Of a stretch of 64,000 nt of DNA, positions 1 through 64,000 are shown in pieces (positions within the stretch are counted from its first letter, which is position 1; each line of letters starts with the position of its first letter). Location: NCBI GenBank assembly GCA_001023575.1, contig CP011489.1, positions 930,001 to 994,000 on the forward strand, written 5' to 3'. Position numbers and translations under genes: made by a program. The notes under the pieces are model-generated. The model worked only from the letters and a program-made list of their open reading frames with translations. It ran no database searches and was not told the DNA's origin. The DNA comes from Actinobacteria bacterium IMCC26256. GTDB taxonomy: Bacteria > Actinomycetota > Acidimicrobiia > IMCC26256.

Positions 1-2
1 TT

Positions 3-359
3 TTCTGTATTGCAGTATCGACATCGGTATCGGTCTTCATGTTTGCAGTTGCCTGGGGTGTTGGTGGATTCGGGATGGGGTTCGCATACGCTCCAATTAG
101 CCTTGTTGTTCTTGGGGGCGCAGAGAAGGGGAGCGAGGGTAGGTCTTCGTCTGCGCTTCAACTAGCTGACGTACTTGGCTGCGCAATTGGGATTGGTATC
201 GGCGGGGCGCTCGTCGCATTCGGTGAGAGATCGGGCTGGAGTCCATCGAGCGGTCTAGTGATTAATGCGTGTATCGATCTACTCGCTGTGTTCGCAGGAG
301 TCCTGATTGCCTCGCGTTTAAGGGTTCAACCTCTCGGTGCGCAGATTAAGGCGCCATGA
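3..359 (+). CDS. MFS transporter, C-terminal fragment (cut by window edge)
   Basis: The reading frame is open to the first base, so this is the 3' end of a gene that begins outside the window. About 118 residues remain. Two strongly hydrophobic helices are visible: a glycine-rich one (AWGVGGFGMGFAYAPISLVV) and a second starting at LGCAIGIGIGGALVAF, followed by a last helix near the C-terminus. This glycine pattern is typical of the final three helices of major facilitator superfamily carriers. The substrate cannot be told. The stop codon overlaps the ATG of the next gene by 4 nt (ATGA), so the two are probably co-transcribed and translationally coupled. Confidence 0.6.
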   Translation, partial: FCIAVSTSVSVFMFAVAWGVGGFGMGFAYAPISLVVLGGAEKGSEGRSSSALQLADVLGCAIGIGIGGALVAFGERSGWSPSSGLVINACIDLLAVFAGVLIASRLRVQPLGAQIKAP

Positions 360-1315
360 TTACACGTACCTCCGAAGCAGCCTCTCGGATCGTTACTCTG
401 CTCAACTCGGAGTCTGCGGTTGGCGGAGACGCTCTGCGCGACCCCGATCGATTCAAAGATTTCTGTACATCCTTAGAGATTGATCAGGCTGAGTTAAAGG
501 TCGACGAAACACTCTTGGCAATTATGCGTGATCTGCGCGCTGCAGTCGCTAACTGTATTGAGGAGCCTTCATCGAAGAGTTCGCGAGCGCTTGAGCACGT
601 AAGCGCTAAGGCCCAACTAGTAATGCGCGTAGACGATAAAGGTATGCCAATGCTCTCTAGCGCGGCTGCTGGTTCGGCGAGTATTCCTGCTCTCTTCGTT
701 CTCGCTATCGCTGCCCTATCTGAAGATGGAGCATGGAGTCGGATTCGTCTCTGCGATGCGCCAGAGTGCAGCACGGCGTTCTTTGACTCAACGCGTAGCC
801 GCACCCGGCGCTGGTGCAGTATGGCAACGTGTGGGAATAGAGCAAAAGTCTCCGAACACCGCCAGAAGAAAGTCCAGAGGATGACCAGAGGAAGGTTAAG
901 TAAAAGCGCCATGAGAGCACGTTCGTTCGATCACCTGGTACTAAACGTATCTGATGTTGAGGCATCTTTAGTTTGGTACATGCTCCACCTAGGGCTTGAG
1001 CCGGTTCGCGTAGATGAATGGCGACGAGGCGAGGCTCCGTTTCCGTCTCTGAGGATCAACGACTCTGCAATTATTGACTTCTTGAGCAGCGAACGCTCTG
1101 GCGAGAACCTCAACCATTTCTGTCTTGTCGTAGATGATGCCGACCTCCATGCATTGCACGCGAGCGGAGTGATCGAGACAGAGGGGGAGCCAAGGCGGCT
1201 ATACGGTGCGCGCGGTATTGGCTGGGCTCTCTATGTTCTCGATCCAGATGGCAACCGCGTAGAACTGCGCCACTACGGCGAGGAGCCGAGCGCTCCTCAT
1301 TCCGCGTCTAAATAG
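356..1315 (+). CDS. ABATE/CGNR zinc-finger protein fused to a VOC (glyoxalase-fold) domain
   Basis: A 319-residue two-part protein. Residues 1-175 look like an ABATE-type N-terminal region followed by a CGNR zinc finger: the four cysteines are C133, C138, C154 and C159, with the hallmark CGNR at 159-162. CGNR proteins are usually stand-alone, presumed DNA-binding regulators of about 180-200 residues. Residues 188-307 form one VOC module (FDHLVLNVSD... LYVLDPDGNRVELRHY) with candidate metal ligands H193, H254 and E303. The join is a short basic linker. No stop separates the halves. An ATG at 911 lies 15 nt after a purine-rich AGGAAGG, so the VOC part might also be made alone. The gene overlaps the upstream MFS gene by 4 nt. 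A ligand-sensing regulator is an inference. Confidence 0.75.
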   Translation: MITRTSEAASRIVTLLNSESAVGGDALRDPDRFKDFCTSLEIDQAELKVDETLLAIMRDLRAAVANCIEEPSSKSSRALEHVSAKAQLVMRVDDKGMPMLSSAAAGSASIPALFVLAIAALSEDGAWSRIRLCDAPECSTAFFDSTRSRTRRWCSMATCGNRAKVSEHRQKKVQRMTRGRLSKSAMRARSFDHLVLNVSDVEASLVWYMLHLGLEPVRVDEWRRGEAPFPSLRINDSAIIDFLSSERSGENLNHFCLVVDDADLHALHASGVIETEGEPRRLYGARGIGWALYVLDPDGNRVELRHYGEEPSAPHSASK

Positions 1316-1341
1316 GGCTTAAATAGCCGTTAAATAAAACG
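1309..1341. repeat. Three 11-bp tandem repeats across two convergent stop codons
   Basis: The units are TAAATAGGGCT, TAAATAGCCGT and TAAATAAAACG. Unit 1 contains the TAG stop of the CGNR-VOC gene. The junction of units 2 and 3 supplies the TAA stop of the aldehyde dehydrogenase read on the other strand. No hairpin or T-tract terminator is seen here, although two genes converge. Confidence 0.8.
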
Positions 1342-2793
1342 TCGGAGGATTTTCTTCTTGCGCTCTGTATAGGGCGGGTAGGCAATAGGTGGATCTAGGC
1401 GGGTTGTCTTCTTAAGGACGCTCTTGTGATGACTAAAAGTCTCGAAGGTTGACCTGCCGTGGTAGGCGCCTTGCCCAGATTCTCCAACTCCACCAAATGG
1501 GAGATTGGGGGGTACTAGCTGAAAGAGCGTGCCGTTTATGCATGCCCCGCCAGAGGAGGTGCCGTCAAGCACGCGGTCAGTTACTCGTTTGTCTTCGGCG
1601 AAGACGTAGAGAGCAAGTGGCTTGTCGCGATTGTTGATGAAATCTATTGCCTCTTCGACTCCATCGACCGCAAGCACGGGGAGCAGTGGGCCGAAAATCT
1701 CGTCCTGCATTACTTTTGATTCTGGGTCGGTCCCTACAAGGACTGTTGGGGCGATGAAGCAGTCGCTTGCATCACGCTCGCCTCCAAAATAGGGGGTCCC
1801 AGCGCCTTCGCCATCTAGCAGTGCAGAGACTCGGACGAAGTGACGCGAATCGACGATGCGTGCGAAATCTGGGGTCTCCTGAGTATTTACTCCGTACATC
1901 TGTGTCACAGCCTCTTGAAGTTTCTTCAGGAGTTCTGCCTCTACGCTGCGGTGAACCAATACATAATCGGGGGCAACGCAGGTCTGCCCGGCGTTCAAGA
2001 ATTTTCCCCAGGCAATGCGCTTTGCAGCAACAGTGAGATTGGCTGATGCATCTACATAGGTAGGGCTTTTACCGCCTAACTCAAGGGTGACTGGGGTGAG
2101 ATTCTTGGCCGCTGCAGCCATCACGATGCGACCGGTGCTGCCGTGGCCTGTGTAGAAGATGTGATCCCAGCGTTGAGCCAGGAGAGCGGTTGTCTCCGGG
2201 ATCGCTCCCTCTACAACACGTACAGCGGAGTGATCGAGATACTGAGGAATGATTGCTGCGAGAGTTGCAGAGACGGTGGGGGAGACCTCGGAGGGTTTCA
2301 GCACTACACAGTTTCCTGCAGCGATAGCGCCAACGATAGGGGCTAGTAATAACTGCACGGGGTAGTTCCAAGGGCCGATTACAAGCACGACGCCTAGCGG
2401 GTCGCGATAGATGCGCCCCTTGCCGGGGAGTTGCGTTGCTGGAATGCGAACCTTCTCTGGTCGTACCCAGCGGTCTAGGTTCTTTAGCGCAACAGCAATC
2501 TCTGTCAGCACAAACGCGATCTCTGTAACGAAAGCCTCAATATTTGGCTTACCGAGGTCGCTCGCTAAGGCGCTCAAAATATCGTCTTCACGCTCAACGA
2601 GCATTCTCTGAAGTGCCTTTAGTTGCCCCTTGCGCCAGTCAATGCTCTTCGTGGCTCCACTATTGAATGTGGTGCGAAGATCCGCTACGAGCGCCGGAGC
2701 ATCGAGATCGGGGGTGGAGCGCGGGCTCAAAGGTGAAGGCTCGCTGCGTGTGGGGGTCCGGCCTTTGGTGGCGATGCTCTCAGTAGTGGTCAT
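1330..2793 (-). CDS. Aldehyde dehydrogenase (ALDH superfamily, ALDH3-like)
   Basis: This 487-residue protein oxidises an aldehyde to a carboxylic acid with NAD(P)+ in the cytoplasm. The family core is complete: IGPWNYP near 139-144, the Rossmann glycine region TGHGSTG at 215-221, general base E238 in LELGGKSP, catalytic C272 in NAGQTC, and the C-terminal FGGVGESGQGAYHG. IGPWNYP and the short C-terminus ending in basic residues resemble ALDH3-type fatty or aryl aldehyde dehydrogenases. The first 30 residues are rich in Thr, Ser and Pro and are probably disordered. The ATG is preceded by AAGGGAG five bases upstream, which fixes the start. It is convergent with the CGNR-VOC gene. The substrate is unknown, but nearby desaturase, crotonase and P450 genes suit lipid-derived aldehydes. 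Confidence 0.93.
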   Translation of the reverse strand: MTTTESIATKGRTPTRSEPSPLSPRSTPDLDAPALVADLRTTFNSGATKSIDWRKGQLKALQRMLVEREDDILSALASDLGKPNIEAFVTEIAFVLTEIAVALKNLDRWVRPEKVRIPATQLPGKGRIYRDPLGVVLVIGPWNYPVQLLLAPIVGAIAAGNCVVLKPSEVSPTVSATLAAIIPQYLDHSAVRVVEGAIPETTALLAQRWDHIFYTGHGSTGRIVMAAAAKNLTPVTLELGGKSPTYVDASANLTVAAKRIAWGKFLNAGQTCVAPDYVLVHRSVEAELLKKLQEAVTQMYGVNTQETPDFARIVDSRHFVRVSALLDGEGAGTPYFGGERDASDCFIAPTVLVGTDPESKVMQDEIFGPLLPVLAVDGVEEAIDFINNRDKPLALYVFAEDKRVTDRVLDGTSSGGACINGTLFQLVPPNLPFGGVGESGQGAYHGRSTFETFSHHKSVLKKTTRLDPPIAYPPYTERKKKILRRFI

Positions 2794-2865
2794 GGTGCTC
2801 CCTTGTCGAGTTGAGACCCACGATAACCCCTCTAGGTTGTGAGTGCGCAGAGTGCTAAAGAGCAG

Positions 2866-2891
2866 ATTAAATAAGCCTATTAAATAAGGCT
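2866..2891. repeat. 13-bp tandem duplication spanning the HAD gene stop codon
   Basis: The units are ATTAAATAAGCCT and ATTAAATAAGGCT, differing at one base. The second unit carries the TAA stop of the minus-strand HAD gene (2880-2882), and the first repeats it just downstream. This matches the stop-spanning repeats at 1309, 11553 and 32216. Confidence 0.8.
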
Positions 2892-3617
2892 AAGGATGGT
2901 GCTTAAGTCTGGAGCAACGGTTACGCCGCGCCCTCGTGGCTCGTCGTGAGGGCAGCTGTCGTCTGGCCAATGCCCCTCGCGACGCAGGTACATGGGAGTC
3001 ATTCCAGCTTCGAGAGGCCCCTCAACATCGGCCCCCCAAGTGTCGCCGACGAAGAGCACATCCTCAGGCTCAAGGCCCGCCTTGGCAAGGGTATGTGAAT
3101 AGATACGTGGGTTTGGCTTGCGAACCCCTACCCATGCAGAGGAGACAAGAAGATCGACTGCATCGGTAAGGCCAGACTCTTCAATTGCCTCGGCAAGGTC
3201 CCAATCCCAGTTGGAGCAGACAACAAGTTTGAGGTCATCCGCTCGGAGTTGGGCTAGTACCCCTGGCACCTCGTCGTAGGGTTCGAGTACACGAGTAGCT
3301 GCTCCAATCCGTAACTTCTCGGCGATAGTCGCCTGCTCGTCCGGGTGAACATCTGACTCTGAGAGCATTGAGTAGGTGCGCTCCAACTGCCACTTCACGT
3401 AGTGATCTCTGCTCTGCGATGCTGCCTCGTGGTCGTCGCCGTCTATGCCGTCGTTGAACCACTTGTCCCGGATTTCAGGGTCGATGACATAACCATGCTC
3501 TGCAAGTGCCTGCTCTAAGGAGAACCAATGTGTTGCCCGAGCCAGGGTTCCATAAAAGTCAAGCAGGATTCCTCGATATTTAGCCACGCTCCCCATCTTC
3601 ACATTCTTAAGCTTCAT
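2880..3617 (-). CDS. HAD-superfamily hydrolase
   Basis: A 245-residue cytoplasmic phosphatase-like or dehalogenase-like protein. All four HAD motifs are visible: motif I DFYGTLA with nucleophile D20, motif II VCSNWD, motif III lysine in VRKPNPRIY, and motif IV VGDTWGADVEGP. The helical cap lies between motifs I and II. The motif spacing and the NWD after motif II resemble REG-2/HAD-IA proteins, but the substrate cannot be assigned. No clear Shine-Dalgarno sequence precedes either the ATG at 3617 or the in-frame ATG at 3596, so the N-terminus is uncertain by seven residues. The gene is divergent from the acyl desaturase, so the operator at 3680 could affect both. Confidence 0.85.
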   Translation of the reverse strand: MKLKNVKMGSVAKYRGILLDFYGTLARATHWFSLEQALAEHGYVIDPEIRDKWFNDGIDGDDHEAASQSRDHYVKWQLERTYSMLSESDVHPDEQATIAEKLRIGAATRVLEPYDEVPGVLAQLRADDLKLVVCSNWDWDLAEAIEESGLTDAVDLLVSSAWVGVRKPNPRIYSHTLAKAGLEPEDVLFVGDTWGADVEGPLEAGMTPMYLRREGHWPDDSCPHDEPRGRGVTVAPDLSTILSLI

Positions 3618-3679
3618 CTAACGGATGGGGATGCGGAGGCGAGTGGAGCCCCAAAAATTTACCTCCCCGCCTCCACTTC

Positions 3680-3708
3680 CCTACCTACCAGTAGGTAGGC
3701 TAAAAGCC
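3680..3708 (+). promoter_or_regulatory. Palindromic operator overlapping the -10 of a leaderless desaturase promoter
   Basis: Positions 3680-3699 read CCTACCTAC-CA-GTAGGTAGG, a perfect inverted repeat with 9-bp arms and a 2-bp centre. A TANNNT-type -10 hexamer (TAGGCT, 3696-3701) begins inside the right arm. Seven bases then lead to the ATG at 3709, so transcription probably starts at or next to that ATG. A TetR-type repressor is a natural candidate because 20-bp palindromes of this shape are typical of that family, but the regulator is not identified. Confidence 0.6.
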
Positions 3709-4581
3709 ATGCATAAGTACCCAAAGCCAACCCACCTAGTACGCACCCCCGATGAGAGGGTTAACTGGCCACAGTCAATTCCCTTTCTTTTACTGCATTT
3801 TCTACCTATAACGCTCATTTTTACGGGGATCAGTACCACCGCAGTCGTGCTCTTCTTGGTCACCTACTTTGGGCGCATGTTCTTCGTGACGGCTGGGTAC
3901 CACCGCTATTTCTCTCATAAGTCCTACAAGCTTGCGAGGGTCCCACAGTTCATAATGGCCTTTGGGGCAGAGACCTCAGCCCAGAAAGGTGTGCTCTGGT
4001 GGGCAGCTCATCACCGCAACCATCACCAGTTCTCAGATACTGAGCGTGACGTGCACTCGCCCCGCAAAGGCTTCTGGTGGAGTCATGTGGGATGGATCCT
4101 GGCCGACAAATTCAAGGCCTATGACGCGGATCGAATTCGCGATTTCGGAAAGTACCCAGAGCTCGTCTTCATCGACAAGCGTGACTGGATTGCGCCATGG
4201 ACCCTCGGTATCACTTGCTACCTCATTGGCGGGTGGAGCGGATTGGTACTTGGGTTCTTTGCCTCAACGGTTCTGCTCTGGCACACGACGTTCCTTGTTA
4301 ACTCCCTCGCGCATGTCTACGGACGTCGTCGCTACGAGACCGACGACACGAGCCGCAACTCATTGCTCGTTGCGCTTCTAACTGGAGGAGAGGGTTGGCA
4401 CAATAACCACCACCATTACCAGGCAAGCGCTCGTCAAGGGTTCTTCTGGTGGGAGATCGACACCACCTACTACATCCTCAAGTTGCTCAGCCTTGTGGGG
4501 ATCGTAAAAGATCTCCGACAGCCGCCAGATCGAGTCAAGTACTCAGGGCGAATTGGTGACGAGGTTCTCGAGTCTCACTGA
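3709..4581 (+). CDS. Acyl-CoA/acyl-lipid delta-9-type fatty acid desaturase
   Basis: A 290-residue integral membrane di-iron enzyme that introduces a cis double bond into a long acyl chain using O2 and electrons from an external donor. The three histidine boxes are intact: HRYFSH, HRNHH and HNNHHHY, separated by hydrophobic helices as in stearoyl-CoA desaturases. An in-frame ATG at 3625 would add 28 proline-rich residues but lies upstream of the operator; the ATG at 3709, seven bases after a -10-like TAGGCT, is preferred. The electron donor is not adjacent; the ferredoxin/reductase pair at 12695 is one candidate. The gene probably adjusts membrane fluidity, controlled through the palindrome covering its promoter. 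Confidence 0.93.
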   Translation: MHKYPKPTHLVRTPDERVNWPQSIPFLLLHFLPITLIFTGISTTAVVLFLVTYFGRMFFVTAGYHRYFSHKSYKLARVPQFIMAFGAETSAQKGVLWWAAHHRNHHQFSDTERDVHSPRKGFWWSHVGWILADKFKAYDADRIRDFGKYPELVFIDKRDWIAPWTLGITCYLIGGWSGLVLGFFASTVLLWHTTFLVNSLAHVYGRRRYETDDTSRNSLLVALLTGGEGWHNNHHHYQASARQGFFWWEIDTTYYILKLLSLVGIVKDLRQPPDRVKYSGRIGDEVLESH

Positions 4582-4726
4582 TAGTCAAATAAGACCCCTT
4601 TTTTCATAGCCTTTTTTGTTACCACTCGGTAGCAAATCACTTAACGTGTTTGTCGCTAAAAATTCGCTTAAAAGATGCTTGCTAATCGGAACTATTTGGG
4701 TGCATGATTCGTTTTAAGCGGAAGCG

Positions 4727-4743
4727 ATACCCGCTTCGGGTAT
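4727..4743 (+). promoter_or_regulatory. Short perfect inverted repeat in the leader of the 112-residue protein gene
   Basis: ATACCCG-CTT-CGGGTAT is a perfect 7-bp inverted repeat with a 3-nt loop, ending 15 nt before the ATG at 4759 and just before the ribosome binding site. It could be an operator or a 5'-UTR hairpin. The preceding 145 bp, downstream of the desaturase, contain two short T-runs (CCCCTTTTTT and CCTTTTTT) without a stem. Confidence 0.5.
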
Positions 4744-4758
4744 TGCGGAGAGGGAGCA

Positions 4759-5097
4759 ATGCATCCATCAGATCCATCTTTCGCAAGAGACAAAGAACCT
4801 AATAATAAAGTGTATTTAGCACTTGAGTCATTGGAGCCGATCCTCGCAGGAGTGGTCTCCGGCTCATCCCAAGCGGACCCTGTTGAGATGCTTGAGACGC
4901 AATTAGAGGCGGCATTGAATCAACTTGACGGAGCTCGGCTACGACTCGTCAGGTCAAGGCGCCGGGTTGGCGAACTGCAAGAGGTCGTTGCTCACCTCGG
5001 GGAATTCCTGCAGGCAGTCGGCGCAGACGGCCCTAGGCAGATCTCTAATTCTAAGGAGCCAAGAGCGCTACGAGGACTTGAGAGCCACACCGCTTAG
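4759..5097 (+). CDS. Hypothetical coiled-coil protein
   Basis: A 112-residue protein that I do not recognise. It is hydrophilic with no membrane segment or signal peptide. Residues 42-88 form a heptad-rich helix (leucines spaced in ETQLEAALNQLDGARLRL and ELQEVVAHLGEFL) with a basic patch RSRRR in the middle, which suggests a dimeric coiled coil. A strong ribosome binding site (GGAGAGGGAG) sits just before the ATG, so the gene is very likely real. It stands alone between the desaturase and a convergent P450 and carries the inverted repeat at 4727-4743 in its leader. No function is proposed. Confidence 0.65.
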   Translation: MHPSDPSFARDKEPNNKVYLALESLEPILAGVVSGSSQADPVEMLETQLEAALNQLDGARLRLVRSRRRVGELQEVVAHLGEFLQAVGADGPRQISNSKEPRALRGLESHTA

Positions 5098-5125
5098 AAG
5101 CACACTCTCCTCTCCCGCTCACGGG

Positions 5126-6322
5126 TTAGCGAGTTAGTCGAAGCGGCGCGGATACAACCCCTGCGATTACTCCAGATGCCAGGCGCTCTACCGCTCCTGC
5201 CGGCTCAATCTTGCTAAAGGCAGACACAGCTTCTTCTAGAAGTACACGTGCCTCTAGGCGAGCAAGTACAGCGCCGAGGCAGAAGTGCTCTCCAAAGCCC
5301 AGAGATACATGTGGATTAGGGCTGCGAGTGATATCAAAATCCTCGCCCGAGTCACCGAATACTGATTCGTCTCGGTTCGCTGATGAGTAGAGCATTAACA
5401 CGGGGTCGCCCGCTCGAATATCCGCACCGTTGAGCTCAATATCTCTTGCAGCGGTTCTCATAAAGGAGATCACCGGTGTGGTCCAGCGCAGGGCCTCCTC
5501 AACTGCCGTTGGGATTGCGCTTGGGTCGGCTCGTAGTGCGCTCCACTGATCAGGGTGCTCACTCAAAGCTACAAATGTTCCGCTCACGAGGTTGCGGGTG
5601 GTCTCATTACCAGCCACAAGGAGCTGCCCGTAAAACATCATTAGTTCGGCATCATCGAGGCGCTCGCCATCTACCTCCATATTGCAGAGCATCGATACGA
5701 GGTCATCGCTCGGGTCTCTGCGTCGCTGGGCTACGAGATCCAGAAAGTATGTAGCCATCTCGATGAGTGCGGCCTCGGACTCTGGGGTGATTCCGCTAGC
5801 TGCACCGATCATTAGATCTGTCCAGACTGCAAAACGTGGCCAATCCTCTCCAGGTACGCCGAGAAGGTCGGCGATTACCAATAGAGGAAATGGGAGAGCG
5901 ACGCTCTGGACAAAGTCAGTTATCTCGCCTCCCTCGATCTCGCTGAGCAGGCTCTGCGCTCGTGATCGGATGCTCTCCTCGAGGGTTCTAATTCGCGCTG
6001 TCGAGAAACCGGGGTTGACTAATTTTCGATAGCGCGCGTGCTCTGGTGGGTCGACATAAAGAAGCGCACCTGGGATATCGGGGAGGTCGCGCCCGATATC
6101 CATTAGGAGTATTCCTTTAGAGGAGATGAACGTCTCAGGATCGCGCGAGATGCGCAGGATGTCCTCATGCCTCGATGCGATCCAGCACCCTGGGTCTTCA
6201 AGCCATGCAAGAGGTGCCTCGGCCCTGAGCCTCGCTAGGTGAGGAAATGGGTCTCCGGCATAGAAATCTGGCTCTGCAATAGGTAGAAGAAGGGACTGGT
6301 CGCTACTGCGTCGGGGGGTCAC
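5126..6322 (-). CDS. Cytochrome P450
   Basis: A 398-residue soluble bacterial P450 that inserts oxygen into an unidentified substrate using electrons from a ferredoxin. The I-helix oxygen-binding motif is VAGNETTRN, the K-helix ExxR is in VEEALRW, and the heme ligand cysteine lies in LGFGEHFCLGA. No membrane anchor is present. The start is a GTG at 6322; the adjacent ATG is out of frame. No clear ribosome binding site is seen. It is divergent from the tRNA-Cys gene and convergent with the coiled-coil gene. The 3Fe-4S ferredoxin and reductase at 12695-14088 are plausible redox partners. A second, distinct P450 lies at 23600. Confidence 0.93.
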   Translation of the reverse strand: MTPRRSSDQSLLLPIAEPDFYAGDPFPHLARLRAEAPLAWLEDPGCWIASRHEDILRISRDPETFISSKGILLMDIGRDLPDIPGALLYVDPPEHARYRKLVNPGFSTARIRTLEESIRSRAQSLLSEIEGGEITDFVQSVALPFPLLVIADLLGVPGEDWPRFAVWTDLMIGAASGITPESEAALIEMATYFLDLVAQRRRDPSDDLVSMLCNMEVDGERLDDAELMMFYGQLLVAGNETTRNLVSGTFVALSEHPDQWSALRADPSAIPTAVEEALRWTTPVISFMRTAARDIELNGADIRAGDPVLMLYSSANRDESVFGDSGEDFDITRSPNPHVSLGFGEHFCLGAVLARLEARVLLEEAVSAFSKIEPAGAVERLASGVIAGVVSAPLRLTR

Positions 6323-6438
6323 AGTGGAATCATCGCAGAAACTTGGTTACAACGTCTACCTTCGACGGTTGTTACACCACCGGTCTCGGGTAGCCTCGCA
6401 CTTCGCGTCTTTTGATTCGAGAGAAGTACGAGAAGCAC

Positions 6439-6510
6439 GGTGGTGTAGCCGAGTGGTTCAGGCAAGGGTTTGCAAAACCCTGGACGCGGGTTCAATTCCC
6501 GCCACCACCT
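6439..6510 (+). tRNA. tRNA-Cys (anticodon GCA)
   Basis: The cloverleaf can be folded by eye. The acceptor stem is GGTGGTG (6439-6445) with CACCACC (6503-6509). The anticodon stem is AGGGT/ACCCT around a TTGCAAA loop with anticodon GCA. The T arm is GCGGG-TTCAATT-CCCGC. The discriminator base is T at 6510, as expected for cysteine tRNAs. The CCA tail is not encoded. A possible promoter upstream is TTGTTA (6369-6374), a 16-bp spacer and TAGCCT (6391-6396). Confidence 0.97.
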
Positions 6511-6563
6511 CTAGATTTGTAGGGCGAGAGGATGAATCTCGCCGAGAGCCTCAAATGCGAGGA

Positions 6564-7034
6564 TTATCTCGAGAGAATCTCGTAGACCTGCTGAGCTCTG
6601 CCTGCATGCACGGTCTCTTCCCTGCCGTTGAGGCGGAGAAGTCGTGCAATATCTTCATTTGTCTCTAGGTCGGCCCAGTGCTGATATCCCGCATCGCCAT
6701 CTATCTCTCCCTTAACGACCGCTAGAAATAAAGGTGCATCTATCGAGTCTGGCATGGGGGCATCAAGAAGAATCTCCTGCTCAGCAGTCGGGCTCCACTC
6801 TGTGCCGGTCTTAATGCTCAACGCGCGTGCGATTCTGCGCGCATGTCCGCGCTCCTCGACGGCGTTCTTACGGAGAAGGTCGGCGGCCTCTTCGTTTCCA
6901 ACGCGATCGGCAAGCAAGTTATAAAAATGCTCTCCGCTCATCTCAAGACGGTAGATGGTCTCGAGCGCCTCTACATCTAACGCTGACTTGGCGTCGAGGG
7001 TAGATCCTGCTGTGTAGAAATTGAGTTCCGACAT
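6564..7034 (-). CDS. Ferritin-like/rubrerythrin-type di-iron protein
   Basis: A 156-residue all-helical cytoplasmic protein. Di-iron ligands appear as in ferritin-like four-helix bundles: E31/E35 in LEMSGEHF, E61 and H64 in EERGHARR, E110 in VKGEIDGDAG and E140/H143 in EETVHAG. There is no C-terminal rubredoxin domain, so it is not a classical rubrerythrin. The family includes oxygen- and peroxide-detoxifying and iron-handling proteins, so an oxidative-stress role is a reasonable inference. The ATG at 7034 follows AGGAG with an 8-base gap, which supports the start. It is followed by the convergent tRNA-Cys and preceded by RNase D on the same strand, 106 bp away. Confidence 0.85.
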   Translation of the reverse strand: MSELNFYTAGSTLDAKSALDVEALETIYRLEMSGEHFYNLLADRVGNEEAADLLRKNAVEERGHARRIARALSIKTGTEWSPTAEQEILLDAPMPDSIDAPLFLAVVKGEIDGDAGYQHWADLETNEDIARLLRLNGREETVHAGRAQQVYEILSR

Positions 7035-7100
7035 TATTTAGTGCTCCTGTACTTAAAGTTCGAGGGTGTAAGTATTTAGGTCTGTGTTCATGGGTGTTCT

Positions 7101-7132
7101 TTATGCGTGCAAGTGCCTTATGCGTGCAAGTG
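7101..7132. repeat. 17-bp tandem repeat just downstream of rnd
   Basis: TTATGCGTGCAAGTG occurs at 7101-7115 and again at 7118-7132 (period 17). The second copy ends 8 bp from the RNase D stop codon at 7141. No stem-loop is evident. Confidence 0.75.
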
Positions 7133-7140
7133 TAGGTGAC

Positions 7141-8298
7141 TCAATCGCCCTCGATCACAAGTGTGCGCCCTGAGTCGGCAAGGCGAAGCGTGATCTCGCC
7201 TGCAAGGAGTCTGTGGACTAGGTCGCCTACTACCTGCTCTCGCCAGCCTTCGTCTAGGCGCCCCTTGCGTCCGGCGACAATTGCAGTGATATCAGCGCGC
7301 GCTGCCACCATCGCAGGGTCAAGCCCCAAGTTGCGTGCTCTCTGGCTCACGATTGCTCCGGCGAGAATCACCGCTGAGGCAAGTCCTCGGTCGTCGGACT
7401 CTTCTGGTGGTGTGCTGAGTTCCTTAGGGTCCATAGCGAGTCCAGTTGCGATGGAGTCGAGAATGGCCTGAATGCTTCGAGGGTCATTCGGGACTCCTCG
7501 ACAGCCATCGAGGTCAGCCTTGGAGCGCGGCATTCGCGAAATAATGCTGTCGAGTCCTAGATCTCCGATAATCGTTCGGGGTGGAACGTTGCGGCTACGT
7601 GCCGCCTCTTCGCGCCAGGCGCAGAGTGTTTGAGCAACTCGGGCACGGTCTCCGCGAAGCGCGCGGGAGCCACGCACTCGCCACCACGCGTTATTCACAT
7701 CAGCTTGTTCCGGAGGCGTGCGTGAGGCCTCGCACTCGTCGAGTGCCCAGCCCCATCGCTCCTCACCAATTTCACTGCGCAATTCATCCGCCAAGGCATG
7801 CAGATGTGCGACATCAGAGGCAGCGTAGAGGCGTGCCGACTCGCGCAGTGGGCGTGCAGTCCAATCCGTTAATCGATCACCCTTCTCAATCACAACATTT
7901 AGATGGCGCTTGCATAGGGAGAGAAGAGATTGATTCCCGGCGCCGGCGAATGCAGCAGCAATCTGAGTGTCAATTAGAGCGGAGGGAAGAGTCCCAACCT
8001 CGCGACGCATGATCTCTAAATCCTGACGCGCAGCGTGCGCAAGCATTATCCCTGGGCCGTCAAATACCGTCGCGAGGCGTGAGACATCGCAGGCAAGTGG
8101 ATCGATGAGCCAAATCTGAGATCCGTCTGAGATTTGAAGAAGAGCGAGCGTTGGCCAGTACGACCGTTCGCCCTGGAACTCGGTATCAAGTGCGTAACGC
8201 TCACATTTGAGGAGTTGCTCGACGGCTAGGTCAAGGGCTTCATCTGAGTCAACCCATATAGGTTCGGGTCTAACGCCCGGCTCGTTAACAAGATTCAT
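7141..8298 (-). CDS. rnd: Ribonuclease D
   Basis: A 3'-5' exoribonuclease of the DEDDy family that trims tRNA and other stable RNA precursors. The exonuclease motifs are present: DTEFQGERSYWP (Exo I), HAARQDLEIM (Exo II) and YAASDVAHLHAL (Exo III, with the Tyr of DEDDy). A C-terminal HRDC-like helical region follows, giving 385 residues, the usual length. A longer frame opens with TTG at 8385, but TACGGT ends six bases before the ATG at 8298, suggesting a leaderless transcript beginning there. A perfect AAGGAGG (8370-8376, minus strand) upstream is followed only by ATA. It is divergent from the PuuD-like gene. Confidence 0.9.
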   Translation of the reverse strand: MNLVNEPGVRPEPIWVDSDEALDLAVEQLLKCERYALDTEFQGERSYWPTLALLQISDGSQIWLIDPLACDVSRLATVFDGPGIMLAHAARQDLEIMRREVGTLPSALIDTQIAAAFAGAGNQSLLSLCKRHLNVVIEKGDRLTDWTARPLRESARLYAASDVAHLHALADELRSEIGEERWGWALDECEASRTPPEQADVNNAWWRVRGSRALRGDRARVAQTLCAWREEAARSRNVPPRTIIGDLGLDSIISRMPRSKADLDGCRGVPNDPRSIQAILDSIATGLAMDPKELSTPPEESDDRGLASAVILAGAIVSQRARNLGLDPAMVAARADITAIVAGRKGRLDEGWREQVVGDLVHRLLAGEITLRLADSGRTLVIEGD

Positions 8299-8424
8299 TC
8301 TCGCACCGTAATGGCAACTTCCTAGAGAGAGTGGACCTAACGGCGGATTGTCTCTCTCGGATATGGGCGCCTCCTTACCCAACAATCCACAGAAACTGGG
8401 ACTTTGAGTGTTAGTTTCAGGCTG

Positions 8425-8439
8425 TTCTGAGACTCAGAA
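8425..8439. promoter_or_regulatory. Inverted repeat between rnd and the PuuD-like gene
   Basis: TTCTGAG-A-CTCAGAA is a perfect 7-bp inverted repeat around one base, 31 bp before the PuuD-like ATG. Its position in a divergent intergenic region suggests an operator. No regulator is assigned. Confidence 0.4.
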
Positions 8440-8470
8440 ACATCACAGCTATTCCAGGAGGCCAAGGCCC

Positions 8471-9211
8471 ATGACGCTTGCAAACTCAATCGAACTCTTT
8501 ACCAACGCTGGAGTCCAGTGGCTCTTTCGCTACGTCCACGTAGTTGTTGGTATCGCATGGATCGGATTGCTCTACTACTTCAACTTCGTGCAGGTGCCTG
8601 CCTTTGGTGAGATGGAGGCGGCGGCTCGCAATAATGCTATTGACAAACTGGCCAGTCGCGCACTCTGGTGGTTCCGTTGGGCAGCGGTCGCTACTGTGGT
8701 GAGCGGGTTAGCACTGCTTGGAGTCCAGCAGAATGACTCTGCGTACTTCAAGAGCCCGGCTGGTATAGCGATCTCAACAAGTATTCTTTTTGCCCTAACG
8801 ATGTTTGTGAATGTTTGGGGAATCATCTGGAGAAACCAGAAGGTTGTTATCGCTAACGCCCGCAACGTACAGGCAGGCGGCGAGGCAGACCCGGCGGCCG
8901 CTGGTGCAGGGCGAGCAGCGCTGCTTGCTTCACGTCAGAACGCTATCTACTCCCTCCCAATGCTTGCCCTCATGGTCGGTACAGGGCACTTTGCTTACAC
9001 GAAGGGCGTAGTGCTCACAGGTGGAGAGCGCGGCGCATACTGGGCCATCACGGGAGTGATCTGGATACTCTTCGAGCTCAACGCACTTGGCGTATTTGGC
9101 AAGGGACCAGGGAAGACGCGAATCATCTACGACACACACCGCAACGCAATCATTACCGGTTGTGTCTACCTAGTGGCTCAGCTAGCGATCTTCAAGTACA
9201 TGCTCGCGTAA
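8471..9211 (+). CDS. PuuD/urate-oxidase-N-like integral membrane protein without cytochrome domain
   Basis: A 246-residue protein with about six or seven membrane helices. The N-terminal pattern WLFRYVHVVVGIAWIGLLYYFNFVQVPAF, the central RALWWFRWAAVATVVSG and the late YDTHRNAIITG match the membrane part of PuuD-type urate hydroxylases (Urate_ox_N family), which oxidise urate and pass electrons to a fused cytochrome c. Here that C-terminal cytochrome (CxxCH) is absent, so an external acceptor or another function is possible. The ATG at 8471 follows AGGAGG with a 9-base gap; an upstream in-frame start at 8408 has no such site. No other purine-degradation genes are nearby, so the physiological substrate is uncertain. 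Confidence 0.75.
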   Translation: MTLANSIELFTNAGVQWLFRYVHVVVGIAWIGLLYYFNFVQVPAFGEMEAAARNNAIDKLASRALWWFRWAAVATVVSGLALLGVQQNDSAYFKSPAGIAISTSILFALTMFVNVWGIIWRNQKVVIANARNVQAGGEADPAAAGAGRAALLASRQNAIYSLPMLALMVGTGHFAYTKGVVLTGGERGAYWAITGVIWILFELNALGVFGKGPGKTRIIYDTHRNAIITGCVYLVAQLAIFKYMLA

Positions 9212-9242
9212 CTACTGCGATGAGCCTTTACCGGCCATTGTT

Positions 9243-9266
9243 AGAGTCCCGGCCAGAGTCCCGGCA
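9243..9266. repeat. 12-bp tandem duplication downstream of the PuuD-like gene
   Basis: AGAGTCCCGGCC is followed directly by AGAGTCCCGGCA, 31 bp after the stop codon. Confidence 0.7.
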
Positions 9267-9304
9267 CGTTTGACGGAGCGGACCGGAGTAAGAATTATTT
9301 AGAG

Positions 9305-9333
9305 CGGCGCTCGGCGATATCGCCCGGGCGCCG
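9305..9333. terminator. Nested hairpin between convergent genes, probable bidirectional terminator
   Basis: An outer stem CGGCGC/GCGCCG (9305-9310 with 9328-9333) encloses the perfect 12-bp palindrome GGCGATATCGCC (9313-9324). It lies between the convergent PuuD-like and crotonase genes. There is no T-tract, so it may act as an RNA 3'-end stabiliser. A further palindrome AATAGATCTATT lies near 9378, just before the crotonase stop. Confidence 0.5.
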
Positions 9334-9388
9334 TCTCGCGTTCACGGCGATACGGTGCGCCATCCTGAGCCTTGATTAATAGATCTAT

Positions 9389-10219
9389 TTAACGCAGGCG
9401 CCAATCGATGCGCTGCCCTGACTCAAAGGTGCGCTGCCCCTCGGCGAGTGATTCTGCGTTTGTGCCGAGACCGACATACGCATACCCAAGACGTAGCGCT
9501 TGGCTCGGCCCCATCTCGCGCGCCGCCCAGATTGATCTAACCGTTCCCTGAATCGCTAGGGGAGGTTGGGAGGCGATGATGCGCGCCGCCCAGTCGGCAC
9601 GTTCGTGGAGTTCGGCCCCAGGGACAACCTCGCTCACCATCCCGACCTCAAGGGCTCGTGCGGCAGAGAGGCGCTCATAGTTTCCTAGCAACGACATGCG
9701 CATGATGTCGCCGAATGGAGTGATGCCGGACATGTGCATTGGCTCGAAGGCTGCGGTCATTCCGTAGGTGACGTGTGGGTCGAAGAATGTCGCGTGGTCG
9801 GCAGCGATAATGAACTCAACCTCGCCGAGCATATAGAAGGCGCCTCCACATGCCATCCCGTTTACCGCTGCGATTACTGGCTTCCAGAGGTCGCAAGATT
9901 TAGGGCCAATATTGTCGCCTGGGTCGTTGAACATGAACGGTGTTTGATCGCCCGCACCGATCGCATCTTCGTCATTAGTGGCAACGCTCTCAGAACCCAT
10001 CTGCTCGGTTCTGTCAATGCCGGTGCAGAACGCTCTATCGCCAGCGCCCGTTAGAACAATGCACCTCACATCGTCATGGCGGCGAAGCCCTCTCCAGAGA
10101 CTCTTGAGCTCTCGCTGCATTGTGTTGTTGAACGCATTGAGTCGATCTGGTCGGTTTAGCGTGACCCAAGCAACGCCATCGCGTTCTTCGTACCCGAGGG
10201 TCTCAAAATCTGTATTCAC
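9389..10219 (-). CDS. Enoyl-CoA hydratase/isomerase family protein (crotonase fold)
   Basis: A 276-residue crotonase-superfamily enzyme acting on acyl-CoA thioesters in the cytoplasm. The oxyanion-hole strands are present as VLTGAGDRAFCTGID and VNGMACGGAFYMLGEVEFIIA. The first catalytic glutamate position is filled (GEVEF), but the second, usually in a PExxxG segment, reads FFDPHVTYGM and lacks the glutamate, so simple hydratase activity is not assured; an isomerase, hydrolase or lyase role is possible. The start is GTG at 10219, six bases after CGGAG. It is the first of three crotonases in the window (others at 11702 and 22538). The MerR-type regulator gene lies just upstream on the same strand. 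Confidence 0.9.
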   Translation of the reverse strand: MNTDFETLGYEERDGVAWVTLNRPDRLNAFNNTMQRELKSLWRGLRRHDDVRCIVLTGAGDRAFCTGIDRTEQMGSESVATNDEDAIGAGDQTPFMFNDPGDNIGPKSCDLWKPVIAAVNGMACGGAFYMLGEVEFIIAADHATFFDPHVTYGMTAAFEPMHMSGITPFGDIMRMSLLGNYERLSAARALEVGMVSEVVPGAELHERADWAARIIASQPPLAIQGTVRSIWAAREMGPSQALRLGYAYVGLGTNAESLAEGQRTFESGQRIDWRLR

Positions 10220-10368
10220 GGCTGACTCCGGTTCTGCTCTTGCCTGCTGGCGGGTCTCTCTCGTCTGGTTTGCTCTGTCTAGCGCCTCTGGAGCATAAGG
10301 CTTGAGGGGTACAGGTCGGCTGCTATTCGCCGGTGAAACTCGCAGAGTGGGGTTCGTTGGTGGCGGGG

Positions 10369-11088
10369 CTACTCGTCCTCAGTTTGGGGGAGGCCGGCAC
10401 GTAGCTCGATCGCCTTGAGGGCGAGGCGCTGTGTGGTGCGTTTATGCAAGTACTCGACGACGCGCGTGAATAGGGGATAAAGGCTATGAGCAGCGCTATC
10501 CGCGTTGGATCGAAACTCAACAAACTCCTCAGGGGTAAGCGACGTTGGATACTGTCCCGAGAAGATCTCAACCACCTGAGACTGCATGCTCTCGACGCCA
10601 TCGACATAGATGCGTGCGAGCTCAATGAGGATCGGATTAGGGATACCGAGGCGGCTTAATTCTCCGACAGCGCGAATCATGTCGAGGTCGTTGGCGTCGT
10701 AAGCACTCTGCCCGAACTCTGCTGGGTCCCTCAGTAAGCGTTCGCTTTGGAGAACCGCAACGGTCTTCTCGTTGATTCCGCTCTTCTGAATGAGTTCCTC
10801 GAGGGTATACGAGACTCCGATGTCGCCTGCGAATACCTCCTCTACCAGATCGACCCCTCGATCTGCATCGAGTAATGCTCGGATGGCGGCGAGTGAGAAT
10901 CGCTTGGCCTGCAGTTCTCGAATGCGCTCGAGCCGAGCAAGGTGGTCGGGTCCAAATTCCTTTGTACGCCCAACCCTCACTGCGGGTTGCAGAAGTCCCT
11001 CGCGCTGGTAGAAACGAATGGTGTCAACGGTCAACGAGGTACGACGCGCGAGGTCGTCTATTCGCCAGCCTCCGGATTCTTCAGGCAT
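10369..11088 (-). CDS. MerR-family regulator with two MerR-like helix-turn-helix units
   Basis: A 239-residue transcription regulator. Residues 8-74 are a normal MerR DNA-binding unit (WRIDDLARRTSLTVDTIRFY... EFGPDHLARLERIRELQAKRFSLAAIRALL). Residues 94-160 look like a second, degenerate copy (YTLEELIQKSGINEKTVAVL... YDANDLDMIRAVGELSRLGIPNPILIELA). The C-terminal 80 residues are helical and probably bind a ligand or dimerise. Such two-unit MerR proteins are less common than single-unit ones. The gene lies upstream of the crotonase at 9389 on the same strand and is divergent from a 55-residue ORF; the inverted repeat at 11190 sits between them. Control of the flanking crotonases is an inference from position. 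Confidence 0.88.
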   Translation of the reverse strand: MPEESGGWRIDDLARRTSLTVDTIRFYQREGLLQPAVRVGRTKEFGPDHLARLERIRELQAKRFSLAAIRALLDADRGVDLVEEVFAGDIGVSYTLEELIQKSGINEKTVAVLQSERLLRDPAEFGQSAYDANDLDMIRAVGELSRLGIPNPILIELARIYVDGVESMQSQVVEIFSGQYPTSLTPEEFVEFRSNADSAAHSLYPLFTRVVEYLHKRTTQRLALKAIELRAGLPQTEDE

Positions 11089-11189
11089 TCAATCTCTGTT
11101 CTCTCAAAGGGAGGTGCGCACCAGAGGAGCCTTCCAAGGGGGTGAGCTCGTTTGTGGCTTTGGTCACATAGTTCGTGTAGGTACTCTGA

Positions 11190-11203
11190 GAGAGGATACT
11201 CTC
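11190..11203. promoter_or_regulatory. Inverted repeat upstream of the MerR-type gene
   Basis: GAGAG-GATA-CTCTC lies in the 193-bp divergent region between the regulator (start 11088) and the 55-residue ORF (start 11282). It is also part of a TACTCT...TACTCT direct repeat. It is a candidate autoregulatory operator. Confidence 0.4.
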
Positions 11204-11281
11204 ACCTTTGTACGAGAAGTCAATAGAGGAATTTTTCTCTGTTAGAGCGAGTCTTCAAACCAGACCCGAGAGGAGAGCTAA

Positions 11282-11449
11282 ATGTCAGATCAGCAGAGTA
11301 AGAAGCAGAGCGAGCAAGCAGCCTCAGTGCGGAGATGGATTACTCAACAGTTGAAGTGGGAGGAGTCACTCGAGTCTCTTAGAGACACAGATGACGAATC
11401 CAACCAAGATCGCAGCGCGGAAGTAGTGAGCCCAACTCGGGCCGCCTGA
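11282..11449 (+). CDS. Small hydrophilic protein of 55 residues
   Basis: A short ORF beginning ATG TCA GAT CAG and ending GCC GCC TGA. It encodes MSDQQSKKQSEQ... WITQQLKWEESLE... TRAA, which is highly charged, has no membrane segment, and contains one amphipathic helix with two tryptophans. A strong ribosome binding site (GAGAGGAGAG) sits four bases before the ATG, and the very strong hairpin at 11500-11548 follows the stop, so it forms a complete small transcription unit. I do not recognise the family. It is divergent from the two-unit MerR regulator and could be its target, but that is only positional. Confidence 0.6.
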   Translation: MSDQQSKKQSEQAASVRRWITQQLKWEESLESLRDTDDESNQDRSAEVVSPTRAA

Positions 11450-11499
11450 CCCCTGCGAATTGGGTCGGCGACCTCCCCCGGATGCCGATCCTACGACCC

Positions 11500-11548
11500 G
11501 CCGTCGCCTCTCTCTCCTAACCCCCCCCTTGGAGAGAGAGGCGGTGGC
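11500..11548. terminator. Very strong hairpin between convergent genes
   Basis: A perfect 13-bp inverted repeat, CGCCTCTCTCTCC (11505-11517) and GGAGAGAGAGGCG (11531-11543), extends outward to about 18 bp with two G-T wobbles. The 13-nt loop contains eight consecutive C. It follows the 55-residue ORF and faces the crotonase at 11702, so it probably ends transcripts from both sides. Confidence 0.75.
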
Positions 11549-11552
11549 GAAG

Positions 11553-11749
11553 TTGTTTTAGAAGCCCCTAAATGTTGGGTCCCGTTTCTCTCGCATCGCC
11601 GCTGTCACTATGTCGCGGCGAAGCTTGTTTTAGAAGCCCCTAAATGTTGGGTCCCGTTTCTCTCGCATCGCCGCTGTCACTATGTCGCGGCGAAGCTTGT
11701 TTTAGAAGCCCCTAAATGTTGGGTCCCGTTTCTCTCGCATCGCCGCTGT
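11553..11749. repeat. 72-bp tandem repeat (2.7 copies) duplicating the 3' end of a crotonase gene
   Basis: Units start at 11553, 11625 and 11697. The first two are identical over all 72 bp and the third matches for 53 bp before diverging at 11750. The third copy is the real 3' end of the minus-strand crotonase with its TAA stop at 11702-11704. The two others repeat that coding end, including the stop, downstream of it. Each full unit contains a CGCCGC-N12-GCGGCG stem-loop. The period is 24 codons and the frame is kept. Confidence 0.95.
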
Positions 11750-12538
11750 TCTCTCTTGGGAGTCAGCGGTTGCGATGTTGAGCTCCACGAAGAGCCCCTC
11801 CTGCTCGAGTACTACCGAGCGACCATTCTCAACGGACGAATGGAGAAGTTGCTTCGCCCATCCGAGTACCTTCGTCGGCTTCGAGGCCAAGCGATCAGCC
11901 ATGTCTTTAACGTAGGTATCTAGCTCGTCACCAGGCACCACTCGATTGATAATGCCGAGTTCAAGCGCCTCATGCGCTGAGATGGTCTCACCAAGCATCA
12001 CGATCTCTTTGGCGCGATGCATCCCAACAATCTGAGGCAGTAGATATGCGAAGCCTCCATCGGGGAGTAGCCCGCGAGATGCGAATACATCTACAAAACG
12101 TGCTGTATCTGAGGCAACAACTAAATCTGCAGCGAGGGCCAGCATCGCTCCGCCGCCCGCAGCGGTTCCATTCATCGCTGCAATGATTGGCTTCTGGCAA
12201 TCCTGCATGGACTCCATTAGGCGTTGAAAGCCCGTGCGCATCATCTCGACTGCGCTGCCAACTATGAAATCTGGGGCACCCTCCGGCAGGGTGGGAGGGG
12301 TTGGGCGTACTCGCAGGTCGGCCCCTGTGCAGAAGTGTCGATCACCTGCACCGGTTAGGACTATCGCTCGAACGTTTAGATCGGAGTGTGCATTTGTGAA
12401 GTGCTCTATTAGTCGATCACGCACGTAATAAGGAATTGCGTTCGACATCTCAACTCGATTGATGGTGAGAGTGAGAACTCCATTAACTAGCGATGCGAGG
12501 AGTTCGTTCTCGACGTCTTGGGTCGGCGTGGATGTCAT
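11702..12538 (-). CDS. Enoyl-CoA hydratase/isomerase family protein (crotonase fold)
   Basis: A 278-residue crotonase-superfamily protein. The oxyanion-hole regions are AIVLTGAGDRHFCTGADLR and AAMNGTAAGGGAMLALAADLVVAS. At the second catalytic position the sequence is FVDVFASRGLLPDGGFAYLLP, so the canonical glutamate is absent, as in many crotonase-family isomerases and lyases. The C-terminus AAMREKRDPTFRGF is the normal family ending and is the part duplicated in the 72-bp repeats. The ATG at 12538 follows AAGGAG. It is divergent from the ferredoxin gene across a 156-bp region. A role in acyl-CoA breakdown is supported by the other lipid genes nearby. Confidence 0.92.
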   Translation of the reverse strand: MTSTPTQDVENELLASLVNGVLTLTINRVEMSNAIPYYVRDRLIEHFTNAHSDLNVRAIVLTGAGDRHFCTGADLRVRPTPPTLPEGAPDFIVGSAVEMMRTGFQRLMESMQDCQKPIIAAMNGTAAGGGAMLALAADLVVASDTARFVDVFASRGLLPDGGFAYLLPQIVGMHRAKEIVMLGETISAHEALELGIINRVVPGDELDTYVKDMADRLASKPTKVLGWAKQLLHSSVENGRSVVLEQEGLFVELNIATADSQERTAAMREKRDPTFRGF

Positions 12539-12694
12539 GCGTGTCTCCTTGGGCTGAGATTTCTTCTGGAATCAAGAGTTATGTTCAGAGCATAGGGGCG
12601 TGGTCCCTACTTGGGATTCCGTCATGATGGTTCGGTATGGTTAGGTAACCTTGCTGGGCCGCAAGCGCCTGCAAATTGAGGAGGAGCGACGAGT

Positions 12695-12895
12695 ATGAAA
12701 ATTTTAGTTAACTTCGATCTCTGTAAGAGCAACGCCGTATGCATGGCATCTGCCCCTGAGATATTTGAGGTACGCGACGACGGTTATCTCTACATTCTTC
12801 AGGAAGAGCCAGACGAGACACACCGTGCGGCCGTAGAAGAGGCTGTGCGCCTCTGCCCAACACGCGCCATCACAGTTGAGGACCAAGCGCTGTAG
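12695..12895 (+). CDS. [3Fe-4S]-type ferredoxin (P450 redox partner class)
   Basis: A 66-residue ferredoxin. Three cysteines, C10, C16 and C54 (in LCPTRAI), are arranged as in the single-cluster [3Fe-4S] ferredoxins that serve actinobacterial P450s; a fourth cysteine is missing. The start ATG at 12695 follows GGAGGAG. Its TAG stop overlaps the GTG start of the adjacent ferredoxin reductase by one base, so the two form a coupled operon. Together they probably carry electrons from NAD(P)H to one or both P450s in the window (5126 and 23600), and possibly to other oxygenases. Confidence 0.92.
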   Translation: MKILVNFDLCKSNAVCMASAPEIFEVRDDGYLYILQEEPDETHRAAVEEAVRLCPTRAITVEDQAL

Positions 12896-14088
12896 TGAAG
12901 AAGGTAGTGATAGTTGGTGCATCGTTAGCGGGGCTTCGTTGTGCCGAGGCTCTGCGACGTGAAGGCTTTACTGGAGCATTGACAATGGTCGGTGCCGAGG
13001 CGCACTTGCCATATGACCGTCCACCGCTCTCCAAAGAGTTTCTTACGGCGGAGTTTGAAGAGGATCGTCTAGCGCTACGAATCGAGCCCTATGAAGAACT
13101 CAATGCCGAATTAATTCTGGGGCAGCGGGCTCAATCACTGAGTCTCGAAGCAAGAAGGATCACCCTTTCCTCTGGTGAAGAACTCGGTTTTGATGGCTTA
13201 GTAATCGCGACAGGTGCCGCTCCTCGAACATTGCCGATTGCAGATGGCATCTCTGGTGTAATGACTCTGCGTACCCTCGACGACGCTCTTCGCCTCAAAG
13301 GTGCGCTTGCAGATCGCAAGCGAATATGCGTAATCGGAGCTGGATTTATTGGATCAGAGGTTGCTGCTACTGCGCGCGGACTCGGACTAGATGTCACTGT
13401 TCTGGAGGCTGGCGATCAGCCAATGCTGCGAGGTGTTGGGCCCATCATTGGAGAGACTCTTGCCGAACTACATCGCAGTAATGGTGTTGATCTGCGAACG
13501 GGAGTGAAGATTGAATCTCTAGAGCAGATTGGCGAGTCGGTTCGTGTGAATATCAGCGGAGAGTCATCTCTTGAGTGTGACCTTGTTCTGCTAGCGGTTG
13601 GGGCTGCGCCAGTTACGCAGTGGCTCGAGGGCTCGGGGCTTGCACTCGATGACGGAGTGGTCTGCGACGCAACGCTGCTCGCCGCCCCCGGGGTTGTCTG
13701 TGCAGGTGATGTAGCGCGGTGGCCTAATCCGCTATTCGATGGCGAGTCGATGCGCGTTGAGCATTGGACCAACGCTGTCGAGCAGGGGGTCCATGCTGCT
13801 AAAAGACTCCTATCGGATGACGATAGCGCTCCTCCGTTTTCAACGGTGCCGTTCGTTTGGTCGGAGCAATACGGCATCAAGATTCAAGCCGCGGGGCGAT
13901 TCTCGGGAGAGGATCGAATGGAGGTCGTTCATAGCGGCACCGATGATGCTCGCTTAGTGGCGATATTCGAGCGCCACGGGAGAATCTCTGGAGTAATCGG
14001 TTTCTCTGAACCCAGACGCGTTATGCAGTACCGAAGACTGATCGGAGCCGGCGCTCCCTTCGATGAAGCGTTAGCCGCATCGCTCTAA
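12895..14088 (+). CDS. FAD-dependent NAD(P)H-ferredoxin reductase
   Basis: A 397-residue flavoprotein of the putidaredoxin-reductase/BphA4 type. The FAD-binding fold is at the N-terminus (VIVGASLAGLRCAEALR), the family signature YDRPPLSKEFL follows, and the NAD(P)-binding motif is CVIGAGFIGSEVAATARGLG near residues 142-161. The GD motif for flavin ribityl binding is VVCAGDVARWPN, and the C-terminal interface domain begins near VPFVWSEQYG. The GTG start at 12895 overlaps the ferredoxin stop, confirming the pairing. It should oxidise NAD(P)H and reduce the ferredoxin. Confidence 0.93.
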   Translation: MKKVVIVGASLAGLRCAEALRREGFTGALTMVGAEAHLPYDRPPLSKEFLTAEFEEDRLALRIEPYEELNAELILGQRAQSLSLEARRITLSSGEELGFDGLVIATGAAPRTLPIADGISGVMTLRTLDDALRLKGALADRKRICVIGAGFIGSEVAATARGLGLDVTVLEAGDQPMLRGVGPIIGETLAELHRSNGVDLRTGVKIESLEQIGESVRVNISGESSLECDLVLLAVGAAPVTQWLEGSGLALDDGVVCDATLLAAPGVVCAGDVARWPNPLFDGESMRVEHWTNAVEQGVHAAKRLLSDDDSAPPFSTVPFVWSEQYGIKIQAAGRFSGEDRMEVVHSGTDDARLVAIFERHGRISGVIGFSEPRRVMQYRRLIGAGAPFDEALAASL

Positions 14089-14128
14089 GAATCCACATGC
14101 CAGGCGGTATAGCCCGTACGATCAGGGC

Positions 14129-15292
14129 ATGGGCTCACTACTCGTTACTAATGATTTTCCGCCCAAGGTCGGCGGGATTCAGTCGTACCTGCATGAGCTT
14201 TGGCTTCGGCTTCCTAACGACGAGACAACCGTACTGACCACTCCGTATGTCGGTACATCAGATTTCGATGCTGCGCAGCCATTTCGTGTCGAGCGCATTC
14301 GGGAGCAGGTGATGCTGCCTACGAGTTCCCTCGCTTCGCGTATAGAGAGCCTCGCTAAAGAAGTCTCAGCCGATGTCATTTTCCTAGATCCAGCGCTACC
14401 ACTTGGATCCCTTGGACGCCGCCTCAAGTCGGCTCCGCACATTGTCATTGCGCACGGCGCCGAGATCACAGTTCCGGGGCGCATGCCCGGTACGCATCGC
14501 CTGTTGGGTCGTGTTCTGCGCGATGCGAGAGGGGTTTTAGCGGCTGGGGAGTACCCAGCGCGCGAGTCTGTAAAAGCCGCAGGGAGAGACCTTGATGGAT
14601 TAGTAGTCCCGCCTGGCGTAGATGTTGATCGTTTTAGACCTGTGGCCGATGCTGCTGAGCGAGCGGCAGGGAGAGTCTCGCTGGGCCTCGACCCAGATCG
14701 CCCGCTTGTTGTAGCCGTAAGCCGACTCGTTCCGCGCAAAGGGTTCGATGTGTTGATCGAGGCGATAGCAGGGTTAGATCCCTCGGTTGTACTCGCTATC
14801 GCTGGGGCTGGCCGCGACGCAGAGCGGCTAAGAAAAATTGCTGCAAAGCATGACCTGCTTAGGTCAGGGCGCGTGAAGTTCTTAGGGCGAGTCCCAAACG
14901 ATGAACTCTTGACTCTCTACCGAGTCGGTGATGTGTTTGCTGCTCCGTGCCGTGACCGTTGGGGAGGTCTTGAGGCCGAGGGATTTGGGATCGTCTTTCT
15001 TGAGGCCGCCGCGAGTGGCGTGCCGTCGATTGCAGGGCGTAGCGGTGGAAGTCATGAAGCAGTCATCGACTCTGAGACTGGATATGTTGTCGACCCGCAT
15101 GATGTCGTTGAGATTCGTAAGCGCATAGGTGATTTGCTCGGCGACGATTCGCTCCGAAACGCCATGGGGGAGAGCGCTCGAAGATGGGCGACCGAGGAGT
15201 GCTCATACGATGCTCGGGTTGTCCCTCTGAGCCGTCTCGCGAGCGGAGACTTAAGCGGGCTCGCCCCGCTCCCCAGCAAACTCGCTCCCTAA
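14129..15292 (+). CDS. pimB: GT4-family glycosyltransferase, PimB-type phosphatidylinositol mannosyltransferase
   Basis: A 387-residue two-domain GT-B enzyme. The N-terminal LLVTNDFPPKVGGIQSYL is the characteristic opening of the actinobacterial PimB mannosyltransferases that add the second mannose to phosphatidylinositol mannoside from GDP-mannose at the inner membrane face. The donor-binding half has VSRLVPRKGFDVLIEAI and the EX7E-like segment EAEGFGIVFLEAAASG. It has no Shine-Dalgarno sequence; a TACGAT hexamer ends six bases before the ATG, so it is probably leaderless. The next gene also has its own -10-like hexamer. The symbol rests on the N-terminal signature; a related GDP-mannose transferase is the alternative. 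Confidence 0.8.
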   Translation: MGSLLVTNDFPPKVGGIQSYLHELWLRLPNDETTVLTTPYVGTSDFDAAQPFRVERIREQVMLPTSSLASRIESLAKEVSADVIFLDPALPLGSLGRRLKSAPHIVIAHGAEITVPGRMPGTHRLLGRVLRDARGVLAAGEYPARESVKAAGRDLDGLVVPPGVDVDRFRPVADAAERAAGRVSLGLDPDRPLVVAVSRLVPRKGFDVLIEAIAGLDPSVVLAIAGAGRDAERLRKIAAKHDLLRSGRVKFLGRVPNDELLTLYRVGDVFAAPCRDRWGGLEAEGFGIVFLEAAASGVPSIAGRSGGSHEAVIDSETGYVVDPHDVVEIRKRIGDLLGDDSLRNAMGESARRWATEECSYDARVVPLSRLASGDLSGLAPLPSKLAP

Positions 15293-15361
15293 TAAATCGA
15301 GGCTGATAGTTACTTCGAGTCTGGAGTTGGGGTGCGGTCGAAGCGCCGGTACTCTCTGGCT

Positions 15362-15877
15362 ATGTCTGCGGAGTCCACCCCAAGCGAGATCGGCCCCACC
15401 GGTCAGCGAGAGTTGGGGATATTTATCGTAAGAGCCTCTTGGATATCGACGGCATTGTTTGGTCTCCTCGTGATCCCGCCTGTATTCGGGTTTGAGCCAG
15501 TTGACGGGCTCTCGGTTGGGGTCTCAATGCTCTACCTCCTGATCTCGATGGTTATCTGGAGTTGGGCACTGGTGCTCGCTGCGGTCCGGACCACCCGCGG
15601 AGACGATGTTCAAATTGCGAGCCTCTTCTTGGTTCAGGGTGACGTAAAGGAGACGCCGAGGTTCAGCCTCTACCTATCGCTAGGCGCCTCAATCGCAATT
15701 ACAGCGGTCGGCGCCACGGCAGATCCATTCGTCGTACTTGCTCCTATGCTGCCTCTAGGTTTGGTCGGGCTGTGGGGTGCCCGCAATGGTGTGTACCCTG
15801 CACGTGGCGGAGTTGCGCTGAGGCCTCAATCGGCTGATGCGCAGAACTTGGGGTCTGATCCCCAAGAGAGGAGTTAG
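15362..15877 (+). CDS. Small integral membrane protein, unknown function
   Basis: A 171-residue protein with four predicted membrane helices (near ASWISTALFGLLVIPPVF, LYLLISMVIWSWALVLAAV, LYLSLGASIAITAVGATA and FVVLAPMLPLGLVGLWGA). The family is not recognised. An in-frame GTG at 15332 is possible, but a TACTCT hexamer (15350-15355) ends six bases before the ATG at 15362, which favours a leaderless start there. It is followed five bases later by the START-like gene, so it heads a compact run of five genes ending with the LLM oxidoreductase. Residues around the C-terminus are polar and probably cytoplasmic. Confidence 0.65.
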   Translation: MSAESTPSEIGPTGQRELGIFIVRASWISTALFGLLVIPPVFGFEPVDGLSVGVSMLYLLISMVIWSWALVLAAVRTTRGDDVQIASLFLVQGDVKETPRFSLYLSLGASIAITAVGATADPFVVLAPMLPLGLVGLWGARNGVYPARGGVALRPQSADAQNLGSDPQERS

Positions 15878-15882
15878 GCGAG

Positions 15883-16320
15883 ATGTCGGAGACGGTGCAC
15901 GAACGCATTCGTATCGAGGCTGATGTTGATCACTGCTTGGCGGTCGTACTCAACTTTGAGGCCTATCCAGAATGGGCGCGCGACCTAAAGAAGGTCACAG
16001 TTCTTGAACGCGATGAAGAGGGGCGTGGGACGTCTGTTGAGTATCGCGCTGCAGCAATGGGCAAATCTGTTACCTATGTGTTGACATACGATTACTCGGC
16101 GCTCCCGGAGAGGCTCTCTTGGGTTCTTGATCACGGCGACTCCCTGCGCTCCCTCGACGGTACATACCGTTTTGAGTCAGATGGTTCTGCAACGCGCGTT
16201 CACTATGACCTAGCGGTTGAGATTTCGGTGCCGCTACCGGGGCTGATAAAACGAAGAGCAGCTGGGATGATCACAGGCACCGCGTTGAAGGATCTAAAGC
16301 GCGCCGCTGAGAGCGAATGA
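15883..16320 (+). CDS. SRPBCC/START-like (polyketide cyclase/dehydrase type) protein
   Basis: A 145-residue single-domain protein of the helix-grip (SRPBCC) fold. The N-terminal IRIEADVDHCLAVVLNFEAYPEWARDLKKVTVLERD is the family opening, and the C-terminal GLIKRRAAGMITGTALKDLKRAAE is its closing helix. Such proteins bind hydrophobic ligands and include RatA/Coq10-like lipid carriers and polyketide cyclases. No catalytic residue can be assigned. GAGAGGAG lies about ten bases before the ATG at 15883. It lies in a tight operon with a membrane protein upstream and an acidic protein downstream. Confidence 0.85.
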   Translation: MSETVHERIRIEADVDHCLAVVLNFEAYPEWARDLKKVTVLERDEEGRGTSVEYRAAAMGKSVTYVLTYDYSALPERLSWVLDHGDSLRSLDGTYRFESDGSATRVHYDLAVEISVPLPGLIKRRAAGMITGTALKDLKRAAESE

Positions 16321-16335
16321 GTCGGAGGCGAGAGT

Positions 16336-16905
16336 ATGCGTGACCCTGGTACGCCTAGGCGCAATCCATTCTTTGAGCACACCTTTGACGAGAGTCAAGA
16401 CGATGGAGTTGCGTTTGTCGGTGCCCCTGATGAAAAGGTCGAACCTCATCTGCACGCGCTCGGCGATTTGAGAGACTCTGACTCCGCCGGTGGGGGCGAG
16501 GCCTTCGGCGAGTGGGGAGACGACTTGGGTGAGGGCTGGGGTGACGACTGGTTCGAGACCATGGACGGTAGCGGTGAGGCTCCACGCTCCTCCGATGCCC
16601 TTGGAGGGATCGCCTCTTTGGTATCCGCTTTGGCAGAGGCTCAGCCAGAGGCGGTCGAGCACCTAGTAACGGCAGCACACGAGGTTGTACTTGCGGTTAA
16701 GACCGTCGTTGATGCTGCAGAGCAGGCACTAGCGCAGCAGCGTTCGGATCTAGCGGATCAACGCCAAGAGCGTGAGTCGCATTTCTCAAAGAATGATGGC
16801 GATGGAGAAGGCCAATCGGGGCAGCAGAATGATTCACCGCGAGTTGACCCGATGGACGAGCCATTTAGTTCGGAACGCCTCCCGCGCCCCGTTGACCTCG
16901 GATGA
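16336..16905 (+). CDS. Acidic, low-complexity hypothetical protein
   Basis: A 189-residue strongly acidic protein with no membrane segment. Residues 45-80 are rich in Gly, Asp, Glu and Trp (GEWGDDLGEGWGDDWFE). Residues 88-140 form a helical segment (LVSALAEAQPEAVEHLV... VVDAAEQALAQQRSDL). The C-terminus is disordered. I do not recognise a family, although similar short DUF-like proteins are often placed beside START-like and ROK genes in Actinobacteria. GTCGGAGGCGAG precedes the ATG at 16336. Its TGA overlaps the ATG of the ROK kinase by 4 nt, so the two are translationally coupled. Confidence 0.7.
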   Translation: MRDPGTPRRNPFFEHTFDESQDDGVAFVGAPDEKVEPHLHALGDLRDSDSAGGGEAFGEWGDDLGEGWGDDWFETMDGSGEAPRSSDALGGIASLVSALAEAQPEAVEHLVTAAHEVVLAVKTVVDAAEQALAQQRSDLADQRQERESHFSKNDGDGEGQSGQQNDSPRVDPMDEPFSSERLPRPVDLG

Positions 16906-17843
16906 CGATTACCGCCGGTATTGATATTGGTGGAACGAACCTGCGTGCAGCAGCGGTCTTGGAAGACGGAACTATCGTCGCTGAGACAAGTCTGCTCGCT
17001 CCCGCCGGTTGGGATGCGCTACGCGACGCAATGGTGACTCTCATCCAAGACCTGCGAGTAGAGGTGCCCGAGCTCGCAGCGGTAGGAGTTGGCGCCGCTG
17101 GAATGGTTGATCGCAGAGGTGTCGTTGCGTACTCGCCGAATGTCCACGCATTTGCGGATTCGCCGGTTCGCTCAGATTTAGAGGAGCGGCTCTCGCTTCC
17201 GATCGCCGTTGATAACGATGCAAACGTTGCAGCATTGGCCGAGGCTCGACTCGGCGCAGCGAGAGGGTGCGCGCATGCGCTGGTCATCACTCTCGGGACT
17301 GGTATTGGCGGTGGAGTAATTGTCAACGGAGAGGTCCTGCGCGGCGCTCATGGTTTTGCCGCAGAGGTAGGGCACTTTCAGATCGATCCTCAAGGACCGA
17401 TCTGCGCATGTGGAGAGAGAGGGCACTGGGAGGCCCTCGCCTCTGGTAATGCTCTGGGTTGGATGGGGCGTGAAGCCGCTGCTGCTGGGAGAGGTAAGGC
17501 CCTAATCGCACTGGCCGGAGATATCGAAGCAGTGCGAGGCGACCACGTTGGGGAGGCATCACTCGCTGGGGACCCTGAGGCGCTCGCGATCCTTGATCGA
17601 TACGCCGAGCAGGTTGCGATTGGTTTAGTAGGACTCGCCAATATCTTTGACCCGGAGCGCATTGTTATCTCAGGAGGCTTGGTCGCTCTCGGCGATGTTC
17701 TACTTGACCCAGTGAGATCGCATTTTATGGGGCGCGTTGAGGGGGCGAGTGCGAGGGAGACCTTGACGATTGTCGCCGCCACATTGGGGACACAGGCCGG
17801 TGTAGTTGGAGCCGCTCTGCTAGCGCGGGACCTAATCAGTTGA
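16902..17843 (+). CDS. ROK-family glucokinase with altered zinc motif
   Basis: A 313-residue sugar kinase that should phosphorylate glucose or a related sugar with ATP. The phosphate-binding loop is GIDIGGTNLRAA, the catalytic aspartate is D106 in DNDANVA, and the second nucleotide loop is LGTGIGGGVIVNGE. The ROK zinc site normally reads H...CxCGxxGCxE. Here H158, C168 and C170 are kept, but the third cysteine is replaced by H175 (CACGERGHWE), which may still bind zinc. The ATG overlaps the previous stop by 4 nt, and its TGA overlaps the TTG start of the LLM gene, so it lies mid-operon. Confidence 0.9.
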   Translation: MTITAGIDIGGTNLRAAAVLEDGTIVAETSLLAPAGWDALRDAMVTLIQDLRVEVPELAAVGVGAAGMVDRRGVVAYSPNVHAFADSPVRSDLEERLSLPIAVDNDANVAALAEARLGAARGCAHALVITLGTGIGGGVIVNGEVLRGAHGFAAEVGHFQIDPQGPICACGERGHWEALASGNALGWMGREAAAAGRGKALIALAGDIEAVRGDHVGEASLAGDPEALAILDRYAEQVAIGLVGLANIFDPERIVISGGLVALGDVLLDPVRSHFMGRVEGASARETLTIVAATLGTQAGVVGAALLARDLIS

Positions 17844-18709
17844 GTAGTAATAGTCCTAGTAATACCTTTAGTAATGCTCCTAGTAACAGGCTGAGCATCG
17901 GACTTACCCTCCCGTTCTTTAGAGAGGACGCCGAGCCGCTAATTGAGGTGGCTATCGCCGCGGAGTCAGTTGGCCTTGATGCCGTATTCGCATACGACCA
18001 CCTATTTAGGTACGGCGCCGATGGGGGCGTTCGTCCGGCGCTTGAGTTCTCTTCAGCGCTAGGTGCACTCTGTGCCGAGACAGACTCCATCGCTATCGCT
18101 TCATTAGTAGCGCGGGCGACCCTTCGCCCACCGTCCGTCCTAACCGGCATTTTCGTGACTGCGCAACGTATTGCGGGCGAGCGAATAATCGCAGGCATCG
18201 GAGCAGGTGACGAGCAGAGCCGTGATGAGATGGAGCAGTTTGGCTACGACTTTGGTGATGTCTCATCGAGAGTTGAGGCGTTAGAGGCCAGTATCGCGTC
18301 GTTGATGCATGCAGATATCCCTGTGTGGGTTGGCGGAGATCCAAAATATGTTGGAGCGGCCACGATGATGGCCGACGGTTGGAATCGTTGGGGCGTTTCT
18401 CAAGATCGTTTTGCGCGCGAGGCCACTCAACTCAATGCGCTGCGAGAGAATCATGGTGGTGACCCACTCGTAATTTCATGGGGCGGATTATGTGTCCTAG
18501 GTGCAACCGACGATGAGGCTGAGAAGAAGGCCGAGCGACTCGGCGCATCGAAGGTTTCATTGGTGGGAGGCCCGCAACGAGTAGCTGAGTTACTTGTTGG
18601 CTACGTCGATGCGGGGGCTTCTTGGATTGCTCTAGGACCGATTGATTCGTCCGATCCATCAAATGCCATGCATGCGAAGGCGATTAGGGATCTTCTGAAC
18701 GAGCGGTGA
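17840..18709 (+). CDS. LLM-class (luciferase-like, F420-dependent type) oxidoreductase
   Basis: A 289-residue TIM-barrel protein of the bacterial luciferase-like family, which in Actinobacteria commonly uses coenzyme F420 to reduce or oxidise lipids and other substrates. The core opens with LSIGLTLPFFREDAEPLIEVA and includes FAYDHLFRYG and GIGAGDEQSRDEMEQFGYDFG, the usual cofactor-pocket segments. The frame starts with TTG at 17840, overlapping the kinase stop. The first 16 codons are a repetitive Ser-Asn-Pro stretch made from imperfect CCTAGTAAT-like repeats, so a later start is possible. It ends the five-gene run beginning at 15362. Confidence 0.85.
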   Translation: MSSNSPSNTFSNAPSNRLSIGLTLPFFREDAEPLIEVAIAAESVGLDAVFAYDHLFRYGADGGVRPALEFSSALGALCAETDSIAIASLVARATLRPPSVLTGIFVTAQRIAGERIIAGIGAGDEQSRDEMEQFGYDFGDVSSRVEALEASIASLMHADIPVWVGGDPKYVGAATMMADGWNRWGVSQDRFAREATQLNALRENHGGDPLVISWGGLCVLGATDDEAEKKAERLGASKVSLVGGPQRVAELLVGYVDAGASWIALGPIDSSDPSNAMHAKAIRDLLNER

Positions 18710-18764
18710 CGGATTGTATAGCCGTGTTTGCGATGATTCGCTGCGGTTGGTGCGCTAGACGGAA

Positions 18765-19397
18765 CTAGAGAAGAAGACGCGCTGCTTGCGTAAGGTCCGA
18801 GGCCATCTGCTCGTCGTCGATCATGCCGCTGCTCCAAGCGCCGAGTGCAGCAAACCAAACATATCCAAGGGTGCGTAATGCAGCATCTCCGTCGTCTCTG
18901 GGGCCAAGACCGCCGGCGTCCCCGAGAATGCCACGCAGAATTTCTAGGATCTCAACCTTCATTGCAGCGGCGCCTGGTTCTGGTGATCCGAGAGCAGTGA
19001 CCATTGCCGCTGTAAGGGTGGGCTCACGAGATAGCGCTTTGTTCGCTAGGGCTAATACTCCAATTACGCGCTCCGCGGGGGAGTCTCCTTCTGTTGGCTG
19101 AGTCGCTAGTCGATCGCGCAGTATCCCGGTTTGATTGGAGAGAGCGGCTAGGAGTAGTTGGTCCTTGGATGCATATTGACGATAGAGAGTTGCAAGAGCG
19201 ACATCTGCGGCCGATGCGACATCTCTCATCTGTACCGCTTCGTACCCGCCGCTTCGTGCGAGCTTTACCGCTGCCTCCACAAGGCGTCGACGTCGCTCAA
19301 TTGTCTCGGTTGAGCGACTCGGCGCTGGCGCCAAGTCGTCTTTAGCCGGGGTACTTGGGTCGCTTGAGATTGCGACTGCGAACCTCGACTCACTCAT
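18765..19397 (-). CDS. TetR-family regulator, KstR-like
   Basis: A 210-residue repressor-type protein. The DNA-binding helices are at about residues 35-80: RRRRLVEAAVKLARSGGYEAVQMRDVASAADVALATLYRQYASKDQLL. The phrase GGYEAVQMRDVA is close to KstR, the mycobacterial regulator of cholesterol catabolism. The C-terminal domain, with an YVWFAALGAW segment, should bind an acyl-CoA or steroid-CoA ligand. The ATG at 19397 overlaps the upstream lyase gene by 8 nt; a longer frame to 19478 would lie wholly inside that gene. Its position beside P450, crotonase, thiolase and Rieske genes fits control of a lipid or steroid regulon. Confidence 0.85.
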   Translation of the reverse strand: MSESRFAVAISSDPSTPAKDDLAPAPSRSTETIERRRRLVEAAVKLARSGGYEAVQMRDVASAADVALATLYRQYASKDQLLLAALSNQTGILRDRLATQPTEGDSPAERVIGVLALANKALSREPTLTAAMVTALGSPEPGAAAMKVEILEILRGILGDAGGLGPRDDGDAALRTLGYVWFAALGAWSSGMIDDEQMASDLTQAARLLL

Positions 19398-20655
19398 CGA
19401 TGCCAATCGGTGCGTAGTTCGTGCTTCGATCATCGGTTCGAGATGAGCCGACGAGTACAACTGCAGAGCGAAGGTCACTGAGAAAATCGCCGATTGCTCC
19501 GGCGGTCCCGGCAGAGACTGTTGCGTGAATCGAGTCAGGGGGGCGTTGGCGGTCTAGATGCCAGCCGCCTGCGCTTAGAGCATCCATGACGGCAAAGATG
19601 TCAATTTCATCGGGATTTATCGCCGCGATTGCTACGAGGTGCGCATCTGGTTCTCCGAGTACCTGTAGGCCGGGTATCGATTCGACGCCCTCAATCAATC
19701 GCTTCGTTGCCTCCATGGTTTTCTCAACAAGGCGCATGTAACCAGCCTCGCCGAGAAAATGAGTCACTGCCCACGCAGCAGCGATTGGGCCAGCCGCTTT
19801 AGTCCCTAGGAGCCCGGTAGATGCATAGAAGCCACCTAGCCATCCATCGAAGAAGAAAATTTGGTGGCGTCGCATCTCTTCAGTTCGATGCAGGAGAACC
19901 GATGCGCCCTTCGGGGAGTAACCAAGTTTGTGAATGTCGGCAGAGATCGAGGTAACACCCTCGACTCTGAAATCCCATGGAGCAACGGGGTATCCAAGGC
20001 TCTCCATAAATGGAAGAACGAATCCACCCATGCATGCATCTACGTGGCATGAGGTACCGGCATTGCTTGCAAGCGCTGCAATCTCGGGGATTGGGTCAAT
20101 AACTCCCTGGGGGTACTGCGGTGCTGATCCGACTACTAACACGGTGTCGCTATCTATAGCGTTCGACATTGCGTTTAAATCGACGCGCCAATGAGTCTTA
20201 ACGGAGACCTTGCGAATCTCCACGCCATAGTCATGCCCGGCCTTGTGAAAAGCAGCGTGAGCACTCTCACCTAAAACCATATTGGGCTTGCTGACGCCCC
20301 GGAGAGTACTGGCTCGATCTCGGGCTGCTTTTACGGCTAGGAGAATCGACTCAGTGCCGCCCGATGTCATGAAGCCCTGCGCGTCGCAGGACTCGGTGCG
20401 GCCGTGAAGCATCTGTGCAACGGTGTCAACTATCTCTTCTTGCATACGGCCAAGGCTTGGAAACGCTAGGGGGTTGAGTCCATTCTCAGAGAGATATAGA
20501 ACGCTTGCTTCGCGCGCTATTTCTTCGACCTCATCTCCAGCATTGAATACCAAGGCAAAGCAGCGACCGTTACGCCAATCTTTGTCCCCAGACTTCATCG
20601 CTACGAGGGTGGATAAGACCTCGTCCTTGCTCATGCCTTCGCGCCCCATTGCCAT
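19390..20655 (-). CDS. PLP-dependent lyase/decarboxylase, sphingosine-1-phosphate-lyase-like
   Basis: A 421-residue fold-type I pyridoxal phosphate enzyme of the group II decarboxylase superfamily. MTSGGTESILLAVKAARD is the cofactor-phosphate loop, HVDACMGGFVLPF carries the aspartate that contacts the pyridine nitrogen, and the Schiff-base lysine is in SADIHKLGYSPKGAS. This arrangement and FFFDGWLGGFYAS match sphingosine-1-phosphate lyases better than glutamate decarboxylases. A TAAGTT hexamer ends six bases before the ATG at 20655, suggesting a leaderless start. It overlaps the KstR-like gene and is probably co-transcribed with it. The substrate is inferred, not shown. Confidence 0.88.
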   Translation of the reverse strand: MAMGREGMSKDEVLSTLVAMKSGDKDWRNGRCFALVFNAGDEVEEIAREASVLYLSENGLNPLAFPSLGRMQEEIVDTVAQMLHGRTESCDAQGFMTSGGTESILLAVKAARDRASTLRGVSKPNMVLGESAHAAFHKAGHDYGVEIRKVSVKTHWRVDLNAMSNAIDSDTVLVVGSAPQYPQGVIDPIPEIAALASNAGTSCHVDACMGGFVLPFMESLGYPVAPWDFRVEGVTSISADIHKLGYSPKGASVLLHRTEEMRRHQIFFFDGWLGGFYASTGLLGTKAAGPIAAAWAVTHFLGEAGYMRLVEKTMEATKRLIEGVESIPGLQVLGEPDAHLVAIAAINPDEIDIFAVMDALSAGGWHLDRQRPPDSIHATVSAGTAGAIGDFLSDLRSAVVLVGSSRTDDRSTNYAPIGIDE

Positions 20656-20661
20656 GCTCTT

Positions 20662-20687
20662 AACTTAGGCGCGCAAGTTAGGCGGGC
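20662..20687. repeat. 13-bp imperfect tandem repeat upstream of the PLP lyase
   Basis: AACTTAGGCGCGC is followed by AAGTTAGGCGGGC with two differences. The unit adjoins the proposed -10 (TAAGTT, minus strand) of the PLP lyase and lies 23 bp from the patatin stop, so a duplication here could affect promoter spacing. Confidence 0.55.
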
Positions 20688-20709
20688 GTGAGCGCAGCGG
20701 AGTTATTCG

Positions 20710-21702
20710 TTATAGCCCTGCTACTGCGAGTCGGCGTGCAAAATCTGGTCGGGCCAGTCTTCGCAGGGTGGTGGCGTATACCTGCTCAACCACTGCTGCG
20801 TTCTTGCTCTCGGACATTGCACTTAAGCCCCCTTCTCCCATCACATCTCGATCCTCAGTTGAGGGCTGAAATGAGACGACTGGAATTCCAGCAAGCTGAA
20901 GCCTGCGTACCTCTTGGGCGAGTCTGCGCCTGAAGTGAAGGCGACCAGCCTGGCGCGGGTGGAGAGTAATTGCCGATCGCGCTAGCGACATTGGAGAGGA
21001 GATGATCACAAGATCGGGTCTCTCTGACAAGACTAAGTCCGCGTTGGTAGGAGAGTGAGCGGCTCCATCGATGTAGTTCTCACCGGCGATTCGGACGGGG
21101 CGAAAATATCCTGGAATCGCCGATGATGCACCGACAGCGGTAGCGAGATCAACCTCTGGAGAACCATCGCGACCGAAGACCACCCTGCGGCCATCGCTTA
21201 CACGCAACGCACAAATCCATAGACGCTCGGCGGGCCATCCCGGACCGGTAACCCCATGGAGTGCATCGGTCCAAGATTCTGGCGGGACGCGCCCTGGTGG
21301 AACCGCTACGGCAAGGAGTGTCTCAGGGCGAACCTGCCACGGCCGTGTTGCGACACGTCGCAGCAGTTGACGTTGTGGCAGTTGGGGAAGGTTGCGCGGG
21401 CCAACAGGGGTTCGCCAATCTCCACTCTCTCCGAGTCGATCCATGATCTCGCGTCCCTCAGCGCTCGGCTCAATATTGCGAAGAAACGCAGATGCATCTC
21501 GCGGTGCGAGGCCGGCTCGAACATAAGCGCCTGCGCTTGCACCGGCAGATGTTCCGACGACAAGGTCCGCTCTACGTGCATCCCAGCCAATGCCATCTGC
21601 GAGACCCGCTAGAACTCCAGCATGGAAGGCCTGCCCGGTTAAACCACCGGCTCCGAGTACAAGTCCGATGCGAGGTGCTTTGCGAGGTGCTGTGGAAGGC
21701 AT
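20710..21702 (-). CDS. Patatin-like phospholipase (RssA-type)
   Basis: A 330-residue patatin-family acyl hydrolase. The glycine-rich oxyanion loop is GLVLGAGGLTGQAFHAGVL near residues 14-32, the nucleophile serine is in VVGTSAGAS, and the catalytic aspartate is in YIDGAAHSPTNAD. There is no signal peptide or membrane anchor, so it acts on lipids or acyl thioesters from the cytoplasm. The N-terminal codons contain an in-frame 12-bp tandem duplication (21669-21692), giving APRKAPR. It lies downstream of a PaaI-like thioesterase and a crotonase on the same strand, consistent with a lipid turnover operon. Confidence 0.9.
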   Translation of the reverse strand: MPSTAPRKAPRIGLVLGAGGLTGQAFHAGVLAGLADGIGWDARRADLVVGTSAGASAGAYVRAGLAPRDASAFLRNIEPSAEGREIMDRLGESGDWRTPVGPRNLPQLPQRQLLRRVATRPWQVRPETLLAVAVPPGRVPPESWTDALHGVTGPGWPAERLWICALRVSDGRRVVFGRDGSPEVDLATAVGASSAIPGYFRPVRIAGENYIDGAAHSPTNADLVLSERPDLVIISSPMSLARSAITLHPRQAGRLHFRRRLAQEVRRLQLAGIPVVSFQPSTEDRDVMGEGGLSAMSESKNAAVVEQVYATTLRRLARPDFARRLAVAGL

Positions 21703-21750
21703 CAGGACATCATGCCCCGTATGCAGGGCCAGGCTGCGGTCTCTTGTTAG

Positions 21751-22530
21751 TCATGCCGGTTCTTCGAGTTCCTCGACTCCTGCAGGTGCAGCCTCGCCTC
21801 GGGCCTGCCCGAAGTATTCCCACGCCTTTGCAGGGTCAATGATGATAAATAAACCCTCGGCCTCCGCTGTTACTACGCCATCAACGCTCATAGTCCCGAG
21901 AGCTGTAATGCGCCGCCCCTCCACTTTCTCGGTCCAGCCCTCAAACGTGACTTCCTGATGGAGAGGCGTAGGTCGGCGGTATCGAATCTTGAGTGTGCCG
22001 GTCATCCCCGGATTACCGCTAGCCACGTTTGCCATTCCAAGAATCTCGTCAAAGGTAAGTGCGATCCAGCCTCCGTGTACATATCCAGGAGGGCCTTCGT
22101 ATGCAGCGTGATAGATGCCACGCCCCAAGATTCTCCCCGAGCGAACCTCCCACTCGAGTGGAGGAGCAACTGGATTTACTTGACCAACGATTGGAGATCG
22201 TGTCAAGTAATCGCCGTGCGTGCGTTCACTCGGAACTCGCCGGCCTCGTGCTTTGGCTTCGTGAGGAGAGCCTGCGATCTGAGCAGCTAGATCCTCCGTT
22301 ACGGTTGCAGCATCGCGGAGAACCTCATCGGATACATCATCACGAGTAAGTATCGCGTCAATAAGGTGGCGAACTGCTTGAGTAAGTTCGCGTCGCGGCT
22401 CGGTTGCGAAGTTGGCCCCCTGAGTCGGGTCCATTGAGATGCGCTCTAGCATTCCGTTTGGTGTCGCCGACTTCTCAATTTTAGTCTCTTCAGAGGGACC
22501 GTTGGAGGCGCTATTCAAGTTGCTGCCCAT
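21751..22530 (-). CDS. PaaI-family hotdog thioesterase
   Basis: A 259-residue protein. The hotdog domain fills the C-terminal half: GPPGYVHGGWIALTFDEILGMANVA carries the HGG motif that supports the catalytic carboxylate, followed by LKIRYRRPTPLHQEVTFEGW. It should hydrolyse an acyl-CoA. The N-terminal 100 residues are helical and unassigned, which makes this longer than the usual 140-residue PaaI proteins. The ATG at 22530 is eight bases after the stop of the crotonase, so the two genes are an operon; a TTG just before it is an alternative start. The C-terminus is acidic. Confidence 0.87.
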   Translation of the reverse strand: MGSNLNSASNGPSEETKIEKSATPNGMLERISMDPTQGANFATEPRRELTQAVRHLIDAILTRDDVSDEVLRDAATVTEDLAAQIAGSPHEAKARGRRVPSERTHGDYLTRSPIVGQVNPVAPPLEWEVRSGRILGRGIYHAAYEGPPGYVHGGWIALTFDEILGMANVASGNPGMTGTLKIRYRRPTPLHQEVTFEGWTEKVEGRRITALGTMSVDGVVTAEAEGLFIIIDPAKAWEYFGQARGEAAPAGVEELEEPA

Positions 22531-22537
22531 CAACTAG

Positions 22538-23350
22538 TCATCGACCTTTGAACTCGGGAGGGCGCTTCTCTGAGAATGCGCGTGGGCCTTCTTGGGCGTC
22601 CTCAGATGCGAATACTTCCCAGCCGATTGCATCCTGAATCTTCATGGCCTCGGCGTCGCTTAGCCCCTCTGTCTCGCGCCATGCACGCAGGATCGCTTTG
22701 GTAGATACGGGGCTGTTCTGTGCAACCTCCAAGGCAACCTCCATGGCGACCTTCAGCGCATCGCCATCTGGGACAACGCGCCCAATGAGTCCGATCGCAA
22801 GGGCCTCCTGAGCGGAGACAGGGCGGCAGGCGAGTAGCACCTCCATAGCGAGGGTGTACGGAATCTGGCGAGGTAAGCGCACCGCTGAACCGCCCAACGG
22901 GAACAATCCGCGCTTTGCCTCCCAGACACCAAAAGTGGCTCCTTCGGCGGCGATGCGGATATCAGTTCCTTGGAGCATCTCAGTGCCGCCCGCTACGGCG
23001 TACCCCTCGACGGCTGCAATTAGTGGCTTGGTTAAACGGTGATCGCGCAGTAATGCCTTCCAGTGAAGGTTGGGGGAGTCGGCCATGGCCTTCACGACCC
23101 TCGGGTCCTCAGACGGCCTCGACATTGCCTTTAGGTCCGCACCTGAGGAGAAGCAGCCGCCGGCTCCAGTGAGGATAGCGACACGCACATCATCGGTCTC
23201 GTCAACGTAATCGAATCCCTGGGCTAGCCCGACGAGCATGTCAGGGCTCAGAGCATTCTTTGACTCAGGGCGATTCATAGTGAGGATCACAATGTGACCG
23301 TCGCGCTCAACGGTGCAGTGTTTGGTGCTCATTGGAAGAAGTTCGGTCAC
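22538..23350 (-). CDS. Enoyl-CoA hydratase/isomerase family protein (crotonase fold)
   Basis: A 270-residue crotonase-superfamily enzyme. The oxyanion-hole segments are AILTGAGGCFSSGADLK and AVEGYAVAGGTEMLQGTDIRIA; the first catalytic glutamate is present in GGTEML and the second region reads FGVWEAKRGLFPLGGSAVRLP, also with a glutamate. This is the most canonical hydratase of the three crotonases. An in-frame GTG at 23368 is possible, but AAGGAG lies five bases before the GTG at 23350, which is preferred. It heads a minus-strand operon of crotonase, thioesterase and patatin and is divergent from the P450 at 23600. Confidence 0.93.
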   Translation of the reverse strand: MTELLPMSTKHCTVERDGHIVILTMNRPESKNALSPDMLVGLAQGFDYVDETDDVRVAILTGAGGCFSSGADLKAMSRPSEDPRVVKAMADSPNLHWKALLRDHRLTKPLIAAVEGYAVAGGTEMLQGTDIRIAAEGATFGVWEAKRGLFPLGGSAVRLPRQIPYTLAMEVLLACRPVSAQEALAIGLIGRVVPDGDALKVAMEVALEVAQNSPVSTKAILRAWRETEGLSDAEAMKIQDAIGWEVFASEDAQEGPRAFSEKRPPEFKGR

Positions 23351-23554
23351 CGGGGCTCCTTGGGTCACGTAAGGTGTGCGAGAACCGATTCTACCCGCAG
23401 CGCTCTGCGCGCTACCCTCCTAGTAATTGAGTCTCTAATCCAGGGTCTCTAATGCGGGGGGATTTCGCCCAGATAGTCGGGTAGTTAGCTCCTTGTTTTT
23501 ATTGACCTTTTAGGCCCTTAATCAGAACCTAGTTGCTAAAAATAGTAAGTATCC

Positions 23555-23568
23555 AGAAAATATTTTCT
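23555..23568. promoter_or_regulatory. Perfect 14-bp palindrome upstream of the P450 gene
   Basis: AGAAAATATTTTCT is a perfect palindrome 31 bp before the P450 ATG, within a 249-bp A+T-rich divergent region between the crotonase and P450. It is placed where a repressor would act on the P450 promoter. It does not resemble the KstR operator that I know. Confidence 0.45.
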
Positions 23569-23599
23569 CTTAGATCTGCTTAGTGAGAGGTAAATCTCA

Positions 23600-24808
23600 A
23601 TGAACCGTCCCGACTCAGCCGTAAATCTTGCCGATGCTCGGACCTACGAAGTAGGCCCGCCAATTGAGTTCTTCAACTGGCTGCGCAGTGAGGCTCCAGT
23701 CTGGTGGCACGACTCTGATGAGTACCCGCCAGGTTTTTGGGTATGCACGAAGTACCGCGATGTAATTGAGATCGAGCGCAATACTTCGATTTTCTCCTCT
23801 GCTCAAGGTGGAGCGCTTTTGGTAGATCAAGGCGAGGGTACTGAGCTGATGATGCTCAACCAAGATGCTCCTCAGCACACACGCCTCCGAAATTTGGTTG
23901 CTCGTGGATTTACGCCCAAGGTGGTGCGCATGCTTGAGCCGTCCATTCGCGAAGCAGCGCGCTGGATTGTCGACCGCGCTCTTGAGAATGATGGCGAGTA
24001 TGACTTTGTGCCCAACCTGGCTGCAGAGTTGCCGCTAGTTGTTATCTCTGAGTTGCTCGGCATTCCTTACGAAGACCGCCACAAGATCTTCGAATGGTCA
24101 AACCGCATGATTGGTGCCGACGACCCTGAGTACGGAGCGATTGGCGGCGAGGATGCAATGTCAGCCTCCATGGAGCTCTACATGTACGCGCAGGGCCTCG
24201 CTGACAGCCGACGTGAGCGACCCCTCGACGATATCGTTACCGCTTTAATTACAGCAGATCTTGATGGCGAGAAGCTCTCTGATATTGAGTTCAATGTCTT
24301 TGTGCTCCTCCTATCGGTTGCAGGCAACGAGACAACTCGTAACCTCATCTCGGGTGGCATGTACGCCTTGATGCAGCACCCTGACCAGCTCGAGCGCCTT
24401 AAGGCAGACCTCCCAGGACTCATGGAGACCGCAGTCGATGAGATGCTGCGATTCGTAACACCGGTTATGTACTTCCGTCGCACGGCTACTGAAGACACAG
24501 AGTTGCGGGGAGTGCAGATCAAGAAGGGCGACATGGTGACCATCTGGTATGGATCGGCCAATCGCGACGAAGAAATTTTTGCTAACCCACACGTATTTGA
24601 TGTCGGGCGCACTCCAAATGAGCACATTGCATTTGGTGGGCGCGGGCCGCATTACTGCCTCGGAGCGAGTCTCGCGAAGATGGAGATTCGAGTGATGTTC
24701 GAGGAGATTCTTACGCGTATCCCCAATATCACTAGTGCGGGAGAGATCGTGCGCCTGCAGTCGAACCTCATCAATGGTGTGAAGCACCTCCCTGTCCGTA
24801 ACAGTTGA
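23600..24808 (+). CDS. Cytochrome P450, CYP125/CYP142-like
   Basis: A 402-residue soluble P450. The I-helix motif is SVAGNETTRNLISGG, ExxR is in VDEMLRF, and the heme cysteine is in AFGGRGPHYCLGASLAKME. The N-terminal half contains FSSAQGG and MLNQDAPQHTRLRNLVARGFTP, as in actinobacterial P450s that oxidise the terminal carbon of sterol side chains (CYP125, CYP142). Electrons would come from a ferredoxin such as that at 12695. A GAGAGG ribosome binding site precedes the ATG. The downstream DUF35 and thiolase genes follow after an 83-bp gap. A steroid substrate is inferred from context. Confidence 0.92.
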   Translation: MNRPDSAVNLADARTYEVGPPIEFFNWLRSEAPVWWHDSDEYPPGFWVCTKYRDVIEIERNTSIFSSAQGGALLVDQGEGTELMMLNQDAPQHTRLRNLVARGFTPKVVRMLEPSIREAARWIVDRALENDGEYDFVPNLAAELPLVVISELLGIPYEDRHKIFEWSNRMIGADDPEYGAIGGEDAMSASMELYMYAQGLADSRRERPLDDIVTALITADLDGEKLSDIEFNVFVLLLSVAGNETTRNLISGGMYALMQHPDQLERLKADLPGLMETAVDEMLRFVTPVMYFRRTATEDTELRGVQIKKGDMVTIWYGSANRDEEIFANPHVFDVGRTPNEHIAFGGRGPHYCLGASLAKMEIRVMFEEILTRIPNITSAGEIVRLQSNLINGVKHLPVRNS

Positions 24809-24891
24809 GGATTTTGGCGACAGATCAGTAATTTGACGGTTTAAACGCGGCCAGAATTACTTGGCGCAACTGCAACAAGGAGAAGAGACAA

Positions 24892-25875
24892 ATGACAGAA
24901 CCACTTGTAGCTAGGCACTCCCTTGAGTACCCAGGCGGATATACGCGTTCGGTAGGTGAAGTAGTCGGTCGTTACTTGACTGGGCTGCGCGATGGGCGAA
25001 TTGAGGGCGCCCGCCTCGCGGATGGTCGAGTCTTAGTGCCGCCGACGGAGTACGACCCCCTTACCTCTGCGGCCGTCTCGGTTGACGACTTCGTAGAGGT
25101 TGGGCCCGCTGGAACCGTGGTTACATGGTCGTGGGTAGCGAATCCTCGTGCAGAGAAGCATGCGCTTGATCGCCCCTTCGCATTCGCTTTAATTCGCCCT
25201 GACGGTGCTGATACATCGATGCTCCACATGGTTGACGTTTCTACTCCAGAGGAGATGAGTACCGGGATGCGCGTAATACCGCATTGGCGGTCTGATCGCA
25301 TCGGTGGCGTATCTGATATCGAGGCATGGCGACCCTATAAAGATGGTGATCCGATCCCGGAGGTCCCTCCACTTCCGTTCTCAGAGAACATGGGCGATTC
25401 AGTTACAGGGATAGTGACATCGGGAAGGCTTGATTACGAGATCGCTGCCGGGGAGTCCACGACACGTTTCCTACTTGGACTCGCCGAAGGCAAGATCATC
25501 GGTGGCAAGGCAGTGGGGAGCGACGACGTTTATGCAGCATCGCGAGGTACCGACCCGACTACCGGAGCGCCAACAAGTATCTCTGTAGATGTGAGCGATA
25601 CAGGGGTAATCACTACGTTCTGCATCGTAAATATTCCAGGGCTCTCGGATCTCGCCCCAGAGATTCCATATGTATCTGCTCAGGTACTACTTGACGGAGC
25701 GAACAACACCTTCTTTGGTCTCATTCGCGGCTGCTCCGTAGACGAGGTGCGCATGGGGATGAGAGTTAAAGCAAAGTGGCTCGAAAAACTAACTGCCGAT
25801 CACGGGAGCATTGAGTGGTGGGAGCCCACGGGAGAACCCGATGCTGAGTACGCCGACTATAAGGATTACCTCTAA
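24892..25875 (+). CDS. Double DUF35 OB-fold protein lacking zinc-ribbon cysteines
   Basis: A 327-residue protein made of two DUF35-like units, about residues 19-148 and 180-310. Each has the helix (GEVVGRYLTGLRDGRIEG; TTRFLLGLAEGKIIG), then an OB-fold strand pattern. The rubredoxin-like zinc ribbon normally between them (CPxCG) is missing in both: the sequences read RVLVPPTEYDP and DDVYAASRGTDP. DUF35 proteins bind thiolase-like partners and acyl-CoA in steroid side-chain cleavage. AAGGAG precedes the ATG. Its last codon overlaps the start of the first thiolase gene by one base. Size and order recall M. tuberculosis Rv3521-Rv3523. Confidence 0.85.
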   Translation: MTEPLVARHSLEYPGGYTRSVGEVVGRYLTGLRDGRIEGARLADGRVLVPPTEYDPLTSAAVSVDDFVEVGPAGTVVTWSWVANPRAEKHALDRPFAFALIRPDGADTSMLHMVDVSTPEEMSTGMRVIPHWRSDRIGGVSDIEAWRPYKDGDPIPEVPPLPFSENMGDSVTGIVTSGRLDYEIAAGESTTRFLLGLAEGKIIGGKAVGSDDVYAASRGTDPTTGAPTSISVDVSDTGVITTFCIVNIPGLSDLAPEIPYVSAQVLLDGANNTFFGLIRGCSVDEVRMGMRVKAKWLEKLTADHGSIEWWEPTGEPDAEYADYKDYL

Positions 25876-26924
25876 TGCGTGATGTAGCTGTTGTTTCGTT
25901 TTCTTACTCGACCGTAGCGAAAGAGCAGATGCGCAACGAGGTTGAGATGCTCGCCCCTGTAATTACGGAGGCCATCGATGCATCGGGTATCGCTCGATCT
26001 GATATTGGCTTCACGTGCTCAGGGAGTTTTGACTATCTTCAGGGCGGACCCTTTTCCTTTGTGATGGGGCTTGATGCTGTTGGGGCGTGGCCGCCGATCC
26101 GCGAGAGCCATGTCGAGATGGATGGCGCCTGGGCTCTATATGAAGCCTGGATAGCGCTTCAGACGGGCGAGGTTGATTCTGCACTCGTCTATGGATTCGG
26201 GAAGGCGTCTCAGGGCAACGTCCATGAGATTATGTCGTTGCAGTTGGACCCTTATTACGTGGCGCCGCTCTGGCCCTCAATGGTTGATCTAGCCGCACTA
26301 CAAGCGCGTGCTTACCTAGATGCAAGCGGTCGCAGCGAACGCGATCTTGCTGGGGTAGTAGCACAGGCGATGCGGAGCGCTCGCGATACGCCTCAAGCGA
26401 TTAGGTCTGGTGAGCCAAGCATCGAGGACTTGCTCGCATCTCCATACGTAGCGTCGCCACTTCGTGATGCGGATATTTTCCCGACAACGGATGGGGTCGC
26501 CGTCATCGTGTTAGCGGCAGGTGACCTCGCTCGCAGCGTAAACAAGCGCCCCGCTTGGATACGAGGGTTAGACCATCGCATCGAGCCCCATTCACTAGGA
26601 GCCCGCGACCTAACTCGCTCTGATTCAACTGCGCTCGCCGCCAAGCATGCCGGTGTCGCTTCAGGGCCGATAGATGTCGCTGAAGTACATGCTCAGTTCA
26701 GCCACGAGGTCTTGATTCTCAGCGAAGCACTCGGTGTAGATCCCTCCATTGTTAACCCATCTGGAGGCCCATTGGCGGCCAATGGGATTATGTCGGCTGG
26801 CCTCGTGAGAATCGGTGAGGTTGCGCGTCGCATCATGGATGGAACCGCCAACCGAGGTGTTGCCCATGCAACATCCGGGCCTGCATTGCAGCAGAACCTC
26901 GTATGTGTTTTGGAAGGTGAATAG
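25875..26924 (+). CDS. Thiolase-fold lipid-transfer-type protein, catalytic cysteine absent (Ltp4-like)
   Basis: A 349-residue thiolase-fold protein. It retains the fold landmarks NPSGGPLAANGIMSAGLVRIGEVA and a final glycine-containing loop, but the nucleophilic cysteine region reads SHVEMDGAWALYEA (residues 78-91), the usual GHPxGATG histidine is replaced (ANGIMSAG), and the last CxG motif is TSGPALQQN. It therefore cannot act as a normal thiolase; by family precedent it may be an aldolase subunit or a non-catalytic partner. The ATG overlaps the DUF35 stop, and the next thiolase begins 2 bp after its stop, so the three genes are one operon. Confidence 0.85.
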   Translation: MRDVAVVSFSYSTVAKEQMRNEVEMLAPVITEAIDASGIARSDIGFTCSGSFDYLQGGPFSFVMGLDAVGAWPPIRESHVEMDGAWALYEAWIALQTGEVDSALVYGFGKASQGNVHEIMSLQLDPYYVAPLWPSMVDLAALQARAYLDASGRSERDLAGVVAQAMRSARDTPQAIRSGEPSIEDLLASPYVASPLRDADIFPTTDGVAVIVLAAGDLARSVNKRPAWIRGLDHRIEPHSLGARDLTRSDSTALAAKHAGVASGPIDVAEVHAQFSHEVLILSEALGVDPSIVNPSGGPLAANGIMSAGLVRIGEVARRIMDGTANRGVAHATSGPALQQNLVCVLEGE

Positions 26925-26926
26925 AT

Positions 26927-28093
26927 ATGTCTAAGAACGCTGTAGCAGTAGTAGGTGTTGGGCAGACGCATCATCGTTCGTCGCGAAAAGACGTCTCGAT
27001 GGCGGGGCTCGTTCGGGAGGCCGCAGTTGAGGCTCTCGAGGATGCTGGGATGACATGGAGCGACATTGACGCTGTAGTTGTTGGTAAGGCCCCAGATATG
27101 TTTGAGGGTGTCGCTATGCCAGAGTTGTATCTAGCGGATGCTCTCGGCGCAGCAGGCAAGCCAATGCTTCGCGTGCACACCGCCGGGAGTGTGGGTGGAT
27201 CAACAGCGATTGTCGCTGCGAAACTCGTACAGGCTGGAGTACACGAACGCGTCCTTACCGTTGCTTATGAGAAGCAATCTGAGAGCAACGCGACATGGGG
27301 ACTCTCGGTTCCAATGCCATTCTCTCCGCCACTAGTTGCTGGAGCAGGCGGATACTTTGCCCCGATGATTCGCGCTTATATGACGCGATCAGGTGCGCCT
27401 CGAGAGAGCGGGCATCTAGTTGCAGTAAAAGACCGACTCAACGCAGTGCGAAATCCCCGAGCCCACCTGCACATGCCTGAAATTACGTTGAAGATGGTTG
27501 AGGAGTCTTGGCTGCTATGGGATCCACTGCGGTATCTCGATACGTGCCCATCATCTGACGGAGCAATGGCGATGGTTTTGGGTAGCGAGAAGGTCGCAGC
27601 CGCCGCGCCGAACCCTGTCGCTTGGGTCCATGGAATGGCGATGCGCAGCGAGCCAACAATGTTTGCTCGGCGCGATCAGATAAACCCTCAAGCAGGTAAG
27701 GACTGCGCTGCGGATGTCTATCGCCAAGCAGGGATTTCGGATCCCAGACGCGATCTTGACTGTGCAGAGGTTTATGTTCCGTTCTCGTGGTACGAACCTA
27801 TGTGGCTCGAGAACCTTGGATTCTGTGCCGAGGGAGACGGGTGGAAATTGACTGCAGAGGGTGCAACAGCCTTTGACGGAGATATTCCGTGGAACCCATC
27901 TGGAGGAGTGCTCTCCTCTAATCCAATTGGAGCCTCCGGAATGATTCGATTTGGTGAGGTTGCTCAGCAGGTGCGTGGCGCTGCTGGCGGTCATCAGGTC
28001 GAACTGAAGACCGGTAAAGCTCTCGGGCATGCTTATGGCGGGGGCTCGCAGTTCTTTGCAATGTGGGTAGTTGGCGCCAAGAAGCCTGAGTGA
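26927..28093 (+). CDS. Thiolase-fold lipid-transfer-type protein, catalytic cysteine absent (Ltp3-like)
   Basis: A 388-residue thiolase-superfamily protein. The opening AVVGVGQTHHRSSRKD and the NPSGGVLSSNPIGASGMIRFGEVAQQVRG region are typical of the SCP-x/lipid-transfer group. At the nucleophile position it has HTAGSVGGSTA with no cysteine, and the catalytic histidine of GHPxGATG is asparagine (NPIGASG). The C-terminal GHAYGGGSQFFAMWVVG is kept. It is likely to work with the preceding thiolase-like protein and the double DUF35 protein as a complex on acyl-CoA side chains, possibly by retro-aldol cleavage; this is an inference. Confidence 0.87.
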   Translation: MSKNAVAVVGVGQTHHRSSRKDVSMAGLVREAAVEALEDAGMTWSDIDAVVVGKAPDMFEGVAMPELYLADALGAAGKPMLRVHTAGSVGGSTAIVAAKLVQAGVHERVLTVAYEKQSESNATWGLSVPMPFSPPLVAGAGGYFAPMIRAYMTRSGAPRESGHLVAVKDRLNAVRNPRAHLHMPEITLKMVEESWLLWDPLRYLDTCPSSDGAMAMVLGSEKVAAAAPNPVAWVHGMAMRSEPTMFARRDQINPQAGKDCAADVYRQAGISDPRRDLDCAEVYVPFSWYEPMWLENLGFCAEGDGWKLTAEGATAFDGDIPWNPSGGVLSSNPIGASGMIRFGEVAQQVRGAAGGHQVELKTGKALGHAYGGGSQFFAMWVVGAKKPE

Positions 28094-28097
28094 CCTA

Positions 28098-29081
28098 GTG
28101 AGCGCAGCCTCTTCGAATCCCTCTGATTCGAGTAGATCGATCCCGATCCCATTCGGGTGGTTCCGTGTTGCTGACTCTGGTGATCTCAATTCTGGAGAGG
28201 TAATTACGCTGCGTGCCTGCGGTCGGGAACTAGTCGTATGGCGAACCGACGATGGTGAAGCTGTATGTGCGGATGCGTTCTGTCCCCATCTCGGCGCCCA
28301 CTTAGGAATGGGCGGGCGAGTCGTCGGCGATTCGCTCGTATGCCCCTTTCATGGGTGGAGTTTCGATACTGACGGCAAGAACTGCGACATCCCTTATAGC
28401 GATCGTACGAACGGTCGTGCGCGGCTGTTAACGCACCCTGTAGTAGAGCGCAATGGTTTTGTATTGGCATGGATACACCCGCAGGGCTTGGCCCCGACTT
28501 TTGAAGTTCCAGAGTTACCCGAGGTGCTTGACCCCGAGTTCCTGCCCTACATCGTCTCTTCGTACATTGTGAATACTTCGGTGCAGGAGATGGGGGAGAA
28601 CGCTGTCGACCGCTGTCATTTTCCGAGTGTGCATCTCAACGCGGTGCCGCCAGACATCATTGAGTACGACACCACATCTGAGATCGCTCGAATACTCTCT
28701 CGCTTGCTTCTGATTACGCCTTATGGCGATTTTCCAGGCGAGATCGAGATACACCAATACGGTCCAGGTTTCTCAGCCACTCGTTTTCGAGGTTTTGTCG
28801 ATACCCTTTTAGTTGCGACTCAGACCCCGATAGAGGCGAGCCTCTCGGAATTACGTTTCTATTTCACAGTTCGTAAAACAGGTTACGGAGAAAGTAGCGA
28901 GGAAGAGGCAAGAGCCCTTGCTTTGATTTATACCGGCCATATTGATGAGCAGGCACGCGAAGATATTCCGATCTGGGAGAACAAGGCCTACATCGAGAGC
29001 CCCGCCCTCTCCGATGTCGACGGGCCGATTCTTGAGTATCGCCGTTGGGCTAAGAGATTCCAGGTCGTCAAAGTAAAATAG
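28098..29081 (+). CDS. Rieske [2Fe-2S] non-heme iron oxygenase, sterol-type (KshA/DAF-36-like)
   Basis: A 327-residue oxygenase. The Rieske cluster ligands are C62, H64, C82 and H85 in FCPHLGAHLG and CPFHGWSF. The mononuclear iron ligands are D171, H174 and H179 in ENAVDRCHFPSVH. CPHLGAHLGMGGRVVGDSLVC and the KNCDIPY segment are close to the sterol-acting group that includes 3-ketosteroid 9-alpha-hydroxylase and cholesterol 7-desaturase. It needs a separate reductase, which is not adjacent. The GTG at 28098 is 4 bp after the thiolase stop; a TTG at 28071 would overlap that gene. It is the last gene of the presumed steroid operon. Confidence 0.88.
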   Translation: MSAASSNPSDSSRSIPIPFGWFRVADSGDLNSGEVITLRACGRELVVWRTDDGEAVCADAFCPHLGAHLGMGGRVVGDSLVCPFHGWSFDTDGKNCDIPYSDRTNGRARLLTHPVVERNGFVLAWIHPQGLAPTFEVPELPEVLDPEFLPYIVSSYIVNTSVQEMGENAVDRCHFPSVHLNAVPPDIIEYDTTSEIARILSRLLLITPYGDFPGEIEIHQYGPGFSATRFRGFVDTLLVATQTPIEASLSELRFYFTVRKTGYGESSEEEARALALIYTGHIDEQAREDIPIWENKAYIESPALSDVDGPILEYRRWAKRFQVVKVK

Positions 29082-29115
29082 AGCCCAGTTTTATAAATCG
29101 TTCTAAACGGGCGTG

Positions 29116-29151
29116 TTGATAGTGGCCATCACTTTGATAGAGGACATCGCT
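29116..29151. repeat. 18-bp imperfect tandem repeat downstream of the Rieske gene
   Basis: TTGATAGTGGCCATCACT and TTGATAGAGGACATCGCT match at 15 of 18 positions, 34 bp after the stop codon. Nothing else is seen in the 195-bp gap before the receptor gene except a GGAGG just before its ATG. Confidence 0.5.
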
Positions 29152-29276
29152 TGACTGGAATTCTCTAGATAATTCATGGCCCTGTCACCAATTCTCCTCC
29201 CGCATGGGTGATACTTGGAACTATTCCGCAGACAAATTCGCGACCTATGTGGTCAGGGCAGATAGTTCGGAGGAAT

Positions 29277-30671
29277 ATGCGGACACTGCGCGGGAGAAAA
29301 GTATCTCTGCAACTACTCGTAGTGCTAGTGGCGCTTAGCGCCTGCACTCGTAGCGGCATAGAGACCGGAGCGAGTGAGGTTAAGCCTGTTGGAGCCTTAG
29401 ATGCTCCGAGCGGAGTTTTTGGAGATCTCGGGAGAGTCTGCGGCCCCGGTTCAGCCAAAGGGAAGACCGCCCAAGGGGTCTCTAACAATGAGATCGAGGT
29501 TGGCACCATCGCCGACCCAGGTTTTGTGGGGAGGCCTGGCCTCAATCGCGAAATTTTTGATGCAGCGCTTGTCTTCACACGGTGGTGCAATGCCGCAGGC
29601 GGAATACACGGAAGAAAATTGCAATTAAATCTCCGCGATGCTCGGGTGACCGAGTATCGAGCCAGGATGCTCGATGCGTGCGCAGAGGATTTTGCACTTG
29701 TAGGGGGCGGCGGGGCATTTGACGGTACCGGGGTACGCGATCGGCTCGAGTGTCTGCTTCCAGACTTTGCAGTATTCGTTGTTGGGGCTGAGGCGAGGGA
29801 TGCGGAACTGCTATTTCAGGTTGGTCCAACCCCAATGGATTCTTACCCGGCTGGCGATATCCGTTGGCTCGCTGCTCGTTACCCGACGGCATCTGCACAT
29901 GTTGGAGCAATAACTGCTGCGTACCCCGCAGGTATTCTGAACCAGAGACAAGCGGAGGCGGCGGCGACTGCAAATGGGATGACCATTATCTATTCAGGTC
30001 AGTACAACGCCACCGGAGAGCCGACGTGGATCCCTGTGGCGCAGTCTCTAAAAGTGAGAGGAGTGCGTGGACTCATCTGGACAGGTGAGCCTCAGAACTT
30101 GGCTCGCTTAGAACAGGCTCTTGTTGACATTGATTACGAACTTCAATGGATACGTGTGGACCCAAACCACTATGACGCGTCCTTCCTCGATGCCGGTGGA
30201 GCGGCAATCAAGAACACGTTTATGAGAGCAGATTTTGTACCGTTTGAGCAAGCGGTTAAGCAGTCGGCCACACGTCAGTATTTAGAATCATTCAAGCGCT
30301 TTTTGCCGAAGGGTCGTGCGCGAACATTCCTGGGGTTACAGGCGTTCTCAGCATGGCTGCTCTTCGCTAAATCTGCAGGCGCTTGTGGGAGCCAATTAAC
30401 CCGAAGGTGTCTAGTGGAGAATGCAGAGAAGATTGGTTCAACAGGCTGGACCGGCGGCGGACTTCAGTCCCCAGTAAACGTCGCTGCCGCAGATCCACCT
30501 CAATGCTTTTTGATTATTGAAGCAACGGCGACTGGGTTCAGGTTCCCTAGTGTTGATAGGACAGATGGCATTTATAACTGCGATACCAAGAATGTGGTGC
30601 GAATCCCCGGCGCAGTAAGGAGTGGGTTGCGCCTAGTAGATGTTGGCCGAGAGTATTCTGATTCGCTCTAA
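29277..30671 (+). CDS. Branched-chain amino acid-type ABC substrate-binding lipoprotein (copy 1)
   Basis: A 464-residue periplasmic-binding-protein fold type I receptor. The N-terminus is a lipoprotein signal (basic start, hydrophobic LQLLVVLVALSAC, lipid attachment at C23), so it is anchored outside the membrane. The core contains IEVGTIADPGFVGRPGLN, the ligand-lobe hinge segments and a conserved ARTFLGLQAFSAWLLFA motif. GGAGG lies just before the ATG at 29277; an upstream in-frame GTG at 29208 would add non-signal sequence. It is a paralogue of the next gene, roughly half identical by eye. Together they serve the downstream importer. The ligand is unknown. Confidence 0.87.
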   Translation: MRTLRGRKVSLQLLVVLVALSACTRSGIETGASEVKPVGALDAPSGVFGDLGRVCGPGSAKGKTAQGVSNNEIEVGTIADPGFVGRPGLNREIFDAALVFTRWCNAAGGIHGRKLQLNLRDARVTEYRARMLDACAEDFALVGGGGAFDGTGVRDRLECLLPDFAVFVVGAEARDAELLFQVGPTPMDSYPAGDIRWLAARYPTASAHVGAITAAYPAGILNQRQAEAAATANGMTIIYSGQYNATGEPTWIPVAQSLKVRGVRGLIWTGEPQNLARLEQALVDIDYELQWIRVDPNHYDASFLDAGGAAIKNTFMRADFVPFEQAVKQSATRQYLESFKRFLPKGRARTFLGLQAFSAWLLFAKSAGACGSQLTRRCLVENAEKIGSTGWTGGGLQSPVNVAAADPPQCFLIIEATATGFRFPSVDRTDGIYNCDTKNVVRIPGAVRSGLRLVDVGREYSDSL

Positions 30672-30827
30672 ATATTGATCCTCTAGGGCTACGTCCTTGC
30701 AGGGTGGCCAGAGATCTCGGCAAAATCAGTCAATAGAACAGGATTATTGCCCTCCTTGCCTCGCATAGAGCCAATAATCCTGCGATACTCACAGCCTCGC
30801 CGATCGGCGTCATTTAGGGGGAATTAA

Positions 30828-32225
30828 ATGCGATCCAAGTTCTTAGTCAAGACAGTTATATGCGCAACTGCTCTATCCCTTGTTGCGGCAGGGTGTAGCA
30901 GAAGCGACTCCGGCCCCGAGAATGCGGGTACTACCGGTGGCGGAGGCAAAACCACGACAGCGAGCGGTGCATTTGGTTCTCTAAACGATGTCTGTGGGCC
31001 CGGTGACGCTAAGGGCGCAACCGCTCGCGGTGTTACAGATACAGAGATTCGAGTTGGAACAGTGGCTGATCCAGGCTTCTCTGGTCGCCCCGGACTCAAC
31101 CAAGAGTTATTTGACTCTGCCACGGTCTTCACCAAGTGGTGCAACGCCGCCGGTGGAATCGCTGGACGACAGATCAAGGTCGACCTTCTAGACTCAAAGC
31201 TCACTGAGTACCGAGCACGTATTCTCGAGGCATGCCAGAACGACTTCTCTCTAGTCGGTGGTGGCGCAGTATTTGATGACGTAGGCCAGAAGGACAGGCT
31301 TGAGTGCTTGCTCCCTGATATTGCAGGATTCGTTGTAAGCACGCAGGCGCGCGGCGCCGACCTAATGGTCCAAGTAGTGCCCAACCCGCTCGACACGCTC
31401 CCCGTTGGCGACTACAAGTGGCTTGTTGAGCAGTTCCCGGATTCAGTCAACAAGGTTGGCGCCCTAACCGGGTCGCTACCTTCAACAATCCTCGTAAAAA
31501 ACCAAGCGATCGAGGGTGCAGAGTCTCAGGGAATGAAGGTCATTTACGATGCCCAGTACAACGCTGTAGGCGAGCCCACATGGGCCCCTATCGCTCAGAC
31601 CATTAAGTCAAAGGGGATCAAGGGGATTCTCTGGACTGGTGAGCCCGAGAACCTTGCAAAGCTTGAGATCGGTCTCGCAGATATCGGCTACAAGCTTGAT
31701 TGGATCAGAGCAGACGCCAATCACTACGACCAGAAACTTCAAGTAACTGGTGGCGGGTCAATTGCCAATACGTATGTGAGAAGCACTGTGTACCCATTTG
31801 AGCAAGCCTCAGAGAACCCTGCTACGCAGCAGTATCTAGACCTTTATAAGAAGTACCTCCCGAGCGCCAAGGCCAAGACCTACCTTGGAGTTCAGGCGTT
31901 CTCGGCGTGGATTCTCTTTGCTCGAGCAGCGAAGGCATGCGGGAATAAGCTCACAGCTTCTTGCCTATTGGACGAGTCAAAGCGCATCGGTAGCACGACA
32001 TGGACCGGCGGTGGACTACATGCTGCGATGAATATCCGCGACCAGAAATCGACGGAGTGTTTCTCGCTTCTGCTTGCAAACCCGAAGGGGTTCACGCTCC
32101 CAGATATCGATGCAAATGATTCAATCTTCAACTGCACCGACGGAAACGTTCTAACGCTTAAGGGTGACTACGGGAAAGGCACAAAGCTTGCCGATGTAGG
32201 CAAGTCAATCTCCGACCTTAAGTAG
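30828..32225 (+). CDS. Branched-chain amino acid-type ABC substrate-binding lipoprotein (copy 2)
   Basis: A 465-residue receptor paralogous to the preceding gene and aligning along its whole length, from FGSLNDVCGPGDAKGATARGV to the C-terminal NDSIFNC. The signal peptide ends at the lipobox VAAGC (C23) and is followed by a Gly/Thr-rich linker. Conserved cysteines in both copies (VCGPG, EACQ, LECLLPD, KACG, SCL, ECF, FNC) suggest disulfides outside the membrane. The ATG follows AGGGGG. The 3' end carries a 14-bp tandem duplication across its stop. It differs from copy 1 in several loop residues, so the pair may bind different ligands of one class. Confidence 0.9.
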   Translation: MRSKFLVKTVICATALSLVAAGCSRSDSGPENAGTTGGGGKTTTASGAFGSLNDVCGPGDAKGATARGVTDTEIRVGTVADPGFSGRPGLNQELFDSATVFTKWCNAAGGIAGRQIKVDLLDSKLTEYRARILEACQNDFSLVGGGAVFDDVGQKDRLECLLPDIAGFVVSTQARGADLMVQVVPNPLDTLPVGDYKWLVEQFPDSVNKVGALTGSLPSTILVKNQAIEGAESQGMKVIYDAQYNAVGEPTWAPIAQTIKSKGIKGILWTGEPENLAKLEIGLADIGYKLDWIRADANHYDQKLQVTGGGSIANTYVRSTVYPFEQASENPATQQYLDLYKKYLPSAKAKTYLGVQAFSAWILFARAAKACGNKLTASCLLDESKRIGSTTWTGGGLHAAMNIRDQKSTECFSLLLANPKGFTLPDIDANDSIFNCTDGNVLTLKGDYGKGTKLADVGKSISDLK

Positions 32226-32252
32226 CAATCCTTAAGTAGCAATCCTTAAGTA
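32216..32252. repeat. 14-bp tandem repeat spanning the receptor stop codon
   Basis: CCTTAAGTAGCAAT occurs twice exactly, at 32216-32229 and 32230-32243, followed by nine more matching bases. The first copy includes the final codons and TAG stop of the lipoprotein gene. The duplicate copies the stop in another frame. Confidence 0.85.
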
Positions 32253-32327
32253 ATGAATAAGCGCTTTAAGAATTGAGATCAAGAAGTTAATTACTCGCAC
32301 GACCTACTACTTAAGTAGGGGGATGCT

Positions 32328-34520
32328 TTGGGGCCGGAGAAATCCGGCCCCACTTCCGCCCCGGAGGCATTGTTGGATAAGTTCCTCACATTCACGATCG
32401 TAGGGCTAAGCACCGGGGCCATTTACGCGATCATTGCCAGCGGTTTGGTACTGACTTACACGACGACTGGAATTTTCAACTTCGCGCAGGGTGCAATCGG
32501 GATGCTCTGCGCCTTCGCTTTTTGGCAGATGTACATAGCGTGGGAATGGCCACTCTGGCTGGCATTGCTCCTCTCTCTGCTCGTCTTGGCTCCCCTAATC
32601 GGTGCGTTTATCGATACCGCAATTATGAGAGGCCTTGAGGACACGACAGAGGTCACGCGGCTCGTCGTATCAATTGGACTATTGGTAGGACTAATCGGAT
32701 TAGCGAACTGGATTTGGAAGCCAGGTGTGAGCCGTAATGTGCCCGCATTTTTTAGCGGGCATTACTTCTCGCTTGCAGATACGCGTGTCACCGGTCAGCA
32801 ACTGGCCACCATCGCTGTAGCGGTAATAGTGGCGCTCTCGCTCTGGCTATTTCTTCGCCTAACACGCACAGGTGTAGCGATGCGCGCGGTCGTAGACGAT
32901 CGAGCGCTTGCCTCTCTTAACGGCGCACGCCCTAATAGAGTCTCAATGCTTGCATGGGCTATGGGGTGCACTCTTGCGGGCATCGGCGGAATCCTCATCG
33001 TCCCCAACGTGGCGCTTGATGCGGGAACACTCTCACTCTTAATTGTGAACGCATACGCCGCTGCAATTATTGGCAGGCTTAGAAGCCTGCCCCTCACATT
33101 TCTCGGTGCATTGATTCTTGGTTGCACTGAGGCTTATTTATCTGGGTATCTCAAGAGCACCCCTAATCTTGCCGGGCTCCGCCTCGCCGCCCCCGCAATT
33201 TTGCTCTTCATCGTGCTGCTAGTGATCCCGACATCGCGCCTTCGTGGCCGACGCCAGAGTCGCGAATTTTTCCCGATGCCGAGTTGGTCTGGAACCTTCG
33301 TCTTCGCTGGGTGTGTTGTATTCAGTGGGGTAGTGCTAGCGACAACGCTCTCAAACTCAGACGCCGTGACTTATGGACGCATATTTGCGGTGGGCATACT
33401 TGCCCTCTCACTAGTTCCATTAGTCGGTTTTGCTGGGCAGATATCGCTTGCCACGCTCTCCTTCGCCGGGATCGGCGCATTGGTATTTGGGCATTTGGGG
33501 GCAGGTGGGAATCCTCTTGCGCTAGTTCTTGCTTTCGTTATTCCGGCGGCAGTCGGTGCATTAATAGCGCTCCCTGCGCTGAGGCTCTCTGGAATTTATT
33601 TGGCATTGGGGACGGCCGGCTTCGCGGTAGCGCTCGACCGATGGATTTTCAACCTTGCAGATTTTAATATTGGGCCGGTACACATCAGCCTCTTCGAACT
33701 TGGATCGACAGAGGTTGCACCGCTCAATATTTTCGGATACTCCTTCAACACTCCATCGCGCCAAATGGTTCTTGTCAGCGTTGCGTTTGCAGTTCTCTCC
33801 ATCGCAGTTGTAGGGGTGCGTAGGAGTGCCTATGGACGACGCCTTCTTGCGATGAAATCAAGTGAGGCTGCATGCGCGACTCTCGGTCTCAACCTGGTGG
33901 GTACGAAGCTCACTGTGTTCGCGCTCTCCGCAGGGATCTCAGGTGTAGGCGGGGCAATCTTGGGTACGCAACTCAGGTCTATCAGCCCACAGAACTTCGA
34001 CTTTGTGAGCGGTCTCCCTGTGCTGCTCCTCACCGTTGTTGGCGGGATTGGTGCTGTCGGCGGGGCTTTGTTTGCAGGGGTTTCATTAATGGGCATCCTG
34101 CCGCTTCTCGCTCTTCTTGGCGTATTCTTCGCGAATGTTGCAGGACTGCTCCCTGGTATTGCAGGGGTAGGGCTTGGTCGCAACCCGAATGGATCTATAC
34201 ATGACATTAGAGATGGGTTCGAGCCAATTATTCGCTATCGCCCAGCCATCATTTGGCTAGCGATTGTCATACCAGCGGTATGGATTCTGAGGCTCGCTGG
34301 CATTTACGGTAACGCTGTCTTCTTTCCACTTCTTGTTCTCTCTCCCGTTGTAGCCGTAATTTTTGCGACTCTCAAAATTGGTGGAGTAGAGCAGACCCCA
34401 ACGGTTGAGGAAATACCGCTTGAATGGAAGGGCTTTATCGAGCCATGGAAAGAGAGTGATCTCATTGAGTTAGATGCGGCACTTGGAATTAACGAAGTGA
34501 GCATCCATGTCGCTCCTTGA
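32328..34520 (+). CDS. Fused LivH-LivM ABC permease
   Basis: A 730-residue membrane protein. Residues 15-300 are a LivH-type permease (FLTFTIVGLSTGAIYAIIASGLVLTYTTTGIFNFAQGAIGML is the family opening). Residues 335-620 are a LivM-type permease (NAVTYGRIFAVGILALSLVPLVGFAGQISLATLSFAGIGA-like segment and a NP-containing loop). The C-terminal 110 residues add two extra helices and a cytoplasmic tail. LivH and LivM are normally separate genes. The start is probably TTG at 32328, after AGGGGG. It overlaps the LivG gene by 14 nt and forms the translocation path for the receptors upstream. Confidence 0.93.
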   Translation: MGPEKSGPTSAPEALLDKFLTFTIVGLSTGAIYAIIASGLVLTYTTTGIFNFAQGAIGMLCAFAFWQMYIAWEWPLWLALLLSLLVLAPLIGAFIDTAIMRGLEDTTEVTRLVVSIGLLVGLIGLANWIWKPGVSRNVPAFFSGHYFSLADTRVTGQQLATIAVAVIVALSLWLFLRLTRTGVAMRAVVDDRALASLNGARPNRVSMLAWAMGCTLAGIGGILIVPNVALDAGTLSLLIVNAYAAAIIGRLRSLPLTFLGALILGCTEAYLSGYLKSTPNLAGLRLAAPAILLFIVLLVIPTSRLRGRRQSREFFPMPSWSGTFVFAGCVVFSGVVLATTLSNSDAVTYGRIFAVGILALSLVPLVGFAGQISLATLSFAGIGALVFGHLGAGGNPLALVLAFVIPAAVGALIALPALRLSGIYLALGTAGFAVALDRWIFNLADFNIGPVHISLFELGSTEVAPLNIFGYSFNTPSRQMVLVSVAFAVLSIAVVGVRRSAYGRRLLAMKSSEAACATLGLNLVGTKLTVFALSAGISGVGGAILGTQLRSISPQNFDFVSGLPVLLLTVVGGIGAVGGALFAGVSLMGILPLLALLGVFFANVAGLLPGIAGVGLGRNPNGSIHDIRDGFEPIIRYRPAIIWLAIVIPAVWILRLAGIYGNAVFFPLLVLSPVVAVIFATLKIGGVEQTPTVEEIPLEWKGFIEPWKESDLIELDAALGINEVSIHVAP

Positions 34521-35235
34521 GATCTCGGAAGTATCGGTTCGGTTCGGCGGGAACCTTGCACTTGATGGGGTAACGCTCGCTGCAGAGGCTGGCGAGATAA
34601 CTGGCCTGATCGGGCCAAATGGTGCAGGGAAAACAACGCTTTTCAATGTAATTACTGGTCTCCAGTCGCCTACGTCTGGTCGAGTTATTTTGACTGGGCG
34701 CGAACTTAGAAAGCTCTCGCCGACGAGGCGGGCGCGTCTTGGAATGGGGAGAACATTCCAGCGTTTGGAGCTTTTCGGGATGCTGAGCGTTCGCGAGAAT
34801 ATTCGTGTTGCAGCAGATATTTACAAGTCCTATAGCGGATCCAAAGACGATCCAGCGCAGGTAGTCGAGGCAATGATCGACAAAGTTGGGCTGCGCTCTG
34901 TCGCTGATGCAAGGGTTGACGCTCTACCAACGGGGCAGTGTCGACTTGTGGAGCTGGCTCGTTCACTTGCTACACGACCAAAGGTGCTACTGCTAGATGA
35001 ACCAGCATCGGGGCAGGATGATACTGAGACAGTCGCATTCGCTCTTCTACTCAGAGAGTTAGCTGCTGAGGGCATGGCTGTGGTGCTCGTTGAGCATGAT
35101 GTTGCGCTGGTAATGGAGGTATGCGCAAAGGTGCATGTCCTCGATTTTGGGAGAGTTATTGCCTCCGGGGAGCCCGCCGATATTCAGACCGACTCGGCTG
35201 TACTCGCGGCATATTTAGGCTCGGGTGCTAAGTGA
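34507..35235 (+). CDS. livG: Liv-type ABC transporter ATP-binding protein (LivG-like)
   Basis: A 242-residue ATPase. Walker A is GPNGAGKTT, Walker B is VLLLDEPASG, and the switch histidine is in LVEHDVALV. The ABC signature is unusual: LPTGQCRLVE in place of the usual LSxGQ. It is slightly short for LivG. The ATG at 34507 lies inside the permease gene (14-nt overlap), and the stop overlaps the GTG of LivF. It couples ATP hydrolysis to transport by the fused permease. Confidence 0.93.
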   Translation: MSLLEISEVSVRFGGNLALDGVTLAAEAGEITGLIGPNGAGKTTLFNVITGLQSPTSGRVILTGRELRKLSPTRRARLGMGRTFQRLELFGMLSVRENIRVAADIYKSYSGSKDDPAQVVEAMIDKVGLRSVADARVDALPTGQCRLVELARSLATRPKVLLLDEPASGQDDTETVAFALLLRELAAEGMAVVLVEHDVALVMEVCAKVHVLDFGRVIASGEPADIQTDSAVLAAYLGSGAK

Positions 35236-35966
35236 GTACGCAGACTCCACTCCTGGAGCTCAGCGGGATACACGCGGCGTACGATCGAATCGAGGTTCTG
35301 TTCGATGTCAACCTTGTTGTAAATGAGGGGAGCGTGGTGGCGCTACTCGGGCCCAACGGAGCGGGTAAGACAACATTGCTCAAAGTTGCGTGTGGGCTCA
35401 TGTCGCCTATCTCTGGAGATGTTCTTTATGCCGGCAAGAGGGTGAACGGCACACGACCCGAGGAGCTTGCTCGACGCGGAATATCAATGGTCCCAGAGGG
35501 AAGGGGAGTGTTCCCAAACCTGAGCGTGCGCGAGAACCTGAAGATGATGACCTACACAGGGGTCCCGCTCTCCCAGATTGAGGAGATCGCATTTGGGCGT
35601 TTTCCAAGGCTTGCTGAGCGCTCACGCCAATTAGCGGGCACCATGTCAGGCGGGGAGCAGCAGATGCTTGCTATGGCTCGCGGATTAGCTACCAACCCCG
35701 CAGTCTTGATCCTCGATGAGCTCTCGATGGGGCTCGCCCCGATCATCGTTGAGGAACTTTATGAGATTGTTGCGCAGGTGGCGCGCAGCGGAGTCTCTAT
35801 CCTTGTAGTTGAGCAGTTCGCTAGCTCTGTACTTGGTGTAGCTGACCGTGCTGCCATCATGGTTCATGGTCGTATCGTTAGAGACGGAACACCGGCTGAG
35901 TTAGAGAGTGAATTGTCGCACGCATATCTAGGGAATCAACAGGAAAGTAGCGGGGGAGAATTATGA
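35232..35966 (+). CDS. livF: Liv-type ABC transporter ATP-binding protein (LivF-like)
   Basis: A 244-residue ATPase. Walker A is GPNGAGKTT, the signature is MSGGEQQMLAMARGL, Walker B is VLILDELSMG, and the switch histidine position reads LVVEQFAS, where LivF proteins usually have Q. The GTG start overlaps LivG by 4 nt, and its TGA overlaps the ATG of the next small membrane protein gene, so all are translated from one mRNA. It pairs with LivG as the heterodimeric motor for the importer. Confidence 0.94.
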   Translation: MSTQTPLLELSGIHAAYDRIEVLFDVNLVVNEGSVVALLGPNGAGKTTLLKVACGLMSPISGDVLYAGKRVNGTRPEELARRGISMVPEGRGVFPNLSVRENLKMMTYTGVPLSQIEEIAFGRFPRLAERSRQLAGTMSGGEQQMLAMARGLATNPAVLILDELSMGLAPIIVEELYEIVAQVARSGVSILVVEQFASSVLGVADRAAIMVHGRIVRDGTPAELESELSHAYLGNQQESSGGEL

Positions 35967-36307
35967 ACGCTGAGCAGACAGATCGAGTCGAGCAGTTCAG
36001 GTCAGAGATGGAGCAACTCGGCGTCAAAGATCCATCGCAGGGGCGCGACCGTCTGTGGATGAGAATGGCGGTCGGTTTAATGGTCGCTGGTCTGATCATT
36101 GCCATAGCGGCTTATCCGCTCGCCGCAGTAGGGAACAACCTTGAGCAGGGTCAGGCGATAGTGCAAGGCATACTTGGATTAACTGCTGCGGTAGTCGGAT
36201 CGGCGCTCTTTCTGCGTTACTCATTCGCGAATTTTCTCCGATTCTGGATGGCTCGCCTCTCCTATGAGCAGCAGGCTCAGGCGGATCGAATTATCGGTAG
36301 TCGCTAA
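35963..36307 (+). CDS. Small two-helix membrane protein at the end of the importer operon
   Basis: A 114-residue protein with a charged N-terminus (about 35 residues), two membrane helices (MAVGLMVAGLIIAIAAYPLA and IVQGILGLTAAVVGSALFLR) and an amphipathic C-terminal helix ending in basic residues. I do not recognise a family. The ATG overlaps the livF stop by 4 nt, so it is translationally coupled to the transporter. It could be a small accessory subunit, but it has no known counterpart in standard Liv systems. Confidence 0.7.
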   Translation: MNAEQTDRVEQFRSEMEQLGVKDPSQGRDRLWMRMAVGLMVAGLIIAIAAYPLAAVGNNLEQGQAIVQGILGLTAAVVGSALFLRYSFANFLRFWMARLSYEQQAQADRIIGSR

Positions 36308-36372
36308 CTTGATCTTGTTGGTCTCGCCTTAATCGGCGGTTTTGATGCCCTGCGCTGCTACGGTAAATGGCC

Positions 36373-37548
36373 ATGGAGTTTCGACGCATTCACGCCCTTC
36401 CGCCCTATGCCTTTGCAGAGATAGATGCTCTCAAGGTATCTGCGCGCCGCTCTGGTGAGGACGTAGTTGACCTAGGTTTCGGCAACCCTGATCTCCCCTC
36501 TCCAGAGATAGCGGTTGAGAAGCTCGCAGAGGCTGCGCGTAATCCAAGGAACCATCGCTACTCCGCTACTCGCGGCCTCCCTCGCCTGCGGCTCGCAATT
36601 TCTGACCTCTACAAGCGGCAGTTCGATGTTGATCTCAACCCAGATACAGAGGTCTGCGTAACCATCGGAGCCAAGGAAGGGTTCTCGCACTTGATGTGGG
36701 TCTTGCTTGGCCCGGGAGACACTGCGCTGGTGCCGAGCCCCTCATACCCGATTCATATCTGGGGTCCGATCCTCGCAGGGGCTGGTGTGCATTATGTGCG
36801 CTTAGGACCGGACCAAGATTTCTTTGCAAACCTTGAGGCTGCTTGGGAGCAGGCATGGCCCCGCCCGAGGGTCGTAGTGATGTCGTTCCCACACAACCCA
36901 ACAGGTACCTGCGTCGATCTTGACTTTATGGCCCGAATGGTCGGGTTTGCTCGTGACCACGACGTTGTATTGGTACACGACTTCGCGTATGCAGAACTTG
37001 GATTTGATGGTTATCGACCCCCATCGGTCTTAGAGGTTCCAGGTGCCAAAGATGTAGCGGTAGAGCTCTACAGCCTGACTAAGAGTTTCTCGATGGCTGG
37101 CTGGCGTGTCGGATTCATGCTCGGCAATGCAGAGGTAGTTGGGGCTCTTGCTCGCCTGAAGTCGTACCTAGATTATGGAACCTTCCAGCCAATTCAGATT
37201 GCATCGATTGTTGCAATGAATGAGGCCCCTGATTACCCCAAAGAGGTCGCAGAGGTCTACCGAGGTCGTCGCGATGCTCTAGTCGACGGCCTTGCTCGCA
37301 TTGGCTGGCAGATCCCGAAGCCCGAAGGAACAATGTTCGTATGGGCACCGATCCCTGAGGCCTACGCAGAGATGAAGAGCCTTGAGTTCGCGAAGCTTCT
37401 AGTGCGCGAGGCCCAAGTAGCCGTATCTCCTGGTGTGGGATTCGGCCCCGGTGGCGAGGGATTCGTGCGATTCGCTCTAGTTGAGAACGAGCAGCGCATT
37501 CACCAAGCGATCCGTGGGATTCGTCGCGCTTTAACCAAACTCGCCTGA
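36373..37548 (+). CDS. Class I aminotransferase, alanine transaminase AlaC-like
   Basis: A 391-residue PLP enzyme. The N-terminus [19 protein letters not shown] and [14 protein letters not shown] are typical of the AlaC/YfdZ-type alanine aminotransferases, which interconvert pyruvate and alanine. The PLP lysine is in [15 protein letters not shown] and the cofactor-aspartate region is [13 protein letters not shown]. Two ATGs are possible, at 36367 and 36373; TACGGT (36359-36364) ends eight bases before the second, which suggests a leaderless transcript and the shorter form MEFRRIH. It stands apart from the transporter operon. Confidence 0.85.
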
Positions 37549-37647
37549 GGTTTTTCTACCAGCGCACTCTCCGTATAGAGGCAGCGTGAAGCAGTTCCGA
37601 TAGGTAGTGGATTTGTCTAGGTACGTTCTTGCGCTGCTGATCGATGG

Positions 37648-37679
37648 CTTGTTCGGTGTCTTGTTCGATGGCTTGCGAC
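37648..37679. repeat. 12-bp imperfect tandem repeat upstream of the HNH gene
   Basis: CTTGTTCGGTGT is followed by CTTGTTCGATGG and a partial third copy CTTGCGAC. It lies 100 bp downstream of the aminotransferase stop in a 192-bp gap whose other content is the SOS promoter at 37728. Confidence 0.5.
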
Positions 37680-37727
37680 GAGCCACGACCACTTGTCCTC
37701 GTATTAGTAGTTGTCCCACCCTTGTTT

Positions 37728-37748
37728 TATAATCGAACATATGTTCGA
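37728..37748 (+). promoter_or_regulatory. LexA (SOS) box spanning the start codon of a leaderless gene
   Basis: TCGAACATATGTTCGA (37733-37748) is a perfect 16-bp palindrome and an exact match to the mycobacterial SOS consensus TCGAAC-N4-GTTCGA. A perfect TATAAT -10 (37728-37733) touches its left end. Seven bases later is the ATG at 37741, so transcription should start at the start codon, in the middle of the LexA site. No Shine-Dalgarno sequence is present. Confidence 0.8.
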
Positions 37749-38997
37749 CCAACTGGATCAACTCACCACAGAGCTCGAGGCCTGCTTTGCCTCCATGGAG
37801 GTTGACTGCTTCGACGGTGTTCGGGCTGCGCGATTGGTGAGCTCCGGGGAGCGAGTGCGCCGCCTTGGGGATGCGATACGAACAATCGGTGTTGGTCAGG
37901 TCGAGCGCACCAATGGCTGGAAAGGCCAGGGCGCTAAGAGTATTTCAGAGTGGCTAGCTACCGAGACTGACTGTGCTCACTATGAGGCCCAGTCTGTAGT
38001 GGTGCTTGCTAATCAGTTGCATCATTTACCTGTTACCCAGGCCGCTCTGCGCTCTGGTGAACTCTCTGGCACACAGGCTGTAGAGGTAGCACGCGGTGCG
38101 ATCGTTGCACCTAATACTGAGACACAGCTCTTGAATCTCGCTAAGCATGTGACGGTGCGCGACTTACGCGATGCAACCAATCGTGTCGTTGCAGCTGCCA
38201 CGGATGAGGGAGAGCGACACAGGCAGGTACACAAGAGTCGATCCTTAAAATGGTGGGTTGGCGAGGACGGCGCTTGCAATCTTAAAGGGCGCATGACTGT
38301 TGCGAATGGAGCGTTAGTTAAGGCTGCTCTCGCACCGTTAGAGGACTCGATTTTCAAACAGGCACGTAAGACTGGTGCACATGAGAGACCAGAGGCCTAC
38401 GCCGCCGACGCTCTAATGATGCTCTGCGAAAAAGCGAGCGCCTCGGATTCAGGGGCAGGGGCGAGTGCAACGAAGACGACTCGCTCTAACGCGGTAATGC
38501 ACATTCGCATCGACATTGACGCTCTCAAACGTGGGCATACTGAGCATGGCGAGATCTGCGAGATCGCTGGCGTTGGGCCGATACCTGTCGCTACTGCAAC
38601 CGAGTATTTGGGCGAGGCATTCCTAAAACTTCTCGTAATCGACGGCACAGACATCAGGACAATCGCTCACATGGGGCGCGCAATACCGGCAAAGGTCCGT
38701 ACAGCCGTTGAGGAGCGTGACCCGGTCTGCCAGGTACCAGCATGCGATATGACGATCGGCCTCGAGATAGATCACATCAAACCCTTCGCTGAGGGCGGCC
38801 CTGCCAGCTTGGAGAACCTTGTACGACTCTGTAAACGACATCACATTCAAAAAACGCACGATGGATACCGACTCATCAAGATTGAACCCCAGAGGCTCGA
38901 ACCGAAGAATACGGAAGTATCAGCCGATGGCGTGCGAGTAGATAGAAGCGATACAGCCCCAACATGGTCCTGGCGCGGGCCACCGGATAGTGGCTAG
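37741..38997 (+). CDS. DUF222/13E12-type protein with HNH endonuclease domain, SOS-controlled
   Basis: A 418-residue protein. The N-terminal 300 residues are DUF222-like (VERTNGWKGQGAKSISEWLATET, LRDATNRV), and the C-terminal HNH motif is CQVPACDMTIGLEIDHIKPFAEGG... LENLVRLCKRHH, with the zinc-binding CxxxxC and catalytic DH. This is the 13E12-repeat family, found in many copies in Actinobacteria. Some 13E12 members in M. tuberculosis are known to be under LexA control, and the perfect SOS box over the ATG agrees. A TTG at 37711 would extend it by ten residues but is not needed. Its role in DNA damage is unknown. Confidence 0.9.
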   Translation: MFDQLDQLTTELEACFASMEVDCFDGVRAARLVSSGERVRRLGDAIRTIGVGQVERTNGWKGQGAKSISEWLATETDCAHYEAQSVVVLANQLHHLPVTQAALRSGELSGTQAVEVARGAIVAPNTETQLLNLAKHVTVRDLRDATNRVVAAATDEGERHRQVHKSRSLKWWVGEDGACNLKGRMTVANGALVKAALAPLEDSIFKQARKTGAHERPEAYAADALMMLCEKASASDSGAGASATKTTRSNAVMHIRIDIDALKRGHTEHGEICEIAGVGPIPVATATEYLGEAFLKLLVIDGTDIRTIAHMGRAIPAKVRTAVEERDPVCQVPACDMTIGLEIDHIKPFAEGGPASLENLVRLCKRHHIQKTHDGYRLIKIEPQRLEPKNTEVSADGVRVDRSDTAPTWSWRGPPDSG

Positions 38998-39181
38998 AGA
39001 GCGAGTAGGCCCCGAGGATGAGCAGAGTCTTCGATGCGCTTGCTATGCGAAGTGCCCTAGTCTCATAGTTGCACTTGGGGGTTTGCTCCATCTTTAGAAG
39101 TCCATTCACGAGTGGTCGGCTCCGTTGTTGGTGCTGATTTGTATTCATTGTGGCGAGAATCTCAATCATCGGGGAGTAGGG

Positions 39182-39910
39182 ATGACCTACTGGATTATTA
39201 AAGCAATTCTCACACCCATACTTAGGCTGCTCTTTCGCGTCAAGGTAGAAGGGCGCGAGAATCTAAAGAGCGATGGAGCAGTAATCATCTCCGCTAATCA
39301 TCGATCGTTTATCGACTCCCTCTTCATTCCCCTTGTCGTGCCTCGGCGTGTCACCTTCGTAGCAAAGGCTGAGTACTTCGACGATCCAAAGACTGCTTGG
39401 CTATTCAAGGCTCTCGGGCAGATACCAATTCGTCGCGAGGGAGGAAGCGCGAGTGAACGTGCTCTCGACTCCGCTGCAGAGGTACTCGGTAATGGTGGTG
39501 TATTTGGAATCTACCCAGAGGGAACACGTACGCGAGATGGACTTCTCCACAAGGGGCGCACCGGCGTAGCGAGGCTCTCGCTGCGCACCGGTGCTCCAAT
39601 CATTCCCTGTGGTCTCGTTGGAACAGATGAGATTCAGCCAACCGACAAGAAGCTGCCCCGTCTTTTTCGTAAGGTCGTGATTCGTTTCGGAGCCCCGATC
39701 GATCCCCAGCGCTGGAGTGATCGAGACGATGACCGGTTGGTCCTCAGGCAGATGACAGATGAGTTGATGTTTGAGATCCAGTTGCTCTGCGGCTATGAGT
39801 ACACCGATTCATATATGGCATCTGGCGGCATTGTTACTGGAGCCCACGACATGGCAGATCCGCCTGTTGTGCTCAAGCAGGCGACTAGCAATCGATCGAT
39901 GGCCTCTTAG
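39182..39910 (+). CDS. plsC: 1-acyl-sn-glycerol-3-phosphate acyltransferase (PlsC family)
   Basis: A 242-residue acyltransferase that makes phosphatidic acid from lysophosphatidic acid. The HX4D motif is NHRSFID, motif II is GQIPIRRE, motif III is the FGIYPEGTRTRDG segment, and motif IV is the IIPCGLVGTDE region. One N-terminal hydrophobic helix (YWIIKAILTPILRLLF) attaches it to the membrane. GGGGAGTAGGG directly precedes the ATG at 39182; a longer frame from 39125 has no start signal. It is convergent with glpK, so glycerolipid precursor genes lie on both sides of the 88-bp gap. Confidence 0.92.
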   Translation: MTYWIIKAILTPILRLLFRVKVEGRENLKSDGAVIISANHRSFIDSLFIPLVVPRRVTFVAKAEYFDDPKTAWLFKALGQIPIRREGGSASERALDSAAEVLGNGGVFGIYPEGTRTRDGLLHKGRTGVARLSLRTGAPIIPCGLVGTDEIQPTDKKLPRLFRKVVIRFGAPIDPQRWSDRDDDRLVLRQMTDELMFEIQLLCGYEYTDSYMASGGIVTGAHDMADPPVVLKQATSNRSMAS

Positions 39911-39963
39911 AGAGAAGCGAACTCTTCTTCTGAGAGAACGCTTTCAAATAAGGGTCTATCAAG

Positions 39964-39999
39964 GGTTGATTCAGAGCGGTTGATTCAGAGCGTTTGATC
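39964..39999. repeat. 14-bp tandem repeat downstream of glpK
   Basis: GGTTGATTCAGAGC occurs at 39964-39977 and 39978-39991, followed by a partial third copy up to the glpK stop at 39999. It lies in the short convergent gap between plsC and glpK. Confidence 0.8.
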
Positions 40000-41492
40000 T
40001 AGTCGGCAGCGGGGGAGCGCTCCCAATCGAGTGATCGCTCTACAGCCCTAGACCAAGTCGCTCTGCGCAATTTGATCTCGTCGCTTGCCATGCTTGGTGT
40101 GAACTCCGCCTCCTCTCTCCACGAGGCTGCTGCCTCTGCTGGAGATGCCCAGACTCCTTCAGCTATACCCGCTAGGTATGCAGCGCCGAGTGCAGTGGTG
40201 TCTTGCACGGCTGGTCGGCGCACCGTTACCCCGAGGAGATCAGCCTGCAACTGGCAGAGAATATCCATAGCGCTTGCGCCACCATCGACCCTCAGTTCGC
40301 CAATCGCTGTACCGGAGGCTTCGTTGATTGCGTCCATCACATCGCAGGTCTGGAATGCCATTGCCTCCTCGACCGCTCTTGCAATGTGAGCGCGCGTTGT
40401 GCCGCGCGTGATACCGACGATTGTTCCTCTCGCATACGGGTCCCAGTGCGGAGATCCGAGGCCTGTGAATGCCGGGACTAGGAATACTCCGCCTGTGTCC
40501 GGGACGCTCTGCGCTAGGGGCCCCACCTCGGAGGCTTGCTTAATTATTCCAAGCCCGTCACGAAGCCACTGCACCGCGGCGCCGGTCACGAAGATCGCAC
40601 CCTCCATCGCATATGTCGTCTCGTTTCCGATCGTCCATGCAATCGTTGTCAAGAGTCCGACCGAGGGCTCCGGGAGTATCGTGCCCAGGTTCACGAGCAC
40701 AAAAGATCCAGTTCCGTAGGTATTCTTCGCCATGCCCTTCTCAAAGCATGCTTGGCCAAAGAGTGCTGCTTGCTGATCGCCAGCGATGCCGCTTATAGGA
40801 ACCGATAATCCGGCGCAAGACTCTGGGTCTGTAATGCCAAAGCGTCCGCTACTCGGCATCACTCTCGGCAAGGATGCGATTGGGACCCCAAATTTGGAGC
40901 AGAGTTCTTCGCTCCATGCGAGCCTCCCGATGTCGTAGAGCATTGTGCGGCTCGCGTTAGATGAATCAGTTGCGTGTACCCGCCCGCCTGTTAAGCACCA
41001 AACCAACCATGAGTCAATTGTTCCAAGAGCGAGGTCTTGATTTCTCTCAACTCCACCGCGCGTGAGTAGCCACTCCATCTTCGTCCCAGAGAAATATGGG
41101 TCAAGGACCAAGCCAGTTAGTTTTCGGATAGTTGGTTCAAAACCCTCAGAGCGCAGTTCGTCGCAGCGTTGAGCGGTGCGTCGATCTTGCCAGACGATTG
41201 CCCGATGCAGTGGTCGACCAGATTTCTTGCTCCAAGCGACTGTGGTCTCTCGCTGGTTAGTTATCCCGATCCCGGCAATCGTGGAGCCGTCTTGGGTGAT
41301 GTGCTCTACAACCTCGGCGAGCGTCGCCTGTGTTGCACTCCAAATCTCGTCTGCATCGTGCTCGACCCAGCCTGGTTGCGGAAAGTACTGAGGGAACTCT
41401 CGGTAGGCACTGAATCGTGGCGTGCCGGTCTCATCTACCGCGAAAGTACGCACACCAGTAGTTCCTGCATCAATACTCAATACAAATGCCAC
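39999..41492 (-). CDS. glpK: Glycerol kinase
   Basis: A 497-residue FGGY-family kinase that phosphorylates glycerol to glycerol-3-phosphate with ATP, the entry step for glycerol use and phospholipid synthesis. The start SIDAGTTGVRTFAVDE is the first phosphate loop; NQRETTVAW carries the glycerol-binding arginine and glutamate; AGDQQAALFGQACFEKGMAKNTYGTGSF is the family signature; and LRVDGGASAMDILCQLQADLLG is the second FGGY signature. The start is GTG at 41492, six bases after AGGAG. It is divergent from the phosphofructokinase across a 160-bp region that contains four 11-bp repeats. Confidence 0.96.
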   Translation of the reverse strand: MAFVLSIDAGTTGVRTFAVDETGTPRFSAYREFPQYFPQPGWVEHDADEIWSATQATLAEVVEHITQDGSTIAGIGITNQRETTVAWSKKSGRPLHRAIVWQDRRTAQRCDELRSEGFEPTIRKLTGLVLDPYFSGTKMEWLLTRGGVERNQDLALGTIDSWLVWCLTGGRVHATDSSNASRTMLYDIGRLAWSEELCSKFGVPIASLPRVMPSSGRFGITDPESCAGLSVPISGIAGDQQAALFGQACFEKGMAKNTYGTGSFVLVNLGTILPEPSVGLLTTIAWTIGNETTYAMEGAIFVTGAAVQWLRDGLGIIKQASEVGPLAQSVPDTGGVFLVPAFTGLGSPHWDPYARGTIVGITRGTTRAHIARAVEEAMAFQTCDVMDAINEASGTAIGELRVDGGASAMDILCQLQADLLGVTVRRPAVQDTTALGAAYLAGIAEGVWASPAEAAASWREEAEFTPSMASDEIKLRRATWSRAVERSLDWERSPAAD

Positions 41493-41533
41493 TAAATACT
41501 CCTGTTTATAGAGTGTTTCAGTCTCTCTGCGCC

Positions 41534-41577
41534 GCTCAGGGTCAGCTCAGGGTGAGCCCCGGGTAAGCCCCTAGGGA
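41534..41577. repeat. Four 11-bp tandem repeats between glpK and the phosphofructokinase gene
   Basis: Consecutive units are GCTCAGGGTCA, GCTCAGGGTGA, GCCCCGGGTAA and GCCCCTAGGGA. They lie in the divergent promoter region, 42 bp from the glpK start, and an 11-bp period keeps them on one face of the DNA. A repeated regulator-binding site is possible. Confidence 0.7.
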
Positions 41578-41652
41578 GTCCCGAGGGATAGTAGGTGGAA
41601 TGCCCGTAGCATAAGCACTTTAGATTTTTAATTGGTTGAGGATGGAGTGATC

Positions 41653-42681
41653 ATGAGAATCGGAATTCTGACCGGAGGTGGGGACTGCCCAGGGCTCAAT
41701 GCCGTTATTCGCGCAGTAGTTCGAAAAGGTGAGGGTCAATACGGCCACGAGGTAATTGGGTTTCTGCATGGTTGGCGAGGAGTAATGGAGAACGAATCGA
41801 TCCCGCTAACAATCGCCGGTACTCGCGGGATTCTTGCCCGCGGTGGCACCGTCCTTCTCTCCTCTCGCACCAATCCGTTCAAGACCTATGGCGGAGAAGC
41901 AAGCTTAAGAAAAACTCTCGATGAGATGTCGATCGATGCTCTCATTGCAATCGGTGGTGAGGACACGCTCGGGGTGGCAGCGCGCTTAGCGGATGCTGGT
42001 ATACGAGTAGTTGGAGTTCCAAAGACGATCGACAATGACCTATCAGCTACGGATGTCACCTTTGGTTTTGATACTGCAGTTCAGACAGCAACGGAGGCGA
42101 TCGACCGGCTCCGTACAACAGCGGAGAGTCACGACCGGGTCATGGTTGTAGAGGTAATGGGGAGGCATGCAGGTTGGATCGCTCTCCACTCTGGAATGGC
42201 CGGAGGTGCCGATGTGATCCTGATCCCTGAGCGCCCATTCGATATTGATGAAGTAGTTGCGTACTTGACGAGCCGCCATTCGGCGGGGCGAAGAGCTTCG
42301 GTGATCGTGGTAGCGGAGGGGGCGACCGCGTTGGAGGGCACGCTTGAGACGATTACCGGCGAGACCGATGACTTCGGGCATGCTCGTCTTGGTGGGATCG
42401 GCAACAGGCTCACCGAGGAGATCGAGCGGCGCACCGGTTGGGAGACTCGTGCGACGATCCTTGGCCATGTGATTCGTGGCGGTACCCCGACCGCTAATGA
42501 TCGACTCCTCGCTACCCGCTTCGGTCTAGCGGCTATTGATGCAGTGCAGGCGGGTGAATTTGGGTCCATGGTCGCGCTGCGGGGTACTCAGATCGTGAGG
42601 GTTCCCCTCGCAGAGGCTGTCGCCACACTGAAGACTGTTCCAGAAGAACGGTATGCAGAGGCTGAAGTATTTTTTGGTTGA
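41653..42681 (+). CDS. pfp: Phosphofructokinase, pyrophosphate-dependent type
   Basis: A 342-residue enzyme that phosphorylates fructose 6-phosphate. GILTGGGDCPGLNAVIRAVV is the family opening, and VMGRHAGWIALHSG and RATILGHVIRGGTPTANDR are substrate-binding segments. Two residues decide the phosphoryl donor in this family: Asp rather than Gly at position 104 and Lys rather than Gly at 124 mark pyrophosphate-dependent enzymes. Here they are D104 (GGEDT) and K124 (PKTIDND), as in the Amycolatopsis-type PPi enzyme, so ATP use is unlikely. GGAG lies seven bases before the ATG at 41653; a TTG at 41632 is less likely. Confidence 0.93.
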   Translation: MRIGILTGGGDCPGLNAVIRAVVRKGEGQYGHEVIGFLHGWRGVMENESIPLTIAGTRGILARGGTVLLSSRTNPFKTYGGEASLRKTLDEMSIDALIAIGGEDTLGVAARLADAGIRVVGVPKTIDNDLSATDVTFGFDTAVQTATEAIDRLRTTAESHDRVMVVEVMGRHAGWIALHSGMAGGADVILIPERPFDIDEVVAYLTSRHSAGRRASVIVVAEGATALEGTLETITGETDDFGHARLGGIGNRLTEEIERRTGWETRATILGHVIRGGTPTANDRLLATRFGLAAIDAVQAGEFGSMVALRGTQIVRVPLAEAVATLKTVPEERYAEAEVFFG

Positions 42682-42717
42682 GTAATTCGGTGCCTATAAG
42701 CGGCTACGGTCATGTAC

Positions 42718-43587
42718 GTGTCTAGCGCCCTTGAAGACCTATTAGTTCTCTTAGACCTCGAGCAGCTCGAGGTCAATCTCTTTCGTGGCGTCAGCCCGGA
42801 TGAGCAGCAGCAGCGAGTCTTCGGCGGGCAGGTCGCCGGTCAGGCTCTAGTGGCTGCAGGGCGCACCGTTGAGGCGAGCAGAGTTCTCCACTCCCTGCAC
42901 TCCTACTTTCTGCGCCCAGGCGACCCGGCTGTTCCGATTATCTACGAGGTCGACCGGATTAGGGATGGCAAGTCCTTTACAACTCGTCGCGTTGTTGCCA
43001 TTCAACACGGGCGCCCAATCTTTAATCTCAGTGCATCGTTCCAAATCAGAGAAGAAGGCCCCGAGCATCAAGATGAGATGCCCAATGTTCCTGGCCCGGA
43101 GACGCTCCTACCATTTCAGGAGCAGATTGCTCCCTATGCCGATCGCTTTGGCCCAGACTTTCGAGATTGGATTATGCGCGAGCGCCCAATTGACTCGCGC
43201 CCAACTGCGCTTCCGGGCTGGCTCGATTCTTCACCGCGCTCACCTGAGCAGAACGTATGGGTGAAAGCCAATGGAGTGCTTCCCGATGATCCGATGCTCC
43301 ACACATGCGTGATTACATACGCGTCGGACTTGACGTTGTTAGATACAGCGATGCTGCCACATGGTGCGAGTTACCTTGAGGGGCGCTTCCAGATCGCAAG
43401 TCTTGACCATGCGATGTGGTTTCATCATGAGTTCCGGGCCGATGAGTGGCTCCTTTATCATCAGCGAAGTTCTGTTGCATCTGGAGCGAGAGGGCTTGCC
43501 TCAGGGAAGTTCTTCAACACAGAAGGCGTGCTTGTCGCAACTGCTATTCAGCAGGGATTAATGCGACCCATTAACTCTTTTGGTTGA
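42718..43587 (+). CDS. tesB: Acyl-CoA thioesterase II (TesB-like)
   Basis: A 289-residue double-hotdog thioesterase that hydrolyses medium- and long-chain acyl-CoA. LEVNLFRGVSPDEQQQRVFGGQVAGQALVAAGRTV is the TesB opening, HSLHSYFLRPGDPAVPIIYEV the first hotdog, and LDHAMWFHHEFRADEWLLYHQRS carries the aspartate of the second. ASGARGLASGKFF and VATAIQQGLMR end the fold. TACGGT (42705-42710) ends seven bases before the GTG at 42718, so translation probably begins there on a leaderless mRNA; an ATG six bases earlier would overlap the hexamer spacing. Its 3' end overlaps the convergent epoxide-hydrolase-like gene by 17 nt. Confidence 0.94.
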   Translation: MSSALEDLLVLLDLEQLEVNLFRGVSPDEQQQRVFGGQVAGQALVAAGRTVEASRVLHSLHSYFLRPGDPAVPIIYEVDRIRDGKSFTTRRVVAIQHGRPIFNLSASFQIREEGPEHQDEMPNVPGPETLLPFQEQIAPYADRFGPDFRDWIMRERPIDSRPTALPGWLDSSPRSPEQNVWVKANGVLPDDPMLHTCVITYASDLTLLDTAMLPHGASYLEGRFQIASLDHAMWFHHEFRADEWLLYHQRSSVASGARGLASGKFFNTEGVLVATAIQQGLMRPINSFG

Positions 43588-44494
43588 GCAGATCACTGCA
43601 GAACTCAATCATGTGGGCCGAGAGAGCGGCATCTGCCTCCCACTGAACAAAGTGGCCGCACTCGGGAATGTTGATCGGCCCAACTCTGTTCGAGAAGACA
43701 ATCTCGGACATGAGATCAAAATCAGGGCTAATTACGTGGTCAGCGGTTCCGAATAGGACCAGCGTCTGCGTTGCGCTCTCTTGATTAGCAAAGAGCGCAG
43801 GGCCTGAACGCTTGGATGAATCGAAGACACTCTCATACGCACCGAACGAAGCCCGTAGGTGTGCCTCGTCGCTAAAGGGCTCGACCATGAAGTCGATCGC
43901 CGCCTCATTGAAAGCGCCGGGGTATGCCCAGAGGCGAGAGTTATAAAAAGCGCTTATGTATTGAGTTCGCAGTTCGGGCGTACTCAACTCGGCACTAAGG
44001 GAATCAGCATCTGTGCCCTGACGCATGAAGTAATCGAGAGCATCCGCCTCTGGTCTCGTGCGGAGTCCATGCATCTTCTCTCTCAAAAACGGAAGGGGAC
44101 TATTGAAGAGAATCATGCGATCAACCCACTCAGGGCGCGCAGTGCTGAGCTCTTGAATGACCGGTCCGCCTAGGTCTCCACCTGCAACGACAATGCGTTC
44201 ATGCCCTAGGTGATCATGTACCAATGCGTAGAGGTCGCCGGCGTGGGCAGGGATGTCGTTGAATCCATCTGGGCCAAGCGCCGAGTCACCGAAACCTCGG
44301 AGATCAGGGGCTATGACCTCGAAGCCAGCGTCGACTAGTTGATCAATTACTCGCCACCAGATCCGCTTCGTCTCGGGCCAGCCGTGGACAAGTAGAAGTG
44401 GCACACCGCCTACTCCACAGCGCACGAATACCTGCTTAAAACCCCTTATGTTTGTCTCCTCAATGCGGAAGCGATCTGGGCGAAGGTCATCCAT
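43571..44494 (-). CDS. Alpha/beta hydrolase, epoxide hydrolase/haloalkane dehalogenase type
   Basis: A 307-residue alpha/beta-hydrolase. HGWPETKRIWW is the oxyanion region, the nucleophile aspartate is in VAGGDLGGPV (aspartate, not serine, as in epoxide hydrolases and dehalogenases), and the catalytic histidine is in PECGHFVQWEAD. The cap domain lies between residues about 130 and 220. It should open epoxides or remove halogens from small lipophilic molecules. The ATG overlaps the stop of the endonuclease IV gene by one base (TAATG), so the two are an operon. The 17-nt 3' overlap with tesB leaves no room for a terminator. Confidence 0.88.
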   Translation of the reverse strand: MDDLRPDRFRIEETNIRGFKQVFVRCGVGGVPLLLVHGWPETKRIWWRVIDQLVDAGFEVIAPDLRGFGDSALGPDGFNDIPAHAGDLYALVHDHLGHERIVVAGGDLGGPVIQELSTARPEWVDRMILFNSPLPFLREKMHGLRTRPEADALDYFMRQGTDADSLSAELSTPELRTQYISAFYNSRLWAYPGAFNEAAIDFMVEPFSDEAHLRASFGAYESVFDSSKRSGPALFANQESATQTLVLFGTADHVISPDFDLMSEIVFSNRVGPINIPECGHFVQWEADAALSAHMIEFCSDLLNQKS

Positions 44495-45354
44495 TACGAG
44501 GCTCGCGATTTTGAAGAGATGAGGCGACGCACAATTGCTATGTCCTCACCGTTCTCCTTAGCGTCACCCGGAGTCTCGAGAATAAGAGGGGCATGCTTGA
44601 GCTCGGGCCAAGCAAGGATTTTTTGTAGTGGTTCTTCGCCTATCTCTCCTTGGCCTATGCGAGCATGTCGATCGCGTCTAGATCCAAGTCCGTCAAGTGA
44701 GTCGTTGACATGAATCACCTTCACGCGCTCGGGTCCGATCTCTTTTAACGATGCGCGCATCTTCTTGCGCCCAGTCTCCGATGTGATATCTACACCTGCA
44801 GCAAAAAGGTGGCACGTGTCTAAACAGATTCCTAGTCTCGGGTGCCACTCTGCGGCCTCAAATACATCTGCCAACTCGTCGATGGTTCCCGCGATTAGCG
44901 AACCAGACCCCGCAGTGAGCTCGATCAGAATATTGGAGTCTGGTATGGCCTCGAGTAGATCAACGACGGTCTCACCTGCGCGCGCAACTGCCTCGTCGCG
45001 CGACTCTCCTTTGGCACTTCCGGTATGGACAACAACTCCGCGTGCCGCAAGCCTCACTCCGCGTTCAAGGGAGAACCCAAGGTTGATGATGCTGCGCTCG
45101 TGTACGACTGGGTCGGGGGCTCCAATGTTGACCAGGTAGGGAGAGTGGAGGAGAAGCGGCCACCCTCTATCGACTACGCCCTGCGCTAAAAGTTCCTCCT
45201 CCGCAAGGTCAGGGGAGGGGACCGCCCACCCCCTTGGATTGGATGGGAATGCCTGAATTGCATCGCAGCCACGCTCCTCTCCATGCGCAAGGGCGCGTGA
45301 GAGTCCCCCTGCAACGGAGACGTGACAGCCGATGGATCGCTTTGTTGATGCCAT
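44494..45354 (-). CDS. nfo: Endonuclease IV (AP endonuclease)
   Basis: A 286-residue metal-dependent DNA repair nuclease of the Nfo family. It cuts the backbone 5' of abasic sites. The three-zinc ligand segments are all visible: GCHVSVAGG, VVVHTGSAKG, LIELTAGSG, LGICLDTCHLFAAG, VIHVNDSLDGLGSRRDRHARIGQGEIG and LILETPG. The ATG at 45354 has no Shine-Dalgarno sequence; a TACGGT hexamer lies eight bases upstream and overlaps the -10 of the divergent LmbE gene. A GTG further upstream (45375) is less likely. It is co-transcribed with the epoxide hydrolase gene. Confidence 0.94.
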   Translation of the reverse strand: MASTKRSIGCHVSVAGGLSRALAHGEERGCDAIQAFPSNPRGWAVPSPDLAEEELLAQGVVDRGWPLLLHSPYLVNIGAPDPVVHERSIINLGFSLERGVRLAARGVVVHTGSAKGESRDEAVARAGETVVDLLEAIPDSNILIELTAGSGSLIAGTIDELADVFEAAEWHPRLGICLDTCHLFAAGVDITSETGRKKMRASLKEIGPERVKVIHVNDSLDGLGSRRDRHARIGQGEIGEEPLQKILAWPELKHAPLILETPGDAKENGEDIAIVRRLISSKSRAS

Positions 45355-45360
45355 GGGCAG

Positions 45361-45368
45361 GTACCGTA
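45361..45368. promoter_or_regulatory. Overlapping divergent -10 elements (nfo and lmbE-like gene)
   Basis: The bases GTACCGTA contain TACCGT on the plus strand (45362-45367, six bases before the ATG at 45374) and TACGGT on the minus strand (45368-45363, eight bases before the ATG at 45354). Both genes lack Shine-Dalgarno sites, so the 19-bp gap appears to hold two overlapping leaderless promoters. Confidence 0.55.
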
Positions 45369-45373
45369 CCGGC

Positions 45374-46090
45374 ATGATGGAGATCGTAGAGATACCAAAG
45401 CGAGCATTAGCTATTTATGCCCACCCTGATGACCCTGAGGTCTCGGCAGGAGGCACGCTTGCGCGCTGGGCTCAGGCCGGTTCTGAGGTTTGGGTATTGG
45501 TCACCACTCTCGGGGATAAGGGAAGCGACGACCCGGCTACCGACCCGAGAGCGATGGCCAATCAGCGGCGCGAGGAGACCAATGAGGCAATGCAGGTATT
45601 AGGGCTTGCTGGGAGCCTCCATCTTGATTATCCAGACGGAGAGATTGAAGACTCAATTGAACTGCGCGAACTCATCGTTAGGCATGTTCGCGAACTCCGC
45701 CCAGAGGTGATCCTCTGCCCAGACCCGACAGCGCTCTTCTTCGGTGATCGGTATATAAATCACAGAGATCATCGCATTACAGGCCTTGCTGCACTCGATG
45801 CAGTTGCTCCAGCCTCTGCTAATCCGCATTACTTTCCGCAGCACATAGCAGAGGGTCTTTTGCCGCACTCGGTGTCACAAGTTTTGTGCTCAGGGACCCT
45901 TGCGCCGAATGCGTGGGTCGATGTCGCTGCCACAATCGATCTAAAAATTGCTGCGGTCGGGTGCCATGCGAGCCAGGTTGGCGAGGAGGCGTTGTGGCTT
46001 CCCGAGGTGATACGAGATCGTGCAGCTGCAGCTGGAGCGGAGGTAGGGGTCGAGTTCGCGGAGGCTTTTCGGAGACTAGAGATCTCTTAA
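45374..46090 (+). CDS. LmbE/PIG-L-family zinc deacetylase
   Basis: A 238-residue N-acetylglucosamine-type deacetylase. The zinc and catalytic motif is YAHPDDPEVSAGGTLARWA, and the third histidine segment is NHRDHRITG. This is the fold of MshB and Mca, which act on mycothiol and its conjugates in Actinobacteria, and of other PIG-L proteins; which one cannot be told from these motifs. A TACCGT hexamer ends six bases before the ATG at 45374, and a second ATG follows immediately at 45377. It is divergent from nfo and convergent with the small membrane protein gene. Confidence 0.86.
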   Translation: MMEIVEIPKRALAIYAHPDDPEVSAGGTLARWAQAGSEVWVLVTTLGDKGSDDPATDPRAMANQRREETNEAMQVLGLAGSLHLDYPDGEIEDSIELRELIVRHVRELRPEVILCPDPTALFFGDRYINHRDHRITGLAALDAVAPASANPHYFPQHIAEGLLPHSVSQVLCSGTLAPNAWVDVAATIDLKIAAVGCHASQVGEEALWLPEVIRDRAAAAGAEVGVEFAEAFRRLEIS

Positions 46091-46119
46091 GCCTCGGTGC
46101 AGAGTTTTTGTTTAGACGA

Positions 46120-46413
46120 TCAGGATCGTGGTCTTCGCCACTCTGCCATTGCGCGAAGTGTAAGCACCGCTACGATCCCCACCCCAATGGCGCAGAAGGC
46201 ACCGCCGATTAAGGCTCCAATCGCCTGTGATGCTGCACAGTCGCTAGAGCGCATGACATCGCACTGCACCCCGGCAACTCCATAACCAATTACTGCTCCG
46301 AGTACTCCGCTCAATACGGTGAGTCCATAGGCGATGAAGAAAGCCGCTTTTCTTGGACCAGGTCCCGTGTCGAACCCGGATGTATCAGATGTGGTGGCTT
46401 CGCCGTTCTCCAT
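46120..46413 (-). CDS. Small two-helix membrane protein
   Basis: A 97-residue protein of unknown function. Two hydrophobic helices (AAFFIAYGLTVLSGVLGAVIGYGVAG and AIGALIGGAFCAIGVGIVAVLTLRAM) flank a short loop with two cysteines (QCDVMRSSDC), which could form a disulfide outside the membrane. The N-terminal 28 residues are polar. No Shine-Dalgarno sequence is seen. A TACAAT hexamer (46426-46421) ends seven bases before the ATG at 46413, so the gene is probably leaderless and that ATG the true start; a GTG at 46449 is the alternative. Confidence 0.65.
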   Translation of the reverse strand: MENGEATTSDTSGFDTGPGPRKAAFFIAYGLTVLSGVLGAVIGYGVAGVQCDVMRSSDCAASQAIGALIGGAFCAIGVGIVAVLTLRAMAEWRRPRS

Positions 46414-46479
46414 ACAACCGATTGTAGGCAGAGATGTTTCGTCAAGCACTACGCAGAAGTCCGTGGCAAACTAGGCGGA

Positions 46480-46980
46480 GTGAAGAACGTTTTTTATGTA
46501 GCCGGAGCAGTACTAGAGCGCGATGCCAGCCTCCTGCTGGTGCGCAACCTCCGCCGCAATGGTGCCCATGATTGGAGCACTCCTGGAGGGGTCATCGACC
46601 CGACCGACGCGAGTGTCTTGCATGGATTGACGCGCGAGGTCGAGGAGGAGACTGGTCTACGAGTTCTCTCATGGTCGGGGCTTCTCTATGAAGTCACTGC
46701 TACATCGCTAGACCTCGGGTGGGAGATGCGCTGCGAGGTACACCTAGCGGCAGAGGTAGATGGTGAGATCACAATCAATGACCCCGATGGGATCGTCGAT
46801 CATGCTGCATTTATCTCGGTCGACGATTTAGGCGAGCACCTCGAACTCTGCTTCCCTTGGGTAAGCGAGCCCCTAACTGAGTGGTTATCGCAGCGATGGC
46901 CCCTTGGGGAGGTCCGCAACTTTCAATACGAAGTCACGGGCTCGTCTCTCTCATCGCTCGTAGCCACAAGAGTCGTTTAG
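46480..46980 (+). CDS. Nudix hydrolase with modified Nudix box
   Basis: A 166-residue protein. The Nudix region is GGVIDPTDASVLHGLTREVEEETGL. The REVEEETGL half is perfect, but the usual glutamate before it is aspartate or missing, and there is one extra residue in the spacing, so activity may be altered. The family hydrolyses nucleoside diphosphates linked to other groups, often as housecleaning enzymes. The start is GTG at 46480. The DinB gene follows 18 bp later on the same strand, so a link to nucleotide-pool or DNA damage handling is plausible. Confidence 0.85.
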   Translation: MKNVFYVAGAVLERDASLLLVRNLRRNGAHDWSTPGGVIDPTDASVLHGLTREVEEETGLRVLSWSGLLYEVTATSLDLGWEMRCEVHLAAEVDGEITINDPDGIVDHAAFISVDDLGEHLELCFPWVSEPLTEWLSQRWPLGEVRNFQYEVTGSSLSSLVATRVV

Positions 46981-46998
46981 TCCGGTGAGATTTATTAA

Positions 46999-48285
46999 GT
47001 GAGGGATGAGCCAACTTTTCTGCATCTTGATCTAGATGCATTCTTCGCATCGGTAGAACAACGAGATGATCCAACACTGCGCGGGCGCCCTGTAATTGTG
47101 GGTGGGACGGGAGGTCGTGGCGTTGTCGCTGCTGCATCCTATGAAGCGAGGGAGTTTGGAGTTAGAAGCGCAATGCCGACTATCCAGGCAGAGCGACTCT
47201 GTCCAAATGGCGTCTACTTGCCGCCGCGCTTTGACGCATATCAGAAGGCAAGTCGAGCAGTTATGAAGATTATGTCGAGCGTCACTTCGTTAGTAGAGCC
47301 GCTCTCCCTAGATGAGGCATTCTTAGATGTTGCAGGGGCGATGCGGAGATTCAGAGACCCTCACGCAATTGCCGAATTCATGCGCTCAAGTATTCAACGA
47401 GATGTCGGACTCACAGCATCCGTTGGCGGTGCTACTACAAAAATGCTTGCAAAGATCGCTAGCGACCTTGCCAAACCGGATGGCGTTCTTATAGTTAAAC
47501 CCGGCGATGAGTTGAAGGTCCTTCATCCGCTGCCGGTAAATCGTTTGTGGGGGGTTGGCCCTGCGACGAGGGAGAGGCTTGATCGCTTTGGAGTAAAGAC
47601 AATTGGGGATCTCTCGAGGATCCCTGAGGCAACACTTGTCGGAGCCCTAGGTGCAGCGAGTGGAAAGCACCTTCATGCTCTCTCTTGGAATAGAGATGAG
47701 CGAGGCATACGGCCAGATCAAGAGACAAAGTCTGTGAGTCATGAAGAGACGTTCTCGGAGGACAAGACTGATCGCATTGAACTTCAGCGAGAGCTTGTAC
47801 GCATGACTGAGCGAGTCGGTGCTCGTCTACGGAGTGCCGGCCTTGCGGGGCGCACGATTCAGGTAAAGGTGAAGTACCACGACTTCAGGCAGGTCACACG
47901 CTCAGCAACTCTTGATCACCTCACCGACCTAGCCGGTGAGATTGGCCCGGTCGCCCGCAACCTCCTCAGCGGCCTTGAGATCGCGGGGGGAGTGCGCCTC
48001 CTTGGAGTCTCAGTTACCGGGCTCTCATCCCAGGGCGAGCGCGAGGAGCAGTTGAGTTTTGACTCTGGGGCGGATCTAGGCAATCGCGAGGCTCGAAGGG
48101 CGCTCGAGCTAGCTGTGGATGCCGTGCGCGAAAAATTCGGCGATGACTCCCTCGGCTCAGGTGCCGTAATCGACGATGGGCGAGTGAGAGCAGACAGAAA
48201 GGGTTCGCTCTACGGGCCTCTTGCGTCTGGCGAGCAGGATCGAGGCCAAGATGCTCCCAGGGGGCGAGAGGGAGACCCGAGTTAA
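46999..48285 (+). CDS. dinB: DNA polymerase IV (Y family)
   Basis: A 428-residue translesion DNA polymerase. The catalytic metal ligands are in FLHLDLDAFFASVEQ and in LSLDEAFLD. PVIVGGTGGRGVVAAASYEARE is the finger domain, NRLWGVGPATRERL the helix-hairpin-helix of the thumb, and KTVSHEETF-like VSHEETFSED begins the little-finger domain. EEQLSFDSG near the C-terminus resembles a beta-clamp-binding motif. The start is a GTG at 46999 without a clear ribosome binding site. No SOS box is visible upstream, unlike the HNH gene at 37741. Probably co-transcribed with the Nudix gene. Confidence 0.94.
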   Translation: MRDEPTFLHLDLDAFFASVEQRDDPTLRGRPVIVGGTGGRGVVAAASYEAREFGVRSAMPTIQAERLCPNGVYLPPRFDAYQKASRAVMKIMSSVTSLVEPLSLDEAFLDVAGAMRRFRDPHAIAEFMRSSIQRDVGLTASVGGATTKMLAKIASDLAKPDGVLIVKPGDELKVLHPLPVNRLWGVGPATRERLDRFGVKTIGDLSRIPEATLVGALGAASGKHLHALSWNRDERGIRPDQETKSVSHEETFSEDKTDRIELQRELVRMTERVGARLRSAGLAGRTIQVKVKYHDFRQVTRSATLDHLTDLAGEIGPVARNLLSGLEIAGGVRLLGVSVTGLSSQGEREEQLSFDSGADLGNREARRALELAVDAVREKFGDDSLGSGAVIDDGRVRADRKGSLYGPLASGEQDRGQDAPRGREGDPS

Positions 48286-48432
48286 ACAATCTCCGAACTA
48301 CCCCGCCTTATTCTCGGGCTTGCCGGCGCTAGGAGAATCGCAGTTGGCTCAGTTATGATACGGAAGGCGCACTAAGTGCTCCGGTAATGATGTCGATCGG
48401 GCGCTATGTGTCCGCCAAATCTAGGGTCGAAA

Positions 48433-48807
48433 ATGCCAATGCCGCTCTCCGATGACGAGCAGAGAATCCTCAGAGAGATTGAGGCAAATCTCACAGCCAC
48501 AGATCCACAACTCGTTCAGCAAGTATCTGAGACAACCCTCTACCGGCATGCCACCAGGAACATCCGTTGGGCGGCGCTTGGTTTCGTGGCTGGGCTGTTT
48601 CTCCTCGTGCTGACCTTTACTCAGGTTCTGCTTCTTGGTGTAGTTGGATTCTTAGGAATGCTTGTATCGCTCCTTGTTATTGAGCGAAATGCTCGAGCGA
48701 TGGGTAAGGCCGGCATCGCGAACTTTGGTGACTCAATGAAGAACGGCCCGCTATCAGGGGTGGCTGATCGCTTTCGCATGCGCCCTACAAGTGACGAATC
48801 ATCCTGA
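48433..48807 (+). CDS. DUF3040-family membrane protein
   Basis: A 124-residue protein. The N-terminal PMPLSDDEQRILREIEANLTATDP is the DUF3040 signature found throughout Actinobacteria, followed by two membrane helices (WAALGFVAGLFLLVLTF and VLLLGVVGFLGMLVSLLVI) and a polar C-terminal tail. The function is unknown; the family is often found near dinB and the dcw cluster, as here. ATGs at 48433 and 48439 are both possible; an ATG at 48406 would add nine atypical residues. A TAGGGT lies five bases before 48433. Confidence 0.85.
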   Translation: MPMPLSDDEQRILREIEANLTATDPQLVQQVSETTLYRHATRNIRWAALGFVAGLFLLVLTFTQVLLLGVVGFLGMLVSLLVIERNARAMGKAGIANFGDSMKNGPLSGVADRFRMRPTSDESS

Positions 48808-48842
48808 ACGCAATCCCCATATCGGCGACTGAGGACCCTGCG

Positions 48843-49103
48843 ATGAGTCTCCCAATCGGTACTGTATTCATAGAGGTTCTGCGCCACCCCTCTCTCTGGC
48901 CTACCGCAATTGGGGCAGCGTTTCGCCTATCGCCTAAGGGCTGGTGGATGCATGCTCCCTTCTTACCGATTCCAGATCGCGCGTACTTGGAGTTTCGTAT
49001 CGAGACTCAGTACGGGAGTAATGCCGAGCCAGTAGCGAGTGATGTTCTCTCCTACTTGCGCTGGTGTCGTGACGAAGCACGGCGCTCCGCTCACTCTGTC
49101 TAG
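48843..49103 (+). CDS. Hypothetical protein, 86 residues
   Basis: A small soluble protein. The sequence RHPSLWPTAIGAAFRLSPKGWWMHAPFLPIPDRAYLEFRIETQYG has the composition of a conserved actinobacterial hypothetical protein I have seen between DUF3040 and dcw genes, but I cannot name the family. It has many aromatic residues and no membrane segment or catalytic motif. GAGGA lies seven bases before the ATG. It is 35 bp downstream of the DUF3040 gene and convergent with the YczE-like gene. Confidence 0.65.
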   Translation: MSLPIGTVFIEVLRHPSLWPTAIGAAFRLSPKGWWMHAPFLPIPDRAYLEFRIETQYGSNAEPVASDVLSYLRWCRDEARRSAHSV

Positions 49104-49134
49104 AGATTTACCTCAAGACGCGAGACCCTCGTAC

Positions 49135-49749
49135 CTAGATAACTGGCGGAGCCTCTATGTGCAGCGGCTCGTGGAGCCATCCCTCGAGTGGCGGCAAGAC
49201 CCAGGCAAGTACGGGCCCTGTAGCGAGTACCAGGATTACTGTCCCGACCCCTACCTGACCACCGAGAGCAAAACCTGCCGTAAATAAAACCGCCTCGATT
49301 CCCCATCGGGCGTGGCGAAGGTGAACTCCGCGTTCAACTATGGCGAGCATTAGCTCCTCCGCAGGGCCGGCCCCAAGCCGAGCAAGCAGGAGAAGGGTTA
49401 TCGCTACCCATAGAGCGATTAGCGCGAGTCCCAAGATGAGCGATCGCGAGAGCAGGGTCTGGGGCTCATCAAAGGTATTGAGCATCAGATTGATCATTGC
49501 GCCGAAGCCGACGACCGCAGCCACAGAGAAGGGGCGCGGGCGCCTACCAAGGGCCCAGGCCCCGAGGATTGATGCCGCCCCAACAATCCACGACGTGGTC
49601 CCAACATCGAGCCCACTCTGCTTGGCAATCCCAGAGTTAAGGACGTCATAGGGGGCCACGCCGAGGCGAACAAGAAGGAGAGCGCCTACGGATGCGCCAC
49701 CGATCATGACCCCGCAGACGAAGAGCAGGATCCGAAGCCATAAGCGCAT
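49135..49749 (-). CDS. YczE/YitT-type integral membrane protein
   Basis: A 204-residue protein with about five or six membrane helices. LRILLFVCGVMIGGASVGALLLVRLGVAPYDVLNSGIAKQSGLDVGTTSW is the opening of the YczE/YyaS family of unknown function, and the second half repeats the pattern (LLARLGAGPAEELMLAIVER). It probably acts as a transporter or membrane modulator. A TATGGT hexamer ends six bases before the ATG at 49749, so the mRNA is likely leaderless. It is divergent from mraZ, whose promoter array lies next to it. Confidence 0.8.
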   Translation of the reverse strand: MRLWLRILLFVCGVMIGGASVGALLLVRLGVAPYDVLNSGIAKQSGLDVGTTSWIVGAASILGAWALGRRPRPFSVAAVVGFGAMINLMLNTFDEPQTLLSRSLILGLALIALWVAITLLLLARLGAGPAEELMLAIVERGVHLRHARWGIEAVLFTAGFALGGQVGVGTVILVLATGPVLAWVLPPLEGWLHEPLHIEAPPVI

Positions 49750-49808
49750 TCCCTGACCATACAGGCAGCGACACGGGCACCGAAGGAAGGGACCTCCCTA
49801 AATAGGCG

Positions 49809-49875
49809 GTGGTAGAAAGTGGGGCTAAGTGGGTTGACATGGTGCCAAGTGGGGCGTAAGGTGGCGCTCGTGGGG
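49809..49875 (+). promoter_or_regulatory. MraZ operator array and dcw promoter
   Basis: GTGG or near-GTGG motifs begin at 49809, 49819, 49829, 49839 (ATGG) and 49849, exactly ten bases apart, then at 49861 and 49870. MraZ proteins are known to bind short TGGG/GTGG direct repeats upstream of their own gene. A perfect -35 TTGACA (49834-49839) with a 17-bp spacer to TAAGGT (49857-49862) lies inside the array, so MraZ binding would block RNA polymerase. The mraZ ATG is 77 bp further on. Confidence 0.75.
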
Positions 49876-49951
49876 TTAGAGGTGCCGGAATCCCGGTGCC
49901 GATTGCGAGGGCTGCTGTTACTAGCGGGCCTATAAAACAAGGCGAAACATT

Positions 49952-50392
49952 ATGTCGAGGGGCTTTGAGGGGAGTTATCAGCACTCCCTAGACACGAAGG
50001 GCAGGGTGGTCATGCCCCTTGAATTTCGTGCTGGGCTCGCTGACGGCTGCCACGTCGCCCCAGGCCTTGATCGCTGCATCGCTGTCTACCCCGATGACAC
50101 TTTTGAAGAGGTGCGCGGCCGTGTTACTGAGGCAGCGCGCCGAGGTACCCGCCAGCGCAACGCAGCCAGAGCCTTTATTGGGAACTCGCGTCGCTGCAAG
50201 ATCGATCTCCAGGGGCGTGTGGCTGTCCCTGCAACTCTTCGCGAACTCGCAGGCCTTGACCGCGAGGTAATCGTCGTCGGCATCGATGAGCGCATCGAGA
50301 TCTGGGACGCCATTCGCTGGCGCGAGCTCGAGACCATCGGTCTTGAAGACCTTGCGACTTCTCCGGACTTGGCAGATCTCGGAATCATCTAA
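49952..50392 (+). CDS. mraZ: Transcriptional regulator MraZ
   Basis: A 146-residue protein of two AbrB-like units. Each has the DxxGRVxxP signature: DTKGRVVMPLEFR near residues 14-26 and DLQGRVAVPATLR near 85-97. MraZ is a ring-shaped regulator that binds DNA repeats upstream of the dcw cluster and controls cell division and wall genes. AAGGCG lies about ten bases before the ATG. It is the first gene of the dcw cluster. A 304-bp gap separates it from rsmH, unusually long for this cluster. Confidence 0.95.
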   Translation: MSRGFEGSYQHSLDTKGRVVMPLEFRAGLADGCHVAPGLDRCIAVYPDDTFEEVRGRVTEAARRGTRQRNAARAFIGNSRRCKIDLQGRVAVPATLRELAGLDREVIVVGIDERIEIWDAIRWRELETIGLEDLATSPDLADLGII

Positions 50393-50426
50393 GTAGCCCA
50401 GCCGGAGCCACCGGTTGAGCAGCGGC

Positions 50427-50482
50427 ACAGCAATAGAGCAAGACAGCAATACAGCAATACAGAAATACAGAGAGACAGCAAT
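50427..50482. repeat. Seven 8-bp tandem repeats downstream of mraZ
   Basis: Seven consecutive octamers occupy 50427-50482: ACAGCAAT, AGAGCAAG, ACAGCAAT, ACAGCAAT, ACAGAAAT, ACAGAGAG and ACAGCAAT. Four are identical. The array starts 35 bp after the mraZ stop and is strongly purine-rich on the plus strand. Confidence 0.85.
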
Positions 50483-50524
50483 AAGTAAGGAAATTAGCGA
50501 GTGAATAGCAATCTTTGACAGGTG

Positions 50525-50656
50525 GGGCCGAACTCCGGCCCATCAACAGTCCTTCGGGTGGCACGGGAGAAAGCCCCACTCCGCCCGCTTTCGACCTAGT
50601 GCGCTTGGAGAGACAACCAACGCTCACGACTTAGTCGTCCGAGGGACTGTTGATGG
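50525..50656 (+). ncRNA. Structured leader RNA upstream of rsmH (possible mraW motif)
   Basis: The region can fold into a long stem: CCATCAACAGTCCTTCGG (50540-50557) pairs with CCGAGGGACTGTTGATGG (50639-50656) over 18 positions with one G-U pair. The 81-nt apical part contains ACGAC-TTA-GTCGT (50626-50638). A 6-bp GGGCCG/CGGCCC hairpin (50525-50541) precedes it. The rsmH start lies 41 nt beyond. An RNA element called mraW is known upstream of rsmH (mraW) genes in Actinobacteria; identity with it is inferred from position only. A MITE-like inverted-repeat element is the alternative. Confidence 0.45.
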
Positions 50657-50696
50657 ACCAGGGAACGAATCCAAGAACAACGACGGGAGCAAGAGG

Positions 50697-51635
50697 TTGG
50701 TAAGCGAGGAGTTCGAGCACCGCCCGGTAATGGCACGGGAGGTCATCGCTCACCTCGTTGAGGTTCCAGAGGGCACGGTCGTGGATTGCACGATCGGCGG
50801 CGCTGGGCACTCACGCCTACTTCTTGCAGCACGCCCCGACCTTCGGGTCCTCGGTATCGACCGAGATCTGATCGCCGTGGCAGCAGCTCGGGCAGCGCTC
50901 GCAGAGTTTGGTGAGCGTGCCTCGGTGGTCCATGCGGGGTTTGCGGATCTTGCCGAGACCGTTCGACGAGAGACTGAGGGGGACATAGTGGGAATTCTCT
51001 TTGACCTAGGGGTAAGCAGCCCGCAACTCGATAAGCGCGAGCGAGGCTTCTCTTACTGGGACCAGGCACCACTTGATATGCGTATGGACTCCTCGCAGGG
51101 GATTACCGCGGCAGATGTGCTCAATACCTATGACGAGTCCGATCTCACATCGATCATCTCCTCCTACGGCGAGGAGCGTTTTGCTTCACGCATCGCACGC
51201 GAGGTCATTGCTAGGAGACCACTCGTAACTACCGGCGACCTAGTCGATGCGATCAAGGCTGCGATCCCAGCGCCTGCTCGCAGGAAGGGCGGCCACCCTG
51301 CTCGCCGCACTTTCCAGGCCATACGTATGGAGGTCAATCGCGAACTTCAGCAACTCGATTCTGGGCTCGATGAATCTGTGCACCTACTCGCACCTCGCGG
51401 TCGTGTCTTGGTACTTGCATACCACTCCCTCGAAGACCGCATGGTTAAGCAGCGATTCAATAACTGGGCAGGTCGGGGACCAAAACTAGGGCGGCCAGAC
51501 CTACCCGTTGCTCCGTTAGAGGCTCCACTTGTGCGGCTCGTAACCCGCAAGCCGGAGCGCCCAAGCGAGATTGAAGTAGAGGAGAATCCTCGCGCTAGTA
51601 GCGCGTTGCTCCGCGTTGCAGAGCGCCTCGCATGA
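50697..51635 (+). CDS. rsmH: 16S rRNA m4C1402 N4-methyltransferase
   Basis: A 312-residue SAM-dependent enzyme that methylates N4 of C1402 in 16S rRNA. HRPVMAREVIAHL and VDCTIGGAGHSRLLLAARPDLRVLGIDRD form the SAM-binding fold. GILFDLGVSSPQLDKRERGFSYWDQAPLDMRMD is the signature. The C-terminal part has RRTFQAIRMEVNRELQQLDSGL and VLAYHSLEDRMVKQRF. The start appears to be a TTG at 50697 (GGGAG nine bases upstream). Its last codon overlaps the ATG of ftsL by 4 nt. Confidence 0.96.
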   Translation: MVSEEFEHRPVMAREVIAHLVEVPEGTVVDCTIGGAGHSRLLLAARPDLRVLGIDRDLIAVAAARAALAEFGERASVVHAGFADLAETVRRETEGDIVGILFDLGVSSPQLDKRERGFSYWDQAPLDMRMDSSQGITAADVLNTYDESDLTSIISSYGEERFASRIAREVIARRPLVTTGDLVDAIKAAIPAPARRKGGHPARRTFQAIRMEVNRELQQLDSGLDESVHLLAPRGRVLVLAYHSLEDRMVKQRFNNWAGRGPKLGRPDLPVAPLEAPLVRLVTRKPERPSEIEVEENPRASSALLRVAERLA

Positions 51636-52123
51636 CCGCAACACTTCGCGCCCCAGCGCGCGCCCGCACTAATCAGTCAGGCACCCGGCCAGCACAACGT
51701 CGCGTAACGCCGAAGGCATCGCCTCAGTTACGTGTTGTGGACGAGAAAGCGCGTCGCCGTCACCATGCCAGATCAGTCATCATTCGAGGGTTCCTAGTAA
51801 TTGCTGGATTTGTGATCCTCGGAGCCTTCATATTCCAATCGTTCGTGTCGCAGGGGCAGATTCGCCTTAGGACTCTCACGGTTGATACTCAGGCTGCGCA
51901 GGCTGAGTATCAGTCAGAGCGTCTCGCTTATGCAGAGGCCTCAGCCCCGTCGAAGATTGCGTCCAAGGCCGCAAGTCTTGGGCTAATCAGGGGCCCGGTT
52001 CCGCGATTTATCAGCGTAGATGGAGTCGTTCCCTCCTCAAGTTCTGGTGCATTTAAATCGAGATCGTCGACCCTCGGCGAGGATTGGGAGAGGGTGAAGC
52101 CACACCTTGAAGCGCGACCATGA
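51632..52123 (+). CDS. ftsL: FtsL-like cell division protein
   Basis: A 163-residue bitopic membrane protein. The N-terminal 48 residues are basic and cytoplasmic (RRRHHAR), one membrane helix follows (GFLVIAGFVILGAFIFQSFV), and then a coiled-coil periplasmic helix (RLRTLTVDTQAAQAEYQSERLAYAEA) ending in PSKIASKAASLGLI, the characteristic FtsL/FtsB-type end segment. It should bridge FtsQ and FtsB to FtsW-FtsI at the septum. The call rests on location and this architecture because FtsL is poorly conserved. It overlaps both neighbours (4 nt and 17 nt). Confidence 0.85.
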   Translation: MTATLRAPARARTNQSGTRPAQRRVTPKASPQLRVVDEKARRRHHARSVIIRGFLVIAGFVILGAFIFQSFVSQGQIRLRTLTVDTQAAQAEYQSERLAYAEASAPSKIASKAASLGLIRGPVPRFISVDGVVPSSSSGAFKSRSSTLGEDWERVKPHLEARP

Positions 52124-54614
52124 CCCCATCAATGCGAAGACCAGAACCGTTCGGCCGGCCGAGAAGCCGACGCCAAGGAGCGGGGAGTCGACCGGACGGA
52201 CGACTCCCACACCCCGCGCCGCCACCCGTGGGAGTGCGGAGTCGAGAGGGCGTGCGAGACCCGAGGTAAGCGCCCCCATTGGGACTGCGACGCGCTCCTC
52301 TCGCTCCTCCCGAGATAGCGGCAGTTCATCGAGATCTACTACTGCAGACAGGCGTGCTCCTAGAAGTGCGACTAACCCGTCAGCGCGTCCTGCCGCTACG
52401 CGCCGTGCACGTTCGGTGCCGGCGAGTTCCCCTGCAGAGTCAAGGGGCCGAGGAGATTCAGAGCGTGCAGTCTCATCACGAAGAGCCTCTGCGGATCACA
52501 ACCCTATTTTCTCAAGACTATTAGCCTCTCTCCTCTCTGCATTGACAGCGCTTGTTGTCGCCGCAAGTTCCTACGTCGCTAATCGCGCGACTCAGCCGGT
52601 AGTCCCCACCAAACGGCTCTCTGCAAATCAAATTCATCTACAGACGAGAAAGCGCCTCCTCTGGTTCCTCGGCGTAGCGGTCTTTGTATTTGCAGTGGCG
52701 GGGGCGAAGATGATCTACCTGCAAGTAGTGCAGCGTGATCGCTTCATCGCATACTCAGTAACTCAGCGAGAGCACACAACCCTCCTCGCGGCGGATCGGG
52801 GAACAATCTTCGATCGGAACGGTATTGATCTCGCACTATCAGCGCCCAGCAATACCATTGTTGTTGACCCGACTTTGGTGAAAGACAAGGGCCGCGCAGC
52901 TTCACTCCTCGCACCGATTCTCGGACTTCCACGTCGAGAGATCCTCACCCGACTTAAGGCAAAGAACCACTTCCAGTACCTAGCGCGCCAGGTTGATGCA
53001 TCGGTCGTCGAGAAGGTCAAGGCTCTTGACCCAAAGGCATCTAAAAACAAGGCTCTCTACAGTCTTGGTGGCATCTATTTTGTGAATGAGCCGAAGCGTG
53101 TCAACCCAAGTGGAGGGAATCTTGCTTCTCCAGTTCTCGGCTCCGTCAACCTAGAAGGTGCAGCGTTAAGTGGACTTGAGGCTAGTAATGACTCAATTCT
53201 TAAAGGCAAGCGCGGGCGAATTAGTGCCCAGACCGATGCACGTGGACGCGAGATTCCTAGGACCAGCAGATCAATCATCCCTGCAAAACGCGGTGACGAT
53301 CTTGTACTTACGATTGACCAGTCGCTGCAGTATGAGGTCGAGCGCCGACTGGTAGATCGAGTCGCTGCAGCGGGAGCACTCGGAGGCCTTGTTGTTGTTG
53401 CTGATATCACAAACGGCGACATTCTCGCTATGGCATCAGCGGTCGGTGCCGATGCAGCGAAGGGTGAGCCTGCGCGCGTGGCAAATGGACTTGAGCAGAA
53501 TCGGCCGCTTACCTGGACCTATACGCCGGGATCTGTAAATAAAATTGTTACATTCGCCGGGGCTATTGAGCGTTCCAAAATTAATGCGGATTCGGTCATT
53601 GATGGGATCACCAACTCGGTCACAGATAGCGGCTTCACGATTACGGACGACCATGTAATGCCTAGTGCGATGAGTGCAACTGAGATTCTTGCGCGATCCT
53701 CAAATGTCGGCACAACCAAGGTTGCTGCGATGCTCGGCAAGGAGGGTTTAAGTCACTACTTGACTGCGTTTGGATACGGCGTCACAACCTCTATCGATTT
53801 CCCGGCACAGTCCTCAGGGATACTTGCTGCATCGAAGGATTGGCGTTCGATCGACATGCTCACAAAGCCAATAGGTTATGGATTAGCCGCAACTCCGATG
53901 CAGGTTCTCGATGCCTACATGACAATCGCTAACGGCGGGAAAATTCTCCATCCTCGCCTCGTCGCCGCTCGCATTGATTCACAGGGAGTGCGTCACCCGA
54001 ATGTCTCGCGACCAGGTGGCCGTGTCGTCTCGAGAGCTACAGCGAGTGCAGTTACAGAGATGCTGACCCACGTCGTGGCCCCATCGCCAGCGACTGGAGG
54101 ATCTGCAGCAGTTCCGGGATATACGGTTGCTGGAAAGACTGGGACAGCACGCCAGAAGACCGGTAATGGCGCAGATAGTTTTGCACTCGCGAAACTCGAG
54201 GCAACCTTCGTTGGTTTCGCTCCGGCTGAGAATCCGCGTTTTGCTGCGATCGTTGTATTGGATGGGCAGGCTGGGAATGTCGGTTTCTACGGTGGCTCGG
54301 AGTCAGGGCCACTCTTCTCGCAGGTAATGGCTCAGACGCTCCGTTTAAATGGCGTTGCCCCGACTCGGGACCCGCAGGGCTTGAGTCAAGCGGTTACAGG
54401 TCCACTGCTCTCAGGCATCGCAGCCGCTCCAACTGGGCCGGCAGTTGGGCCTCCGAGTGCACCAGTCAAGGCTCCCGTCAAGGCGCCTGTAAACGCCTCG
54501 GACTCCAAGGCAGTTAAATCAACGCTGCAGAGGCCGAAGCACAGACGCGTCTCCAGCCGCAGAGCGGCCGAGGCGAGTAAGGCTCGCAGCACTCAATCGA
54601 AGCCTCTGCTGTAG
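52107..54614 (+). CDS. ftsI: Septal peptidoglycan transpeptidase (FtsI/PBP3)
   Basis: An 835-residue class B penicillin-binding protein. The transpeptidase motifs are S476xxK479 (TYTPGSVNK), S531-S532-N533 and KTG at 677-679 (AGKTGTAR). The N-terminal module includes RGTIFDRNGIDLA (229-243). It is far longer than usual because of a 130-residue N-terminal region rich in Arg, Ser, Thr and Pro, probably cytoplasmic and disordered. Two hydrophobic stretches are seen (135-157 and 184-203), where FtsI normally has one. The C-terminal 90 residues are Ala/Pro-rich. The start is a TTG at 52107 overlapping ftsL by 17 nt. Confidence 0.93.
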   Translation: MKRDHDPINAKTRTVRPAEKPTPRSGESTGRTTPTPRAATRGSAESRGRARPEVSAPIGTATRSSRSSRDSGSSSRSTTADRRAPRSATNPSARPAATRRARSVPASSPAESRGRGDSERAVSSRRASADHNPIFSRLLASLLSALTALVVAASSYVANRATQPVVPTKRLSANQIHLQTRKRLLWFLGVAVFVFAVAGAKMIYLQVVQRDRFIAYSVTQREHTTLLAADRGTIFDRNGIDLALSAPSNTIVVDPTLVKDKGRAASLLAPILGLPRREILTRLKAKNHFQYLARQVDASVVEKVKALDPKASKNKALYSLGGIYFVNEPKRVNPSGGNLASPVLGSVNLEGAALSGLEASNDSILKGKRGRISAQTDARGREIPRTSRSIIPAKRGDDLVLTIDQSLQYEVERRLVDRVAAAGALGGLVVVADITNGDILAMASAVGADAAKGEPARVANGLEQNRPLTWTYTPGSVNKIVTFAGAIERSKINADSVIDGITNSVTDSGFTITDDHVMPSAMSATEILARSSNVGTTKVAAMLGKEGLSHYLTAFGYGVTTSIDFPAQSSGILAASKDWRSIDMLTKPIGYGLAATPMQVLDAYMTIANGGKILHPRLVAARIDSQGVRHPNVSRPGGRVVSRATASAVTEMLTHVVAPSPATGGSAAVPGYTVAGKTGTARQKTGNGADSFALAKLEATFVGFAPAENPRFAAIVVLDGQAGNVGFYGGSESGPLFSQVMAQTLRLNGVAPTRDPQGLSQAVTGPLLSGIAAAPTGPAVGPPSAPVKAPVKAPVNASDSKAVKSTLQRPKHRRVSSRRAAEASKARSTQSKPLL

Positions 54615-54622
54615 GTGCAGTT

Positions 54623-56104
54623 GTGCAGCTCTCTGAAATTCTCGTAGATGTTGAAGTAGACCGCGTAACAGGTCCACTAAATCTTGAGGTTCGATCGATA
54701 GTCGACGACAGTCGACGCGTCACACCGGGCGCTCTATTTGCAGCGATTCCCGGTTCTTCTGTTGATGGGCATGATCATGCTGCAGAGGCAGTACGCAGAG
54801 GCGCTGTTGCTCTCTTAGTGGAGCGAGAACTTAACTCCGCCGCCACGCAGATACAGGTGGGTTCGGTGCGTCGCTCAGTCGGTCCGGTTGCCTCCGTGTT
54901 TGAGGGTCGGCCTAGTGCGTCAATGAACCTCCTTGGTGTGACCGGCACAAATGGCAAGACAACAGTCTCCTATCTCTTGGAGTCAATCGCTACGGCAGCT
55001 GGGAAGACCGCCGGCGTAATCGGAACCCTCGGTGCTCGCATAGATGGTGATGAACTCCCGGTTGGCTTTACCACTCCAGAGGCCGCCGATCTTCAGCGGC
55101 TTCTAGGGACGATGAGGGATAGAGGAGTCGAGACTGTTGCTCTAGAGGTGAGTTCGCATGCCTTAGCGCAGTCACGCGTTGACGGAACGCGTTTTAAAGT
55201 TGCTTGCTTTACAAACCTGACGCACGACCATATTGATTTCCACGGATCTATGGCCGAGTACTTCTCCGCCAAAGCGAGACTATTTACCCGAGCATTTACG
55301 AACCGAGCAGTTATCAACCTCGACGACCCTGTCGGTCTAGACCTTGAGTCGCGCGCTACCGGAGCAGGGGTCTCGGTGCTTACCTACGGTCTTGGATCCA
55401 ATTCGGATGTAACCGCAACCGATATCGAGGTTGGAGCGACCGGTACCGACTTCACGATTGTTGGACGCGCAAGCGGCGAGGAGAGTCGGGTTCATCTAAA
55501 CCTGCTCGGGCGGCTCAATGTCTCCAATGCACTAGCCGCACTGACTACAGCATTCTCTGCAGATATTCCGCTCGAGGCCGCTCTTGAAGGACTCGCGAAT
55601 TTGAAGAGAGTCCCAGGAAGGCTAGAGAGGGTAGACGCAGGGCAACAGTTTGCTGTGCTAGTTGACTTTGCTCACACCCCTGATGCACTCGCAACTGTGT
55701 TGCGTGATGCGCGCGCTCTCGCTCGCGGAGGTCGCGTGATTGTTGTATTTGGTTGCGGTGGAGATCGCGACTCGCTAAAACGACCACTAATGGGAGCGGC
55801 GGCCGGTGCCCACGCTGATATAGCAATTATTACCTCAGATAATTCGCGCTCAGAGAACCCTCAAGCAATCGCAGATGCGGTGGAGCTTGGAATTCGCAGT
55901 AGCTTGGCCTCATATCAAATTGATCTAGATCGTCGCGAGGCAATTGGGGTCGCACTTGGGCTTGCAGGGCCTGACGATGTAGTCGTGATCGCAGGCAAGG
56001 GGCACGAGACTTCTCAGACTTCCTTGGGAGTCACACATGAATTCAACGATGTAGAAGTCGCTGAGGAAATTCTGCGCGACATGCTTCTTAAGGGTGAGAT
56101 ATGA
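54623..56104 (+). CDS. murE: UDP-MurNAc-tripeptide synthetase
   Basis: A 493-residue cytoplasmic Mur ligase that adds the third amino acid to UDP-MurNAc-L-Ala-D-Glu. The ATP loop is GVTGTNGKTTVSYLLES. The substrate-choice motif reads DNSR in ITSDNSRSENP; meso-diaminopimelate enzymes have DNPR, and the retained Asn and Arg suggest meso-DAP, although the Pro-to-Ser change is unusual. The end VVIAGKGHETSQTSLG is normal. The GTG start at 54623 is 8 bp after ftsI. It overlaps murF by 4 nt. Confidence 0.95.
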   Translation: MQLSEILVDVEVDRVTGPLNLEVRSIVDDSRRVTPGALFAAIPGSSVDGHDHAAEAVRRGAVALLVERELNSAATQIQVGSVRRSVGPVASVFEGRPSASMNLLGVTGTNGKTTVSYLLESIATAAGKTAGVIGTLGARIDGDELPVGFTTPEAADLQRLLGTMRDRGVETVALEVSSHALAQSRVDGTRFKVACFTNLTHDHIDFHGSMAEYFSAKARLFTRAFTNRAVINLDDPVGLDLESRATGAGVSVLTYGLGSNSDVTATDIEVGATGTDFTIVGRASGEESRVHLNLLGRLNVSNALAALTTAFSADIPLEAALEGLANLKRVPGRLERVDAGQQFAVLVDFAHTPDALATVLRDARALARGGRVIVVFGCGGDRDSLKRPLMGAAAGAHADIAIITSDNSRSENPQAIADAVELGIRSSLASYQIDLDRREAIGVALGLAGPDDVVVIAGKGHETSQTSLGVTHEFNDVEVAEEILRDMLLKGEI

Positions 56105-57474
56105 ACCTCACAGTCGCTGAGATCGCAGAAATATCTGAAGGAATGATTGTTGGAGCTGATTCGCGAGCGACTGTGAGCGGGTTTGATTTTGACTCTCGAG
56201 TTCAACGCTCAGGTGCTGGTTTTGTAGCCCTTATTGATGGCAGGGATGGGCACGACTACGTATCGGCGGCGCTGGAGCGTGGGGCAGCGGTAGCACTCGT
56301 TTCGCGTATTCCTGAGGGTGTTGATGGGCCGCTAGTGGTAGTTGAAGATCCTCTTCGTGCTCTCGGCCGGATAGCGAAGTTCGCTAGGTCGTCAATGGCA
56401 GATGCAAGTGTTGTTGCGGTTGCAGGCTCGGCGGGCAAGACGAGTACTAAAGATCTAATATTCTCAAGTGTTTCGCGCCGGTTTAAATCTCATGCAAACT
56501 CCGCTTCATTCAATAATGAGTTTGGATTACCTGTGACGATCCTTGATGCGCCTGTAGGTACCGAGGTACTGGTGTTAGAGATGGGGGAGAGGTTCCTTGG
56601 CGATCTGAGTTATCTCTGTGACATTGCTGCCCCAAATATCGGAGTAATCACGCATGTAGGCCTGGCTCATTCTGGGAACCTCGGTGGACGTGCAGGGATT
56701 ATTGATGTCTTGAGCGAACTATTGGTTGCACTACCTAATGACGGTCTCGCAGTTCTAAACTCGGAGTGCTCCGCTACACAGACTCTGCTTGAGCGGAGCG
56801 CAGCCCCTGTCCTAACTGTCGGGTATGCCCCAGATGCTGACGTTCGAATCTCTAACGCCTCGTTAGATGAGCAGTTGCGACCGACCTTTTCGCTACACAC
56901 TCCATGGGGGAATCTTGATTCTGTGCGCCTGCAGCTTCTTGGCGAGCATCAGGTTGTCAATGCTGCGATGGCTGCTGCGGCGGCTCTGTACCTAGGAGCC
57001 TCAACTGAAGACGTAGCGCTAGGTCTCTCCTCTGCTCTAGCTGCACACTGGCGTATGGAGCTTTCTCACAGTCCCGCTGGCGTTGCTGTTCTGAATGACT
57101 CCTATAACGCGTCACCAAAAGCAATGGAGGCGGCACTGACGACATTTGCCCGTCTTCCAGCAGGTCGGCGCATAGCGGTTCTGGGGGCAATGCACGAGTT
57201 AGGTGACGAGAGTCGGGCTGAGCATGCGCGCATTGGCGCACTCGCTGCGACACTCGACATTGATGAGATAGTTGTAGTGGAGTCAGAATTATCAGAGCCG
57301 CTAGTGGCAGCCGCCGAGGCTTCGGGTGCGCGGGTAGCGCGCGTTGCGAATCCAGAAGCGGCCTTCTCTCTTATCTCAGAGTCCCTTAAGTCTGGAGATG
57401 CAGTGCTGCTCAAGGCATCTCGCGTGGTTGGTTTGGAGCGAGTAGCAGATCTCTTATTGGGGGCCGACGGATGA
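56101..57474 (+). CDS. murF: UDP-MurNAc-tripeptide-D-Ala-D-Ala ligase
   Basis: A 457-residue Mur ligase that adds the D-Ala-D-Ala dipeptide. The ATP loop reads VAGSAGKTSTKDLI, the acyl-phosphate region is NSASFNNEFGLPVTILDAP, and the C-terminal domain carries VLNDSYNASPKAMEAAL and GRRIAVLGAMHELGDESRAEH, typical of MurF. It overlaps murE and mraY by 4 nt each. No unusual residues were noticed. Confidence 0.95.
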   Translation: MNLTVAEIAEISEGMIVGADSRATVSGFDFDSRVQRSGAGFVALIDGRDGHDYVSAALERGAAVALVSRIPEGVDGPLVVVEDPLRALGRIAKFARSSMADASVVAVAGSAGKTSTKDLIFSSVSRRFKSHANSASFNNEFGLPVTILDAPVGTEVLVLEMGERFLGDLSYLCDIAAPNIGVITHVGLAHSGNLGGRAGIIDVLSELLVALPNDGLAVLNSECSATQTLLERSAAPVLTVGYAPDADVRISNASLDEQLRPTFSLHTPWGNLDSVRLQLLGEHQVVNAAMAAAAALYLGASTEDVALGLSSALAAHWRMELSHSPAGVAVLNDSYNASPKAMEAALTTFARLPAGRRIAVLGAMHELGDESRAEHARIGALAATLDIDEIVVVESELSEPLVAAAEASGARVARVANPEAAFSLISESLKSGDAVLLKASRVVGLERVADLLLGADG

Positions 57475-58517
57475 TCGCAGTTTTGATCGCAGTCGCTGTC
57501 TCGTTTCTTGTCTGCGTATTAACTACGCCCTTATTGATACGTGTCCTGCAGCGGAACCACATTGGTCAAGCAATTCGTGATGACGGCCCTGTGGCGCATC
57601 CGCATGAAGCGAAGGCTGGAACGCCGACAATGGGGGGGATTGCGCTAATTGCTGCAGCCTTCATCGGGTACCTAGCGGCGCATGTTCGTACAGAGGCAAT
57701 CAAGTTCGCGGATACGGCGATTTCTCTTTGGTTCCTCATTCTCGGAATGGCGTTGGTCGGCTTTCTTGATGACTGGCTAGGAATACGTAAATCCCGAAAT
57801 CTTGGGCTACGTAAGCGCGGAAAACTCGGGGGTCAATTGCTCGTCGCTGGAGGCTTCTCACTCCTCGCACTAACGTTTGTGCATACGAGCACAGCACTGT
57901 CATTCACTCGCGCTTTTAATTTTGAGCTGGCAGGCTGGCTCTGGGTGGTCATAGCGGTTGTGGTCATAATGGCAAGCAGCAACGCTGTAAATATCACTGA
58001 CGGATTAGACGGACTCGCTGCGGGGTCATCAGCCCTAGTTTTTATAGCCTTTATTGTTATCGCCTTCACGCAGTTCAGGCACCCCGGCGCATATCACCTA
58101 CAAGCCGCCAGCCAGATTGACCTCGCTGTTGTCGCTGCAGGAATGCTCGGAGCATGCGTAGGGTTCCTTTGGTGGAACGCATTACCGGCTCGCGTCTTTA
58201 TGGGCGATACTGGAGCGCTCGCTCTAGGAGCCGCTATTGCAGGCTTGGCGATCCTGACCCAGACGATTCTTCTTCTACCTATTCTTGGCGGGCTCTACAT
58301 CGTCGAGACGATGAGTGTGATCCTCCAGATAATCTCGTTTAGAGGCTTTGGTCGCAGAATATTTCTTATGTCACCTATCCACCATCACTTTGAACTTTTG
58401 GGGTGGCCTGAGTCGAGTGTCGTAGTGAGATTCTGGATACTCGCCGGTTTCGGTATGGCCTTGGGTCTCGGCCTCTTTTACGCAGACTTCTTGGGAATGC
58501 CAGGGCTCATCGGATGA
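57471..58517 (+). CDS. mraY: Phospho-MurNAc-pentapeptide transferase
   Basis: A 348-residue polytopic membrane enzyme that moves phospho-MurNAc-pentapeptide onto undecaprenyl phosphate to form lipid I. About ten helices are visible. The active-site aspartates lie in GFLDDWLG and NITDGLDGLAAG, and FMGDTGALALGA and MSPIHHHFELLGW are conserved cytoplasmic loops. AKAGTPTMGGI is the substrate-binding segment. The ATG overlaps the murF stop. A 42-bp gap follows before murD. Confidence 0.96.
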   Translation: MIAVLIAVAVSFLVCVLTTPLLIRVLQRNHIGQAIRDDGPVAHPHEAKAGTPTMGGIALIAAAFIGYLAAHVRTEAIKFADTAISLWFLILGMALVGFLDDWLGIRKSRNLGLRKRGKLGGQLLVAGGFSLLALTFVHTSTALSFTRAFNFELAGWLWVVIAVVVIMASSNAVNITDGLDGLAAGSSALVFIAFIVIAFTQFRHPGAYHLQAASQIDLAVVAAGMLGACVGFLWWNALPARVFMGDTGALALGAAIAGLAILTQTILLLPILGGLYIVETMSVILQIISFRGFGRRIFLMSPIHHHFELLGWPESSVVVRFWILAGFGMALGLGLFYADFLGMPGLIG

Positions 58518-58559
58518 GGAGTCTCAGGCAGTCTCTACGAGACGCGAAGGTTTAGGCAT

Positions 58560-59933
58560 ATGAGCGGGGAATCAAACGACTGGAGTGGAGAGAGGGTTCT
58601 GGTGGTGGGGCTTCGCATGACTGGATCTGCGGTAGCGCGCTCGTTTTTGTCGCGCGGCGCCGAGGTGATAGTGGTGGAGGAGCGGCCGGGTGCTCTGGGC
58701 TATGCAGAGTTGCGTGATGAGTTACTCGCAGCCGGGGCGCAGATCATCGAGTCTTCTGAGGAGTCAGAGTGGAGATCGCTCGTCGCTGGAGTTGATTTAG
58801 TGGTTCCTAGTCCAGGGGTCCCTCCTTCTCACGCCGTAATGATTGCCGCCTTGAATCAGGGGGTACCGGTACGCGGCGATATTGACCTCGCTGTTGGCGA
58901 GTCTTCGGTGCCTGTTGTCGCAGTCACGGGCACCAACGGTAAGACCACAGTGACGACACTCATCGCTGCGATGCTTGAGGCAAATGGGGTACGTGCCGGC
59001 GCCGCTGGAAATATCGGGTGGGCGGTGATGGATGCGCAGCAGAGAGCCTTCGATGTCCTCGTTGTTGAGGTCTCAAGTTTTCAACTCCACTCAACTACAG
59101 AGACGTTTAGTCCGTCAGTATCAGTTCTTCTCAATATTGCTGAAGACCACACCGACTGGCACGGCTCGTTTGGCGAATACTCTCAGGACAAGGCTCGAGT
59201 ATTCAGGCGTCAGGGCCCTGGAGACTTGCTCGTGTACAACTCAGATGACCCAATCGTCGCGTCACTTGCAACTGAGGCTCCGGGAAGGACTCTCTCCTTC
59301 TCGATTGATCCAAGTGCCACATCTGGATATCGAATTCATCGTGGAGAGCTAGTAACCCCAGATGGCGATCGGATCGCGCGGATATCTGACCTACCGCTGC
59401 AGGCCCCTCACGATCTAGCCAATGCGTTAGCGGCCTCAGCGGCAGCCCTGAATTCAGGTGCAAATATTGAGTCGGTGCACGCGGCGCTACTTTCATTTGC
59501 GAGGCTCCACCACCGAGCCGAGCCCATAGGTGAGAATCAGGGCGTGGCATTCATAAACGACTCGAAAGCAACCAACCCACACGCCACGATTACTGCGGTC
59601 GGTGGCTATGAGAGTTGTGTGCTCATTGCCGGGGGTCGCAACAAAGGAATCGACCTATCAATTCTTAGGCCCCTCTCAAAGAAATTGAGGGGAGTGGTTG
59701 CGATCGGTGAGTGCGCCGCGGAGATCGAGGCAGCATTTGAGGGGGCTACTCCGACGCGAGTGGCGACCACTATGAAGGATGCCGTTCGATTCGCCGCGGA
59801 GATGTCCAAGCCTGGGGATGTTGTGCTTCTCTCTCCTGCGTGTGCATCATTTGACTGGTATCAATCCTACGAGGAGCGCGGAGATTCGTTCGTCTCTGAG
59901 GTAGAGGCATTTATAGCGGGGGATGGACAGTGA
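58560..59933 (+). CDS. murD: UDP-MurNAc-L-alanine:D-glutamate ligase
   Basis: A 457-residue Mur ligase that adds D-glutamate to UDP-MurNAc-L-Ala. The ATP loop is VTGTNGKTTVTTLIAAML. The N-terminal UDP-binding domain reads VLVVGLRMTGSAVARSF, and SSFQLHSTTETFSPSVSVLLNIAEDHTDWHG and FINDSKATNPHATI are standard MurD segments. GAAGG lies nine bases before the ATG. Its stop overlaps the GTG of ftsW by 4 nt. Confidence 0.96.
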   Translation: MSGESNDWSGERVLVVGLRMTGSAVARSFLSRGAEVIVVEERPGALGYAELRDELLAAGAQIIESSEESEWRSLVAGVDLVVPSPGVPPSHAVMIAALNQGVPVRGDIDLAVGESSVPVVAVTGTNGKTTVTTLIAAMLEANGVRAGAAGNIGWAVMDAQQRAFDVLVVEVSSFQLHSTTETFSPSVSVLLNIAEDHTDWHGSFGEYSQDKARVFRRQGPGDLLVYNSDDPIVASLATEAPGRTLSFSIDPSATSGYRIHRGELVTPDGDRIARISDLPLQAPHDLANALAASAAALNSGANIESVHAALLSFARLHHRAEPIGENQGVAFINDSKATNPHATITAVGGYESCVLIAGGRNKGIDLSILRPLSKKLRGVVAIGECAAEIEAAFEGATPTRVATTMKDAVRFAAEMSKPGDVVLLSPACASFDWYQSYEERGDSFVSEVEAFIAGDGQ

Positions 59934-61159
59934 CATCCACAACATCGAAACGCTCCTCAACAAAGAGAAGAAGAACCCCTGCGACGACGCGACGATCGCG
60001 TCTCTTAGTGAAAGTAAAGCGGAATTCTCTCGTTACGCGGCTCAGTGTGATAATTATTTTTCTCTGCGTAATTGGTACAACGATGGTGATGTCCGCATCG
60101 AGCGTGGAGTCGTTAAATAACGGCTCAGGTGCCTTCTCCTTTGTTACCGAGCACGTCATCAACCTGACAATTGGTGCAGTTCTCTTCTTGGTGATTAGTC
60201 GTTTTGACTATCGAGCTTGGTTGAAGTTGGGTCCGATCGTTTTAGGTGTAGCAGTTTTGATGCTGATACTTGTCCTAATCCCAGGGATTGGAATCGTTCG
60301 TAATGAAGCTCGCCGCTGGTTGGGGGTAGCGCCGTTTGTGTTTCAGCCTTCAGAACTGGTGAAGTTTCCGCTTGCGATTGTTTTGGCAGGCATTCTTGCA
60401 GCGCGCGAAAAGGCTGGAGAGCTAAGAAGTATTCGCAGAACGCTGTTACCTGTCGGGTGCATTACGGCATTGATTTCAGTGCTTATTCTCAAGCAGCCTG
60501 ATTTTGACTCAACGCTTGTTATTTTGGGGCTAGTGGCAGGCATGCTCTTGCTGGTGGGGATTCCAAAGACCTGGTTGTTGGGTGCAGCGGTGGGTGGAGC
60601 AGCACTGACCTATTACCAATTATCTGAGCCATTTCGTAGAGCGCGAGTGTTTGTTTTCCTTGACCCTTGGAAGGACCCCCTTGGGGCCGGTTACCAATCG
60701 ATCGCTGGATACACGTCGCTTGCCCTCGGGGGTTGGTTTGGTACGGGCCCCGGTACAAGTACCGCGAAGTGGGGATTCCTGCCCGTTGCTTACTCTGATT
60801 TTGTCTTTGCGGTTATCGGTGAAGAGTTTGGGGTCGCAGGGTGCCTAGCTGTTGTGATCGGTTTTATTGCATTCGGCGTGATTGGTTTCAAAATTGCTCT
60901 TCGCGCGCCTGATCGATTCGGGACTCTCCTAGCGAGCGGGCTCACCCTGACTGTTCTGATCCAGGCAGCGATAAATATCGGGATGGTTGTTGGGATCGTC
61001 CCTGTCTCTGGATTGACCCTTCCGTTTATCTCGTACGGGGGAACCTCATTAGTTCTAATGCTGAGCGCAGCAGGCATCCTCTGTAATATTGCTTACCAAG
61101 GCAGGCCCAGAGTCGTCTCAACAAAGGCAACACCTAAAGCAAAATCATCCAGAGGGTGA
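59930..61159 (+). CDS. ftsW: Septal peptidoglycan glycosyltransferase FtsW
   Basis: A 409-residue SEDS-family polytopic membrane protein that polymerises lipid II at the septum with FtsI. The N-terminal 40 residues are basic and cytoplasmic (KRSSTKRRRTPATTRRSR). Ten helices follow. SEDS landmarks are NEARRWLGVAPFVFQPSELVKFPL, SDFVFAVIGEEFGVAG and GLTLPFISYGGTSLVLML. The start is GTG at 59930, overlapping murD by 4 nt, and the stop overlaps murG by 4 nt. Confidence 0.96.
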   Translation: MTSTTSKRSSTKRRRTPATTRRSRLLVKVKRNSLVTRLSVIIIFLCVIGTTMVMSASSVESLNNGSGAFSFVTEHVINLTIGAVLFLVISRFDYRAWLKLGPIVLGVAVLMLILVLIPGIGIVRNEARRWLGVAPFVFQPSELVKFPLAIVLAGILAAREKAGELRSIRRTLLPVGCITALISVLILKQPDFDSTLVILGLVAGMLLLVGIPKTWLLGAAVGGAALTYYQLSEPFRRARVFVFLDPWKDPLGAGYQSIAGYTSLALGGWFGTGPGTSTAKWGFLPVAYSDFVFAVIGEEFGVAGCLAVVIGFIAFGVIGFKIALRAPDRFGTLLASGLTLTVLIQAAINIGMVVGIVPVSGLTLPFISYGGTSLVLMLSAAGILCNIAYQGRPRVVSTKATPKAKSSRG

Positions 61160-62331
61160 AGAAGATCGCGAACTCCACGGGTGCCGAGAGTCGCGCATCA
61201 GGCGAAACTCCAGACTCGGCCCCTCGATCCAATCGACTCAGAGTTGTTATCGCCGGTGGCGGTACCGGTGGGCATGTCTATCCAGCACTCGCTCTTGCAG
61301 ATGCCCTCATTGATAGGGGAGTAAGCACAGAGAGAATTCGCCTTATAGGGGCGCGTCGCGGGATTGAGGCGCGGCTGTTCCCTGAAGCTCCCTTCACGTT
61401 TACGTTGCTCTCGCTGCGCGGTCTTGATCGAAGTAAAAATGCGATCTCGGTCTGGCGAAATATGGTTGCTCTTGGATCACTGATACTCGGTGTCTTTCGA
61501 GTTGCTTGGATGCTTCTACTCAATCGCCCCGATTGCGTTGTCGGAGTCGGTGGCTATGCCTCAGCGCCGTGTGTCTTTGCTGCAAGTATCCTGAGAATTC
61601 CATTAGTGGTGCACGAGCAGAATGCTTCTCCGGGTCTGGTGAATCGCTTGGCTGTTCGACTCGGTGCGCGCGCAGCAATTTCTCTGCCAGGTACACCGCT
61701 AAAGGGTTGCGTGCTTACGGGGAATCCAGTGCGAAGCGCTATATCTGAGATTACGCGTACCCCGAACCAGCTCAGGCCTCTAATCGGCATAGTTGGGGGG
61801 AGTCTTGGCGCTGGCCGCCTAAATGATGCAGCGCTTGGGCTTGCATCGCGATGGGGAATGCGCACAGATGTCAGCGTTCGCCATGTCACAGGGCCTCGCT
61901 TCTTGGAGTCATGCGAGAGCGCGTATAAGACTCAGCGTTCACCCATTGATGTTCTCGATTATCAGATTGTCGGGTACGAAGAGCAGATGGAGAGACTCTA
62001 TGCCGGAGTCTCACTCCTCGTATGCAGAGCTGGAGCCCTTACGGTCGCGGAAATTTGCGCGGCTGGCGTGCCATCAATCCTGATCCCATGGCCGGGGGCT
62101 GCAGGCGATCACCAAAGTAGAAATGCAGAGGCGTTGGTCAGCGCAGGGGGAGCGGTCCTTCTATTAGATGCCGATTGTGATGAGGCCAAACTCGACTCCC
62201 TTTTAGCTCCGTTGCTTGCCGATAGTCAGCGGTTAGCAAGAATGAGCGCAGCTGCACTCACGCTTTCACTCCCAAATGCAGCGCGTGATCTTGCGATTCT
62301 TGTGGAGGAGGTCTCGAATGCCAGCACCTGA
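61156..62331 (+). CDS. murG: UDP-GlcNAc:lipid I N-acetylglucosaminyltransferase
   Basis: A 391-residue GT-B peripheral membrane enzyme that converts lipid I to lipid II. The opening IAGGGTGGHVYPALALADAL is the first glycine loop, VVHEQNASPGLVNRL the acceptor region, IVGGSLGAGRLNDAA the second loop, and CRAGALTVAEICAAGVPSILIPWP with DHQSRNA binds UDP-GlcNAc. The first 25 residues before the fold are hydrophilic. The GTG start overlaps ftsW by 4 nt; its end overlaps murC by 14 nt. Confidence 0.96.
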   Translation: MKKIANSTGAESRASGETPDSAPRSNRLRVVIAGGGTGGHVYPALALADALIDRGVSTERIRLIGARRGIEARLFPEAPFTFTLLSLRGLDRSKNAISVWRNMVALGSLILGVFRVAWMLLLNRPDCVVGVGGYASAPCVFAASILRIPLVVHEQNASPGLVNRLAVRLGARAAISLPGTPLKGCVLTGNPVRSAISEITRTPNQLRPLIGIVGGSLGAGRLNDAALGLASRWGMRTDVSVRHVTGPRFLESCESAYKTQRSPIDVLDYQIVGYEEQMERLYAGVSLLVCRAGALTVAEICAAGVPSILIPWPGAAGDHQSRNAEALVSAGGAVLLLDADCDEAKLDSLLAPLLADSQRLARMSAAALTLSLPNAARDLAILVEEVSNAST

Positions 62332-63706
62332 GCAAGACGGACGGTTGGACCTTACGACTACCCGCACTATCCACATTGTCGGCGTCGCTGGGCACGGAAT
62401 GAGTGCACTCGCCGCAGTCCTCGCGGAGCTTGGGCACCATGTATCAGGGACAGATATTGCGCCGAGCCGGCGAATGGAGCGACTCTCCCTTCTAGGGGTC
62501 ACCTGCAGCGTTGGGCAGCGGCCAGAGAATATTCCAGAGAACTGCGATGCCGTTGTGATATCGACCGCAGTTCCTCTTACAAATATTGAGGTAGTCACTG
62601 CGAACGAGCGTGGAGTCCAAGTGTTTCACCGCTCCGACGCGCTTGCAGGGGTAGTGGCGCAGCGCCGCGGGATAGGCGTTGCCGGAACACATGGCAAGAC
62701 AACTACTTCCTCAATGGTTACGTTAATTATGCGCGCAGCAGGAATGAATCCTTCGTTCGTAATTGGAAGCGAACTCAATGAGGTGGGTACTAACGCTGCA
62801 ATGAGCTCAGGTGAATGGCTCGTTGTCGAGTCTGATGAGAGTGATGGGTCCTTCCTAAAGTTCGATCTCAATGCTGCAATCATCACCAACATTGAGAAAG
62901 ATCACCTCGGATTCTGGTCAACCATGGATCGGCTAGAGGCAGGTTTTGAAGTATTCGCAGAGCACGTAGATGGTCCGGTGATTTTCTGCGCGGATGACCC
63001 AGTGACGCTCAGATTGGCACAGATACATCCCAATGCTGTGACCTACGGATGGGCCGAGGGTGCTGATTATCGAGTCACTAATTACCGCAGCGGAAAGAGC
63101 GGTTCAGAGTTCACTCTCGAGATCGAAGGAGTAGTTGCTGGAGAGTTAGCGCTCCCTCTCCTTGGATCCCACAATGCACAGAACGCCACTGCCGCTGCTG
63201 CATTAGCAATGAGCCTCGGTGTCTCATTCGAGGACGTGAGGAGCGCTCTCGCTGGATTCGGTGGAGTCTCACGCAGATTTCAATTCAGGGGCGAGAGAGA
63301 TGGCGTTACCTTTGTTGACGATTACGCGCATTTGCCGAGCGAGATAAAGGCCACACTGCGTGCTGCGAAAGAGGGAGGCTGGCGTCGGATTATCGCTGTT
63401 TTCCAGCCATATCGCTATCTCCGAACAATGCTGATGTGGCGAGATTTCGCAGATGCCTTCGAGGGTGTTGACCACCTAGTGCTGACCGATGTCTGCGGAG
63501 CGAGTGAGGAGCCGATTCCTGGTGTGACAGGTCGGCTCGTGCTTCAAGCTGTTCTCGATGCACATCCAGAGATGTCCGTCTCATATTTTCCTCATAGGTC
63601 GGAGTTGGTCTCAAACGTACTGAAATATGCGGGTCCGGGTGATCTTGTCCTCACCCTTGGCGCAGGTGATCTAACTACCGTTCCAGATGAATGGGTAAAC
63701 GGGTGA
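62318..63706 (+). CDS. murC: UDP-MurNAc:L-alanine ligase
   Basis: A 462-residue Mur ligase that joins L-alanine to UDP-MurNAc, the first amino acid of the stem peptide. The ATP loop is AGTHGKTTTSSMVTLIM, the UDP domain has IVGVAGHGMSALAAVL, and HNAQNATAAAALA and VDDYAHLPSEIKATL are family segments. GGAGGAGG precedes the ATG at 62318, which fixes the start despite a longer open frame from 62276. It overlaps murG by 14 nt and murB by 4 nt. Confidence 0.96.
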   Translation: MPAPEQDGRLDLTTTRTIHIVGVAGHGMSALAAVLAELGHHVSGTDIAPSRRMERLSLLGVTCSVGQRPENIPENCDAVVISTAVPLTNIEVVTANERGVQVFHRSDALAGVVAQRRGIGVAGTHGKTTTSSMVTLIMRAAGMNPSFVIGSELNEVGTNAAMSSGEWLVVESDESDGSFLKFDLNAAIITNIEKDHLGFWSTMDRLEAGFEVFAEHVDGPVIFCADDPVTLRLAQIHPNAVTYGWAEGADYRVTNYRSGKSGSEFTLEIEGVVAGELALPLLGSHNAQNATAAAALAMSLGVSFEDVRSALAGFGGVSRRFQFRGERDGVTFVDDYAHLPSEIKATLRAAKEGGWRRIIAVFQPYRYLRTMLMWRDFADAFEGVDHLVLTDVCGASEEPIPGVTGRLVLQAVLDAHPEMSVSYFPHRSELVSNVLKYAGPGDLVLTLGAGDLTTVPDEWVNG

Positions 63707-64000
63707 GAGCTTTGAGCTCGGAGTTCGACGCAGCTTTCAATATGCTGAGTCCAGATTTTGGAGATCGTGTCGAGCGCGCAGCGCCCCTATCTCAGTTCAC
63801 TACATATCGTTTAGGTGGACCGGCTGAGATTCTCGTGCGGGTCAGAAATGTGCGCGAACTCGGCATCCTTGCAACAGCCCTTGAAGCAAACCCGAGTGTT
63901 CCGATCCTCGTAATTGGAAGAGGATCTAATCTTGTAGTTGCTGATGCTGGAGTAAGCGCTGCGGTAGTGATTCTCGAGGAGGATTTCGAGCGCGTAGAGA
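63703..64000 (+). CDS. murB: UDP-N-acetylenolpyruvoylglucosamine reductase, N-terminal fragment (cut by window edge)
   Basis: The first 99 residues of MurB, which uses FAD and NADPH to reduce UDP-GlcNAc-enolpyruvate. The start is GTG at 63703, overlapping the murC stop (GTGA). The FAD-binding phrases TTYRLGGPAEILV and VIGRGSNLVVADAGV are clear. The frame is open to base 64000. Gene order predicts ftsQ and ftsZ further downstream. Confidence 0.93.
   Translation, partial: MRALSSEFDAAFNMLSPDFGDRVERAAPLSQFTTYRLGGPAEILVRVRNVRELGILATALEANPSVPILVIGRGSNLVVADAGVSAAVVILEEDFERVE

Follow-up and report, generated by a model that had tools for sequence, protein, structure and literature searches.

A tandem array at the 3' end of a crotonase gene in the actinobacterium IMCC26256, and its joint shared with a cpaF/tadB array

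Bacterial minisatellites (VNTRs) consist of head-to-tail units of tens of base pairs that vary in number among relatives, are homogenised and lie near gene ends. Another class of repeat, the mycobacterial interspersed repetitive unit (MIRU), is located where a stop and a start overlap and forms small ORFs that are coupled; its units, likewise tens of base pairs long, stand in tandem between genes, vary in number among strains and are dispersed over many loci. REP elements associated with RAYT (a Y1 transposase) are small palindromic hairpins next to genes, and templated insertions of the MMBIR type, for which the papers found deal mostly with eukaryotes, combine a tandem duplication with microhomology at the joints and with a short filler whose source lies elsewhere. 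At senX3-regX3 the MIRU array consists of two 77-bp units and one 53-bp unit in CDC1551 and of three 77-bp units in H37Rv (PMC4213456).

Here a tandem array at the end of a crotonase gene is compared with these systems. It lies within a 64,000-nucleotide stretch (termed here the window, to which positions refer unless marked otherwise) of the genome of Actinobacteria bacterium IMCC26256 (G000), and three relatives of the same genus (G001, G002 and G003) are used for comparison. Like minisatellites, it consists of head-to-tail repeats well within the usual definition (at least about 10 bp), with a copy number that varies between species; unlike them, it carries at its joint a non-native hairpin that is common to one other locus, where the repeated host sequence is different. 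MIRU units are dispersed as such, whereas here only a joint of about 20 nt is shared, by two loci, and the rest is duplicated host sequence. What differs from MMBIR-type insertions is that one and the same filler occurs here at two loci and forms a hairpin with the native flank. A tandem duplication by itself is ordinary; the unexpected part is the same joint at two loci.

We favour, with slightly better than even confidence, the reading that this is a lineage-specific, neutral bacterial minisatellite at a gene 3' end, which arose through template switching with a shared filler, followed by slippage. REP/RAYT elements were rejected, since the hairpin is found at two loci only and the Y1 transposase (PF01797) in 0/4 genus genomes; CRISPR-type or ectopic spacer integration was likewise rejected, since Cas1 (PF01867) is found in 0/4. 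Positive controls worked in both searches.

The array at the crotonase gene end

The crotonase gene (enoyl-CoA hydratase/isomerase, 278 aa; 11702-12538, minus strand, in the ORF list) encodes a protein matching Pfam ECH_1 (E=1.7e-53), and the orthologues of G001, G003 and G002 end at the same residue. Tandem Repeats Finder places an array of period 72, with 2.8 copies and 99% matches, at 11546-11749; a repeat search resolves it into two identical 72-bp units (11553-11624 and 11625-11696; 100% mutual identity) and a further copy, starting at 11697, that is identical over 53 bp. Both programs and the position of the ORF thus agree with a reading made earlier from the sequence alone, which had described a tandem duplication of the crotonase 3' end in two perfect copies and a 53-bp partial one. 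The partial copy (11697-11749, minus strand) is the native tail--that is, the gene end, the stop and the first bases beyond it--and is present singly in G001. The second unit (11625-11696, minus strand) joins a 53-bp tail copy (11625-11677) to a 19-bp junction sequence (11678-11696), and the third (11553-11624, minus strand) likewise joins a tail copy (11553-11605) to a junction sequence (11606-11624). The repeated segment therefore comprises the last crotonase codons, the TAA, a few bases beyond and the junction sequence, the last of which the native gene end lacks. In the IMCC26256 genome (2.46 Mb, 99.93%-complete, single contig) the 72-bp unit occurs at one place only; for that reason, and because no other part of it than the junction hairpin turns up again, at a single additional locus, a MIRU unit was rejected.

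Each tail copy contains a TAA: the one at 11702-11704 is the real stop, and those at 11630-11632 and 11558-11560 are copies of it. The first TAA closes the protein, which the array leaves unaltered. Past that stop each unit translates as NKLRRDIVTAAMREKRDPTFRGF followed by a stop, and, 72 bp being 24 codons, the frame between stops is open in both G000 and G003, as the earlier claim of a preserved 24-codon frame would have it. Such a frame could allow read-through to lengthen the crotonase by one or two 24-residue tails, but this is very improbable: no read-through signal was identified, the frame would be kept by chance in one of three duplications, and G001 and G002, relatives with a single copy, conserve both stop and tail.

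At the two unit-unit junctions lie two identical hairpins (11665-11696 and 11593-11624, minus strand) of the form GCTTCGCCGC-GACATAGTGACA-GCGGCGATGC, the first of which matches covariance model R1 with 50.5 bits. The core, on the minus strand, is CGCCGC-GACATAGTGACA-GCGGCG, and the RNA folds at about -17 kcal/mol. Its 3' arm is native, its loop new and its 5' arm native in part. On the plus strand the right-hand half of the junction reads GGCGAAG(C)TTGTTTTAG, which is the native left flank with one base added. Because the 5' arm and the loop are present solely at unit-unit junctions, three tails give only two hairpins, and the sequence-only reading was mistaken in assigning a CGCCGC/GCGGCG stem-loop to every copy.

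A separate stem-loop with 19-nt arms (11499-11549, an inverted repeat assigned to no strand) adjoins the array between convergent genes. The region 11490-11560 folds at -37/-41 kcal/mol (one value per strand). The stem-loop is single in every species; G001 and G003 have the same stem, and G002 has a hairpin of different sequence at the matching position; from its position and conservation it is probably a bidirectional terminator candidate. A terminator scan of 11000-12700 detected no T-run after this stem, nor any after the junction hairpins, for which an intrinsic terminator (a GC-rich stem followed by a T-run) was accordingly rejected; the region has no match to an Rfam family up to E=1. 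Facing the array is a convergent 55-aa ORF (11282-11449, plus strand) that matches no Pfam or NCBIfam family. Similar DNA occupies the corresponding position in G001 and G003, so that the ORF may be a real small gene.

These structures bear on the idea that, in RNA, the junction hairpins add sites of transcription termination or stabilise the 3' end of the crotonase mRNA, to an extent tuned by copy number. The hairpins do fold stably, they sit just past stop codons, and their number differs among species. Nevertheless, such a role is improbable: they lack a T-run, they are missing from G001, which retains both the gene and the separate stem-loop, and the latter is stronger and conserved. A change in copy number had been expected to alter the number of 3' hairpins, but terminator tuning of this kind finds no support, given the missing T-run and the fact that the stronger, conserved stem-loop stays single copy.

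A shared joint at cpaF/tadB

Searching the whole G000 genome with the junction as a pattern reveals one further place, a second array (G000:C1:217448-217621; 65-bp period, 2.7 copies) that spans the cpaF stop and the tadB start. The genes concerned encode a CpaF-like T2SSE protein and a TadB-like protein with a weak T2SSF match (E=4e-5). In G000 and G003 the units of this array are chained 22-aa ORFs with GTGA stop/start overlaps, and in G000 two units interrupt the ancestral direct coupling of cpaF to tadB. Of the two arrays, the setting of a MIRU, a stop/start overlap (here GTGA) with units that are small coupled ORFs, is seen at cpaF/tadB and is missing at the crotonase site.

The joint of the second array, on the minus strand, is CGGCGC-GACATAGAGACA-GCGCCG: its loop equals the crotonase loop except at one base, and the arms of the two hairpins differ by one complementary pair. 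Both joints align as TGTC[A/T]CTATGTCGCG[G/C]CG(AA)GCTTGT (in short form, CWCTATGTCGCG...GCTTGT), an alignment equalled in 2 of 20000 shuffles, and exact matches to CGACATAGNGACAGCG are expected at 0.005 per genome. Native CGCTGT is common to both array sites. For the crotonase array chance is excluded, since an identical junction sequence stands at the corresponding position in a related species (see below). The loop strand is sense to the crotonase gene and antisense to the genes at the second array, which makes a common sense-RNA role unlikely.

A sequence that recurs in this way might be mobile, and the main rival to an accidental minisatellite is a mobile hairpin with long target duplications. 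A tiny element of about 20 nt would insert 5' of ACAGCGSCG and duplicate a target of 40-60 bp, and the resulting target-element-target arrays would amplify later. Consistent with this, the same non-native sequence stands at two unrelated sites with duplicated host flanks, both sites have the native CGCTGT and are empty in G001, and the loop GACATAGNGACA is confined to the two array loci among the four genus genomes. The sites number only two, however: a covariance model run over the genus yields no third junction-hairpin locus (weak matches of 16-22 bits come without a comparable tandem array), and the junction sequence is found in 0/54 order genomes outside the genus and, beyond the two loci, nowhere in 58 order genomes. 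Searches yielded no full-length parent element of the hairpin, and the array matched nothing in collections of plasmids and phages. In viral contigs the loop pattern has 32 exact matches, of which nearly all are stemless and the best has a stem of 5 bp; these were taken as chance, so that convincing stem-bearing copies are missing there too. Moreover, neither Y1 transposase nor Cas1 occurs in the genus genomes, and the native flank explains half of the crotonase joint. We regard mobility as unlikely, though as less so than any other rival. The wider claim that a hairpin-forming sequence of about 20 nt spreads in this Acidimicrobiales lineage, duplicating 40-60 bp at gene boundaries with one arm matched to the target and using no known transposase or integrase, is a shade more doubtful still.

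Copy number, homogenisation and a possible origin

At the crotonase locus the tail is present in three copies in G000, two in G003 and one each in G001 and G002. The two copies of G003, the nearest relative, have the same junction as those of G000; the single copy of G001 comes without any junction sequence or junction hairpin; and the crotonase of G002 has 74% protein identity. The series at the second array is the same (three copies in G000, two in G003, one in G001). The sequence-only reading had proposed a count in other strains; compared between species, with one genome each, the copy numbers do differ (3/2/1 in G000/G003/G001). G001 and G003 are fragmented drafts that might collapse identical repeats; the G003 copies are resolved, because they differ from each other.

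The crotonase genes of G000 and G003 have 95.2% DNA identity (against 89%) and 18 shared derived sites (against 8 and 5), and they differ at 33/278 third codon positions (12%). By identity and shared derived sites the two are sisters among the genus genomes compared, and the simplest history is a single duplication that postdates the separation of G001 and predates that of G000 from G003. With two copies and an identical junction in G003 as well, the array is older than the G000/G003 split and is not an assembly artefact. The artefact that had been named as the alternative is correspondingly very improbable: the exact copy number of G000 does rest on one assembly, but in the independently assembled sister two copies can be told apart and have this junction too, and a second locus behaves in the same way. 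The word 'recent', too, has to be divided. It does not apply to the origin, given that the duplication and its junction are common to a species diverged by 12%; what looks recent is limited to the perfect identity and the third copy. The G003 record (contig CAMDSG010000124.1), whose crotonase gene has 95% DNA identity to that of G000, is titled Bifidobacterium breve and is probably a mislabelled MAG.

Within the 48-bp tail the three copies of G000 are identical and the two of G003 differ at 2 sites, while copies of one species differ from those of the other at 3-5. Site 20 has a G003-specific base in both G003 copies, and site 24 a G000-specific base in all G000 copies. At 12% third-position divergence the chance that 72 neutral bases stay identical since the species split is about 1e-4; hence the copies have been homogenised or re-expanded, and the suggestion of homogenised copies stands, paralogues being closer than orthologues. 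At the second array, a 43-bp comparison gives 3/43 differences between orthologous copies and 5-11/43 between paralogous ones, and the extra G000 copy nearly equals the native copy (1/43); the ancestral copy number at the cpa locus is two, and the third was gained in G000. After the last tail copy in G003 (CAMDSG010000124.1) there follow short GGCTTCTAAA repeats, most with a TAA, that are found in G003 only. They are another sign of slippage at this site, where it seems to be still going on.

An origin as a minisatellite might have proceeded as follows. In the ancestor that G000 and G003 have in common, an error of replication or repair would have duplicated the crotonase tail in tandem and left at the joint a short filler not native to the site, made up of CACTATGTC and some of the native left flank. 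Because the same filler lies at the joint of the cpaF/tadB duplication, the joint of one array was probably the template for the other, through microhomology template switching via the shared CGCTGT; later palindrome 'correction' possibly made the hairpin arms pair. Slippage or unequal exchange would then have given G000 its third copy at each of the two loci and prevented the crotonase copies from diverging. Termination would proceed via the separate stem-loop, the protein ending at the first stop. Against such an accidental minisatellite, the same filler and the same 3/2/1 series at two unrelated loci make a strange coincidence, template switching across distant loci is itself something we infer, and stems that differ by one complementary pair around a loop that is kept could hint at selection or at a specific enzyme. 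One non-native joint at two unrelated tandem duplications, with 1-, 2- and 3-copy states in three close species, makes a small ordered series from which the birth of bacterial minisatellites might be read, be it through template switching that involves a common filler or from a minimal mobile hairpin.

The tandem-repeat background was sampled in 875 kb of G000, consisting of 40 evenly spread stretches together with the window and the cpaF region. Most arrays of period 25-200 in this sample are contained in open frames; apart from the cpaF array, only four rows fall outside, in a rough scan whose frames are open stretches on either strand rather than called genes and which counts the array of the window as inside one. 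At G000:C1:501684-504910 there are long collagen-like tandem repeats of the GXX type (periods 27-225 bp), apparently within the gene for a large repetitive protein.

Follow-up and report, generated by a model that had tools for sequence, protein, structure and literature searches.

A candidate PafBC-type promoter and a LexA-type box superposed on the start codons of a thirty-copy DUF222-HNH gene family

The DUF222-HNH locus and its start site

The window analysed here is a 64-kb stretch of DNA covering positions 930001-994000 of a single-contig 2.46-Mb actinobacterial genome. Within it, one DUF222-HNH gene and the sequence around its start comprise the following features, numbered from the first base of the window:

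37712-37733, + strand: candidate PafBC (RecA-NDp) type promoter, whole motif, TGTCCC-N10-TATAAT (by sequence match)
37728-37733, + strand: -10 hexamer TATAAT (from the sequence), whose last T (37733) is common to the SOS box
37733-37748, no strand: putative LexA operator (SOS box) TCGAACATATGTTCGA, a perfect 16-bp palindrome, identical in 30/30 copies
37741-37743, + strand: start codon ATG and presumed leaderless transcription start (ORF geometry and the 30-copy protein alignment)
37741-38997, + strand: DUF222-HNH gene, 418 aa, one of 30 copies (PF02720, PF01844)
38761-38859, + strand: HNH nuclease domain (PF01844, 28.5 bits, cut-off 21.4)

Positions 37728-37748 contain TATAAT, CGAACAT and ATG in direct succession, and the ATG begins exactly at the symmetry centre of TCGAACATATGTTCGA. 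A sequence-only reading of the window had described a TATAAT followed by seven bases and an ATG, with a perfect 16-bp palindrome centred on that codon; both elements are exact, the former at 37728-37743 and the latter at 37733-37748 with the ATG at 37741. The same reading held that DinB in this window has no box, and the DinB gene (46999-48285) indeed lacks one. Both CGAACNNNNGTTCG and TGTC[ACG][CG]-N10-TANNNT occur once in the 64 kb, each time at the DUF222-HNH gene. The PafBC-type element, the -10 hexamer, the LexA operator and the start codon are packed into 37 bases. Seven bases separate the -10 from the ATG in all copies of the family, a distance that leaves no room there for a ribosome-binding site.

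The identity proposed for the gene was upheld by both of its domains: PF02720 (DUF222) spans residues 38-327 with 52.1 bits and PF01844 (HNH) residues 341-373 with 28.5 bits, each above its Pfam cut-off. Across 41 actinobacterial homologues, Cys330, Cys335, Asp344, His345, Asn359 and Cys364 are invariant or nearly so. An AlphaFold model of the window protein comprises a helical domain and the HNH domain (pLDDT 81). Foldseek searches with this model returned no match below E 0.001, and because the matches obtained were only weak (PDB entries with ParB/Noc-like helices or McrA-type HNH, together with phage HNH proteins), we drew no function from structure. The sole PADLOC match was marginal, a type II restriction enzyme aligned to the HNH part at E 0.015. 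The gene probably encodes a DNA nuclease whose synthesis is induced by damage.

The thirty-copy family and conservation of its promoter

The perfect box occurs 30 times in the 2.46-Mb genome, where random sequence would give ∼0.0006 and the reversed control gave 0. Every occurrence (30/30) has the start codon of a DUF222-HNH gene at its centre, a coincidence well beyond chance. A protein search with the window gene returned exactly 30 places in the genome, each alignment running from residue 1 at the box ATG; the ATG-centred box, which the sequence-only reading had left as a question for the other DUF222-HNH copies, is thus present in all 30. The family consists of 28 intact copies, one with an internal TAG and one reduced to a 44-residue remnant. 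In a transcript without a leader the operator would be read as codons, so the N-terminus would be fixed as Met-Phe-Asp/Glu; in line with the earlier claim of an operator-forced Met-Phe-Asp start, all copies in the genome encode Met-Phe-Asp or Met-Phe-Glu. A decayed relic of the gene's 5' end at genome position 446138 carries a mutated box (TCGAAGATATGTTCAA) and no TGTC block, and we regard it as a natural control in which the promoter would have decayed after gene loss.

The family accounts for 30 of the 39 CGAACNNNNGTTCG sites genome-wide. The genome encodes a single LexA, whose probable start is preceded by two boxes at distances of ∼80 and ∼110 bp. Further boxes lie at ruvC (TAGGATCGAACCCATGTTCGA, also ATG-centred, with a -10 of TAGGAT and without TGTC), radA, dnaE2, the gene of a DnaQ-like exonuclease and a possible imuA ORF, names that were assigned from N-terminal sequences, not by database search. 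At radA, TGTCAC-N10-TACGCT is followed by six bases and the ATG, and the LexA box spans the first codons. The mycobacterial LexA motif is this same box, TCGAAC-N4-GTTCGA (PMC4181829). Judged by its motif, the palindrome at the DUF222-HNH genes is a LexA-type box, as had been claimed from the window alone, and the encoded LexA and the boxes upstream of lexA agree with that assignment. In the locus at genome positions 723304-727073, one DUF222-HNH copy lies between the SOS-boxed possible imuA ORF and a dnaE2-like gene, in surroundings that look like a mutasome cassette.

Upstream of the -10, TGTC[A/C]CACC is found in 29/29 alignable copies with TGTC exactly 16 bases ahead of TANNNT, most of the 30 TGTC blocks being of common ancestry and therefore not independent counts. 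The published PafBC motif consists of TGTCGG, TGTCAG or TGTCAC, then N10 and TA-N3-T (PMC8151990). The form here is TGTCAC in 22/29 copies and TGTCCC in 7/29, the latter including the window copy, which differs by one base from the published variants. Among 28 ATG-centred boxes from other genomes, found without requiring TGTC, eight have that tetranucleotide at offset 16, and no other single offset accounts for more than one. The genome also encodes PafB and PafC as a pair of WYL proteins (1194337-1199957) beside pafA and the proteasome genes. They belong to the Pup-proteasome locus of the genome, prcBA-pafA-pafBC-tatAC, in which we take the neighbours of pafBC to be PafA, PrcA, PrcB, TatA and TatC. 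A second adjacent pair of WYL-domain proteins is encoded at 2135025-2136919.

The sequences flanking 19 copies correspond to those around 22 copies at the same places in two sister genomes, which indicates that most copies stand at old, shared sites; current mobility of the element is not supported, given this occupation of the same chromosomal sites. In 22 syntenic orthologue pairs, the only runs around the start with 22/22 identity were the TGTC block (positions -21 to -13), the TA dinucleotide in the -10 hexamer and all 16 bases of the box; the relatives were found via the box, so that its own conservation is biased and that of the TGTC block and the TA is free of this bias. Upstream flanking positions were mostly identical in 10-18 of the 22 pairs, and conservation ended above -21. 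A canonical -35 at 17 bp (TTGTAG or TTGTAA in several copies) was discarded as the main driver, since it is not conserved between orthologues.

The proteins are under purifying selection, and strongly so, given a dN/dS of 0.08-0.20 between orthologues; values for paralogues are similar. Some loci have an orthologue that shows less similarity than a different copy does (e.g. 74% vs 79%), which fits gene conversion or replacement as known for REP13E12 (PMC13061034). A third genome of the same genus contains no boxes and no DUF222, and its coding flanks, at 71-81% identity, are too divergent for sites to be compared.

Proposed control by two damage sensors and competing explanations

We consider it probable (about 0.75) that these genes are transcribed from a leaderless promoter which PafBC would activate and LexA would block over the start codon, so that both damage sensors must agree. 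The sequence-only reading was incomplete in this respect, having overlooked the PafBC-type element, which would add a second damage input to a promoter otherwise controlled by repression only. Transcription by RNA polymerase carrying the housekeeping sigma factor would begin with the A of the start codon; as long as the DNA is undamaged, LexA would lie over this start site and PafBC would be inactive. RecA filaments on single-stranded DNA trigger LexA cleavage. As single-stranded DNA accumulates, such filaments would bring about the cleavage of LexA while PafBC bound to single-stranded DNA would activate the polymerase, and all copies would come on together, only if both sensors fire. Because the LexA and PafBC inputs both read single-stranded DNA, the promoter should act as an AND gate.

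PafBC is activated by single-stranded DNA and acts by sigma adaptation at a -26 motif (PMC11804915). In Mycobacterium tuberculosis, five HNH genes are on only with damage (mitomycin C) and depend on RecA (PMC8151990); the AND gate would predict this dependence, and LexA alone would give it equally. With basal sigma activity, LexA alone could suffice for control, and the AND logic is what we infer from the arrangement of the two sites.

Control by LexA without any part for PafBC, the TGTC block being a variant -35 or a spacer feature, is in our view unlikely. It would accord with the perfect box in every copy, with the departure of the window's TGTCCC from the published PafBC variants, with the ATG-centred, TGTC-free box at ruvC of the same genome, and with prophage genes that carry TTGCCC-N17-TACTAT together with a box. 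However, TGTC is fixed at the published PafBC spacing here as well as in unrelated genera, orthologues share it without change where the usual -35 region varies, and pafBC is encoded in the genome, all of which argue against control by LexA alone.

Two other explanations concern the box itself and the position of the transcript's 5' end. The presence of one and the same 16-bp site at all thirty members of a nuclease family, along with loci whose gene is less like its orthologue than like other copies and so suggests gene replacement, could mean that the palindrome serves chiefly as a site which the DUF222-HNH protein itself recognises or recombines, for example of a homing type by which the copies are kept alike, instead of as a LexA operator. 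We regard this as very improbable, because the motif also lies upstream of lexA and at ruvC, radA and dnaE2 and matches the known actinobacterial LexA box, because the shared chromosomal sites in two sister genomes give no sign of current movement, and because the dN/dS range argues for a selected function. It is hardly to be expected, either, that the transcript begins further upstream with a leader and that the overlap of box and start is an artefact of the chosen gene start. An in-frame TTG at 37711 could lengthen the ORF, but this codon lies upstream of the -10, within the PafBC element; moreover, conservation between orthologues ends above -21, protein alignments of all 30 copies start at the box ATG, and the 7-base spacing recurs in unrelated genes.

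If control by both PafBC and LexA applies, two actinobacterial damage-response systems would be joined in one minimal promoter, and the operator of a leaderless gene would serve in three ways, as repressor site, as transcription start and as codons 1-3. A more speculative extension, which we consider rather unlikely, is that the ∼30 dispersed nuclease genes form a coincidence-gated programme under both sensors of single-stranded DNA (RecA/LexA and PafBC), for instance for deliberate fragmentation or recombination after severe damage; they would make up most of the SOS regulon and might also soak up LexA.

Known systems and occurrence in other genomes

Several components of this arrangement are already known: 13E12 genes under LexA, promoters of the PafBC type, genes that carry sites for both regulators, and SOS genes without a leader. 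The LexA regulon of M. tuberculosis has the same box, TCGAAC-N4-GTTCGA, and includes 13E12 (DUF222-HNH) genes, ten such HNH genes being named along with it; its refined motif is MKWMTCGAAMRYWTGTTCGA, with WTG at the centre (PMC4181829); in contrast, the present family has 30 copies in a 2.46-Mb genome, each with an identical box on its ATG. REP13E12 of M. tuberculosis likewise comprises multi-copy DUF222-HNH genes with frequent gene conversion (PMC13061034), whereas the family here is from another lineage and has about twice the copies. The layout of PafBC/RecA-NDp promoters, TGTC[R][G/C]-N10-TA-N3-T, is matched by the 22 TGTCAC copies of the family and to within one base by the seven TGTCCC copies, the window copy among them; as in those systems, PafBC is encoded beside the proteasome genes. 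Dual PafBC and LexA sites have been described, e.g. at recA (PMC8223512); the M. smegmatis recA gene receives the two inputs through separate promoters, P1 and P2 (PMC11804915), whereas in the present family a single promoter, its operator lying over the start codon, would take both. The lexA gene of M. tuberculosis is similar as a leaderless SOS gene whose transcription and translation starts coincide (PMC2897130), but the portion of that account considered here does not place its operator on the start codon. In the literature covered, which for the M. tuberculosis LexA regulon excludes its two primary accounts (Davis 2002 and Smollett 2012), we found neither the superposition on the start codon in that regulon nor the 37-base superposition as a whole, its repetition at 30 genes or its recurrence across the phylum.

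Of 296 genomes sampled from the phylum, 27, belonging to 21 genera, contain TANNNTCGAACNNATGTTCGA; control matches numbered 0. The composite TGTC-N12-TANNNTCGAACNNATGTTCGA is present in at least 109 stretches of the collection, where we estimate ∼0.5 by chance in random sequence. Genera among the matches listed include Mycobacterium, Mycolicibacterium, Nocardia, Nocardioides, Amycolatopsis and Pseudonocardia, along with Acidimicrobiia and others. DUF222 was detected in 66 of the 85 ORFs scanned among the composite matches listed. The bases that follow TGTC were left free in the search and, among the matches listed, are G/A in 100/110 and then G/C in 92/110, in agreement with the PafBC consensus. 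All 110 composite proteins among the matches listed begin with MFD or MFE, a start that the search pattern itself forces. As an exact, searchable signature, TGTC-N12-TANNNTCGAACNNATGTTCGA would predict doubly controlled genes across the phylum; by indicating the conditions under which these nucleases ought to be produced, it also makes the function of the large, uncharacterised DUF222-HNH family testable.

When boxes in the phylum sample were chosen only by TCGAACNNATGTTCGA, seven of the ten TANNNT hits stood at a spacing of 7, and other spacings occurred once each. Selection by protein sequence only gave DUF222 genes at 30 other loci; 15 of these had, near the 5' end, a box with no more than one mismatch, and in just two was the start codon at the box centre; several had an earlier core ATG (TCGAACATGNGTTCGA). 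From these proportions (15/30 vs 2/30), SOS control of the DUF222 family would be common and exact centring one of few registers.

UvrD-like helicase genes of several actinobacterial genera also start at an ATG-centred box preceded at a distance of seven bases by TANNNT, and they lack TGTC where a PafBC element would have it (loci L093, L095, L096, L098, L099, L103 and L105; position 1500 of the oriented locus). Metagenome records titled Bifidobacterium breve (L140, L166 and L191) contain family-like or other DUF222-type genes with the composite; these titles are probably wrong.

Searches of viral contigs returned 101 matches, many of them without an ORF and probably due to chance. A recurrent 81-residue gene on such contigs has TTGCCC-N17-TACTAT fused to an ATG box (L323, L325-L327, L329 and others), apparently a LexA-only version of the promoter with a normal -35. 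Of six prophage-type ORFs (L357 at 8796, L373 at 10564, L383 at 8450, L392 at 1637, L399 at 12532 and L163 at 6402), several carry the arrangement TGTC-N12-TANNNT with the box on the ATG, and mobile elements may thus read the same two damage signals. One of these ORFs, by sequence most likely that of L163, gave the Peptidase_M78 (ImmA/IrrE-like) match among the 85 ORFs scanned.
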